Assembly: GCA_004123355.1 (NCBI GenBank)
Contig: SCHM01000004.1
Coordinates: 5,731,017 to 5,795,016, forward strand
Direction: 5' to 3'
Length of the DNA stretch: 64,000 nt
From: Amphirosellinia nigrospora
Taxonomy: Eukaryota; Ascomycota; Sordariomycetes; Xylariales; Xylariaceae
Shown: one piece after another, positions 1 to 64,000 of the stretch
How positions within the stretch are numbered: position 1 is the first letter of the stretch
Layout of the letters: each line of letters starts with the position of its first letter
Translations under genes and position numbers: made by a program
Notes under the pieces: model-generated
Told to the model about the DNA's origin: nothing
Databases searched by the model: none
Seen by the model: only the letters and a program-made list of their open reading frames with translations

Positions 1-328
1 TTATATTTATAATTATTTTATTTTTTTATTTTTTAATTTAATATTAATTTAAATATTTATTATTTTTAAATTATAAATTAAAATTATTATTATAAACTTT
101 ATTTAAATATAATTTTTATTAAACTATTTTTTAAAAAATTATAAATTATTATAAATTAATTATTATATTAATATAATAATATAATAATATTTTTATAAAA
201 TATTTATTTATAATTTTTTTTATTTATTTTTTTATTTTTATTATAATATTTTAAATATAATTTTAAATTTTTAAAAATTTTAAAGCTTTAAATTAATTAT
301 AATAAATATATTTTTTAAATTTTTAAAT

Positions 329-562
329 TTTTTTTTTTAAACGTTTTAACTAATTTATAAAGTTTTTTTAAATTTATTAATAAGTTTAAACTTTTTTTAA
401 AAAGTTTTTTTTTTTAAACGTTTTAACTAATTTATAAAATTTTTTTTAAATTTATTAATAAATTTAAGTTTTTTTCGAAAAGTTTTTTTTTTAAACGTTT
501 TAATTAATTTATAAAGTTTTTTTAAACTTATTAATAAATTTAAACTTTTTTAAAAAAAATAA
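329..562. repeat. 77-bp tandem repeat, three copies
   Basis: The landmark AAACGTTTTAA recurs at 339, 416 and 493, an exact 77-base period, each followed by a TAATTTATAAA segment and a TTTATTAATAA segment. Two inverted copies of the same unit lie at about 30,370-30,512, so the array belongs to a dispersed element rather than being a local satellite. Confidence 0.8.
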
Positions 563-624
563 AATCTAAATATATTAAAAAATTAAATATTTTATAATAG
601 CGCTATTATTTAAAATATAAAGTT

Positions 625-765
625 CGTAATTATATTTAAAATTAAAAATAGCTTATTATATTTAAAATTAAAAATAACTTATAATTATATTTAAAATTAA
701 AAATAGCTTATAATTATATTTAAAATTTAAAATAGCTTATAATTATATTTAAAATTTAAATAATA
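625..765. repeat. ~30-bp tandem repeat, about five copies
   Basis: A unit reading roughly AGCTTATAATTATATTTAAA plus AATTAAAAAT repeats about five times with small changes. Simple A/T array of unknown origin, inside the degraded block. Confidence 0.7.
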
Positions 766-1139
766 ATTTATATTTATTAAAAAACTTTTTTAATTTTATT
801 TAAATTAAAAATCGTTTTAAAAATCTTAATATTAAATAAATTTTTTTTACTTAAAATAAAAATTAATTATTTGCTATAATATTTAACTTTTTAATTTTAC
901 TTTATAATTTAAAATTATAATTTAATTATAAAATAATAATATAATTTTAGCATATTATTATTATTAATAAAATAAATATATAAAAAATTATTATATTAAC
1001 GTTTATATTTATAAGTAAATTTATTATTATTATTAACTAAATAGCTAAATATTTTTATAATATAGTTATATAATTATATAAAAAAACAAAATATTATAGT
1101 TAATAAATTAAAATAAAATAATAAGTTTTAGTATAATAA

Positions 1140-1262
1140 CTTATTAAAAAAAAAAAAAACTAATATAACTAGTAATTTAACTTATTTATTAACTTAAATA
1201 TATAGTTTTTTAAAAACTTAAGCATTTTTGCTTTTAAATTAAAAAGCTTTTAGTTTAAATTA
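1140..1262 (-). repeat. Terminal segment of dispersed repeat family A (inverted copy)
   Basis: The segment contains ACTTAAGCATTTTTGCTTTT followed by TTAAAAAGCTTTTAGT. Its reverse complement matches ends found at 6779 (+), 23150 (+), 29772 (+) and the inverted ends near 26873, 32108 and 35200. The conserved edge in the best copies is ACTAAAGGCCTTT. The arrangement in opposing orientations suggests a terminal inverted repeat of a DNA transposon. This copy is the right-hand end of an element whose left part is degraded or lies outside the window. Confidence 0.6.
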
Positions 1263-1629
1263 AATAATAAAGTTTTTTTTTATTTATATAATAATTATTA
1301 TTTGCTTAGCAAGTTTTTTGAAAAATATTTATAACAATAAATTAAACTTTAAATATTAAATATAAAAGTAATAATTTAATTTATAAATTAAATTTTTTAA
1401 ATATTATATATATTTTTTATTATTTTATTATATAGTTATAATATATATAAAATAATAAAAACTTTTTTAAATAAATATTATTATTAAAGCTTATTAAAAC
1501 TAATTAATATTTTAATAATAATAAAAATAATATTTATAAAATTAAAGTTATATTTAAATATTATTTTAACTAAAAAAAAATAATTTCGATTATTTAATTA
1601 AATAAAAAAAATAAAGTTATAAATATAAC

Positions 1630-2200
1630 CGTTAATATTTATATATTATTTTTAATATATAAAAACTTATTAACAAATATTAGTTTAAATATAGCTTTTA
1701 TTTTATATTATAAAAAAAAATTTTTTTTATAAAACTATTTATATTTAAACTTATATTAAAGCAATAAAAATAAAAAGCAAGCGTTTTTATAATAAACTAT
1801 ATAAATAATTAATACTTTAATTTTAATATTAATTTTAACTTTAATATTAACTTTTATTATTAACGCTATTATATTTAACGCACTTATAAATAAATCTTTT
1901 ATTTTTCGCCGAAGTTTTAAGTTATAATTACTTTTAAATAATAATAAAAAAAATAAAATAAATAAAAATATTATTTAATATATATAAAAAAATTATAATT
2001 ATAATATAGTTTAAAAAATTTATTAAAATTAATAAAAGTTTTTTTATGCTTTAATATTTTAATAAAGCTTTTAAAAAGTTTATATTATTAGTAGTTTTTT
2101 TTACGCGAATATTAAAAAAACTACTTAATAATATTTATATTTAATAAATAGCTAAAATATTTTAGTTAAAAAGTTTATTATTAAATCTATTATATATTAT
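1630..2200. repeat. Dispersed repeat family D, copy 1
   Basis: This stretch aligns in the same orientation with 6150-6665. Shared landmarks are AAAACTTATTAA, ATATAGCTTTTATTTTATAT and AATAAAGCTTTTAAAAAGTT. A hairpin at about 2077-2128 lies inside it. A partial inverted copy lies at 31,740-31,905. No coding potential remains. Confidence 0.7.
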
Positions 2201-2653
2201 AATTAAAACTTAAAAACTTAAAAACTTAAAAACTATATTTATTATAAGTAATTTAAAGTTTTAAAAACCGTGTTTATTATAATCGATTTAAAGCTTTAAA
2301 AATTTTAAAAATTTAAAAACTACGCTTAAAATATATAAAAAAATAAAAAATAAACAAAAAAATTATAAACAAATATTTTATAAAAATACTACTATATTTA
2401 TTACGTTAATATAATAGCTAATTTTATAATAATTATAGTTTTTAAAAAATAGCTTAATTATAAAAGTTATAGCTTTAAAGCTAAAAAATATTATTTATTA
2501 ACTATAATAAAAAAAAAAAAAATTTATACGCGTTAACATATATAAAAAGTTACTATATAATAGTTTTAGCTTAAAGCTAAAGTTATAACTTAAGTTATAA
2601 GTTTATTAGCCTAGTTAATTTATAATATTATTTTTTTATTTGTTTATAGTAAC

Positions 2654-3191
2654 GTTTAATTATATTAACCACTATTTTATTGCGTTAAAGCTTTTATAAA
2701 AAAATGCGAAATTAATTAAAATAAAAGCTTAAACTTTTATAGTGGGCTATATACCCTAGCTAGCGTAATATATAGTAGTTACTAGGTAGAACTTAGCCAC
2801 AGTTAAGCTATTGCTATAATTACCCCTTTGTTATAACGAAGATTCGTTAAAAGTTTAACTTTTCCCCTTTAGCTTTACTGCAAAGGTTTTACTTAAAGGG
2901 CTTTAAGCATAAAACTTTAAACCATACGTTATAAGTAGCATAGCTATATATAAAGTACTTAGAAAACATCCACGCTTTTGCTAGCTATAAGGCTTAAACC
3001 CGCAACTTATACTTTAATTAACTTTACGCTTAATTATATTTATTACTTTATTATGTTAAAGCTCTTGCAAAAAAAATGCGAAGTTAACTAAAGTAAAAGC
3101 TTAAACTTTTATAATAAGCTATATACCCTAGCTAGCGTAATATATAGTAGTTATTAAGTAAGACTTAACTATGGTTAAGTTGTTGCTATAA
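2654..3191. repeat. Pair of ~165-bp direct repeats (2654-2819, 3028-3191) with less-mutated spacer
   Basis: Both copies carry GCTATATACCCTAGCTAGCG and then TAATATATAGTAGTTA. They start and end at equivalent positions (166 and 164 bases), and the differences between them are mainly transitions. The 208-bp spacer is clearly richer in G and C than its surroundings (runs such as TTACCCCTTT and AAAGGGCTTTAAGC). It could be the terminal repeats of a short element; no target duplication was found. Confidence 0.7.
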
Positions 3192-3879
3192 CTTTTATAA
3201 ACATAAATATAACTAATAAAGCGTAAAAAATAATTTTTTATTATTAAACTTTATTTAATAATATATTATTACTTTATATTGTTTATTTATTAATATTGTT
3301 GTTTTATATTATTTATATTTAATTATATAAAAAAAGAGGTTTTTTTTTTAGTTTTTTTAGTATTTTTTTCTTTTTTTTTAATTTATTATTTTTATAAATT
3401 TTATTATTTTTAAGCGCTTAATTTATAACTAAATATAAGCTATTTTTTATTTATATAAAATAATAAAAAGCTATTTATTTTTAATATATTTTAAAGCAAA
3501 TATATATTTTAAACTAATATAATTATTAATTAGTTATTTATTAGTTATTTTTATTTTATTTTTATTTTATTTTTATTTTTATTTTTAAAAAAAAACTAAT
3601 CGTTATAAGTTTAAATAGCTTTTTTTTAGCTTATAAACTATTTATTTATTTATTTAATAAAGCTTAAAATTTTTTATATTATAAAATAATTATTTAGCTA
3701 TTTTTTATTTATATAATATATTTTATTTAATAATATATAATATATTTTTTATTAGCTAAAAGTTTTAAGCTTTTTATATTAATATTAAAAATATATATAG
3801 TTTATTTAATATTTTTTAATTATTTTTAAATTTTATTTTTTTAAAGCTATTTTTTTTTATTAATATATTATTAAATATT

Positions 3880-6120
3880 AATAAATATTATAATTTATAC
3901 CGGCTTAAATAAAAAATTAAAATATATATATATTTTTAATAAATATTTTATATTATTTTTTTATTTTTTAGCTATTAATAAACTGTTTTATAATTATTTT
4001 ATATTATTAATATAATTAAAACTTTTAATAAATTATATAAAGCTACGTATATTTTTAATAGTTAAAATAAAATAAATATTTATATATTATATTAATTTAA
4101 TAAGTATTAATTTTTTTGTTTAAATATTATTAGTTTAAAAAACTATTAACGTATTTATTATATAAATTAATAAGTTTTTATAACGTATTAATAAACATTT
4201 AGCTATATAAGCATTTTAGCTATTTTTATTAATTTTCGTACAAATATTATTATTTTTTTTTATATTTTAATAAAATAATAATATTATTATATAAAAAAAA
4301 GATTTATAGCTTTTTTTACGGGCTATAAAACGCGATAAAAATTTATAATATTTTTTATATAATTTTTATTATTATTAGGCCGGAGTTCTTTCGAAATATA
4401 ATAAATATTTAATAATATGCCGATTATTAAAATTCGAAAAATAATTAATCGTATAATATATATTTAATTTAAATTCGTAAAAATTTCTATTTAAATTAAA
4501 TAATATTAAAAATATAGCTAATTAATTATTATATAAATATAATATATTATTTATTAAAATTAATTAAGCTTTAAATTTTATATAATAATTATTTAATTTT
4601 TAAATATATTTTAATTATTAAATTAATTATTAATAAGTTTTATATAAAAATCTTAATAAATATTAAAAATAATTTAAGTTTATATAAAATATAATTATAG
4701 TTAAAATATTTATAAAACGGATATTTATAATTTTATATAAATATTATAAATAACTAAATATTATTTAATAAAATTTAAAAATAATAATTATTATTTAATT
4801 ATTTTATTATATAGTTATTTATTTTATTATATAGTTATTTTATTTTATTATATATTATTTAGCTAAATTAATTATTTATTATTTTAATATAAAAATGTTA
4901 TTTATTTATTAATTAAAAAATTAAAATAATAAAAAATAATTAACTATATAAAAAAAGTTTAAATTAAATTAAATATTTTAATTATTATATAATATATTAT
5001 ATAAAAATATTTATTATTTTTAATTTTATATAATTATAAAAATTATTATTTATTAAATTTAAATTATATTAATACGCGCGGGCAAAGGGTGTGCGCGTAC
5101 GCGCACATAGCACACACTTGCCCTGGCGGCGCGCACCAGCCACTACGTGGCTAGTGCCTAGTTTATGCGTGTAGCTCCGCCACACACACATATACAAATA
5201 TTATTTAAACTATAAGATTTATAAAATCTAAAAACTTCGTCTTTATCTTTTTTTAATATATAAATTTTACTTATACTTACCATATTATATACGCTAAAAA
5301 ATATAAAATTATTATTTTTTATATAATTTATTTATTATATAAACTTTAATTTTTAAATATTAATTTTTAGTTTTTTAAAACGGTTATAATAATAAATAAA
5401 TCGATAAATTAGCTTAAGTTTATATTATTTATATTAAAAAATTTTTTTTTTATATTATTTTATATTATATATAATATTATAATAATATTAAAAAATATTA
5501 AAAAAAGCTTTTAAAAAAACTAGGTTTTATTTATACGATTTAAAATATATTATTTTATAATTTTATTTAAAAATTTAATTAAAATATTTTAAAATTATTT
5601 AATAAACTTTCGATTTAAATATTATAAAAATACTAAATTATAAGCTTAATATATTAAATATAATATATATTAAATTAAAATAATTTTTTATAATTATTTT
5701 AAATATAATTAATTTAATTATAAAAAAAATAAATAATATTAAAATATTAAATTTATTATTTTAATTTAAAATAGCTTAACTTTAAAAAATAAATTATAAA
5801 GTAAACTAATATATTATATAAAAAATAAACAAATTTAAATTAAAAAATATTTATTATATAAAAAAAATAAAATTAAAAAATTAAAAAAGCTATTAAAAAC
5901 TAAATAAATAATAAAATATAGTTAAATAGTCGTTATAAAAAAAAATATTATAAATAAATATATTATAAAATTTATAATAAGCTTAAATATAAATATATAT
6001 ATATTAAAATAAAAAAAATATTTAAAAAATAATTTTAATTAAATTAATTAATTTTTTATATTATAATTAAATTATTTTAATTATTTATATAAAAGTACTA
6101 AAAAATAGCTAAAATATTTA
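3880..6120 (+). repeat. Dispersed repeat family C, copy 1 (with an insertion at 5069-5287)
   Basis: It aligns with 27,380-29,190 in the same orientation and with 17,650-19,460 inverted. Landmarks shared by the copies include TATAGCTAATTAATTATTA near 4510, the TTAAATTATA junction near 5068, and the ATAATAAAATATAGT segment near 5910. It is heavily RIP-degraded; the original class cannot be told. The other two copies lack the GC-rich insertion, which gives an empty site for it. Confidence 0.7.
5069..5287. mobile_element. Short GC-rich hairpin element inserted in a family C repeat (about 219 bp)
   Basis: Its left half (5071-5195) is very GC-rich inside A/T sequence. It contains a perfect 16-bp palindrome GTGCGCGTACGCGCAC at 5091-5106. 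A second palindrome, 5134-5156, has arms GCCAC/GTGGC extended to CAC and GTG ends, and matches the core at 19,584-19,606. The sequences AAATTATA|CG at 28.31 kb and, inverted, near 18.52 kb are the unoccupied target. Comparison puts the insertion at about 5069-5287 with a duplicated TATA (or TA) on each side. The right half is AT-rich and includes TTTTACTTATACTTACC, similar to a segment of the 19.6-kb element. It has no ORF and is non-autonomous. Confidence 0.65.
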
Positions 6121-6149
6121 TATAGCTAAAATGTTTATATAATACGTTA

Positions 6150-6665
6150 ATTATTAATATTTAATATATTATTTTTAATATTTATAAAAACTTATTAATA
6201 AATAATAAAATAAATATAGCTTTTATTTTATATTGCTAAAAAAAAAAAGTTTTTTAAAAAAATATTTATATTTAATTTTACGCTTAAAATAACAAAAATA
6301 AAAATTAAATGCTTTTATAATAAACTATATAAAATAATTATTAATACCCCGGCTTTAATATTAATTTTTACTAATATTTTTATTATTAATACGTTTATAA
6401 ATAAAATAATAATAAATATAAAATAAACATAATATTATTTAATAATATTATATAAATAAATTTATAAATATAGCTTAAATAACTTAGTTTATTAAAATTA
6501 AGAAAAAATTTTTATGTTTTAATATTTTAATAAAGCTTTTAAAAAGTTTATATTATTAATAGCTTTTTTATATAAAGCGTAAAAAAAGCTATTTAATAAT
6601 ATTTATATTTTAATAAATAGTTAATATATTATTAGTTAAAAAATTTATTATTAAATTTATTATTT
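6150..6665. repeat. Dispersed repeat family D, copy 2
   Basis: Direct copy of 1630-2200, with the same order of landmarks and the same hairpin (about 6563-6606: ATTAATAGC ... GCTATTTAAT with T-rich and A-rich arms). RIP has changed the two copies differently. Confidence 0.7.
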
Positions 6666-6774
6666 AAATTTAATAATAAATTTTTTTCTTTAATTAAGCT
6701 TTATTTTATAACTTATATAATTTTTTTAAAGCTTTTATATAGTTTATATAATAATATTTAAAAAATATATAATT

Positions 6775-8690
6775 ATATACTAAAGGCCTTTGAGTTAAGG
6801 GCAAGGAAGCTTGAGTTTTTAAGATTTATAAGTATACCCTAGCAAGTTAAGGTTGCCGGCTATATCGGCGTAGTTTTTCCGAACAGGTTATTTTTAACGC
6901 GTTTTATTATTCTGCTTTAATTTATAAAAGCTTTTTTTCCCGCGTAACTACGTTAATAATATTTATTTTTTTTTAATAGTAATAATATATACTAAAGCTA
7001 TATTATCGTTTTATAAGTAGATTATAAGATTTATTCGATTTTTTCGCTATAATAATAATATATATTTAATAAAATAATAACCGGTAAATATTTAATCCTT
7101 TTTATAGCAATTTTTTTATATATTATTATTATATAATAAATTATTCTTTATTTGTTTTTTTTTTAAGCTTTTTGCTAAATATAAAAATATTATTTTTTTT
7201 AAAAAATCGATTTTTTTTTTTTTTTTTTCGATATTTTAAATAAATAATATAATAAAAATTCGGTAATAGCGAAATAAACATATTTTATACGTTTTTAAAT
7301 ATAATATATATTTAGTAATTTTTTTTAAATATAAAACAAAATAACGATTATTTTTTGCTAAATAAAATAGCTTAATAAATAACTAATATTTTAAATAGTT
7401 TATATTATTTTATTAGTTTATTGTTTATATATAAAGTTAAAAATAAAATAGTAGCTTTTAAAACTTAGTTCGTTTTATATTCGATAAACCGGTATTAAAA
7501 TCGTTAGATTTAAATATATTTATAAGCGGTAGCTTACGTAAAATATTAGTAAAAAAACTATTAATAGTTATAAAATATTATATAGTATAGCTTAACTTTT
7601 ATATAATTTTATATTATATTTTTCGATAATATTATATAGAACTTTTATATAATAGTTTTATTAATATAAACTATATTTATTTAATTTTAAGCTTATTATT
7701 AATAGTTTTATTTGTTATTATTTATAATATAACTATAATATTAAACGTTAGTTTTTTTAAAAAAAAAAATTCTTAGTTATAAAATATAATTTTATAACTT
7801 AAAAAATTACTTATAAATAATCTTTTTATAGTTTTCGAAATATTATATTATAAAACTAACTATAAAATAATTAATTATAATAAACTATATAATAAAAAAA
7901 ACAAAAATAAAATATAATAAACTATTAATTAATATATAATTATTTAATTATTATTTAATTATAACGTTTAATATATAATAAATTAAATTATTATTTAATA
8001 AAAAATAATATTTAAAATAATAATAATAATAAAATAAATAAATTATATATATTATAATAATAGTTAAAACTAAAAATATAATTAATAACTAAAGTTCGTA
8101 AATAAATAAATAATATTTATAAACAAAAAAATATATAAAAAATAATAAATAAATAAAAAAAAATAAATATTTACTAATAAGTTATATTTAAAAATAAATA
8201 AAAATTACTTATTATCGAAAAAAATAAACTCGGCTAAAAATAATACTAATAAGCTTAAATAAATCTTTAAAAAAAGCTTTAAAAAGCGAAATAAAATATA
8301 AATAAAATAAGACTTCGGAATAAAATAAGTTAAATAAAGCTTAAATAACTAATTAGCAATTAATAATTAATAATAATAAGGTTATAAATTCTAAATCTAT
8401 TATTTTTAATATTAAAATATAAATAGTTATAATAAATAAATAAATATTTTCTAAAAAGTTGCTTAAATTATTAATATTAAATAAAAAATAAAAACATAAA
8501 ATATAAAACTTTAAATGCTAGATTATACGTTAAATATAAAAATAAAAAAAAGCCTTAAATAATAAAATAGTTCTTAATTAAAATAAAGAATTTCCTATTT
8601 AAAATATAAAACCGGATAAGAAAATTTTTTTATCAACAAAAAAAACCTTCCTTTTACTTAGTCGTACCTCCTTTATAAAACTTAAGCATT
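6775..8690 (+). mobile_element. 1.9-kb degraded transposon unit, family A/B, intact-site copy
   Basis: It opens with the family A end (ACTAAAGGCCTTT at 6779, then GCCGGCTATAT and TTTTTCCGAA) and closes with AAGGAGGTACGAC read on the minus strand at about 8660-8690. The same unit occurs inverted at 32,460-35,205, where an 800-bp palindrome interrupts it. A third, partial right end lies at about 31,080-31,205. It still has scattered G/C near its left end, but no coding frame is left. The class cannot be assigned beyond a probable TIR DNA transposon. Confidence 0.65.
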
Positions 8691-8864
8691 ATTAATTAAA
8701 CTTTTATATAAAAATATAATATAAAATATATTAAAATAATTAAATTTTTTTATTAATATTATAAAAAACTAAAATATAATATAAAAAATATAATTTATAT
8801 AATTAAATTAAAATTTATTTTTATTTTTATTAATTTATATTTTTTAGCTTAAAATAATTAATTA

Positions 8865-9150
8865 ATATTAAATAGCTAAAAAATATATTTATATATAATA
8901 ATAAATAAATAAATTAATAAATTTTAATTTTATTTTTATAAAATTATTTATTAAATTAAGTTTTTATATAAAAAGATTTTTTATATACAAAAAACTTTTT
9001 TATTATAATATATTATATAATTAAATTAAGCGGATATATTAGCTTTATTTTTTATAAAACAATTAATATTAAATTTATTAATTAATTATTATATTAATTA
9101 ATATTAATATATTAACTTTAATATATAAATAATATTATAATTATAATATT
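8865..9150. mobile_element. LTR-like dispersed direct repeat, copy 1 (fossil)
   Basis: About 285 bp ending in a TAAATAATATTATAATTATA segment. It recurs in the same orientation at 15,100-15,380 and 20,205-20,490, with a partial match at about 31,905-31,990. Spacings of roughly 5 to 6 kb between direct copies fit solo or paired LTRs of an old, fully broken retroelement, but the ends are too degraded to be sure. Confidence 0.4.
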
Positions 9151-10507
9151 AAAACTTAATTATTTTTTATTATAAAAAGCTAAAATAATTATAATAATTA
9201 TTTTTATTTATTTTAAATTATTTTTATTTTTAATTAATTTATATTAAAGTTTTAATATAATAATTATTATATTAATTATTTTAAAGCTTTTAAAAATATA
9301 TATAATTATTATATTATTAATATAAATAAAATAAATATTTTATTTTTTAAAAATAATAAAATATATAAAATATTAATTTTAAATTAATTTTATTTAATAA
9401 TTTTAAAAGTTTTTTTTATTATAATAAAAAAACTTTTATAAGTTATAAAAAATTATAATAATTTAACTATTATATTTATTTTTTATAATTAATATATATA
9501 TATATATATAAACTTTTTTAATAAATTTTATATTAATAAAAATATTTAATATTATATTATTTATATTTAAAATTAAATTTAATAATAATTATTATTAAAT
9601 TTTTAATAATATTTTTATTAAAATATTTATATAAATATTTTTTTTATTATAATTTAGGTTTTAATTTTATTTATTATTAATTAAACTTTATATTTATTAT
9701 AATATTTATATTTATTAAATTTATATATATATATTATATATAATTAAAAACTAATTTATTTAACGTTAAATTTTTAAATTTTTTTTTAAGTTTTTATTTT
9801 TTAATAATTTTATAAATAAATATATTTTATATGTTTAAAATAATTTTTAATAAATATAAATCGAACTTTTTATTTTACTATAAAAATAAAAATAAAATTT
9901 AATAATATATATATTTTTTTAAAATAATAGTTTTTATAAATAAACTTTAAAATAATATATTATTAGTTTAAAAAACTTTTTTTTTATTTAAAGTTTATAT
10001 TAATATTTAATATTTATAATTATAAAAATAATAAATAATAAAGTTTTATAAAATATTTTTTTTTATTTTATTTAAAGTTTTTATTAATATTTAATATTTA
10101 TAATTAAATAAATAATAAATTTTTAAATTTTATAAAAATATTTTTTATAAATTAATATTATTTTTTTAATATTTAATATTTAAATTTAATATTATAATAT
10201 TTAAAAAAACTTTTTAATAGTTTAATTTTTTTATATTATAATAATTGTTTTTTTATTTATAATAAATAATTTATATAATTAAACTATATTAAAATATATA
10301 ATTTATAATTTAATAAATTAATTTAAAAATATAAATTTATTTTAATTTTAATATAAATAATTAAATTAATTTTAATTTATATTTAAATTAATAAATTTTT
10401 ATTTTATTATAATTAAATTAAATAATATAATTTTTAATAATTTTAATATATAAATATATTAAAAAAAATTTTAAATTAATATATAAATAATTTTTTAATA
10501 TATAATT
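9151..10507. other. Degraded A/T sequence without a recognisable feature
   Basis: I see only A/T-rich, RIP-like sequence. No tandem array, GC island or copy of the families listed here was recognised. Confidence 0.6.
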
Positions 10508-11064
10508 TATTACGCGTAAATAAAAAAACTTAATGCTTTTTAAAGCATTAAAGTTATTTTATAGCTATATATAGCTATAACTAATAACTATAATATACTT
10601 TATTTAAAAGTAAATTATATATTTACTTTATTTATATAAAATAAATTATTTAATTATTATATAAAATAAGTTATTTAATTATTAATTATAGCTTTATATA
10701 TAAAAATAAATAATAGTTATAAATTATTATTATTATTACTTTTATAATATTATTAAACTTATAAATATTATAATATATATATTTATTTTAAGCTTTTTAT
10801 ATTAAATAATATAATAAACTAAATTTATTATATAATAATATAAAAATATAAATAGCGTTTTTTTTTAATTTTTTTTCGAAATAATAAATACGTTATTAAA
10901 TTAAATTAATATTAACGCTATAAATTAACCGTTTTATAACTTTTAATTATAACTAATTATGTTTTTTTAAATTTTAAATATTATTTAAAACTATTTATAT
11001 TATTTATAACTTTTATTTATAATTAAATATATATTTAAAAATATTATTTATATTTTTAACACGG

Positions 11065-11623
11065 AAAAACAGTAGGACCATACAAGTTATATAATTTAGC
11101 CCGTATTATAAGCTATATTATAAATATAGCCCCACTTACCCCTAGCAGCCCGTATTAAGTACCGGCGGGCAAAAAATACAGCCATTACCCTTAATAGCAT
11201 GGTTAAAAATAGCAGGCTTATTACTAGTGCTTGTTCTATAGCTATTTACTAGCTATAATTTATAGCTATTATACTAATTAAACTTATTGCTACTTAATTA
11301 GCTAAACTTATAAACTTAACCCATTAAGGCCTTATACGTTATTTAACCCCTCGTTTTTATAAAGACTTAAATAGCACTATTTTTAATAATAAATAAAATT
11401 TTTGGTTTAACGCGCCTAAAAATCGAACCCTTTACCCCTTAGTTTATAATGGGTTATAACGCGCCACTAGTACTATACTACCCGTAATACCGCTTAATTA
11501 AAACGTATCGCTAACTACCATTTAATATAAAAAAACAGTAAGACCACATAAATTATATAATTTAGCCCGTATTATAAGCTATATTATAAATATAACCTTA
11601 TTTACCTTTAACGGCCCGTATTA
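11065..11623. mobile_element. 559-bp element with 93-bp terminal direct repeats
   Basis: 11,065-11,157 and 11,531-11,623 are direct repeats of identical length; shared core TATAATTTAGCCCGTATTAT. They enclose 373 bp that keep far more G/C than the flanks. The shape (short terminal direct repeats, no ORF) resembles a miniature terminal-repeat (TRIM-like) fossil. No clear target duplication was found. A tRNA-like segment lies inside on the minus strand. Confidence 0.5.
11418..11484 (-). other. tRNA-like segment (possible SINE or tRNA relic)
   Basis: On the minus strand the segment reads like the internal part of a tRNA. A D-arm-like TAGTATAGTACTAGTGGCGC is followed by a small TTATAA/TTATAA hairpin and then GGGTTCGATTTTT, close to the pol III B-box GGTTCGANTCC. 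Proper acceptor-stem pairing is not visible, so it is not called as a functional tRNA gene. Confidence 0.3.
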
Positions 11624-11865
11624 GTTTTATTTATTTTTATTAACTATATTAACTATATATAACCGATTTATATTTTATATATAAACTAAATATATTTAAT
11701 TACGCGTAAACTTTTTATTTATTTATATATATATTATATATAATTAATTTATTTTATATAATAAATATAATATAACTATTAATGTTTTATTTATTTAATT
11801 TATTAAAAACTATATATAATTAATTTATATTTTATATATAAATTAAACTATAAAATTTAAAATAT

Positions 11866-12062
11866 AAACTTTAAAACATAAACTTTAAAACATAAATTTA
11901 AATATATAAACTTAAATATATAAACTTTAATTTATATAAACTTTAATTTATATAAACTTATATAAACTTATATTTATATAAACTTTTATAAATTTATAAA
12001 CTTTTTTATAAACTTTTTATAAATTTATAAACTTTTTTATAAACTTTTATAAACTTATATAA
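11866..12062. repeat. Low-complexity tandem array of ATAAACTT-type units
   Basis: Repeated short units (ATAAACTTTAA, TATATAAACTT, TATAAACTTTT) with variable spacing; degenerate and A/T only. Confidence 0.6.
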
Positions 12063-12744
12063 AATTAAATAAAAAATAATAATATTAATAATATAAATAA
12101 ATTTATAATTAATATTTATAGCTAAAATATATAGCTTAATTAATATTAAATTAAAGCTATTAAAGTTAATAAAATTTTTATATATATATAATATTTATTA
12201 TACGTAAATAAAAAACCTAATGTTTTTAAAATATTAAAATTATTTTATAATTATATATAATTATAATTAATAATTATAACATATTTTATTTAAAAATAAA
12301 TTATATAGTTATTTTATTTATATAAAATAAATTATTTAATTATTATAAAAGTAAATTATTTTTATTAATTATAGTTTTATATATATAAAATAAATAATAA
12401 CCATAGGTTATTATTATTATTTATAATAATTAAACTTATAAATATTATAATATATATTTTTATTTTAAGCTTTTTATATTATAATTTTTTAAATTATTTT
12501 TTATAAATTTATTATTATTTAAATTAGTTTTTTATTTAGTTTAATTTAATATTTTAATAAAATTTATTAATAATAAACTTTTTTAATTTATTATTTTTTT
12601 ATTTATAAAAAATATTAATTATTATTTAATTATATTTTAATAATTAATTTAATTAAATTTTTTTATATTTTTATTTATTTGTTTTTAAAAATTATTTTTA
12701 AATTTATTTTTATTATTATTAAATAACACGAAATTTAAAATAGT

Positions 12745-13276
12745 TTATTAAACTTATTAAGCGCGCAAGCAATATATACGTTTAACTAGTTAAAATATTT
12801 ACTTATAAAAAAAATTAAAATAGCTAAAATAGCAGCTTTAATTATAGCTATTATATATATATTATAGTTATATGCTAATAATATTATAAGCTATAATAAC
12901 CTTTTACGTTATTAAAGCTTTGTTTTAAAAACTTTAAACTTTTATTATATAAAGCTAAACAAATATATTTTAAAAACTTTAAAAAAAGCTTAGTTTATTA
13001 AAACTATATATACTATTAATTTAAAAAACTATAAACATTACTTTTATTAAGTTTAAAACTTAAATATTAAACTTATAAGGATTTTAATTATTATAATAAT
13101 ATAAAATTTAAAGTAATTTATTAAATATATTAAACGCGTAAATAATATATACGTTTAACTAGTTAAAGTATTTAACTTATAAAAAAAATTAAAATAACTA
13201 AAATAATAACTTTAGTTATAACTATTATATATATATTATAGTTATATGCTTATAATATTATAAGTTATAATAAATA
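12745..13276. repeat. Pair of ~158-bp direct repeats
   Basis: Copies at about 12,745-12,903 and 13,118-13,276 share ATATATACGTTTAACTAGTT and TATATTATAGTTATATGCT. The first copy keeps more C and G (for example GCGCGCAAGC), so the copies were mutated independently. Confidence 0.65.
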
Positions 13277-16200
13277 TTATAAATATTAAAATATTAAATT
13301 ATTTATTTTTTAAAAAATTAATATATTAATAATTTTTTTTAATAATAATAATAAGCTTAAATTATTAATTATTTATTATATAAAGTTTTAAAAAAACTTA
13401 GTTTTATTTTTTTTTTATTAATTTTTTTAATTTATAAATTAAATAAAAATAAAAACTTTTAATATTTAATTTTTTTTAATAGTTTAATTAACTTATTAGC
13501 TAAATTATTTTTTAACTTTATATATATTAATTTAATATAATTAGTTTATATTTTTTAATTAATATAATAATATATTATTTTTCTATATTTTTTTATTTTA
13601 ATATAATTATATATTTAAACTAATTTATAATTTTTATATTATTATATAAAAAATAATAAAACTATTTAATAATATTTTAAGTTTATTTAAAAAGTTTTTA
13701 TTTATATTAAATTATTTATTATTTTATTTATTATAATATATTTATTTTTAATAAAATTTTTCGTTATAATTAATTATAGTTTAAAATATTATAATATTAA
13801 TATATTATTTAAAAATATAATATATTTTTATTAATAATTTATTATTTTATAAATTTAATATTAAATAATATTAATAATAATAAATAAATTTATATTATTA
13901 TAAATTTATATAAATAGCTTTTTTTAGCTTATTATATTTAATTTATATATTTAAAATATTTTTTATATATTTAGTTAATTATTTTATATTTTTAATATAT
14001 TTATTAAAAAATTTACTATAAACTTTATTTAAATAAAAAAATAAAGTTTATATTAAACTTTATAATTTAAATAAAAAAACTTAACTTATTAAATAAAAAA
14101 ATATAATTAAATATTTTATTTTTAAAAATAAGCTTTTTTTTATTTATAATATAAATTATTTTTTTAATATTTATAAATATAAAATATTTATATATTAAAT
14201 TTAAACTAATAAAATTAAATTATTAATTATATATTATTTTTAATTAAAGTTTATATTATTATTAATTTTTTTTTTATAATTTATATATTTAAAAACTAAT
14301 TAATTTAGTTTAAATTATTTATTAAAACTATTTTATTAATTTTTATATAATATTTTTTAAATAATTTAAATTAAATTTTATAATTAAAACATTATTTATA
14401 TAAAATATTATAATTTTGTTTATTTTATAATTAATATATATAATATTATTAAAAATTATAAACTTAAATTTAACTTTATTTATAATTTTTTTTAGTTTTT
14501 ATTTATTATTTATATTTTAATTATTTAAAATTATATAAAAGCTTTATTAAAATATATTATTATAAAATCGATTTAAATAATATATTATTTTTAAATAACT
14601 ATTAAAGCTATTAAAATTTTTTATAATATTATTTAAACTATAAAAATAAAAATTTTATTATAATTAATATTTTTATATTAAATAAACTTATAAATATAAA
14701 ATTTAGTTTTATATTTATTTAGTTTATTAATTAATAAATATTTTTTTAAATATTTATATAAAATTAATAAAATAATTATAAATAACTTTTATATATTTTA
14801 TAAATTTTAAAATATTATGTTTAAATAAACTATATATTCTTTTAAATATAGCTTTAAGTTATTTTTTTTTATTTTTTTATAAATATTTTTTTAAAATAAG
14901 TTTATTAAAAATAATATTCTTATTATAAACTTTTTTAATAATTTTTATAAAATAGTTTTTTAAAAATATAAAAATAATTTAGTTTATTTAATTTAGTTTT
15001 TTATAAGCTATAAATATTATATTAATTTTTTAAGTTTTAAATTTATTTATTTTAGTTTTATATTTTAAATTATTTATAAAATTATTTATATTAAATAATT
15101 AAAAAGTATAATATTATATATAATAAATAAAATAAATATTAATATATATCGATTTATTTTTTTTAACTATTTATATAAAAGTTAAGCTTTTATATAAAAA
15201 ATTTTTTTATATAAAAGAATTTTTGCTATAATATACTATATAATTAAATCGGGCGAATATATTAGCTTAATTTTATTATATAAACAGCTAATATTATAAT
15301 TAATAATTAGTTATTATATATAGTTAATATTATATATTAATTTTATATATAAATAATATTATAATTATAATAATTTATATATATATTTTATTTTTTTAGC
15401 TTAATATTATATTTAAAATATAAACTATATTAAATAATTTTTATTTATTTTATATAATAAATATAAACCTTTAATTAAGTTTTTTTAAAGTTTTTTTTTT
15501 ATTACGTTTAATAATAAAAGTTAGTTTAATAATTTATTTTTATAATTAGCTACGTTTTTTTAGTTCGTTTTTATTATTTATAATATTATTTTTAATAATA
15601 TTATAATTATAATTTTAATTTTAATAGAATTTTTAATTTTTTAATAATATTATTTAAATTTATACTATATTTAAAAAATAATAAATATATAATATTTTTA
15701 AAATTATAAATATTATTTATATTTTTAATATTTTTATAAAAAATTATATATAATATATATATATTTTATTACTTTTAATAATTAAATTATATAATTAAAT
15801 ATATTTTATAATTTAAAAATTTATTATTAGTTTTTTTAATTTAAATAATTAAAATATTTTTAGTTAAAATTATTTTTTTTATTATAAATTAATTTATTTT
15901 ATTAAAAATATATATGATTATTAAAATTTTATATATTTAAAATATAATTAATAATTTAATTTATAAAAATAAAACTTTAGTTTTATTTTAAATAAAATTT
16001 ATCGATTTTTTAATTATATTATTTTAATATTAATTTATAAATAATAAATAATAATAATTATTTTTATTTTATTATAAAATATTTTTAAATTTTTTATATT
16101 AAACTTTTTATTATTATTTATATATAAAATATAATATTTTTTTAATAGTTTTTATTAAATTTAAATATTTAAACTATTAATTTTTTATTTATTTATTATA

Positions 16201-17485
16201 AATATATTTTAATAATATTTTTTATTTTATTTTTTGTTTATATATTTTAAAAATATAATATTTATTAGTATTATTTATTATAAATAAAAAATATTTATAT
16301 ATTTCGATCGAAACTAATTTAATTTAATTAAAATTTATTTAAGTTATTTTTTTAAATAATTAGCTTTTTAATAGTTTTTATTAAAATATATTTTTTATTT
16401 TTAGTTTAATTATAAATAAAATAAAAAAATATTAATTTTTTTAAATTTAATATTATTATTTATAATATATTTAATTATTTATATTAATTTTTTAATATTA
16501 AAATAATATAGTTAATAATATTAAAAAATTAGTTTATTTTAAATTTTAAAATTATTTTTTTTTTTTTTTTTTAATAATAATTTAAATAATAATTTTTTTA
16601 ACGTTTTAATTTTATTTAATTATATTTAATACGAATTTTTATAGTTTTTTTTAAAATTAATATATTATATAAAGCTTTTTTTTTTATATATTTTTAAAAA
16701 ACAATTATACTATTAATATTAAATTTATAATAATATTTTATAATTATTTTTATAATATATTTATTTAAATAGTTTTTTATTTTATATAGTTATTTTTTAA
16801 AAATATATTTAATAAAAATAATAAAATAAATAAATATATTTTATATTTATATTATTTTATTTTTATTAAAAGTTTTAAGTTTTTTTATATATATTAATTT
16901 TTTTATTTATATAAGTTTATTTTTTATATAAACTATATTTTTTTTGTTTTTTAATTAAATTATTATTAATTTTTTTTTAAAATTAGCTTTATTATTATAT
17001 ATTTTTATATTTAATTTTATATTAAATAAAATATAATACTTATATATTAAAATATAATAATTTTTTTAAAATATAAATATATTTAAAAATATTATTATTT
17101 TTTTATATAATAATTTTAATATTTAGTCCGTTATTATTAATAATTTTAATATTTAGTATATTTTTTTAATTTAAATTATTTAAAATCGCTATTAAAAACA
17201 AAAATTAAAAATAAATATAATAAAAATATTATTATTATAATTTTTTATTTAATAATTAATTTAATAATTAACGTTAAATTATTTTTAAATTTATTATTAT
17301 TAAAGCTAGCTTTTATTTAATCAAAAAATCTGTTATTTTTCGATTAATAAATAAGCTTATTATAATAAATAAATCCGCGGTTATTTTTTTTTCCGTAAAA
17401 AGTTTATAATAATTTTTTTTATAAATAAATTTATTATTGTTTTTTTTTAGCTTAATATAATTATTAAAACTAAGGCTATTTTTTA
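13277..17485. other. Degraded A/T sequence, few recognisable features
   Basis: Apart from the LTR-like copy at 15,100-15,380 I recognise no gene, GC island or tandem array here. Scattered CG-containing bits (for example near 15,500-15,570 and 17,330-17,400) are too short to classify. Confidence 0.5.
15100..15380. mobile_element. LTR-like dispersed direct repeat, copy 2 (fossil)
   Basis: Same orientation and content as 8865-9150 and 20,205-20,490; includes AAGCTTTTATATAAAAAAT and the common TAAATAATATTATAATTATA end. Together with the 20.2-kb copy it could bound one broken retroelement of about 5.4 kb, with other repeats nested inside. Confidence 0.4.
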
Positions 17486-17545
17486 AATTAAAACTTTTTA
17501 AATTAAAGTTTTTTAAATTAAAGCTTTTTAAATTAAAGTTTTTTA
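17486..17545. repeat. 15-bp tandem repeat, four copies
   Basis: Four successive units of AAATTAAARNTTTTT (15 bases). Confidence 0.75.
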
Positions 17546-17649
17546 AGCTATAATAACTTTATAGCTTAAAATTATTTTATATAATATAGTTTTATTTATA
17601 ATTAATAATATTATAATTATTTAAAATAAAAAAAAATACATTAAATAAT

Positions 17650-19460
17650 GTATTATATAATAATTTTAGCTATATAACTATTTTAGCTACTTTTTAGCAC
17701 TTTTATATAAATAATTAAAATAATTTAACTATAATAAAAAATCAATTAAATTTAATTAAAATTACTTTCGTTAAATATTTTTATTTTATTTTAATATATA
17801 CGTATATTATATTTAAGCTTATTTAAATTTTATAGTATTATTTATTTATAATATTTTTTTTATATAATAATTATTTAACCGTATTTTATTATTTATTTAG
17901 TTTTTAATAATTTTTAATTTTTTAATTTTATTTTTTTTATAGAATAAATATTTTTTTAATTTAAATTTATTTATTTTTTATATAATAATATTAGCTTAAT
18001 TTATAATTTATTTTTTAAATTTAGTTATTTTAAGTTAAAATAATATAATTTAATATTTTAATATATATATTTTTTATAATTAAATTAATTATATTTAAAA
18101 TAATTATAAAAAAACTATTTTAATATTATATAATTTTATATTTAATATATTAAACTTATAATTTAATATTTTTTATATTATAAAATATTTATAATTTTTA
18201 AATTTAAAGTTTATAAATAATTTAAAAATATTTTAATTAAATTTTTAAACAAAAATTATAAAATAATATATTTTAAATCGTATAAAATAAAGCTAGTTTT
18301 TAAAAAAAATTTTAATATTTTTTAATATTATTATAATATTATATATAATATAAAATAACGTAAAAAATCTTTTTTTTTAATATAAATAATATAAACTTAA
18401 ACTAATTTATTAATTTATTTATTATATAATTTTTAAAAAACTAAATAATTAATATTTAAAAGCTAAAATTTATATAATAATAAATAAATATATAAAAATA
18501 ATAATTTTATATTTTATGTATAATTTAAATTTAATAAAATAATAATTTTTATAGCTATTTAAAATTAAAAAATAATAAATATTTATTATATAATATTTAT
18601 AATAATTAAAATATTTAATTTAATTTAAACTTTTTTTGTTTATAATTTAACTATTTTTATTATTTTAATTTTTTAATCGGTTAATAAATAGTTATTTTAT
18701 ATTAAAATAATAAATAAATTAATTTAGCTAAAATATATATAATAAAATAAATAATTATATAATAAAATAATATAAATAATAATTATTTATTTTTAATTAT
18801 TTTATTAAATAATTTTTAATTATTTATAACGTTTATATAATTATAATTATTTTAAATAATATTTAGTTTATTATAAACTTTTTTTATTAAAATTATTAAT
18901 ATTTATTTTATAAATATTTTTAGCTATAATATTTTTTATATAAACTTAAATTATTTTAATATTTATTAAAATTTTATATAAAACTTATTAATAATTAATT
19001 TAATAATTAAAATATATTTAAAATTTAAATAATTATATTAAAATTTAAAACTTAATTAATATTAATAAATAATATATTATATTTATATATAATTAATTAA
19101 TTATATTTTTAATATTATTTAATTTAAATAAAAATCTTTATAAATTTAAATTAAATATATATTATACGATTAATTTTTTTTAAAATTTTAATAATTAATA
19201 TTTTAATAAATATATTTAAAGCTTTAAAAAATTTTAGTTTAATAAATAATAAAAATCGTATAAAAAATATTATAAATTTTTATAGCGCACTAAAAAATTA
19301 AATTTTTATTACGTTTTATAGCCCGTAAAACATGCTATAAATGTTTTTTTTTATATAATAATATTATTATTATTATTAAAATATAAAAAAAAATAATAAT
19401 TATATAAAAGTTAAAAAAAATAGCTAAAATAATTATATACTAAAATAATTATATATATAT
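17650..19460 (-). repeat. Dispersed repeat family C, inverted copy
   Basis: The reverse complement matches 3880-6120 and 27,380-29,190. Near 18,518 it carries the uninterrupted target of the GC-rich insertion seen at 5069, read as TGTATAATTTAAATTT on the plus strand. Degraded, no coding frame. Confidence 0.65.
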
Positions 19461-19562
19461 TTATATAAAAAATTAATATTTTATAATTATAAAAATTATT
19501 AAACTTTATAAAATATTTATATTTATATAAATAAAATAATTAAAGTTATTTTTAAAGTTTAT

Positions 19563-19785
19563 TGACACAGTCACGTACGGGGGCACTAGCCACGCAGTGG
19601 CTAGTGGGGCCCCCGGGGCTGTGGCTCGTGGGCAGGGGCCCACGTGACCCCACGTGACCCCACGTGGGACCCACCTGTGTAGATAGATCCGTGGCAGTGG
19701 CCTCCGGCCACCACCACCACCACTTTTACTTACACATCACCACACAATATGACATAGATTCCAGCACCTCTAGAATCCTGTGTCA
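19563..19785. mobile_element. 223-bp GC-rich MITE-like element with 8-bp TIRs and TTTAT target duplication
   Basis: The element begins TGACACAG and ends CTGTGTCA, perfect 8-bp inverted ends, and is flanked on both sides by TTTAT (19,558-19,562 and 19,786-19,790). Inside are a 23-bp palindrome with 10-bp arms CACTAGCCAC/GTGGCTAGTG (19,584-19,606), three tandem CCCACGTGA-type units (about 19,638-19,669), the small hairpin GTGGCCTCCGGCCAC, and a 3' hairpin (about 19,749-19,786). It is barely touched by C-to-T change although both flanks are almost pure A/T, so it arrived after RIP of the target or was too short to be RIPed. It has no ORF. It shares its palindromic core with the 5-kb island. Confidence 0.8.
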
Positions 19786-20204
19786 TTTATAAATAGTTTT
19801 TAATTTTTAATAAATTTGCTATAAATATCATAAGTTTTTTATTATTTAAAGTTTTAATTTTAATTATTATTATTTATTAAAGTAATTTTTTAATATATTT
19901 ATTAGTTATATTTAAAGTATTTAAGTTTTTTTTTTATTATAATTTTTTTTTTAAAATTAAATTTAAAGTTTAATTTATAATTTTTGCTTTTATTATTATT
20001 TTTATTATAATTTTTATTTTTATTAATAACGTTATTATTAAACTTTTTTTTTTATAGTTTTTTAATTTAAGCTTTTTTTTTATATAGTTTTTAAAATTAT
20101 TATTAAATTTATCGATTAAATTTTAAATATAATTTTTTTATTTTATAATTTAATAATAATATTATATTAAACTATTATTTTATTTTTTATATAGCTATAA
20201 ATAT

Positions 20205-20490
20205 TAAATAGCTAAAAAGTATAATATTATATATAATAATAAATAAAATAAATATTAATATATATGATTTATTTTTTTAATTATTTATATAAAAGCTAGG
20301 CTTTTATACGGAGAATTTTTTTATACAAAAAATTTTGCTATAATATTATATAACTAAATTAAACGGATATACTAGTTTAATTTTATTATATAAATAGTTA
20401 ATATTATAGTTAATAATTTTTTATATATAATTAATATTAATATATTAATTTTATACGTAAATAATATTATAATTATAATAATAAATATTA
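20205..20490. mobile_element. LTR-like dispersed direct repeat, copy 3 (fossil)
   Basis: Third same-orientation copy of the 8865 and 15,100 repeats; least changed of the three (contains AGGCTTTTATACGGAGAA). Confidence 0.4.
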
Positions 20491-23149
20491 TAATTTATTA
20501 GTTTATTTTTATTTTTTTTTTAGTTTTTTTTATCGTTTTATATTCTTAAAAAATTTAAATATAAAAAATATTAAATTTTTTATTATATTTATAATTAATA
20601 ATATAATATGTTTTTTTAGTATATTTAGTTTATTATATTATAAGTTTTATTAAAAATTTTTAATATATATAATTTTTTTTAATATTTTTAACTAGGTTTA
20701 AAACTTAGTTTTAATATATTAATAATTATTATATTAATATTAGTTTTTTATACGAATTAACAAAATTTTTAAAATTATATTTAATAGTTTTTATAATAAA
20801 ATATAAATTATATTAATATATTAATTAGTTTTAAGCTTTTTTAAATAGTTTTTTTTATTTAGCTTTAGTTTAAATTTATATTATTTTAGTTTAGTTTTAT
20901 TTATAAATAAAAGTTTTTAAAGTTTTTTATAATAAATAATATTTATATTTAATATAAATATTATTAAATTTTTTAAATTTAACGAATTTAAGTTTAAATT
21001 TAAAATAAAAGTAATTTTTTTTTTTTTTTTTGCTTTTAAATTTTTTTTTAATAAAATCATGCTTTAGTTTTTTTTTTTTTTAAATTAATTAATTTAAACT
21101 TTTTAAAAAATTTATTTATTTTTTTTGTTATTTTATCCGAAAAGTTTAACATTTTTAATTATTTTTTTAATAATATTATTTATTATTAAATATTTAAAAT
21201 ATTTTTATTAGCTAAATTAATTTAATCGATTAAATTAATTAAATTAATTAAAATTAACTTTTTATATAATTTATTTAATTTTTTTAAATTATTAATAATT
21301 TTATTAAATTTATTTTTTATAAGTTTTATTTTATATTTATAATTAATAGATTATTTTTTAATTTTTTTTTAAAGTTTTCGGTAATTTTATTATATTTTTT
21401 TTTTTAATATAATTTATTTTTATATATTTTAAAATTATATATTATTATTTTAGTTATTATTAAGTAGTAATTTATTGATTAATTATTTTATTAAATAAAT
21501 ATTAATATTTTATTATTTTAATTTTTAAATTTATAATAATTTTTTTTAATTTTTTTTAATTCATATTTATTAATTAAACAACTAAATTAATAACTAAAAA
21601 TAGTTAAAATATATTAATTAAACGTTTTAAAAATCGATTAATTATAAAAGTATATTAATTATTATATAAAAATAATATTAAATTAATTAGTTTAATTAGT
21701 ACATTTATATTATATATATATTTTTTTTTAATTATAAATTAAATAAGCTATTTTTTTATTAAATATTAAAAAAATTATTTAAATAGTTATAATAGTTTAA
21801 TATTTTTTTTTTTTTACGTAAAAAAGGTTTTTTTATACGTGCTATATAATATTTAATATATATATAAAACCACGTGCTATTATATTATATAGCTATTTAA
21901 ACATTAATAATTATATAATTTATTACTAGATTAATTAAATAGTAGATTTATATATTAATAAAAACTATATAATTTATTATATTAAAAAAATTTTTTTTAG
22001 TTTTAGTTTATATATTTATTTTAAAACGTTTTATAAAAATATTTAAAAAGTTTTTTTTAAAATTATTATATTAATTATTTTATTAATTTTAAAGTATTTA
22101 AAAATATATTTTTTACTTTTAATAAATTTATTTAAATTATTTTTTATTAAAATAAACCGAATAATTTTTATATTTTTTTTATTTATTAGTTTTATAAATA
22201 AAAAGCTTTTTTGTTAATAATTTTATAAATATTTATATTATATTTAATATAAAAACTTTATATTAAAATTATAATTATTATTTAATAATTAAAATATTAT
22301 TTAAATTTTATTATTATAAATTTTTTTAAATAATATAGCTTAAAATAAATTAATATTATATAAAGCTTTTTTTATATTAATTATAAATTTAAATAATTTA
22401 ATTATATTTAGCTTTTTTATTTATTTTAATAATTTTATTTAATTATTTATTTAATTATTTAATAAAGTTTTTAATAAATTTTTTTATTATAAAATTAATA
22501 AATATTTTATAATTATTTTAATATTTATAGTTAAAACTTTAATATATTATTTTATTAAGTTTTTTTAAATTATTATATTATTAATTAAAAATTTAATAAA
22601 CTTTTATATAAATTAATTTATAGTTTAAATTTATTATTTTTTATATTTATTTAAAAAGTTTAAAAATTTTATATTAAAATAATATATAACGTTATTAAAT
22701 ATTAATATATAAAGTTTATTTATTTATTATTAAATTTATTAATATAATAATAGTTATAAATAACTAACTAAATATAATAAATATAATTAGTTTTTATAAA
22801 ACTTATTTAAAGTTATATAATTAGTTTTATTATATATATATAAAATTTTTATAAATAAAATTAACCGTTAAATTTTAAATTTAGTTTAATACTTTTTAAT
22901 TAATATATAAATAAACTTTAATTAAAAGCTTTATTTTTATAAAAAATATTAATTATAATAATAATTAAAATTTCTTTTTATTTTTTATATTTTAAATAAA
23001 AAATTTTTTATTTAAATTAAAAACTTTTTTATTTTTATTTATTATTATATATATTTAATTTTTAATATTTATTTTTTTATATAAATAATTATAAATTTAA
23101 TAAAATAATTTAAAATTAAAAATTTATATTAAAAATAATAATATAACTA
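20491..23149. other. Degraded A/T sequence with one dispersed repeat
   Basis: About 21,835-21,990 (contains TATATATAAAACCACGTGCT) recurs in the same orientation at about 32,108-32,240. Nothing else recognisable; no gene. Confidence 0.5.
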
Positions 23150-26100
23150 AAAGCTTTTTAATTTAAAAGTAAAAATATTTAAGTTTTTAAAATTTATATA
23201 TTTATTTTAATAAATATAATAAATAAATTAATTATTAGTTATATTAGCTTAATTTTTTTAAATAATTTATATATAATTAAACTTATTATTTTATTTTAAT
23301 TTATTATTAATTATAAAAGTTTTTTTTATTATATAATTAAATTAAAAATATAAAATTATTTATATATTATAATTTAATTATTATAATTAATTTTATATTT
23401 ATATTTTATTTATTATATTAATAATAACTATATAAATTTAAATTATAATATTATTTTATAATTAAACTATAATTTTAAACTAAAAATTAAAATTATAGTT
23501 TTTTATTAGCTATAATAAAATAAAATATAAAAATATATTTTTTTTAAGTATTAATTAATAATAAAAATATATTTTTTTTAAATATTAATTAATAATAAAA
23601 ATATATTTTTTTAAATATTTATTAATAATAAAATATATTTTTTTTAAATATTAATTAATAATAAAAATATTTTTTTTTAAATATTAATTAATAATATTAT
23701 TATATTTTTATTTATTATTTATTTTTATTTAAAAAAAAAATAGAAAATTTTTTATTAAAAAAAATTTATAAGTTTTTTATAAAATATATTAATTTTATAA
23801 TATTTTAAGCTTTTTTTAATAAAAGTTTAATTTAATTAATATATTTAAATAAAATTTTAAAATAATTTAAACGTTTTAAAAAAAAAACTTTATAAATTTA
23901 AAAACTATATTTTTATAATTAATTTAAAATTATTATATATTATTTTTAATTATTTAATAAATTTAATTATATAATATTAATAATATTAATATTATAATTT
24001 AGTTTATTAAAAAAAATTATTTTAAAAAATAATTTAATAAATATTAAAAATTTAAATAAGCTATTATTATTATATTAAAAAAAACTTTAATATTTAAACT
24101 TTTAAAATATAATTAAAATTAAATATTATTAAATTAAACTTTAATAAAATAAAAATTTTTTATTTATTAAATAATAAATTTAAAAATAATTTTTAAAATA
24201 AAATCGTTTATAAAAAGTTTTTTAAAATTAATTAATATTTTATTTTAATTATAAATTTAAATAATATAAACTTAAAATAAATATTATAATATTATAATAA
24301 TTTTAAAATAAATATATAATTATTAATTTATATTATAAATATTTTTATAATATTTAATAAATAGTTTTTTATTTAAATTTATTTATAATATAAATTATAT
24401 AATTAATAAATTTTTTTATAAAAACTTTTTAAAAATAAATTTAAAAAAATAAATATTTTTTTTTAATTAAAAAGTTTTAAGCTTAAATTAATTATTTTAA
24501 TAATATATATTAATTTTTATTTAATAAAATATATTTATATTTAAGTTTTATAAAAAAAATATAACTAAATAAAAAAAAAGTTTTTTTATTAAAAAAAAAT
24601 TTAAATACTTTAATTAAAAACTTTTTTATTTTTAGCTATCGATTTAATTTATTAATATATAATATTATAATAATTTATTTATATTATATTATATTTTTAA
24701 TTAATTTATATTTATTTTTTAATTATTTATATTTTATTTTTATTTATAAGTTAAAAGTTTTATTTATTTAATAATTAATATTTTTATATTTATATAATAA
24801 AAAAAAATTCGGTTTATAATTTTATTTTAGCGTTAAAATTATTTTTAAAAATAATTATATAAAGTTTTTATTATTATTAAAAAAAATATATTTTTAATTT
24901 ATTAGTTTATTTTAATTATAGTTTTAATAAATTTATAGCTTTTTAAAAATTTTTAAATAAATATTAGCTTTTTAGTATAGAATTTTTTATTTAAATAATA
25001 TATATATTTAAATTTTATTATAATTATAGTTTTTATTTAATATTTAATATTATATATAATTTATAAAAATTTAATATTATTTATTGCTTTATAAAATACT
25101 AAAATAATTAATTATTAATATTTAATTATATAATAATAATTATTTATTTAATTTAATATTATAAAATAAATTTTTATATAATAATGTTTTAATTTTATTA
25201 AATATATATAAAACGTAGCTATAGTTTTAATTATATATAAATAATAAAAATAAAAAATATTTTTTTTAAATAAAATATAAATTAATATTATTATATTTTA
25301 ATTAGTTTTTATATAAATTTAATTTTATATTTATAGTTTTTTATTAAAAATTATTAAATAATAAATAATTTATATTTTTTAAATATAAAATATTTAAAAA
25401 AAAAAAAACTTAATTATAAATATTAATTAATTAATATGTTTAAAAACTTTTTATTATAATTAAATAATAATTTAAATATTTATTTATTAGTTTAAATTTA
25501 TAAACGTATAGTTTTAAAAAATTTTTTAATTATAAATATAATAATAATATTAATTTTATTATTTTTAATATATATATTTAAATAAATATATTTTATTAAA
25601 TAAAATTAATATATACTAATTAAAATAGCTAATTAAAGCTTAAAGTTTTTAATTAAGCAAAAATATTTATTTTTTTTAAATTATTTTAAAAAGTTTATAA
25701 AAAGATTATTAGCTATATAATTTATATTAAATAAATTTAAGCTAAAAATTATTTTATTAAATATTATAAAAACGTTTATAATATAAATTAATAATTATAT
25801 ATTTATTTTTAAAGTTATTATATAATATAATATTTATTTTAAATTTATATAATTTAAATTTATAATTAAAATAAAATATTAATTAGTTTTAAAAAAGTTT
25901 TTATAAATAATTTTATTTTAAAAATTTTTTTAAGCTTATTATTTAATAATTTAAAAATTATTTATTTTATTAAAATTTAATTTAATAGTATTTAATTTTA
26001 TTATATTTTAAAAGTTTAAATATTAAGGTTTTTTTTATATAATAATAATAGTTTATTTAAATTTTTTAGTATTTTTTAAAATAATTTTTTTAGCAAACTA

Positions 26101-26873
26101 AATTATAATATTAATATTAATAATATTATATAATTAAGTTTATTAAATAATTAAAAATAAATATATAATAGTTTTAAATTAATTATAATAAATATAGTTT
26201 TTAAGTTTATAAAGTTTTTTTTTTAAATATTTAAATTATTTTAAAGTTTTATTTAAACATATTAATAAAATTAAACTTTTATTAAAAAAAGCTTAAAATA
26301 TTATAAAAATTAATATATTTTATAAAAAAACTTATAAACTTTTTTATAAAAAGTTTTTGTTTTTTTTTTAAATAAAAATAAATAATTAATAAAAATATAA
26401 CGGCGCTATTAATTAATATTTAAAAAAACGTATTTTTATTATTAACTAATACTTAAAAAAAGCGATTTTTATATTTTATTTATTATAACTAATAAAAACT
26501 ATAATTTTAACTTTTAGCTTAAAATTATAGTTTAATTATAAAATAATATTATAATTTTATTTTATATAACTACTATTAATATAGCAATAAATAATATAAA
26601 TATAAAATTAACTATAATAATTAAATTATAGTATATAAATATATTTCGTATTTTTAATTTAATTATATAATAAAAAACTTACTATAATTAATAATAAATT
26701 AAAATAAAATAATAAATTTAATTATAAATAAATTATTCGGAAAAACTAAGCTAGTATAATTAACAACTATAATTTATTTACTATATTTGCTAAAATAAAT
26801 ATATAAATCTTAAAAACTTAAGCATTTTTACCTTTATATTAAAAGGCCTTTAATATTATAAAGCTGTTTAAGC
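23150..26873. mobile_element. Degraded 3.7-kb DNA transposon with ~0.5-kb terminal inverted repeats
   Basis: The left end starts with family A sequence (CTAAAAGCTTTTTAATTT) and runs to about 23,700. The right end, 26,873 back to about 26,397, is its reverse complement, including ATTATAGTTTAATTATAAAA-type segments and the ACTTAAGCATTTTTACC end. The 34-bp tandem array is present in both arms, about five copies on the left and two on the right. The interior is A/T only, and no transposase frame survives. The superfamily is uncertain; long TIRs would fit a Mutator-like element, but this is only a guess. Confidence 0.55.
23522..23700. repeat. 34-bp tandem repeat, five copies
   Basis: Units of about 34 bases, AAAATATATTTTTTTTAAAT then ATTAATTAATAAT, repeat five times. 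The corresponding inverted arm near 26,400-26,480 has about two, so copy number changed after the arms were formed. Confidence 0.75.
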
Positions 26874-27379
26874 TAATAAAAATCCTTGCTTATATTAAGC
26901 TATAATAAAAAATTTAAATGTTATAAATATAATTTATATATATAAAAAAATTTAAATTTAGTTACGCTTTATATACTTAAAAAAACAAGGCTTTAATATA
27001 TATAGGATATTATATATAAAATTTATAATAAAAAAAAAAAAAAAAAAGTTTAAGTTTATAATATAAATAATTGCTTAAATATTTATATAAAGTCGTTATA
27101 TTTATTATTAATGCTTGCTTTTATTTATTACAACTATATTTATTACGAATAGTAGTTATTATAAGTAAAAATTATAAGTATTATAGCTAATAGTAAAGCA
27201 TAGCTATTAAAGCTTATAAATTTATAATTATTTTTTTTTTAAAAAAAAAATAATTTAACCGGGGTTAAAATTATAACTATTTTTTAATAAAAAAAAAAAC
27301 GCTTTAAGTTTTTACTAATATAAATTTTTAGTAAAGCTTTTATACCGTTAAATTATTATAACGTAATATATAAACATTT
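26874..27379. other. Degraded A/T sequence, somewhat less mutated
   Basis: It contains scattered G/C (for example GGGGTTAAAATTATAAC near 27,260) but no ORF or recognised repeat edge. Confidence 0.4.
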
Positions 27380-29190
27380 TGTTATATAAACATTTTGTTA
27401 TTTTTTTTATTTTTATACCTTTTATTATTATTTTTAAATATTTTAATAATTAATAATAGTATTATTATATAAAAAAAGCAATTTATAGCTTATATTATAA
27501 GCTATTAAATATAACGAAAAATTATCGCTATAACGCGCTATAAAAATTTATAATATTTTTTATTTAATTTTTATATATATTATAATAAAATTTTATCGAA
27601 ATAAAATAAATAGCTAATAATATATAAATTATTAAAATTCGAAAAAAAATTAATTATATTATATATATTTAATTTAAATACGCGAAAATTTCCGCTTAAA
27701 TTAAATAATATTAAAAATATAGCTAATTAATTATTATAAAATATAATATATTATTTATTAAAATTAATTAGGCTTTAAACTTTATATAATAATTATTTAA
27801 TTTTCGAACGTATTTTAACCGCCGAATTAATTATTAATAAGTTTTATATAAAATTTTAACGCGTATTAAAAATAGTTTAAGCTTATATAAAACGGAATTA
27901 TAGCTAAAAATATTTAAAAAAAAATATTTATAATTTTAATAAAATAAAGTTTATAATAAACTAAATATTATTTAAAATAATTATAATATTATATAAACAT
28001 TATAAATAACTAAAAGCTATTTAATAAAATAATTAAAAATAAATAATTATTATTTATATTATTTTATTATATAGTTATTTTATTTTATTATTATTTTTTA
28101 GCCGGGTTAATTAATTTGCTATTTTAATATAAAAATAACCGTTCATTAACCGATTAAAAAATTAAAATAATAAAAAATAACTAAACTATAAATAAAAAAA
28201 GTTTAAATTAAATTAAATATTTTAATTATTATATAATATTATATAAAAAATATTTATTATTTTTTAATTTTAAATAGCTATAAAAGTTATTATTTTATTA
28301 AATTTAAATTATACGTTAAAAAATATAAAATTATTATTTTTTATATATTTGTTTATTTATATAAATTTTAGCTTTTAAATATTAGTTATTTTAGTTTTTT
28401 AAAATAGTTATATAATTAAAAAATTAATAAATTAACTTAAATTTATATTATTTATATTAAAAAAAATTTTTTTTTATATTATTTTATATTATTATAACGT
28501 TATAATAATATTAAAAATATTAAAGCAAGTTTTTAAAAAGCTAGCTTTATTTTATACGATTTAAAATATATTATTTTATAATTTTATTTAAAATCTAACT
28601 AAAATATTTTTAAAGTTATTTAATAAACTTTAGATTTAAAAGTTATAAATATTTTATAATATAAAAAATATTAAATTATAAGTTTAATATATTAAATATA
28701 AAATTATATAATATTAAATAGTTTTTTTATAGTTATTTTAAATATAATTAATTTAATCGCAAAAAAAATAAATATATTAAAATATTAAATTATATTATTT
28801 TAATTTAAAATAATTAAACTTTAAAAAATAAATTATAAACTAAACTAATATTATTATATAAAAAATAAATAAATCTAAATTAAAAAAATATTTATTATAT
28901 AAAAAAATAAAACTAAAAAAATAAAAAAGCTATTAAAAACTAAATAAATAATAAAATATAGTCGAATAATCGTTATATAAAAAAAAATATTATAAATAAA
29001 TAATACTATAAAATTTATAGCAAGTTTAAATATAATTATATATATATTAAAATAAAATAAAAATATCTAGCGAAAATAATTCCGATTAATTTAATTAATT
29101 TTTAATATTATAATTAAATTATTTTAATTATTTATAAAAAATATAAAATATTAAGCAAAATGTTTATATAAGCAAGATATTTATATATTA
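27380..29190 (+). repeat. Dispersed repeat family C, copy 3
   Basis: Direct copy of 3880-6120, with the empty insertion site at about 28,313 (AAATTATACG). It keeps slightly more CG dinucleotides (AATACGCGAAAATTTCCGC near 27,680), so it is probably the least mutated copy. Confidence 0.7.
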
Positions 29191-29771
29191 CGTTATTAGT
29201 TTTTTTATATATTGTTTAAATTTTTTGTTTAATAATATTTTATTTATAGGTTTTTTTTTTGCGTTATTTTTTTTTTTATGTTATAGGTTTATTATTATTT
29301 AAATATAACGGGTTAAAGTTATTATTTTACGCTATATTTAGCTATATTTATAATTTTATTAAAAGTTTAGCTAAATTAAAGTTTTTATTATAAAAGTTTT
29401 TTAGTTTTTTATTATTTTTAAAGTTTTTTATAAAATATTATTATATTAAGATTTTAACTTTTTTAGTTTATTTAATATTATAATTTTTAATAATAAAATC
29501 GAAAAATTTAATTTTTTTAACTATAAAATTTTTTTATTTTTAAGTTTTATTAATTTTTTTTTTAAGTTTTTTATTTTTTAACCTAATAATAAATTATTAA
29601 AATACTTTTATAATTAATTTATATAATAACGATTTAATATTTTTTAAATTATAAAAACGCTTAATATAAAAATTTTTTATTTTTTTTATATATTTTAAAT
29701 TTTTATTATATTATAAAAAAGTTTAGCTTATTTAATAAACGATTTATTTTTTAAAACTATTTTTTTTTTAA
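29191..29771. other. Degraded A/T sequence without a recognisable feature
   Basis: No gene, GC island or copy of the families listed here was recognised. Confidence 0.4.
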
Positions 29772-32108
29772 ATTAATATATTAAAAGCTTTTTAATTTAA
29801 AAGTAAAAATGCTTAAGTTTTTAAAAACTATATATTTAAATTAATAAATAAATTATAGTTATTAATTATACTAGTTTATTTTTTTTATTAAATTATATAT
29901 AGTAAAATTTATTATTTTATTTAATTTATTAATTATAATATTTTATTTTTTATATAATTATATAATTATATTATAAAAATATTTAGCTATTTAATTAATA
30001 ATAATAATAAATTTATTTATAAATATAAATATTAATATATAATATTTTTTATATATTTATTTTATTAATAATAATAATATATATTAAAATTATATTATTA
30101 TTTTATAATTAAATTTAATTTTAAGCTATAAAATAAAATTAAAAAATTAAATATTATAATAAATAATTAATTTTTATTTTAAATAAAAAAAACTTATTAT
30201 AATATTAAAATTTTTAAAATAATTATTAATTTAAATAAAATTAAAAAAGTTTTTCAATAAATATAAATTATTATTTTAAATTTAAATATAATTATAAATT
30301 TTATATTTTAAATAATAATATTATTATAAAATATATTAATTTTATAATATATTAAATTTTATTTTTTTTTAAAAAAATTTAAATTTATTAATAAATTTAA
30401 AAAAACTTTATAAATTAATTAAAATATTTAAAAAAAAAAACTTTTTAAAAAAACTTAAATTTATTAATAAATTTAAAAAAACTTTATAAACTAATTAAAA
30501 TATTTAAAAAAAAAAACTTAAAAACTTAAAAATACGTTTATTATAATTAATTTAAAGTTTTAAAATTTTTAAAAACTTAAAAACTACGCTTAAAATATTA
30601 TAATAAAAAATAAAAAAATAAAAAATAAAAATTATAAATAAATATTTTATAAAAAATATTATTATATTTATTATATTAATATAATAGTTAATTTTATAAT
30701 AATTATAATTTTTTAAAAAATAATTTAATAAAAATTATATTTAAATAAAATTTATAATAATAATATTAATTTATAACTTAAAAATAATAAATATTTAAAT
30801 TAATATTAAATTAAAAAATAAAAAAATAAAATAACTATAAATATAAAATAAATAATATTAAATAATTATATTTAATATAATATATAATTATTAAATAATT
30901 AAATATAATATAAAATCAAATTTAATATAACTTATAATAAAAAAAAATTAAAATAAAACTTTATAATTTATTTATATTATATTATTATTTTTAATATAAA
31001 AATTTAATTTTAAATTATTTTATTAAATTTATAATTATTTATATAATAAAAAATAAATACTAAAACCGAATAATATAATAATAAATAAAAATAAAAAGTT
31101 TTTAATTTAAATAAAAAATTTCTTATTTAAAATATAAAAACAAAAAATTTTTTTTATAAAAAAACCTTTTTTTATTTAGTTATACCTTTTTTATAAAACT
31201 TAAGCATAACTTAAAAATAAAATAAACTATATATAAAAAAAATAAAATAAATATATATATTATAATTATACTTTAATAATAAAATTAATATATTTATAAA
31301 CTTTAATAACGAATTAAAACGTTTAAAATTTTATAATAAAACTAAAATATTTAAAACGATTAATTAGTAAAAATTTATAACGTTTATAATTTTATAATAA
31401 TTTTAGTTACGCTATAAAAATTAATATATTTAAAATATAAAAATATTTTATTAAGTTTTTTTAAAGCTAAATAACTAATTTATTTAAAAGCTTTATAAAA
31501 AATATAAAAATAAAAATATAAAATAAATTAACGCTAAAGCGCAATATTTATTTTAATTAACGGATATATATAAATCGTACGTTAATTGCCGCCGAAAAAA
31601 TTAATATTTTTTAACTTTAAAAATCTAAAAATAAATAGTTTTTAATATAGTTTAATATTTATAATAGAACTACGTAATAAAATATTATTTTAAAAAAATA
31701 TTATAAATTATAAAATAAAGTTTAATTAAAAAAAAGAATTTATTATTAAATTTACGTAATAAATTTAGTAATAAATTTTTTAATTAATAGTGTGCTAGTT
31801 ATTTCTTTAAATATAAGTATTGCTAAGTAGCTTTTTTTTACGCTCCGCGTAAAAAAGCCACTAGCAATATAAACCTTTTAAAGGCTTTATTAAAACAGCT
31901 AATATTATAATTAATAATTAGTTATATATTAATTAATATTAATTATTAATTTTATATATAAATAATATTATAATTATATATTATTATATATAACTTATTA
32001 AAAAAAAGCAAACTAATATAACCGGTAACTATAACTTATTTATTAACTTAAATATATAGTTTTTAAAAACTTAAGTATTTTGCTTTTAAATTAAAAAGCT
32101 TTTAATAT
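29772..32108. mobile_element. Composite of repeats between two inverted family A ends
   Basis: A family A end points inward at 29,772 (AAAAATGCTTAAGTTTTTAA) and its inverse lies at about 31,993-32,108. Similarity of the two arms is clear for only about 120 bp. Between them are inverted copies of the 77-bp unit (30,370-30,512), a copy of 2204-2470 (30,511-30,733), a truncated right end of the 1.9-kb unit (about 31,080-31,205) and an inverted family D piece (31,740-31,905). This is best read as nested insertions, not one element. Confidence 0.45.
31818..31869. repeat. Long imperfect hairpin conserved among family D copies
   Basis: The arms TATTGCTAAGTAGCTTTTTT and GCGTAAAAAAGCCACTAGCA enclose CTCC; the stem is about 24 bp. 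Equivalent but more mutated hairpins are at about 2077-2128 and 6563-6606. It may be the tip or a structured subterminal part of the original element. Confidence 0.6.
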
Positions 32109-32240
32109 ATACTACGTAATATTTACACGTATATATAAAACCACATATTATAATACTATATAACTACTTAAACATTAATAATTATATAATTTATTATTAA
32201 GCTAATTAAATATTAAACTTATATATTAACAAATTATATT
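32108..32240. repeat. Second copy of the 21.8-kb repeat
   Basis: It shares TATATATAAAACCACAT and TTAATAATTATATAATTTAT with 21,835-21,990, in the same orientation. 32,241-32,459 beyond it holds nothing recognisable. Confidence 0.5.
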
Positions 32241-32459
32241 ATATTATTTTAATTTTTAGTTTTTTTTATAATTAATCGATTTTTTTTAAAATATTTAAAT
32301 ATAATAAAAATAAAAACGTATATATTATATTAAATAATTAAAAACTACTATATTTTGTTAAAATATAAATTAAAATAAATATTTAGCTTTTAATTAATAT
32401 TTTTATAATTTATTAAAATAGTTTTATTATATTAAATCGATTTTATAACTTTTAAAATA

Positions 32460-35205
32460 ATTTAATGCTTAAGTTTTATAAAGGAGGTACGACTAAATAA
32501 AAAGAAGGTTTTTTTTTATCGATAAAAAAATTTTTTATCCGGTTTTATATTTAAATAGGAATTTTTTTATTTTAATTAAAAATTATTTTATTATTTAAAG
32601 CTTTTTTTACTTTTTATGCTTAACGTATAATTTAGTATTTAAAGTTTTATATTTTATATTTTTTATTTTTATTTAATATTAATAATTTAAGCAACTTTTT
32701 AGAAAATATTTATTTATTTATTTATAACTATTTATATATTTTAATATTAAAAATAATATAAATCTAAAACTTACGATTTTATTATTATTAATTATTAATT
32801 ATTAATTACTAATTAGCTATTTAAGCTTTATTTAATTTATTTTATTTTAAAGTTTTGTTTTATTTATATTTTATTTTGCTTTTTAAAGCTTTTTTTAAGG
32901 ATTTATTTAGGCTTATTAATATTATTTTAGCCGAGTTTATTTTTTTCGATAATAAATAACTTTTATTTGTTTTAAATATAATTTATTAATAAATATTTAT
33001 TTTTTTTTATTTATTATTATTTTTTTTATATATTTTTTTCGTTTATAAATATTATTTATTTATTATAAACTTTAGCTACTAATTATATTTCTAGTTTTAA
33101 TTATTTTATTATAATATAAATATTTATTTATTTTATTATATTATTATTTTAAATATTACTTTTTATTAAATAATAATTTAATTTATTATATATATTAAAC
33201 GTTATAACTAAATAATAGCTAAATAACTATATATTAATTAATAGTTTATTATATTTTATTTTTATTTATTTTATTATTATACGGTTTATTATAATCGATT
33301 ATTTTATAGTTAGTTTTATAATATAAATATTTCGAAAACTATAAAAAAATTATTCGTAAATAACTTTTTAAATCGTAAAATTATATTTTATAACTAAAAA
33401 TTTCTTTTTTTAAAAAACTAACGTTTAATATTATAGTTATATTATAAAATATAATAAATAAAACTATCGATAATAAGCCCGTTAAAATTAACAAAATATA
33501 GCTTATATAAAAACTATTATATAAAAACTTTATATAATATTATTGAAAAATATAATATAAAATTATATAAAAGCTAAGCTATACTATATAATATTTTTAT
33601 AACTATTAAATAGTTTTTTTATTAATATTTTATATAAGCTACTGCTTATAAATATATTTTAAATTTAACGATTTTAATACTAGTTTATCGAATATAATAA
33701 CGAACTAAGTTTTAAAAACTATTATTTATTTTTAACCTTATATATAAACAATAAACTAATAAAATAATATAAACTATTTAAAATATTAATTATTTATTAA
33801 GCTATTTTACTTAGCAAAAAATAATCGTTGTTTTTTATTTTATATTCGAAAAAAAGTTGCTAAATATATATTATATTTAAAAATATATAAAATATGTTTA
33901 TTTATTATTATTAAATTTTATTATATTATTTATTTAAATATTAAAAAATAAAAAAAAAGATCGATTTTTTAAAAAAAATAGTATTTTTATATTTAGCAAA
34001 AGCTTAAAAAAAAATATAAATAAAAAACATAATTTTATTATATAATAATAATATATAACGTACCACACAAGCATCCTGGCCACACAAGTATCCTGGCCAC
34101 TTAAGCTTGGCATTTTATTAGAATTATAATAACTTTACGGAACTAGGCTTAATCGGGAAATAATTTATAGGGTTAATATATAACTATATTTAGTATATAA
34201 ATATAATTTTTTTAATTTTTTACGCTAGCTTAATAAGGTTATAAACCCCGGTTTTTAAAGTAAGCTAAAAATAAAGCTAAACTAAAATCCTAGTTAGTAC
34301 TAGCGTATAATTTTATTTAAAATTTCAAAAAATAAAATTAGATTTAGTACGTTTTTTATACTATATAGATTTTTTTCGAATTTTTTAAGCTAGATTTAAT
34401 ATTTCTTTTATTTTTTAAAGCATAAAAAAATCAATAAAAAAAAATAAAAAAAATAAAAAATAATAAAAATAATAAAAAAATAATAATTTTATACTTTAAA
34501 AATAAAAAGAAATATTAAATCTAGCTTAAAAAATTCGAAAAAAATCTATATAGTATAAAAAACGTACTAAATCTAATTTTATTTTTTTGAAATTTTAAAT
34601 AAAATTATACGCTAGTACTAACTAGGATTTTAGTTTAGCTTTATTTTTAGCTTACTTTAAAAACCGGGGTTTATAACCTTATTAAGCTAGCGTAAAAAAT
34701 TAAAAAATTATATTTATATACTAAATATAGTTATATATTAACCCTATAAATTATTTCCCGATTAAGCCTAGTTCCGTAAAGTTATTATAATTCTAATAAA
34801 ATGCCAAGCTTAAGTGGCCAGGATACTTGTGTGGCCAGGATGCTTGTGTGGTACGTTAAAAAAATTGCCGTAAAAAAAACTAAATATTGTTTGCTAATTA
34901 TTATTTTATTAAAATATATATTATTATTATAGCAAAAAAATCGAATAAATCTTATAGTTTATTTATAAAACGATAATATAGCTTTAATATATATTATTGC
35001 TATTAATAAAGCGGGCAATATATTAACGTAGTTACGTAGGAAAAAAAGCTTTATAAATTAAAGCAAAATAATAAAGCGCGTTAAAATAACTTATTCGGAA
35101 AAACTACGCTAATATAGCCGGCAACCTTAATTTGCTAAAGTATACTCGTAAATCCTAAAAACTTAAGCTTTTTTGCCCCTAACTTAAAAGGCCTTTAGTA
35201 TAATT
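32460..35205 (-). mobile_element. 1.9-kb degraded transposon unit, inverted copy interrupted by a palindrome
   Basis: The reverse complement of 6775-8690. The plus-strand start has AAAGGAGGTACGACTAA at about 32,482, and the family A end is GGCCTTTAGT at 35,191-35,200. The length, 2.75 kb, equals the 1.9-kb unit plus the 0.8-kb insertion at 34,058-34,856. The other copy supplies the exact empty site. No coding frame survives. Confidence 0.7.
34058..34856. mobile_element. 799-bp near-perfect palindromic element with TA target duplication (mariner/pogo-type MITE)
   Basis: The arms (34,058 to about 34,430 and about 34,490 to 34,856) are reverse complements that differ only in homopolymer length and near the A/T centre. 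The ends read ACGTACCACACAAG...CTTGTGTGGTACGT, with TA at 34,056-34,057 and 34,857-34,858. The undisturbed copy of the host repeat at about 7107-7145 has TTTTTTTATATATTATT at the same spot, which is exactly the flanks with one TA. Each tip carries a tandem CCACACAAGNATCCTGG pair. TA duplication points to Tc1/mariner/pogo transposition. There is no ORF. The tips keep C and G while the middle of both arms is A/T-rich yet identical, so the arms were homogenised after mutation. Confidence 0.85.
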
Positions 35206-35243
35206 TTAAAAGTTATATTATTTTTAATAACGTTATATAGTTT

Positions 35244-35846
35244 AGCAATTAATACAGGGGCATGAAAAATTAATACAGGGCATGACCTTAAGGGGCATGA
35301 CTTTTATAACCCTTATATTAGCTATTTAAAAAATTCTGAAAAATACAAACAAAGTATTCGAATTTTTATTATTTTTTCTCTATATAATAGTATAACTTAG
35401 GGCCTTATAGCCCTAAATATAGCTAAGCTATACTTTAATTCATATCGAAATTTTGCTAAAAGTATGGGTTTTTATAGTTTAGCCACACTTAAGCCACTAC
35501 TTAAAAAAGTAAAAATACTAGAATTTTTATTATTTTTCGGGCTATATAATAGTATATAGCCATAAGCTTTAGCCACAAAGGTAGCTAAAATATAATATAT
35601 TATATAACGTAATATAATTAACCGATTTTTTATTTCAAGTTGTATATAATAAGTAATATCTCAGCCACACTTAGGGCTAGGGCTACAAACCTTATACCAT
35701 AAAAAAAAGCAAAAATAACAAAAATTACAGTGTTTTAATTTTAATTTTACGATTTTTTATATGGCTAATATATGGCTAAATATGAGTCATACCCCCGTAA
35801 GCATCATGCCCCCGTATCAATTCTTCATGCCCCCGTATCAATTGCC
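35244..35846. mobile_element. 603-bp hAT-like MITE with subterminal repeats and 8-bp target duplication
   Basis: Terminal inverted repeats of about 55 bp: the left starts AGCAATTAATACAGGGGCAT and the right, inverted, starts GGCAATTGATACGGGGGCAT. Each end carries two tandem TTRATACRGGGGCATGA units. A perfect 8-bp TATAGTTT flanks the element at 35,236-35,243 and 35,847-35,854, the duplication length of the hAT superfamily. Two internal direct repeats, GAATTTTTATTATTTTT plus CTATATAATAGTATA, lie at about 35,360-35,400 and 35,520-35,560. There is no ORF. It is moderately RIP-mutated, more on the left end than the right. Confidence 0.8.
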
Positions 35847-35854
35847 TATAGTTT

Positions 35855-36245
35855 TTATATAATAATTAAACTAATTATTAATTTTAATATTTAATTAATT
35901 ATTATTTATAACTATTATTAATATATTTATATATTAAAATAATATTAAACGAAGCTTTATTATTATTTTAAAGGCTTTAAAGGTTTTAAAAGTATAAAAA
36001 CGCGTAATCGAAAGCTATAAACGCTATAAAAGCTTTAAAATATAAAAAACGTTAATTTAAAGCTATTAACGTAAAAAACGTTATTTTAAAGCTAATAATA
36101 CTAAAAATGCTATTTTTAAAGTTTATAAAAGCTTTAAATATATAAAATCGCTATTTTTAATATAAAATCGTATTTTTGAATAATTAAATACTAATTATAG
36201 TAGTTTATAAATAAAAAATTATTATTATCGACGTATTTCTTAAAA
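35855..36245. other. Last A/T-rich stretch with degenerate 35-45 bp repeats
   Basis: Loose repeats of AAAGCT...TAAAAAACG and AAAATCGCTATTTTT units. The composition switches to ordinary mixed sequence within about 20 bases around 36,240 (ATTTCTTAAAAACGGGGG). Confidence 0.6.
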
Positions 36246-37313
36246 ACGGGGGAACTTGTGTGTGAAGGATAGGTGGGGCGCGACATTTCGATTCGAAACT
36301 AGTGTATCCCCGCACCTCTCCCACAGCATCACGGACCTCCGTAGGCTCGTGTAGCCGGAGTTTTTGTGTCTTGGTAATCTATCCCGAGACTCGTGAGCCT
36401 CGTATAGTAATGATAGCCGAGATTCGTATGGCAGATTAACGATGGTTTCATGACAACCGAGTCAGGTACAGTCTTACATCGCTGGCGCAGAAATGTCAAG
36501 GAAGATGTTTTTAGTTGATGTGAAAATGTGATCTGTACAATTCAAGTTAAAAGGGGGAGAGTCTATACGTTCAGTCCATTACACCTTATCTTAAGTATTC
36601 TAGTTATTCTTCTGACATTTAACTTTCCAATACCACTCGCTTGCTAGTAGTAAAAGATTCGTGAAATATGACTTTGCCCAGTTCGTGGACTAAACTCAAC
36701 ACTGATGGCAGAGCAAAGTTGTATCTAACTACAGTCTTGGTTGTTCCTGAGGCTCTGTTACGTCGCATTAGTGACACTTTTTGAATTGCCTAGATAGTGA
36801 TAGAAACCTCTTTGCGAATACTCATCATAGATTCTGTGCTATTATTTCCTAGGTTGAGACAGGGCTACCTACTCGTATTAAGCTGGGTTGGAACAAACAC
36901 AGGTGAGGCATACAATTTCAGGACTGATGTCTTTCTCGGGTGAATAATTAGTTGCCACTCGTGAGTATTTTTGTGACTCCTATTTGAAGAAGTCAATAAG
37001 TATTATTTAGATAAACAGTTTTAATATTGTGTTCTTGTTTGACTAAATTTGAATGCTAACAGGTCGACGCAAGAAATTTAGAGAATCCAGGCCGAGATAT
37101 GACCCAAAGCGACGACGTATCAACGTTTAAAGACCACATTAACCGGCCGTTATGTTGTACAATCAATCTTGAGAACTGAATTTTACATTTTGAATAAGGA
37201 TCGCAAATCAGTCATCCAGCCACTCAATACCACATCGAGTATCCTTCGCAGTGAGAAACTAGCGGAGACTTCTGTAAGCCCAGCATAGCGGATGATTGTC
37301 ACCGAAGTACCTA
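36246..37313. other. Gene-free spacer next to the AT block
   Basis: Ordinary base composition, with short unrelated ORFs only. I see no recognisable gene, tRNA or repeat. Confidence 0.6.
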
Positions 37314-38153
37314 CTATTTAGGGGTGTGGTCTGATGACAATGGGAATTCGGTGTTGACTGTTGTGTTCACAAGGCCGAACGATAGCGCATAGCCATACTT
37401 CCAGCTATCCGCTCCAGGCAACACGTCGCGGGGCACGATATCCTTACGGGAATCTCTAATCACCGTAGTGTTCAAGCCAAAAAGATCGTCGCGCTCTGAG
37501 ACAAAGTCGGGCGTAATCTGGTCATCATGCGTAAAGCCCATGACGAGCTCAGGGACACCAACGGGGTACAGGGCATCCTTCTGATCATATCGCCAAGTAT
37601 GGATAGTCTTCCCGTACGTATTCACAAGGACATCCTTCATGATGGTATGGTCGACTGAATCGGGAAGATTTGGTTGTGCGAGGAATCCGCTGGTAATCTC
37701 ATACGCATGACTGTGCCAAAGCTGGCGTTCTATAAATCATGTTAGACATGCCTTTTTCTCTTTATCCTGAGAAACACAGGGTGGCGAGTACCTTCATAAT
37801 CCAAGGTCGCGAAAGCGTCTTCGGTGATAATATATTCAATTCCTGCAAGGTGTGCCGGCGTCGTTGCAGTATTATACACCACACATTGAAGCATATCGTC
37901 TCGAATTATGACGCAATAATGATTCGCCGAGACCTCGTAGTCAGTGTCTTCAAAATCTCGGATCAATATACATTCTGCTAGACTATAACTATAAAAAGGG
38001 GCATTACTTACGACCGGAGACGAAGTGAAACCCGTTGAGGAAGAGCACGGTACCATCAGGAGTAGCTGAACCGAATGGCAATGCCGCAAATATGCGTGTT
38101 GGGAAGAGGAAGATTAGACCAGCTGCCGCTAGAGACGACTTGAGTGAATACAT
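37314..38153 (-). CDS. Secreted DUF1264 (oil-body-associated-protein-like) protein
   Basis: Three exons: 38153-38012, 37956-37792, 37729-37314; 240 codons, frame intact. The N-terminus (MYSLKSSLAAAGLIFLFPTR) is a typical secretion signal of about 24 residues. The body shows the DUF1264 blocks in order: FLNGFHF, SANHYC, LQCVVY, LAGIEYIIT, then EERQLWHSHAYE and the C-terminal Tyr/Trp segment WKYGYALSFG. The conserved HYC and LWHSHAYE histidines are all present. Members are known in plants and fungi; their biochemical role is not settled. Intron 2 (37730-37791) splits the Glu codon before RQLW. Intron 1 is 37957-38011 (55 bp, ending GAG); a shorter 37-bp version is possible. It is the first gene after the AT block, and its neighbours give no functional hint. 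Confidence 0.8.
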
Positions 38154-41100
38154 AGCTGAAAAATTGTTGCTGAGTGTGCAATGTTGGGCTGTTGCGCAAG
38201 ACTTGATAAAGTCTGTTTTCTTTCAGTATCCAGCGGGCCGGGCTATGACGCTCTTATATAGACGCGCCTACATAGGCACGATAGATATTATGGCTTAGCC
38301 TCGAAAGACGACAACCAACATAGCAGAACCCCTAGCCGTTGTTGCGCAAGCCCATATCAGTCGGCGACTGCAGGACTGCAGATTTTGCTCTCTACTCCGA
38401 ATTACTCCGCAGGCGATAGCTCCTTAACGAGCGGCATTTTCCCAACTTCTACCTTCCCGAACGCGCTGGGTCGGCGTGTGCATCATTGACGGTACGCTGA
38501 GTGAACTGCTTTTCCCGAGGCCGAGCCGAATTTCTCGGCTGTCGGTGGCAAACGATCGATTTGTGGTCGCCGATTATCTCTCCATTTTGCGCCCTAGATC
38601 CCTCATCCCCCCCAATGATACTGAGACTCGACCTAGTCCCGTGGGGTCACACCTAGCTCAGGTCGCCGACGTCGTGGGGATAAACAGTCCCTCTTATTTA
38701 CGACGAGGTATTTCTGAGTCGCGAGAAGCCGGGCTTTCCCGCTAAATGAGCAGGTTATGATGACCAATCGTTCGAGTACTGCTGGGCGTTGATCGCGTTG
38801 TATGCTGTTGGGTACAGCGCAATGCTGCGTCAGCCGGCCAGGGGCCCTGGAAGCATAGAGGATAGCATTGAATAGGGTGGAGATTGAAGCGATCCACGGT
38901 GCCCACGACTGAAGAGCCTATTCACGGCCGTGAAAACGGATAGAACCTGAAGCGTGGTGAAAGCGATATAGTTTAGACGTTAGTTGGGAATAAAATCAAT
39001 ATTCCAAGAAGACTGGACGGTGTTGATAGTTATAGACATGTTGTTGGCCTTAGTGTTGAGCACGCCATCGCCCTTGTGCTGAGCCAGGCGAACGCTACCA
39101 GTAGTGTAGTGTAAACTCCAACCCCGGTTCGACGGCTCAAGCGGGCATCGGTCTCCAGGGTCCCCTGTCTGCCCGCAGGCAGTTTAGTCTAGTTCGAACA
39201 AATTCTTACAATTCGGCAATTCGATTGGTTCGGAATAAGAGACGCTGACAATGATGATGAGCAAGTTTAAACTAGGCGGGCGATAGGACGGGGCCGTTTG
39301 AGGCGTCAGGGCCGAAACCTAGACATTCGATCTTACCTCAAGCCTAATTTAAGGATGGCCGGTGGTAGAGCGATCTTCCTCGTCGTCAACCACTGAGCTC
39401 TCCACAGTGGTATATCCGGAAGACGGGACACTTCTTTAAAGGAAAGGACATCGTCAAATCTGACGAGTAAGAAAAACAGCCAGAAGTAATCACATGTGTG
39501 GATCCCGCAACCTAGAATTCTTACTATACGTATGCACTCTTGTTTTAATCGTGCAGAAATAGAACTATAACTTGAGATCAAGATAAGTTTGGACTCGTAT
39601 CACCGAACAAAATATTGTGAGCTTACCAGCGTAGATCCTAACTTGTTGCAATTCCTACCTCTGCCGACGCGTCTACTACAGTGTCACCTGCATAGCGGCT
39701 GAGCTCATCGCATTCCCCTTTTATTTGGGCATGATTATCATTAATGAGTGGGTTCTTCGTAAAGTCAGTTGACTAGAACAGGAGTGGCATCTGCACCCTG
39801 AGGTTGTAATGTCTGACGTGTGAATCGTCAACATGGGCACGCTGATCTGAAAACCTTTCGCACAATAAGCGACAAAACTTCCCTGAGTTTACAAAGGGCA
39901 CGTTGGCCGTCGCTTCTCGCGATCTTGGCCATCGCTCTATCATATGGAGATGGGATGATTTGGCACAAAAGGCCATATCGAACCGAAGCTCTCAACGATT
40001 TCTCTCTTAAAACTACGACTTGTCTGTCTAGAATACAAACTCTACTCAATGTCTGCTGCTTTCTTTATGTTCTCTACGTTCTACCAATAAGATCGTTCCA
40101 TAATTTGAAGTCTCGACTAGACTGTCCTAGACCGTTCTTGAAACTACAATTCTAACTCCATGTGTCGGTTTCAAGAACATAAAGATTAACGCTAAGACCT
40201 TCTCCGAGCTCGAGAACTTTTCAAAACAGACTCCTTCGCCTTCTTAGTCGTGGCTTTACTCAAATTTCGGGGGCGGACGTTTAGAATGTTGCGGCCCAAA
40301 TTGATAGAGATACGAGTCTTCTGGTGAGCGTAGAATCTCTAACAATTGTCAAAGCTCGAGATTTAACGTAGTCGCAGTGATCGGCGTATTTATATATTCA
40401 AAGGTTTCAAGGGAACACTATGTGAAAATAGTCAGAAGAGCGTTGAGATCGGTAATGAAAGTCATCAATGGTCTTAGTTCGACTAACGAAGCATATATTC
40501 ATGGTCAACTCCAAGCCACAGACGCATACTCTCATTCTCCTTTTCAGCATTGCACTAATAAATAATAAAGTTGTCATGAATAATGTCGTTGCTACACATT
40601 TTTTATAGCAGTATGTTCCAATGCTGGGGCAGTAGAAAAAGGGAATTCCCAAAATTAGTAATAGCTCTAGACTTTGCTGGGGGCAAATAGTAGGATGATA
40701 CGGAGCTAATATTTTGCTAGATTATCTGTTCGCATAGCTTGACTGCGTCCGTCTCAGTGTTGTGGCCGATTCTGGAGCCGTATAACTAGAACGTTGTCTA
40801 AATCATGCTGTCGAGGTGATTGGATCTTAATGTCACGGGATACTACGGAATAACCTCGGATATAGTGGATATCGGGCACGGGCTTATAACCACAACTATA
40901 TATAGCCGAAACTAGATTTATTAGGTAGATAGGATTCTTTCCTCCTTTGTGCAATAACAATAAGTCAATACTGGAAGTACCAGCAGTGCGAACTGTGACA
41001 CTTAATAATCAACATATGCAGCGATACAAGGCGAATTTTACATGCATTTAAAATATTTATCATTAAAATGTTAAAAACGGTTTCGAGTACCTCCCGTTTA

Positions 41101-43786
41101 TTTATGCATAACTTGTACATTCACACGCCTTTTTCTGCATCACACGTAGTACTGCTGCTGTAAGAGCGGCGAATGCGCTAATCCCGATTCAAACATGCTT
41201 AAGTCGAGCGCCGTCGAACTCGTCCACCGGGCGAGTTGAATTCAGCGGGCAGCCGGACATCACCTGCAGGGGAAAGCAAAACACAACCCAACTCGCGTCC
41301 GACCAATGACAGAGCCGAGCCAGTCCCAATAATAGACGTGTAGCTACGTTTCGTCGGCCTTAATATAAAATCAATTTGGAATACGTGGCTGGGAGTGTCG
41401 CACAGCTATGTAAAGAGTTGGTCATCTCGTGGAAACGTCTGAGCGTATCTCCTCGTCAAGAGATGAGACAAGAGAGGCATAGTCGTATACTACTTGCTTA
41501 TCTAGATACTCCTTGTCATATTGGTGCCAAGGCCGTCTATGCGAAGGCTTGGTAGCAGGTCCGTAGCCGATGAGCTTCCTATTCACGGCGATAAAGCCAT
41601 CAGGAATTAGGAGAACGAGTACCTTTATTCAAGGCCTAGCCTACCTAACCATCCATTTAGTTGTGTCCCATGGCTGTCACTTCAATATACTATGCATCTT
41701 GTTGCCCAGAGTTGAAAATCTACGTGCCCTATTTGGTTCGTAGAGGTGTTTGACATAGGTCCAGATAAAAATAGTACTATTTTCTATTGTTCACAGATGT
41801 ATTAATAAAAGCTGTCAGGGACCTCGTAGTAGGGGTAGGTCATCTATACTTGTTGTTGCGCGAAGGCCTCTAAATCTACCTTCGTAGGCGTAACTAAGCT
41901 ATATACAGATGATCTCTTTGTTCCTGAAGTACTGTGGCTGGTGAACGTGGCTTCATGACAAAAGCTATATGAAGGTTTCATTCTAATTAAAGCAAGGCTT
42001 ACTCGCTGAACTGCTTGGGCCACTATTCGCGTACAACGTAACCGCTTTAATGAGATAAGTTGCTAGAGAATTGGTTATACTCTTCTTGGCTCGAATGGGT
42101 GTTATCGGATTGAATAACCCAATAATGTACGGGTCGAACTTAATCGCTTGGAGCTATTGCAGGATGAAGAGACTGCCTTGGCGATGACAGGCGTATATAG
42201 AACCTAGTGGGCTGTGATATGACTAAGCTACTTACTCGAGGCTAGTAATGTGTAAGTCTAAGGTTTACTAGAACTTGAAGTTAAGGAGCTCTAGATCGTT
42301 TGTAAAGTGGTTTTCGATGGCAAGCCTACCGCGGCTTTCAAGCCCGTCCTCGATATCGACTCGGACAAAGAACAGGCACATAAGGCCAAGAGGAATTGCA
42401 GTATGGTAATTGTCTGAAGCGGGCTTTAAACCGATTCAACTTTATATTCGTTTTCGCCCATGTATTGAGTTCGCGATCCTACTCTACTCATCAGTCTCTG
42501 TATAGGCCAAGAACACTGTCAAATCACGATGCGATACCACAATGTCCACCTCCATGTCTAATATATATTTATTAGTAGAGGAACATTAATTAGAACAAAA
42601 CACAATGCCAAGCATTCCCTCCTGTGACCAACCCGGTTTCAGCGACTGTGATCGTATCCCAACACATCGTATTTCTTAATATGAAATCCTCTCACTCACT
42701 GCGCCTTCTTAAAGCCAATATGCATTTAACATTCTTGGTTCGCGTTCCTCGAATGCGCTTCACTGCTTGACTTGTGTCAGAATTTTCGTGTTGGTTACCA
42801 GTTATAGGATATATTGCAACACCCATTGTTGCGCGATTGTCTTAGTGCCCAAGGGCTACTTCCAGCTGTGTCCACAGATCTAAATCCATTTGTCAAGTCC
42901 TACCGACGCAGTACTAGGGACACACGGAGGTGACGATAGTATTGCCAAAGCGGTGCCTAATAATTTGACTTGAAAACTGTCGAGCCCTCTTGCTGGTACA
43001 ATCATTCTACCTGGCCATATACAGGTAGTCTCTTTGACGATATCTATGTGCCTATACATCATGACAAGCTCGCTTCTCGATATCAACATCCTGTGCCTCA
43101 AATTCATGAACTGAAAGCAGATGAAAATGTGCTACTAATGCCTGTTAATCAAATGTCATTTCAATACCGAGTAATAAATTGGTATTCTTACTAAGTGCTG
43201 GGAATACTAGGCTGAGTATCAATTCGCATCAACTTTCAATCCTCAATTGGCTACATCTGCTAGTTGTTTTTGCGTATAAATTGGTTCAGTGTATGCTGTG
43301 AGCAACGGGACGGGCCGAAGCCCCAATACTAACAGTGGAGATGCCAACCATAGCAACCCGGTCGGATGCTCAAAACAAGTAGCGAATCCCGAACGCCAAT
43401 TCTGTAATCACTATACATGCGGGTGTTCCCATAATTAATCTTCAAGCAGTGTATGTATCGCATGACATGTCGTGATTAGAACGCTGTGAAGGCGTGCTCT
43501 GCGGGATCCAATCAGATGCTAGAAATGCCAGCACCGTTTCGCCGTGGCGGTGTCGTTATCAGCCTCTTTCACTAGAAAGGCTTAGTAGTTTCTGACGCCA
43601 TCGTGCTCCCGATCGTGCATAATAAAAGTCGTAGTGAACGTCGAATTGAGATTCTGAGCTCGTTAGGTATCGCGATGGTACCAAGCGTTTAACTCCGTTA
43701 TTATTTTGGCTATCACTTGGGTTCTTCATTCAATCAGACGACACAAACAACTCTATCCCTCGGGCATACCTTGGTATAGACTCATC
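38154..43786. other. 5.6-kb gene-poor interval
   Basis: Ordinary composition and no convincing gene. All ORFs are short, lack family motifs and do not link through plausible introns. A GCGGGCA...TGCCCGC hairpin lies at 39,138-39,177 and a GAACTCG...CGAGTT hairpin near 41,217. The first few hundred bases should hold the promoter of the DUF1264 gene. No copies of the AT-block repeats were recognised here. Confidence 0.5.
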
Positions 43787-45798
43787 ATGGCGGGGGTTGA
43801 GAATGACAAGACTGGAAACGCTTCTCAGAGCCCCGAGCCCTCTGTTTCTGAAACAGCTGGACCCGTGATTAATGAGAAGTCTTTGATGAGGAAGATTGAC
43901 GTACATCTACTACCAGCTGTTGGGTAAGCAGAATTTGAACTGAAATGGCTTATCGAGTTTGAAAGGTACAAAGTGCAGTACTCATACTAATGGATTAAAT
44001 TATATAGTATTTTATATCTACTCAGTTTCCTAGACCGAAGCAATGGTGGGATTATGATACCAAAACATATATTCTACATTAAAAGCAGTCTGACCTCTTC
44101 GTAGTGGGAAATGCTAGGATCGAGGGTCTCCTAACCGATTTGAATATGAGTAAGCTATCGCTTCTAAGTATTGATGCTTATCTCTGACCAATATTGTATT
44201 GCAGCTGGGGATCACTACCTTATAGGCCTCAGTCTTTATTTCGTTGGATACGTACTATTCGAGGCAAGAATTTGATGCCATAAGGGTATAGCTAATATTA
44301 ATAGAGCTAACAGGTACTAGATCCCATGTAACATTATTCTGAAACGGACGAACCCTAGAGTCTGGCTCCCAACTCTAACCATTATATGGGTAGGTCCCTA
44401 AAAGGATCTGCTAGGACATATGAGATATGCTTTACTTATAATCACTACTGATCTCTTGATTGGGATGCTTGATTAATCAAGTGCCGATGATACCATTTTC
44501 ATACTGACCTCCCATAGGGAATTGTCGCGACTTTGATGGGTATAGTGCAGAACGAGGCGGGGTTTCTGGCAGCCAGATTTTTCCTCGGCGTAGCAGAGTC
44601 GGGATTGTTTCCGGGGGTGACATACTATTTCTCCATGTGGTATAAGAGAAAAGAACGGCAATACCGTGTCGCTCTATTTTTCAGCGCAGCCTCATTAGCT
44701 GGTGCCTTCGGTGGTGCCCTTGCGTATGTAAGTACCGCCGAGCCGCAACTCGTGAGAAGAGAAACCCCATAACTGACGCCACCCAGGGTATTGGTAGACT
44801 AAAGGGTGTTGTATGGACGAATGGGTGGCGCTGGATCTTCATACTTGTACGTTGGCTCTATTCTTTACATGAAACGTCAAGGGGCTGACTCTTATAAAAG
44901 GAGGGCATCGTGACGGTACTAATTGCCGCCTCGGCCTACTTCTTCATTCATAATTACCCGGACACAAGTAAATTTCTCAACGACGAGGAGCGAAAATTCA
45001 TTCATCAGCGCCTAGCTGCTAATTGCGACGCGACTCATCAAGAAGAATTCAGTTGGGTTGCTGTGCGGGAAGCTCTCTGGGACCCCAAATGCTGGCTATA
45101 TGGACTGGGATTCCATACACTGAGTCTCCCTCTCTATACTCTATCTCTGTTCTTGGTCAGTGGCATAAATACGCTATGTTCAATACTTCATTATGTTAAC
45201 TGGCCGTCTCAGCCAACAATTATTACCAACCTGGGCTACAACGCCGCGACAGCACAGCTTCTAACCGTACCCCCGTACGCCTTCGCATTCGGAACAACAG
45301 TAGCGGTGGCCGTGCTGTCGGAGCGTCTAGGAAAGCGGGCCATATTCATCGCAGGCTCTCTATATTCGCCGCAATCGGATACTCAATCCTTCTCGGCAAC
45401 ACTAACCCGGTAGCGCGGCCTGGCGTGAGCTACGTCGCCGTGTTCTTCGCTGCTGGAGGCATCTATCCCGCCGTAGCGCTCGTCCTTTCCTGGCCCACCA
45501 TCAATGTGTCGGGCCAGACGAAGCGGGCCATCGCCACCGCCATGCAAATTAGCATTGGGAACGTGGGCGCCGTGTTGGGGACCCAGCTGTATCGGACCCA
45601 CGACGGGCCGCGATTCATCGTCGGGCATTCGTTTGCCTTGGGTACCTGCTTGCCAATGTCATAGTTGTAACGATTTTGGCGTTTATTCTACAGAAGGAGA
45701 ATAAGCGGCGAGAATTGATTGCCGAGGAGATCAAAGACGTTGGGGAAGTACCAGACTGGAAGGGTGATGTTGATCCCAGATGGAGGTTCGAGTATTGA
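43787..45798 (+). CDS. MFS transporter, Dal5/allantoate-permease (ACS) type, two frame breaks
   Basis: Plasma-membrane symporter of the anion:cation symporter family; the substrate is probably a small organic anion or vitamin. Nine exons: 43787-43923, 44008-44045, 44105-44149, 44205-44263, 44321-44389, 44518-44727, 44787-44846, 44901-45155, 45213-45798. The sequence runs from an acidic cytosolic N-terminus through ILYLLSFLDRSN (TM1), GLSLYFVGYVLFE, LKRTNPRVWLPTLTIIWG, FFLGVAESGLFPGVTYYFS and GWRWIFILEG to the tail WKGDVDPRWRFEY. The frame breaks in the last exon at the T pair 45365-45366 and the G run 45640-45642. One added base in each run restores the family sequence, and exon lengths then sum to 487 codons. 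Intron 4 (44264-44320) is GC-AG. It converges with the epimerase gene. I favour assembly errors over a pseudogene. Confidence 0.85.
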
Positions 45799-46035
45799 TG
45801 TGCCTGTCGTATTGGCAAGGAATTGGCGGACCAAAGATCGTTGGAAACTACGCACTATCTACGCGCAGTTGCGAGATGATGACGAGAATTATTGAGTTGG
45901 AACTGCATATGATCACTCTGCATGTCGCAGCTCTCCCGGCTTACGAACGACCATTAGATCGTACAATCACGACCACTTGTCTAAATATATCCCAATGTTA
46001 TATAATACACTGTGTAAGGCAAATCATCTTGCGCC
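45799..46035. other. Convergent 3' intergenic gap
   Basis: 237 bp between the stops of the transporter (+) and the epimerase (-); it must hold both 3' UTRs. No feature recognised. Confidence 0.6.
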
Positions 46036-47057
46036 TTACTGAGAGTCTAACCCGGCAAGCCGCCTAAAGGCCGAATTTTCCAAGAGAGGAAGGTCGCCAA
46101 TCATGGTGATACCCTGAGCCGGGGAGGTAACCGTGTGCTTGCCCATAGCCATCTCGGCCAGGAACCGGCCAAGTTCCGAAGTAGGGCTATGCAGACTTGG
46201 CATCCCGACACGTATGGGCGTTAGAAGGAGAGGGGCCATGATGCGATAAGATAGTGGCGCTGTAGGAATGTACCTTTTGATGGCTTCGTGAGCGGTAGCA
46301 TCTACAGCGCACGGCCGGACAGAGCTGGTCTGCATGAGTGGATTCTGTTTCCGCAAAGCCGCAAGTGCAATCTCCGTCTCGCCCTTCACACGGCCGTATA
46401 TGGTGTGAATCTTCCCGGCTCTGTTGTGGCCCCGTGGCCGGAAACGTAGACAAAGTTGAACGGCTCATTTTCATTCGCTAGATCTTGAAATGCTTGGCTT
46501 GCGGCAAGGGCGTAGTCCTTCGTTATTTTCACATAATCCCTAATGACAAGTTAGCATCACTCGGTTAGGAGAATAGTCGATGGGCGATTGCGGATCAACT
46601 GACTCCTTGCTAACCTGTGTCTGACTGATACCCACTATGATATTCAAAGTCAGTATCGGTGCTTTACTACGGTATGGTATCTGAAAATAAAGACTTCTCT
46701 AAGGTAGGGGGGAAGAAGAAGGCCGGGTTTTGCTTACAAGCCCAGACACAACCCGCGCACCCCTGAGCTGGTTGAGAACTGCGGAGTCATATTTGTTAAA
46801 ATCCTTATGAATGATAACGTTGATTCGAGGATCTTTTGCGTCCTCGGCCATCGGTACTGGCCTCCGACTCAATATTGATATTTTGGTAACCTCCTTCATC
46901 TTGATCATGGCATCCAACACGCCAGACCCTACTAGGCCCTTTTGGAGTTGTGTTAGAGTATGCGCTATGGAGGTGAGGTTGGTAGCGAGATGATAAAGAG
47001 ACACAGGAATAGATTAAACAATTAACTTACCGTCGCCCCAGTTAGGATTAAATGCAT
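46036..47057 (-). CDS. NAD(P)-dependent epimerase/short-chain-dehydrogenase-like protein, two frame breaks
   Basis: Atypical SDR of the small fungal nucleoside-sugar-epimerase-like group (FMP52/HTATIP2-like relatives). Four exons: 47057-47031, 46938-46738, 46634-46604, 46539-46036. It starts MHLILTGATG|LVGSGVL, the Rossmann TGATGxxG nucleotide-binding loop split by intron 1. It continues with ISILSRRPVP, CVWALGISQTQV, FNFVYVSGHGA and the catalytic YGRVK (YxxxK), and ends AFRRLAGLDSQ. The frame breaks at the C run 46752-46754 (before CVWA) and at GG 46402-46403 (just before YGRVK). One extra base in each run restores the family sequence and gives 255 codons in total. The substrate is unknown. 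The breaks flank core motifs, so as written the protein would be dead. Confidence 0.8.
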
Positions 47058-48800
47058 ATTGCCAATTGGTTGAGAGTTGCGTTGTGTGAGTCGTGTGGAG
47101 GGGTAGATGAGATGATATCACGTCGACATATAATGTGGTGAGCCGTTAGAGGAGGAGAAAAGTAAGAATTAATCCTACCAAGGCATCATAGCTTCATGCT
47201 CTAATATAAATGGGTTTACCTAGCGCAGAAACTGTATAGAATAGAATTTGGCTTAAGTCCGCAAGCCGCGGAGCCCAAGTCCACGGTTGAGACGAGGACA
47301 ACTCCGCCTATCTCCGTCGAGCATCCTTGGCAATAAGCAAGAAGTAGGCAGCAACTGCACACACGGCCTGTCCGATGACAATTGTGACGATGGCGGAATA
47401 TAATATCAGTCATCATTATGTCCATAGATAAGCATCACGTAGTATGACTCGGTCAATTACTTGCACATGATATGCATTCGTTCACTTTCCTGGTGCATCG
47501 GTATCTGCCGACAGCCGGCGGCTGACCGTAAGCCTAATTAGGATATAGACTAACGGTGCTGACACAGAACCTTTGGAAATTGTCTTGGCGAAGGAGAAAC
47601 TCAGAATGGGCTTTAGGGTACGGAGCACGAATAGCTGTAGCGTTCATTATAATCACCCAAGAAGTACTCCTTAGCTTTTTAATAATAGTTAACATCGCCA
47701 TCGCTGCCGTCGTTGACTGGGTTGACATTGAATTTATATAGGTGACAGATACTTGTCTACATCCTGGTAAGTAGAAGCGAAGGCTTAGATCAAACGACCC
47801 TCTAAAGATCTAAGGGTGCACATAACGCTTCGTCCTCGTTCAAGTCAACCTATCTTTTCCTGTTTAGAAAGAACTGATTATCTTAACCGTAACAGCAACA
47901 AGAATATAACTAGGATTAATAGTCAAACAAATATTGAATAAGCTCTCAAGATGCGACCCGAAGAACACCAATACCGAACCGCTAGACGTCGACTCTAGAT
48001 GAGGCTCTAACAGGTAATGGTGCGGGTATAGAATTGCATTTATATATAACTTTCGAGAATTATGTGCGTTGAATGATAAGGTGCTAGGCTAGCTGGTCAG
48101 GGGTATTTTAGTGAGGTTACAATTGGTTGATGGGGGGCCTTGTTTCATAGTACGGATGTCAAACACGAAGTGGTAGCTGCACAAGAAAACGAAGAGGGCT
48201 GGCCACGAAACATAGGACAACTTGGGTCAAGATTACTCTCGGTTTATCAGCTGACATCTAATTATGGCCTCATATTTTACATGTGCATTACATACTTTCA
48301 AGAATATTCCTTTTCGCTTTATTGTTAGTATAGCTTTATGCTTATAATCTAGTTAGATCTCTACGTCGAGGATTCACCGAAATAAAAACTAGCCCTATAT
48401 GCGGGGCGCGAGGAGGTGCTTGGCATGAGGTTGAGACGACTAGCATTAATTTACCATTCAAGGCCAGTTAACAAGTCTGCCTTATATGATGATCTTGGAG
48501 AGGACATGGACCCGGAATCCTCCGTGGGGTTTCCTATTACACGATATGTCGTACCTGCAGGCCGCCTGCATCGATTTAAGACGTGAACTATATTTATAAT
48601 TTCTGTACACCCTTTCTGTTCTGAGATAGGACAATTTGAAGTTCCCTATTAGTCGCTCAAATCGTTCTACCCATGAACGGTACCAGGTTGAAATGAGAAC
48701 AATGTGCTCCTGACCTAAATCGCACGCATTCATTCCCGCTCCATTAGACATACATTATTGAAATTTTCCCGCCATACCTATCAACGTTGGAGAACGCCTT
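47058..48800. other. Intergenic stretch with a lone hydrophobic segment
   Basis: It should hold the divergent promoters of the epimerase and the membrane-protein gene. On the minus strand at about 47,308-47,405 one frame encodes a single membrane-like segment (IVTIVIGQAVCAVAAYFLL, then a basic tail and stop) without an upstream start or acceptor. It may be a relic or chance. Nothing else recognised. Confidence 0.45.
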
Positions 48801-49696
48801 ATGGCTCGAAATGTGAGCAATACTCGTTGCTGGAGTGTTCTCGGCATTGCTAATATCACGTCGAAAGTGGCATGACGCGCCGGAGGTTGCTGAACACAGC
48901 TTTCCCGAGGTATACCACCCGGGATATCACCCAGAAGTTACTCCATATCATCACCAAGACTTGACCTCGACGACAGAGGGAAGCTTTTCACCCATCAAAG
49001 GCCCAAGGGTGGCTCATGAGCGGGCTCGTGGCTACCTAAAACCGGTCTTCCTGTTATCGATTGCTGTCGCAGTTTTATCCATCGCGGTAATAGGTCTAGC
49101 CATCGGAACAGGACTTCAAGCACGTCGAGCCAGTTATTCAGAGTCTAAGCTTGATGCTTTGATGTCCAATCTGACCAACACAGATCGGGATGCTCCGCAA
49201 ACCCCCAAGACGTGACCGGGACCAGCTATACATCTCAATGTAAGCAATGAGTGTATGTAGAGACGAGCACTTACGCCTAACTAATGCGAACTAAGTTTAT
49301 AATCGGCCGACCTTTGAAATATTCTGCAACGCCAATGCGCCGATTGCTCCTCTCATGTCTCTTTTCGTGGGCAATTTTGACGACTGCATCGACGCCTGCG
49401 CCTTTTACTCGTACTACACGGCTATCAATTTTCCCAACGCCTCAGACACCGGGAATACTACCTGCGCTGCAGTCAGCTATCTCCCAGAATGGACGAATCG
49501 GACGACTGCAATGGGCAATAATGCCCCGGGGAATTGCTACCTGAAACCCGGACCCCAAAACGCGACAGCTCTCGAACAGCCCCAGGGTGGTGGTACGGTC
49601 CACGCCGCACTCTTAAGCCAGTTCAATAGGTACGGATATCTCGTTGTTACCAAAAGACCTACACTGATATGTCGTACTAGCACGGGATTCGCTTAG
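48801..49696 (+). CDS. Type II membrane protein with a Cys-containing extracellular domain, one frame break
   Basis: Function unknown. Three exons: 48801-48812 (only M-A-R-N), 48868-49239, 49296-49696. Intron 1 has a GTGAGC donor and a GCTAATATC branch site. The N-terminal part is cytosolic and rich in Pro, His and Tyr (PEVYHPGYHPEVTPYHH). One membrane helix follows (KPVFLLSIAVAVLSIAVIGL), then a linker and an outside domain with Cys at FEIFCNA, DDCIDAC, NTTCAAV and GNCYL plus several N-glycosylation sequons. The layout resembles fungal PAN/apple-like single-pass proteins; the domain call is inference. The frame breaks in the five-C run 49202-49206; one more C restores QDVTGTSYTSQ and brings the exons to 262 codons. 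The last 20-odd residues lack support and the stop may be misplaced. Confidence 0.65.
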
Positions 49697-51562
49697 AATG
49701 GAATGATATGCAATGAGATACGGATTAACGTTGGCCTCGGAGTTAGGATAGGTTCACCTAAAAAATGACAGGGAAAAGATGAATACGGATTTCATGCTTA
49801 TGAAATGGCTCAGTATGATTTCTACGAAACAGGTCTTAATAATAGAAGTATTCGCTGCATAGAGCGTTGTGTACAAGCTAGACAGTCGCGATATTAGATG
49901 AGCGTCAGCAATAGGAAAACTCACTAGGCGAAAGCAGCTGAAGGCTCTTAGGCGAAGTAAGGTTGCATTTAATACCCAGGCACGTCACTTAGGGTGCGTT
50001 GAAGGATTGTTCACAGAGACGTCAGTAGTGTCAAGTATAAACATTCCGACCAATCGACGGCTTTATTTATGATTATTAGTATGTGATATTCGGTGTGCAT
50101 CAAGTATCTCAAACCCATCATCCCCTGACCAAATCTTTCGTCAGCTCGTCTAACATGCCCAATTCGGAGCTTTCCCTGGCCACGTACGCTGATACCTGTT
50201 TCACCTTCTCTGCTTTTGGATTGCACGTCGTTGTGTGACGATTTGTGAGTACGAAGGAGGCCAACCCTAGTAGTTTACGGTAGCCAATAGTAAATCAAAA
50301 TGCTTTATCAAACCGAACGGCCAGACGACCCTAGACATGCGGCAATGCCAGCATTGCATACCTGCAGCTTATAAGTCAGCCGAAATACCTATTCTTTTGG
50401 ACGGGGCCTTACAGTTATCGCCAAATAATAAGACAGGTTCGACTACGGACTGTAACATGAGCCGTGCCCAGCATGGATGTTCTGAGCGAGCAAAGAACAA
50501 CTTATATCGTTCGCCCCATCCCAGTTGTTCATTTCTCTTCTTTGTTCCTTCGCGGTGGTGCTTTTGGCCTAGTGAGGCCGCGGGGTAGGCGGGGTTAGGG
50601 TGTTCAAATTATGAAAAAGGGGATAGTCGCAACAACGGGTCCCATCAACGCCGGTGAGCGAAGACCCTGGCCTCGTTGATACCTTAAGTACCTAATAGGG
50701 CTGATCGACCGGCCTACTTAAATGAGCGATATGCGCATCAACATCATAGGCGTTCGAGGGATGTGTACGATGCGATGAATGGGGGTGTGCCGGAGAGCGT
50801 ATACCACAAGTTAAACCTCGTCTGCGCTTCTCCATGCAGTGCAGACGCAGCCTGACGTAGTGCCAGAATCTTGACAATAATTACTATACCTAACACCTGA
50901 ATACCTACTTCAAGATTTCGTACAGAGGGTACTGATTGTTCAAATGGTCAGCGCAACAAGGGAAAATGTCGTGTGCACCTGACCTGCAGTCTTAGGAGGT
51001 AGCTAAAGTCCGAACCGGCCGTACATTGGCCCGTGAATGACATCAGGGCGGGAAAAAGCTACATGTTTACTTACCTATTAAAATTCTTAGCATTCAGGTT
51101 TTCTGTTTTGCTGCGTTTGGCACGTTCTAATATGGGATCATGGCGAAAGGTCGGATGCGAACACTCCGCGTATATGAGAACTTACCTACTTAATGAGTAA
51201 GAAACGTAGGTACCTCCTATATTTTGGGCTGTTAGGTATTGGCCCTGCTTGCGGCGGACTACGGCACGTATCGCGCGCTTAATATAGGGTACCTACAGCA
51301 CTCGTGGTGGGGCAGATTAGCGTCTAAGAGGTAACCATGCACCCCGGAACCTAAGTCACTCACTCACTCACTCACCTGATATCAAGGGAAACTAAACACA
51401 TGCATGCATACTTACAACTTACACTCAGTACATATATCTCATAGAATCGCATCAAGATTTGATCCGACGACGCCCGCGCCATGCTACTGCCTGCTAACTA
51501 GTCTATCTAAAGTATCAACCCGAGCTCGATCGAGCTGTTCTAGTCCGGGCGCCACCGCTGCT
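49697..51562. other. Intergenic stretch upstream of the Zn2Cys6 gene
   Basis: No gene recognised. An (ACTC)n microsatellite lies at about 51,356-51,376. Several AGGTACCT/TACCTA-type motifs occur near 50,690-51,300. An ORF continues upstream of the chosen start of the next gene to 51,404, but its sequence looks like leader DNA. Confidence 0.5.
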
Positions 51563-54244
51563 ATGGTCGGTCACCCGCTTGGTCATCTCAATTGCCCCGC
51601 TGTCATGTTCGTGGCCCTCGTCTGCCGTGCCGATGCCAATGTCAGAAACATCGCCTCGAGGTCCAACCCCGACTCCAGAGATGAGGACCGTCTGGCATCT
51701 TGTTTCAACTGCAAGAGGTCCAAGGTCAAATGTGTGCGGCCCGAGGGCACCACCACCTGCTCCCGCTGTACCCTGCGCAAGCTCGAGTGCAGCGCGCCTT
51801 TGTTCCACGTCGGCCGCCACAAGGGAGTGAAGAATAAACACTCCGGCCTGGAGAAGGCCGTCTTCCAGATCGAGCAGGCCTTGAAGAGGACCCATCCGGG
51901 CTCGGACCAGATCCAGGACTCCGAACAATCCACCGAGTTGAGATATCTCCTCGAGCGGAGCCGGGATCTCCTCAGTGTGGAACGAGGTCAGAAACCTTCC
52001 GGCTCGGGCCTGAACAGACGCCGTCATGATGGCGCCATTCCGTCCCCGCAGCATTCGTCAACTTCGCACGGGACGCCGCCCTCGCAGACCGACTCTCGCG
52101 ACGGCGGCGCCACGTCCCAGACCGTAGATGACGATCAGCTGAACTTGGATGATGCCGAGAATCCCTTGCAGCTACTTGCTCGGACCTCTGAGCTCCTTTC
52201 TTCGATCAGCGGCCCAACGGTAGGTCGACTGTAAGTCATTTGCCGTCCAAGACTCTCCCGAGCCGAGAAAGGATGGCCGGAAACGACAAAGATGGAAGCC
52301 TACCTATATTTTTTGGCCCCTTTCAGCCGCGTCTCGATGTTGGCCTCGACCTAGATCCTATCGAGCTTGGACTTCTCACACTTTCTGAAGCCGAAGCATT
52401 ATTCACATAGTAAAACAGCCTCTCTTACTTGGGAACATCCATCATATCAAGCTAACGCTCGAATTAGTTTCTTTGACAATCTCGCCCATACTAGGTGGGG
52501 AATCGACCCTGTCATTCACACCGTTGATTTCGTCCGGAGACGTTCAGTTTTTCTCTTTACCTCGATAGCCGCGGCCTCGGCGCTCTTCACCCCCTCACTA
52601 GAAGCCTTACATAGGCGACTCTCGCGACACCGCCAGAAGCTCGCAGACCTAGTTGTAACTAAACGTTATAAGTCCGTAGAGATTGTCTTAGCATTTATGG
52701 TGAACATTCCGTGGATTCCGGCTGGTGAGCACTGGGCCGATGATGAAACCTCGACATACATGTCCATGGCGTTAAGTATTGCTGTGGACTTGTATTTAAA
52801 CAAGATCATTCTGCCTTCGTCACCGGATGCACCTTTCTCGAGAGACAACATACCTTCTTCTGATTGGATCTCATCGAGGAGGGCCCTGAATGTAGACGGT
52901 TTCACCGAAATCGACCCAACGTCCGAGACTGGTAGACGATTGTTAAGGAGGAGAGAACGGACGTGGCTGTCCCTTTTCGTACTGGAGAGAGGGTAAGGGT
53001 TTTGGCACACTAAAGATGCACTCCTCGCCGACGAATGCTAATCATCATGATCATTATAGTGTGTGTCTGGCGAGAGGAAGAAGTTATATGTTGCCGATGT
53101 CGCAGCTTATTGAGAACTGCGATCAGTGGCATCTCTGCGAACTCGCAGATCGTTGGGATGGCTCCATAGTCTCGGTTGCCGTCCTCCGCAGAGACTTGGT
53201 AAGACTATCGACTCTCACTGCCTCTCTGATCAAGGACTGACGTACTTTTTTCCAAGGTGAAACTGATCAAGACTTTGCGAGCGATTTGTGATAGTTATGT
53301 AAATGGGTTCAGCGAGGCGATTGTTGTCGACAAGTATGTATGCACGGTCGCTCGAAGTTTTATGGCGGTGATTAATGTGTTTTATAGATTGAAAAAAGAA
53401 ATCACGGAATTTTTTGACAAATGGTATCACACTTGGCCTTTTCAAATAGGAGATCTAGAGCGTACGTTTCATTTCACGGGATTTTACGAAGAACGACTTG
53501 TTAACAATATACACAGAGTTCACACTGCCTCCCTATGTGGAAATCCTTGCATCTCATACCCGTTTATCCATGTACTCCAGCATCATTAACCACAGCACAG
53601 CGCCAGTTGGAGCGCGGCACTTTTTCAGAGCCGCGGGCCTATCATCGGCTCTCAACGTACTACGAGTAGCGGTGCAAGGAGAAGGACAGCTCCGATCCAT
53701 GCCGAACAACACGGCCATCATGATCTCTTTCGCCGCATGCTTCGCGCTGCGGGTGAGCACCGTGGCCGACGGCAGAGGGTCGAGTCTAGCGCCCAGCATC
53801 AGAGCATTGATAGCGGAGACGATCGACGTCTTGGACAGGATAGGGTCAACACCGGTCCAGAGGAAGGGTCTCTCCTGCCTCTTCGCCGGGCAGCTTCGGC
53901 AGATCCTCAAGCTTGCCTTACGGTCCGCCGAGACTGCACGGGTACCGATGGTGGAGGGAAATGGGGGCATATCAAGCACCAATCCCATCTACACTAATCC
54001 CATCAATTCCAATCCCAATCCCAATCCCAGTGTTACGCACGTGGCTACCGGCCAAGTGCCGACGCAACTACAGATGCCTCCGGGGAACATGCCGTCCGAC
54101 TACTTGCTGTTCTCCACCATGTCAAACGACCAGCTAAACGAGGCCATCAACAACACGGATGTGGGCTTAGACGCGTTATGGGAAGACTTCCAGTTCCAAC
54201 AGCCCTCGGAGCTGGACTGGATGGATTGGAGCACATTTGCATGA
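51563..54244 (+). CDS. Zn2Cys6 fungal transcription factor
   Basis: Nuclear DNA-binding regulator. Seven exons: 51563-52219, 52327-52409, 52468-52992, 53060-53198, 53257-53333, 53388-53461, 53517-54244; 760 residues, frame intact. The binuclear cluster CFNCKRSKVKC...CSRCTLRKLEC (spacing C-x2-C-x6-C-x8-C-x2-C-x6-C) lies about 50 residues in, followed by a basic linker. Then come a Ser/Gln-rich stretch, DPIELGLLTLSEAEALF and a long fungal-TF middle region (VDFVRRRSVFLFTS, EHWADDETSTYMSMALSIAV, RERTWLSLFVLERG). The C-terminus has a low-complexity Asn/Pro run and an acidic-aromatic end (LWEDFQF, LDWMDWSTFA), probably an activation region. The start was chosen for its GCTATGG context; in-frame ATGs at 51404 and 51605 are alternatives. 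It lies just upstream of, and in line with, an MFS transporter. Confidence 0.88.
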
Positions 54245-55443
54245 TTGATCCACGACGGTGCAATTTCTACTACTATTAGCGAGTGTGTATAACTTAACAT
54301 GGTCGGGGAGGGCGTTTTCGGCGAGCGGCGTTGTAATGTGCTATACGTATTGGTCGAGGTCGATACCTAGAAGTGAGACCAATAGTTGTTCCCTGATTGT
54401 GATTGATCTTTACGATACATAATACTGTAAGACACAATGTATTATGATTTCTTGCGCAGCTTATTGGACGAGGACGGGGTTTCGTTGCTTTTTTTTTACT
54501 CCGCTTTGTACTGTACTCGTATTCTGTTGGTTGACGCGGGAACCACTTATCTGCGGCTCACCGCCGGTGGCTGCGTGCTAGTTTAAGAAGACACAGGGGT
54601 CCCCAGACGAACTAATCTCTGAGGCGTCGAGAAGAGCCGGGGCGATTATGTACTTATCTCAGCTGAGCCTATTCTTTTCGAGGCCTTCTTTGTTTACTCA
54701 GGCAGACAATTTACACCTGATATGTCGGTAGCCACAGTGGTGCTGACCACGACCCAACTCACATGTACATCATATATTAAATTACATAAGCTCACACGTA
54801 GCTCAGCTCTAATAAACACAGAAACAGAGCGAGCGAGCGAGGGCTTAGCGGACCGTCATCGTCGAACAAGACCGCTACTCAAGAAATTGCAGTAGCACGA
54901 ACATCTAGACCGATCGGTCCTTTTTTTGGCACCGATTTTCTTTTCCCTCCACCTCAATCTTACTCAAAGGACAATGGCTTGTCCTAGCGCCTTATCAGCA
55001 CTATAGTGTAGGACTTGGGATTCATTCATTGCCCTGGTGATCGGCATACTCACTTCCCCTATGAACCCATGGACACATTCCCCAACAAGCTACATCTCCA
55101 TGCCTTGTACAGCTCTAGTGTAGTAAACGTGATGAGGGGTGCATTTGCATTATCCATACAAGAGCCCATACCTACGCTACAGTAAGTAATCGAGGCCTTT
55201 CAGTCTCTCGTCCCCCTGCGCTACCCCGCAAAAACCAAGGAACCCCAAGAAACCCAAGAAACCCAAGAAATCCACAAAGAGAGCCAATCCTGCTTATTTA
55301 GCTTTCCCGTCACGCCCCCCCCCCCCCCCCCCCCCCAGCCAAGCTGCTAGCACGGCTTATATGGTCTCCCGTCCCCCACGAAATACCCAATGTGCTCGAC
55401 CAGTTATCGTGTAGTATATATGTGAGCGACGAATGCAACAACG
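54245..55443. other. Intergenic region between regulator and transporter
   Basis: It contains a run of 22 C at 55,315-55,336, a short (AAGAAACCC)n repeat at about 55,245-55,275, (GAGC)n at about 54,828-54,842, and possible Zn2Cys6 sites (separate entry). No gene recognised. Confidence 0.6.
54554..54919. promoter_or_regulatory. Candidate Zn2Cys6 binding motifs upstream of the MFS gene
   Basis: CGG-N4-CCG at 54,554-54,563, CGG-A-CCG at 54,849-54,855 and the 12-bp palindrome GACCGATCGGTC at 54,908-54,919 have the CGG/CCG triplets typical of Zn2Cys6 sites. They lie 0.5 to 0.9 kb before the transporter. Such short motifs are common by chance. Confidence 0.25.
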
Positions 55444-57617
55444 ATGTCAGAACGCGACTCGGACCAGAAAGTCTCCAGGACCGCCGAGGAGATGGAGAGC
55501 GTAGACAAGGGCGAGACGCCGCCGCCTGAATTTGACGCCAAGTTGGAACGAAAAGTCCTCTGGAAACTCGACACAAGGTGTGTGCATCTCACGCGCTGTC
55601 CAAAAGAGAAGAGAAGAAAAGAAAAGAAAAGCCGAATTGGAACTAACAGGAGGTGGATTTGCGCGTGTACAGAATTCTTCCCATCCTCGCCTTGTTATTC
55701 CTCTGCTCCTTCTTCGACCGGACCAACGTGGGTAACGCGCGACTGTACGGCCTCGAGGACGAGATCGGCATCACCGACCACCAGTACGACATCGGGCTCG
55801 CCGTCTACTACGCCACGTACATCTTCGGCGAGATCCCGAGTAATCTCATCCTAAAGAAGGTCACGCCGAGCATCTGGCTGCCATGCCTCGCCTTCGTCTG
55901 GGGCGTCGTCGCCATGAGCACGGGTTTCATCAAGACCTTCTCGCATTTCGTGGCCATTCGCGCCCTTCTCGGGTAGGCTTGCTCCCCTTTGGACGTGCTG
56001 GCCTTATCGGGCTCTCTCGTCGTTGCTGTAGCGGTGCTGATGCTCACATCATAGCTTGTGCGAGGGAGGTTTATTGCCCGGAATGGTATGGCGCACGGTC
56101 TTTCCATCATCGTGCGAAGCTGACCGGTGCCACAGATCCTGTATTTGTCTAGCGTTTACAGAAGAAGTGAACTGGCGATCCGGATAGGCATTTTCTATAC
56201 CTCGGCCTCTCTGTCCGGGGCATTTGGCGGTAGGTGCAATGTCGACGGCCACAAACATCAGCAGGCGACCGACTGACTGCTTTTAGGTCTACTCGCGCGA
56301 GCTATTTCCGAGTTGGGAGGTCGAGGCGGTCTGAGTAAATGGAGATGGATTTTCATCATTTTCGGCCTCTTCGTAAGTGGACAGAACCTGGCCCCGTGTA
56401 GTAATAGCAGGCGCTCACCATTCCACTCCCACTAGACCATTACGGTGAGCTTCACATCATTCTGGCTTCTGCCGAATGGCGTTTCCACTGCCTGGTTCTT
56501 GAATTCCGAGGAACGAGAGTGCGCCGTCAAGCGCTTGCACACCCAAGGAGCTGCCGGTGGGGGCCGAGAACAGTCGGTGTCCTTCTCACCTCTCTATCGT
56601 CAGGATGGTTGAACTAATCGAGTTACAGGGAGGATGCCGAGAGGTTCTCATTCGCCGAAGTGCGTCGCGGCATATTCAGCTTGCAGACATGGCTCACGGC
56701 GTCGGCATACTTTGGAATCCTCAGTGGATTGTACAGCTTCGGCCTCTTTGTACGTGCCAACTTGTCTCGGCGATTAGCCCGGGAAGAATGTATCTGACAG
56801 GTATCTAGTTACCAACCATCATCAAAGATATGGGCTACACGGCCAACGAAGCTCAGCTTTGGTCGGTGATCCCATATGCCGTGGCCACCGTCGCTACCCG
56901 TCAGTCAACACCCTTGGCTCCTCTTGGCGTAACGTTATTGACAGTATGACCAACCAGTTGTCACCGCCTACCTGTCGGACCATTTCCGCGTACGAGGCAT
57001 CATCATGCTATTCTCGATTCCCATCGCCATCGTCGGATATGCGGTGATAGCGAACACTCATAACAATTCGGTCAAATACGGCATGACGTTTCTCATGGCC
57101 ACTGGCTTGTACAGCAGTGTCCCACCGGTTCTCGGGTGGCTGTCGAACGTAAGTTTTTTTTAGATTTGGTGACGAAGGCAATGGCGCCGAAGAAGGAGCG
57201 CTCGTTCCGGTTCTCGGCGCGTTGCCAAAATGCGATGGACCCGACGGCGTACACGCGGCTAACGACATGATGCAGAATTCGGCGGGCCACTACAAGAGAG
57301 CGACGACAAGTGCCCTCCAACTCGCCATCGCGAACGCGGGTGGGTTCGTGGCCGTGTTTATCTATCCCAAACCCGAAGGACCACAGTATCACAGAGGTCA
57401 CACCGTCATTCTCGGTCTCCTGACAGGCGGATGGTTCCTGTAAGTGACCAACGATGGATGATGGCTACGACGATGCATCTTTGCTAACCCGCCGACCAGT
57501 GTTCTCTCCAACGTCCTGTACTGCTGGAAACTCAACCGAGCCAAGGCCGCCGGTAAACACGACAAGTACATAGGCTTCAAGGACGATCGAGACCCCGCGT
57601 TCAAATTTATTTTGTAG
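55444..57617 (+). CDS. MFS transporter, Dal5/allantoate-permease (ACS) type, intact
   Basis: Plasma-membrane anion:cation symporter family member; substrate not predictable. Eleven exons: 55444-55577, 55673-55972, 56055-56085, 56136-56229, 56287-56372, 56436-56576, 56633-56749, 56809-56899, 56958-57148, 57276-57439, 57500-57617; 488 residues in frame. Landmarks are an acidic N-terminus, KLDTR|ILPILALLFL, SFFDRTNVGNARLYGLE (TM1 end), YYATYIFGEIPSNLILKK, LCEGGLLPGM|ILYLSSVYRR, KWRWIFIIFG, the cytosolic loop around SEERECAVKRL, LPTIIKDMGYTANEAQLWS, KRATTSALQLAIANAGG and a Lys/Arg-rich tail. Exon 2 uses the acceptor at 55,672; a nearer CAG at 55,649 would not fit the family. The exon 6/7 junction is less certain (the acceptor used is GAG). 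It is downstream of a Zn2Cys6 gene on the same strand, perhaps its target. Confidence 0.88.
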
Positions 57618-58549
57618 CGAAGTGGCCGGGTCTGTCCGTCACGGACGGGATGAGTGAGCAAACCTCCTGGAACCCATATCCGACGTATATAGTGCAAGGC
57701 CTTGCGTAGGCCTGATCTCAGGATATCTTCCAGTATGGTCTCTGGTGCAGGGAAGTACAACTTAATAGGGGAGTATCGGAATGGGCTTCTGTTAATTTTG
57801 ATATATAATATATATATATATATTATATATTGGCGAGGCTTGAGGCGGGACTTATTTATTATGCTGTCATGATTCGCCGTGTCTCATGCATAGTCCGGCG
57901 ATATTATTAGCCACGACTGACGTTTCATCGCATGATGCGAGATTTGTCTCACAAGCCGAATAATCTAAGATCAAAACCCCTTATTACATCTAAGGGCATA
58001 CTGTCAAACGAGTTGACCTTGAGTACTGCCTACCCAAGTAGGTACTTAGCTATCCACACATATAGGTCTAATTGTCACTGTTCCAACGCCGACTCTGGCA
58101 ACGCTACAGTAGAAAACTCTACTGAAGCTAGGTAGCTCTGGGTAAGAGGCACGCTAGCGCACACTAAGTAAAAGCCGAAGGACGCTATAATCGGGGCACC
58201 TCGGGGGCCAGAGAAACGACCGACGCCGGCATTCCCCCTCGGCATAGCATCGCAGCGATTCGGGCATTGGTTTTCTTCCATGACGTTTGCGTGATGTCCC
58301 GGGCCCTGTCGGTGTTTTAATTACTTGCGCGTCCGCCTCACGTGCTGAATCCGAATGAAGGCGTCTATCGGAGCCGAGGGTATTGGGGAAGAAACAACGG
58401 GCGACGAGTCAAACTGGTCGTCAGTGTCATCGTTGTCGTCGTTGTCGCAAGCACAGCCGTTATCGCCGGTCGCATCAGCAGCATCGACAGACCGTGAATA
58501 CGACAGTGGGAAACACCAGCACCCGTCGACACCGCCGCCGCCCGACAAC
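57618..58549. other. Intergenic region with an AT dinucleotide palindrome
   Basis: (AT)n with a central TATATTATATAT symmetry at about 57,799-57,830. The ORF of the next gene extends back to 58,355, encoding a Ser-rich leader that is probably not translated. Confidence 0.5.
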
Positions 58550-59508
58550 ATGTCCAAGTTATCGGATGCCGTCAAGGCCCTCATCAACGCCGGCCATGCA
58601 AAGCCGGGCTATACGCGCGCCGGCGCCCAGGTGAAGCCCGCGCTCGAGCGGCTCGCCAGCAACGCCGACCAGAAGAAGGTCGGGCTGCCCGCCTGGGTCA
58701 CCGTCTCGGTATGACACCCCTCGGAAACGATCATGAGTGAAACGAGAAAAGCACGTATATGTACGCGTTACTAACCACCGCGCCCCGCCGCCGTCGTCCA
58801 GACAGCCGTCTCCGCCACCATGAACTGTCCCGAGGCCATGACGCACGTCTTCGACCTCGCCAACGCGCGCAACGCGCAGGCGCGGCGGACGGCCGCCCAG
58901 AACGCCGAGCTCATCCGCGAGGTCGCGCTCAAGTGCATCTCGTTCAACGGCATCCCGCGCAGCATCAACACGCTGGGGCCTTCCACAACAGCCTGCCGCC
59001 CGAGGTCGCGGCCGAGCTGTCGCGCGAGGGCACGCGCCAGCTCACGCCGGCCAACGTCGAGGCCCGCCGCGCCGACGGGCTCGCCCTCTGGGACAGCGTG
59101 TACCTCGGCTTCGAGCGCAAGCTGCTCGAGAAACTGGCGCGGTCGCACCCGGACCTGCCCGTGCACATCATCGACGGCCACTACGCGAACCTGCTGTCGA
59201 ACCCGCGGGAGCACGCGCGGACGAAGAAGGATCCCGTGGGCAGGGTGTTGACGTCCCTCGTGGCCATCGCTTGTCTGCGTGCCCAGACGGGCGTCGGCCC
59301 GCAGGTCGTGTCGCACGTCTTCGGCCTGCGCAAGGCGTATGACCATGGCGATGCGCACGCCGAGGGAGAGCACCCGGTCGAAGGCGGCGAGTGGCTCGCT
59401 ACGGATGACGGCAGCATCTGGTTATTAGAGAGGGTGGACAGGCTCGTACATGCGATTGGCGGCGGCGAAGGGACAACGTTTGCGCCTGGCATTCGTCATA
59501 AGTTATAA
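58550..59508 (+). CDS. AhpD-like / carboxymuconolactone-decarboxylase-fold protein, one frame break
   Basis: All-helical AhpD-like family, often linked to peroxide handling or left unassigned in fungi. Two exons: 58550-58708 and 58802-59508. It begins MSKLSDAVKALINAGHAKPG, continues LPAWVTVS|TAVSATMNCPEAMTHVFDL, LKCISFNGIPRSINTLG, SLPPEVAAEL, LWDSVYLGFERKLLEKL, PVHIIDGHYANLL and GRVLTSLVAIACLRAQTGVG, and ends IRHKL. A canonical CxxC thiol pair is not evident. The frame breaks at the G run 58975-58978 (one G short); restoring it gives AFHNSLPPEV and 289 codons. An upstream in-frame ATG at 58355 would add 65 Ser-rich residues; the second ATG has the better context and matches family starts. Tail-to-tail with the CoA-transferase gene. 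Confidence 0.8.
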
Positions 59509-59780
59509 CGATGACGATGAGGCAGGAATGGGAACTGTGATTACATGTCGATTATGTGTAGAGTTGTAGAGTTGTACATAAAAGCAGAAGTAGATTATAA
59601 AGCACACTTCAAACAAGCTACCTCCCAAAGTGCACAAGTCATGAAATTGGTATCTATTGGATGTATATATATATGTGTCTGGTGTATGACGGAACCTATG
59701 TACAACGCAAGAACGCCCGGAACAAAATCGAGAACGCCCGAGAGATCTCGTGCCATTCTACCCGTCTATCCACGCCTTCT
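59509..59780. other. Convergent 3' intergenic gap
   Basis: It holds the 3' UTRs of the AhpD-like (+) and CoA-transferase (-) genes and a short (AT)n tract near 59,665-59,675. No gene. Confidence 0.6.
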
Positions 59781-61707
59781 TTAAAACGTGCCCAAGTTCT
59801 CCGCGACAGCAAACTCGGCGTCCGTCTTCTCCCTAACCGTCTGCACATCGACGCCCTCGGCGACCTCAGTGAGCGTGAGCCCGCCGGCGGCGCGATCGAC
59901 CTGGAAGACGGCGAGGTCGGTGATGATGGTGCTCACGACGCCCTTGCCCGTGAGCGGCAGCTTGCAGTCCTGCACGATCTTGCTGCGGCCGCTCTTGTCG
60001 ACGTGCTCGGTCGCCACGACGATCTTGGTGCGCTCGGGGTTCGACACGAGGTCCATGGCGCCGCCCATGCCCTTGAACACCTTGCCGGGATCATGTAGTT
60101 GGCCAGGTCGCCTGCCGCCGACACCTGGAAGGCCCCCAGGATCGACACGTCGACGTGGCCGCCGCGGATCATGCCGAACGACTCGGCGCTGTCGAACGTC
60201 GAGGCCCCCGGCAGGAGCGTCACCGTCTCCTTGCCCGCGTTCACGAGATCCGCGTCTGCCTCGGCTTCCGAGGCCGGGTACGGTCCCATGCCCAAGATTC
60301 CGTTCTCCGATTGCAGCCACACCGTCCTGTCCTGCGGCACGTACGATGCCGCGAGCGTGGGGATGCCTACGCCTAGGTTGACGTAGTACCCATCCTGCAG
60401 CTCGGCCGCGGCGCGCTTCGCGATGCGGTGGCGCAAGTCGTCGGAAGCGGAGGACTTGGATCCAGACTGAGACTCCGCGATCTTGAGCACTTCGGCCTTC
60501 TTAGGCGCCGTGGCCGGCACGATCCGGTCGATGAAGATGCCCGGCAGGTCCACGCTATCCGGCTCAATAGAGCCAATGGGCACGATTTCCTCAGCCTCGA
60601 CGATGGCTAGGCGCGCTGCCTTGGCCATGAGGCTAGCGTAGGTCTTGGTCGTATATCTATTCATACGCGGCGTTTAGTTGTGTTTTTTTCTTTTAATGAA
60701 ATAGGCAGGTAGGTATCCAACAGGAAAAGGAGAAGGGGGACGGTGGCTAACGCACTTGAAAACACAATTACCCGCCTCATCAGCCTTCGACGCCCGCAAT
60801 ATCGCCACGTCGCCTGGTAGCGCCGTCTCCATGATATACGACTTGCCGTCGAAGATGCGCGTCTCCCGCGGCCGACCCTTCTCCAGCACAGCCTCGGGCG
60901 TGAAGCGCGCGGGTATCTCACCCGTTTCTATGAACGTTTCTATACCCATGCATTTTTTTATCAGCTACCCACCCTCTCAAACCCGAGAAAGAAATATCAG
61001 AGATACAAAAGGGGGAGGGAGATGACGTACTACCGCCCGTGGCAGTATAAAAAGCAGGAATGCCGGCGCCGGCAGCGCGCAACCTCTCGGCCAGCGTGCC
61101 CTGCGGACACAGCTCGACGGCGATCTTGCCCGTGAGGTACTGCTTCTCGAGCGACTTGTTGGACCCCAGGTACGAGAGGATGATGCGGTCCAGCCGGCCG
61201 TCCTGCGTCAGCAGCGCCAGGCCGTGTGAGCCGGATCCGGCATTGTTCGAGACGGCCGTCAGTTTCCTGAGGCCCTTCTTGTGAATCGCCTGGATCAGGG
61301 TTTCTGTGTGGAGATTTAGGCTGTCAGTTCACTGCTTGTTTCAGTCCTAAAGATCTCGTCTCATTTGTAGTGGTCGAATGAGATTGACTCCCTCCAACTC
61401 TACACATGTACTTATATCCGTAAATAACCAGATAGGATAAATAGAGATTCATACCAGCTACCCCGCATAGCCCAAATCCGGCACTGAGAATGACATCGCC
61501 GTCTTTCACGTCCGCGATGGCCTCATCCGCCGATCTGAAGACCTTCGAGCCGCCTCGTGTCTTCGCGGGTGCCGGGCGTTTATCAAATCGAGTAAAAGCG
61601 TAATTGTGTTAGCGACCTGGCGTATTGTGACGTGCTACTCGGCGCCGCCACCAGCGATATGAGACTCGGAATGAGGCGCGTACGAAGACATTATGAAATG
61701 GCGCCAT
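59781..61707 (-). CDS. Succinyl-CoA:3-ketoacid CoA-transferase (SCOT), mitochondrial, one frame break
   Basis: Transfers CoA from succinyl-CoA to acetoacetate in mitochondria; family I CoA-transferase with alpha and beta halves fused. Five exons: 61707-61639, 61560-61455, 61303-61034, 60939-60756, 60656-59781. The start, in a perfect ACCATGG context, gives an Arg-rich, acid-free presequence ([20 protein letters not shown]) for import. Alpha half: [53 protein letters not shown]. Beta half: [24 protein letters not shown] and [12 protein letters not shown], containing the catalytic Glu. The tail is [13 protein letters not shown]. The apparent leader stop at 61,609-61,611 falls inside intron 1 (61561-61638). 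The frame breaks at the G run 60087-60089 (one base short, within [12 protein letters not shown]); restored, the gene has 502 codons. Confidence 0.88.
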
Positions 61708-62213
61708 GGTGAGTTACTGTGCAACCGAAGAAATCATATAATTATTCCAGTTAGAGAAATAGCAATTGCATATTAAACACGTTCTTGAGATGGACCGTGA
61801 TAAAGGGTTACAATGACGCTCAAGGTTACCCGAGTGGTCGGTAGTTGATCTACGCCCGTAGTTAATGCATGTCGATCAGGCAAGCGTGGGCAAGCGTGGG
61901 CAAGGATGCGGCCTGTGTGTGCGTGTGCTTAGCAGAGAATTGAAGCTATCAAATTGCTCTCTTCGACCGTACTCCACTATGCTCCCAAAAAGTATGCGAA
62001 TGATGCCGTAGTCAACGAACAGTCCACAATATCTCCATTAATCACCATCAGGCCCCCTCGTCGAAGAGTCTCCCAAGAAAGAAAGAAAAATAGACTAGGC
62101 CGATGCCCAAGCATTATTCTGACCCCAAAATAAATATCATGACAATATGCAATGCGCGACGAGAGGGCCAAAAAAAGCAAATGAGACTCATCAAATAAAG
62201 CTGAAAAGGCATC
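61708..62213. other. Intergenic region between CoA-transferase and UDP-glucose dehydrogenase
   Basis: Promoter of the CoA-transferase and 3' UTR of the dehydrogenase. A GGCAAGCGTGGGCAAGCGTG direct repeat lies at about 61,876-61,900. No gene recognised. Confidence 0.6.
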
Positions 62214-64000
62214 TCAGCGTCCGATGCTTTCAACATGGATACCCAGCGCAGCCATTTTCTCGGGATCAATAATACCCTTGCCATCGAACAACCACTTGGG
62301 TTTCTTCATGTGATGCCCAATCTTGCGCCAGTCCACGATTCCTTCAGCACAATGCTCATTGGCATTTCCCAAGCTGGTCTTGATGAGACCGCACTCGAGA
62401 CAGTTTTCTTTGCAGGGCGGTTCCTCTTGATACCGCTCAAGAGGGTCCTCCCCCAGCATAGGGGATGAACTGAGGAGAAAGTTATGGAGACCGAGAATTT
62501 CCATTTCCGTGGTTTCGCGGCTTGCAAATGGCCTCGGATCGATGGCTTCCCCTGATTCGCATCTAGGCAGAGACAGCGCTGGCGGCTTCGTAAGTTTAAA
62601 CTCGTCACATTCCGTGGTAATTAGAAACGCGTTGCTTGCACGACAAGCTTCGTAGACGTCGGGGTACACCACGACAGAAGTTCTGCCTCGGCCTATCACA
62701 CCCTCGATCCCAAACGCGGTGTCAATCTCATATCGAATAACGGCGGGGTCACAATAGGGATCGAAAATGGCAATTTCGCTAGGTTTTTCATCTAGCAGCG
62801 TCTTGATGATGTCCAGTGTAGGCGATTCCCGCGTGTCTGATGTATTGGCCTTGAACGCAAAGCCCAAGAATGTAATCTTCTTGCCAACCAGGGTACCGTT
62901 CAAGCATCGCACGACCCTCCTCGAGAACCTCTCACGCTGGTATTCGTTCATCCTGACGACTTGTCGCCAGTACTCCCCCACGTGCTCCAGCGCGAGAGAA
63001 TCCGCCAGGTAGACGAGGCTCAGGATGTCCTTCTTGAAGCAGCTGCCCCAAATCCGATACCTGCCTTCAAGAACTTGTCCCCGATTCTGGGATCACTGCC
63101 GACCGCGGCGGCGACCTCGTCAATCTCGGCGCCGGTTGCCTCACAGATGGCGGATATCGAGTTGATGCTGCTGATACGTTGCGCTAACATTGCATTTGCG
63201 ACTAGTTTTGACAACTCGGCTGACCAGACGTTTGTCGTGATGATGCGCGATGGCGGAACCCAGGCCGCGTACACGTCGGCGAGAGCATCCGCGGCGCGAC
63301 GTCCGGAAAGCGTGGCGGGTGATCCGATAAGGACACGGTCGGGATATAGCAGATCCTGTACCGCCGTGCCGGCAGCTAAGAATTCCGGGTTCGAGAGGAT
63401 CTCGAAATGCACACCGGGGCGGTGAGCTGCCAGCTGACCACCACTTTAGCATCAAACATGACGATGAGAGGATAGTGAGCTCACTAAGTTCTTCACAAGC
63501 TCTGCCGTGCGGCAGGGAACGGTCGATTTCTCAACAATGATGGTCCCGGCTCGAGCATGCTGCGCAATCTCCACCGCCACAGCCTCAAAAGCAGTCATGT
63601 CCATCGCAGCACCCGCGCCGATGCCAGTTAATTTAGTAGGGGTACTCACAGCGATGAACACCAGATCAGCCTCGGCGATACATTTCGCCACGTCCACGGA
63701 GAAGAACAGATTCGGCTGTCGAGCAGGGACCTCGACCTCCTCAGCTGCATGTTGTTGATGGCATGCCGGCCCGCGCTCGGAGGTAGTGGACATATCCTAG
63801 CTGCCACTCTCTGACCTACATGCCGCATCGGCAATCGAGAACGCCCTGCCGCCGTCCCGCGTGATCCGCACGATGTGCCGCAGCCCAGGTTCGTAGATCG
63901 GCAGATGCCGCGAATTCCATCTCCGGATCCGGGCTGCGTCTCTGTCAACCACAGTTACGCGGATAGGTGGATTTTGGTACGCAATGACTGCGGCGGTGGG
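62214..64000 (-). CDS. UDP-glucose 6-dehydrogenase, partial (5' end beyond window), one frame break
   Basis: Oxidises UDP-glucose to UDP-glucuronate with two NAD+, in the cytosol. Exons seen: 64000-63820 (incomplete), 63744-63485, 63433-62214. The first exon has [35 protein letters not shown]. Next come [83 protein letters not shown], and the catalytic-Cys motif GFGGSCFKKD. Then follow [35 protein letters not shown], a Cys-rich insert ([10 protein letters not shown]) and WLFDGKGI near the end. The frame breaks at 63046-63049 (four C on the plus strand, one short), exactly at GFGGSC; one added base restores the catalytic motif. The N-terminal GxGYVG loop lies outside. The Cys-rich insert is unusual for the family as I know it. 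Confidence 0.88.

Follow-up and report, generated by a model that had tools for sequence, protein, structure and literature searches.

The window, a stretch of 64,000 nucleotides of Amphirosellinia nigrospora DNA, contains an extremely AT-rich repeat block that adjoins DNA of ordinary composition: in 1-kb bins, positions 1-36000 have 3-25% GC, mostly under 13%, and positions 36001-64000 have 37-61% GC, with a sharp switch between the two. At 34058-34856 lies a 799-bp palindrome composed of a 370-bp left arm (34058-34427, plus strand), an A-rich, asymmetric loop of 59 nt (34428-34486), and a 370-bp right arm (34487-34856, minus strand) that is the reverse complement of the left one, the arms having been delimited by inverted-repeat comparison and folding and the loop by folding. 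In inverted orientation the arms match at 99% (34056-34220 with 34694-34858), 98% (34208-34337 with 34578-34707) and 92% (34311-34427 with 34487-34603), and the palindrome begins at its 5' start with ACGTACCACACAAG and has the complement of this sequence at its other end. The strand is predicted to fold into a single hairpin of 366 pairs with a 59-nt loop at -392.4 kcal/mol, compared with -75.7 kcal/mol (sd 5.2) in 20 shuffles, and the tip motif, with up to three mismatches allowed, occurs four times in the window where none is expected; the two comparisons rule out a chance origin. The inverted-repeat matches and the hairpin energy bear out the near-perfect palindrome with arms of ~370 bp recognized in the preliminary description, which had also held the arms to be identical apart from homopolymer lengths; such length differences are present, but so are a few substitutions, chiefly near the loop.

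The left tip (34058-34102, plus strand) is a terminal inverted repeat common to pogo/Fot1-type elements, in which CpA has been kept, and the right tip (34812-34856, minus strand) is the same repeat inverted. Two 17-bp units stand head-to-tail in each tip (34063-34096, plus strand; 34818-34851, minus strand), and those of the left tip are putative transposase binding sites. Only two ORFs of at least 40 aa touch the element, each extending beyond it, and Rfam models at gathering thresholds found no match in 33500-35500.

The palindrome is flanked by TA on the left (34056-34057) and on the right (34857-34858), identified from the flanks of the family and from alignment with an empty site. This site, at 7111-7127 on the minus strand with its TA at 7117-7118, is the homologous unoccupied position in another copy of the host repeat, which is uninterrupted over 6603-8107 (minus strand). 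The flanks of the element, joined minus one TA, align with window positions 8107-6603 at 84.8% over 1553 bp and are ungapped where they join, which confirms both the empty site and the TA duplication; the insertion at TA proposed at the outset, with its empty site in the same window, holds.

Searching the source genome (48.1 Mb in 11 contigs) with the arm as query returned at least 72 matches, comprising at least 31 near-full-length copies (L031-L057, L060, L061, L065 and L070; 694-832 bp as cut), fragments (L058, L059, L062-L064), matches in the tip only (L066-L068) and one weak match (L069). The searches score the best candidates only, so that copy counts are lower bounds; a query from a second subfamily revealed no additional full copies among the at least 70 matches listed. 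Exact TA stands on both sides of 25 of the 27 copies with readable tips (the exceptions are L044 and L048), and the tip pattern matched 51 + 52 times compared with 3 + 3 for a control pattern. When 600-bp flanks were compared, counting as a match at least 85% over 120 bases, six flank pairs were alike and no two copies were alike on both flanks. The additional copies with the same tips that the preliminary description had proposed to look for are thus present, as near-full-length copies and as fragments. The family has the features of a MITE, being non-coding and present in many copies of similar length with transposon-like ends and a target-site duplication, and those of a foldback element, with long inverted repeats making up nearly the whole element around a short loop; its ends place this non-coding foldback MITE with the Fot1/pogo kind. 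Three subfamilies were distinguished, A (n = 7, including the window copy), B (n = 5) and C (n = 9), together with seven copies of mixed arms (L035, L037, L055, L044, L040, L060 and L053) and three divergent copies (L057, L061 and L065). Contig C6 holds 18 of the 31 copies, and six pairs of near-full-length copies, on C1, C6 and C9, lie 3-13 kb apart; this clustering could result from hopping over short distances, from host repeats in common or from AT-rich blocks. A TTAGGG-type telomere array terminates contig C5 (L069:1550-1831).

Tips of 43 bp are common to the MITE family and to broken pogo/Fot1-type elements carrying pieces of HTH_psq and DDE_1. One of these, L068 (C9:162382-164841), is 2,460 bp long with the same kind of ends, is flanked by TA on the left and TG on the right, and has a transposase broken by an insert, its HTH_psq (E 3.7e-11) and DDE_1 (E 3.1e-15) pieces scoring above cutoff and HTH_Tnp_Tc5 below it (20.3 of 22.2). 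The insert (element positions ~720-1396) is missing from L067 and L071, parts of it recur elsewhere in the genome, and it resembles a further repeat or several nested ones. L068 (L068:1585-4044, 2,460 bp) also contains CGTACG 16 times, spread over all three reading frames, where 500 order-2 Markov simulations give a mean of 1.2 and a maximum of 5; the motif occurs at 0.25 per kb in window positions 36001-64000 and at just a few sites in two AT-rich relatives. A 1,845-bp relative lies in L071; its transposase match is interrupted by stops (1 TAG, 10 TAA), and it lacks any ORF of 100 aa. Two piecewise protein searches of the genome (45 and 35 matches) found no intact transposase: stops interrupt 42 of the 45 and 34 of the 35, and the remainder are the broken pieces of L068 itself and two matches of ~50 aa. 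The window itself carries stop-ridden remains of pogo-type transposases in its AT-rich part, at 4295-4561, 27581-27739 and 28264-28581. The preliminary description had suggested a foldback MITE of a pogo/mariner element, which the TA sites, the shared tips and the HTH_psq/DDE_1 remains support, and had proposed looking for an autonomous transposase with the same ends; pogo-type remains with such tips were found, but no intact transposase.

We compared the tips with 13 coding-type tips over 43 bases in purine/pyrimidine code, to which RIP makes no difference. Four of the 13 match exactly, with zero purine/pyrimidine differences: L077 with the tip of subfamily A, and L066, L076 and L078 with that of C. 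The B tip has no exact match among them, its nearest relatives being L072, L073 and L075 with three differences; the L067 tip is two edits from C, and L068, L071 and L074 are unmatched (best 2-3, to A). Transposase-type remains lie ~1 kb from L077 (C6:7899419-7899661) and adjoin L067 (C4:2646740-2646964), and by position and resemblance L067 and L076 are probably the two ends of one element and L078 part of a coding element. Between the majority sequences of A and B the tips differ at 6 of 43 positions and the interior at 3 of 322 (p 0.00012), and between those of B and C at 8 of 43 and 9 of 322 (p 0.00021), while between A and C the excess in the tip is not significant (2 of 43 and 6 of 323, p 0.24). 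These subfamily differences may reflect exchange of tips with coding elements, and comparison of the ends suggests that the MITE is mobilized in trans by pogo-type transposases. The remainder of the arm is of another kind: L068, L066 and L067 match the arm query nowhere but in the tip, and the purine/pyrimidine alignment scores of this filler with four coding-type stretches fall inside the shuffled range. Descent of the filler from a worn-down coding element, as a deletion derivative alignable beyond the tips, is therefore not supported.

The preliminary description had contrasted an A/T-rich interior resembling RIPed DNA with tips that keep CpA, and dinucleotide counts agree: subfamily-majority interiors contain 3-5 CA+TG vs 20-23 AC+GT (2 CA+TG in the majority of all copies), and the corresponding tips contain 10-12 CA+TG vs 9-11 AC+GT. 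Relative to the majority sequences of subfamilies A, B and C (21 of the 31 copies), C has changed to T at CpA at 78 of 456 sites in tips and 26 of 145 in the interior, and at CpC at 5 of 278 and 14 of 541, respectively. The resulting order of C-to-T rates, 0.17-0.18 at CpA, 0.08 at CpT, 0.03-0.05 at CpG and 0.02-0.03 at CpC, is that of a repeat subject to RIP. RIP accounts for the composition, and inserted copies were RIPed again, equally in tip and interior. The CpA counts further support a founder whose interior was almost free of CpA before the family spread and whose tips were still fresh. Since CpA loss is equal in the tips and interior of present copies, protection of the edges from RIP does not account for the contrast in the founder and was rejected; the emptied interior with fresh tips instead points to a composite origin, renewal of the tips or strong selection for unmutated tips.

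The comparison of arm-to-arm with copy-to-copy identity, put forward at the outset as the measure of homogenization, is positive overall at sites that RIP cannot make. At 67 sites in 31 copies, counting transversions only and taking sites whose rarer state occurs on two or more arms, variants were carried on both arms of a copy in 152 cases vs 77.9 expected under random pairing, and on one arm in 236. When partners were shuffled across all 31 copies (columns 0-345), the within-copy transversion distance of 0.0164 compared with a shuffled mean of 0.0362, and none of 2000 shuffles was as low. Changes strictly private to one copy (columns 50-345, all 31 copies) number 101 on one arm and 15 on both arms; 11 of the latter are of non-RIP type, vs 0.09 non-RIP changes expected by a simple coincidence estimate. 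The 15 are distributed as two in L051, two in L056, four in L057 and seven in L065; of the 11 non-RIP changes, seven fall in the divergent single copies L057 and L065 and just four in the subfamily members L051 and L056. Private transversions at columns below 310 amount to 50 on one arm and 6 on both, and at columns from 310 onward to 13 and 0. Compared with the rest of subfamily A, the window copy has eight both-arm sites (five of non-RIP and three of RIP type), none of them strictly private to it, and two one-arm sites, the fewest one-arm differences among the 21 copies compared in this way.

Shuffles within subfamilies (21 of the 31 copies) give a weaker signal. In subfamily A, partners resemble each other more than random A arms do (a value as low arose in 28 of 2000 shuffles for transversions and in 12 for transitions); in B this holds for transitions (17 of 1981) and fails for transversions (705 of 1981), and partners in C are no closer than random C arms (220 of 2000 for transversions, 944 of 2000 for transitions). 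The weakness of this closeness indicates that much of the arm signal dates from the founders of the subfamilies.

Likeness of the arms also depends on position. In 22 of the 31 copies, transversions per pair, within and between copies, are 0.05 and 3.36 at columns 0-54, 0.18 and 1.56 at columns 54-140, 0.73 and 2.18 at columns 140-280, 1.09 and 2.99 at columns 280-345, and 0.59 and 0.56 at columns 345-385. Dividing within by between gives 0.01 for the tip, then 0.12, 0.33 and 0.37 as one moves down the arm, and finally 1.06 beside the loop; this set of 22 leaves out nine unlike-armed or divergent copies (L035, L037, L055, L044, L040, L060, L053, L061 and L065), the unlike-armed class having been defined after the distances were seen. 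With all 31 copies the ratios from tip to loop are 0.19, 0.34, 0.28, 0.70, 0.66, 0.53, 0.72, 0.99 and 1.44, and relative to copies of the same subfamily they are 0.17, 0.87, 0.58, 0.80 and 1.16, this weakening within subfamilies implying that the trend from tip to loop is mainly a pattern between subfamilies. The mean rank of partner closeness by region, 0.93, 0.84, 0.74 and 0.66 from tip to loop, was set aside as evidence because ties inflate its values. The outer arm is strongly homogenized, no homogenization is seen beside the loop, and the inner stem and loop are unhomogenized, the binned arm table having been drawn up without seven of the 31 copies. A marker in the inner arm (GC/CG, columns 351-352) never occupies both arms of a copy that carries it (0 of 11 and 0 of 9). 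Its phase relative to the loop, judged by eye at columns 345-395, is one way in L035, L037 and L055 and the other in L039, L052 and L053, which suggests inversion of the center or exchange between arms there. L035, L037 and L055 carry resembling pairs of unlike arms, and no similarity was found between the flanks of these copies, indicating that elements can move with unlike arms and without homogenizing. Since partners differ from random arms only in A and partly in B, and unlike-armed copies exist, copying between the arms is episodic, takes place in the mobile lineage and is largely over once a copy has inserted and been RIPed.

The explanation that we consider likely overall is that of a foldback MITE moved by pogo/Fot1-type transposases, with filler that was RIPed beforehand and with arm-to-arm copying in its mobile lineage. 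Transposases of this type (Tc1/mariner superfamily) would recognize the 43-45 bp tips and insert the MITE at TA in trans. The tip would be pogo sequence, and the rest of the arm a filler that RIP had stripped of CpA ahead of the family's expansion. Within the mobile lineage, one arm would be copied onto the other, mainly in the outer arm, so that a change on one arm would reach both; after insertion, RIP and drift would drive the arms apart again. There is good support for arm-to-arm copying in the mobile lineage, and the proposal in the preliminary description of either gene conversion or snap-back copying is upheld to that extent; as to the route, identity of the outer arm with an unlike center fits both repair of a tip break and snap-back. 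We slightly favor conversion after a break at the tip over snap-back primed in the inner stem, and by judgment give a little under half of the weight to a tip break repaired from the other arm, about a third to snap-back and about a fifth to template switching or mixtures.

If instead each subfamily had been born once, by snap-back of a single mutated arm copied into a palindrome, with no later copying, both arms would carry the changes diagnostic of the subfamily, as they do. That partners in subfamily C are no closer than random arms fits as well, and so does the unhomogenized state of the inner stem and loop, where the snapped-back 3' end would anneal. Against such single births, the B members L051 and L056 each have two strictly private changes on both arms, all of them reverse transitions, and partners in A are closer than random A arms. 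These observations argue for some copying after the subfamilies arose, although repeated snap-back still fits them, and we regard a single birth without later copying as possible but doubtful.

Ectopic exchange between dispersed copies alone, without copying between the arms of one element, is an improbable source of arm likeness. Copies that mix the arms of subfamilies (L035, L037, L055, L044, L040, L060 and L053) point either to such exchange or to retention; however, exchange alone predicts partners no closer than random arms, whereas none of 2000 shuffles over all copies was as close as the observed partners, and there are more private changes on both arms than the coincidence estimate allows. 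Parallel RIP at the same sites of both arms, in a genome where RIP is active and prefers CpA, is very improbable as the cause, as the main counts are of transversions and the private counts add reverse transitions, neither of which RIP makes; for the transversion sites it is refuted. Library or assembly chimeras can produce palindromes, but a fold-back artefact can be practically dismissed given the 31 copies, the TA on either flank, left and right flanks that differ, and a matching empty site.

Returning to arm copying in a mobile MITE, we offer more tentatively, and as rather improbable on present evidence, the idea that the palindrome serves as its own backup, each arm repairing the other and a RIP-damaged or newly captured tip being spread to both ends inward. 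Were this so, the CpA-poor filler could survive RIP and switch among several transposase lineages. RIP is a directional mutation and transversions are free of it, which lets the family serve as a clean natural experiment on the upkeep of arm likeness. The outer-arm bias, the unlike-armed copies and the tips that resemble different coding lineages turn the idea of conversion or snap-back into predictions for related strains, and suggest a route of persistence in a repeat-mutating genome, with a filler that has little left to mutate and tips that are kept fresh.

No description of this MITE family was recognized in the literature searched, which lay largely outside subscription journals; neither the kind of element nor the notion of repair templated by the other arm is new. 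In the cited parts of the report on Galileo, a foldback-like P element of Drosophila mojavensis, the repeats of one copy are 98-100% identical, and the authors propose repair templated by the other repeat, plus conversion among copies (PMC3573991). Galileo resembles the present family in its long terminal inverted repeats, its transposase-less elements of two repeats, its subfamilies and its chimeric copies of two subfamilies, but belongs to the P superfamily, makes 7-bp duplications and, as far as these parts describe it, has chimeric copies without matching duplications (PMC3573991). The MITE, unlike Galileo as there described, has TA duplications, is subject to RIP with an interior emptied of CpA, carries tips of types that resemble several coding lineages and shows a measured trend of arm identity from outer to inner arm. 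The Fot1/pogo elements of filamentous fungi are given, in the section consulted, as ~1.85-2.9 kb long with inverted repeats of 36-98 bp (PMC4994206); these are coding elements with a pogo-type transposase, whereas the MITE is a non-coding palindrome with their tips only. The cited account of the P-MITEs of Anopheles gambiae describes filler unrelated to the coding element, proposes that it is ectopic, and includes one family whose ends are related to two P subfamilies (PMC1562414). The tips of the present MITE are likewise tied to different coding subfamilies and its filler has no detectable relation to the coding elements, but the P-MITEs of that account are separate families plus one with hybrid ends, in contrast to a single interior with several tip types and homogenized arms (PMC1562414). 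Lastly, quasipalindrome template-switch mutations extend arm identity in imperfect inverted repeats (PMC3820800), a similar effect on the arms that is described, in the portion cited, in yeast mutants and not in a mobile element family. Within the literature searched, the family is therefore a variant of known elements, set apart by its RIP-emptied interior, its tip types and the measured trend along its arms.
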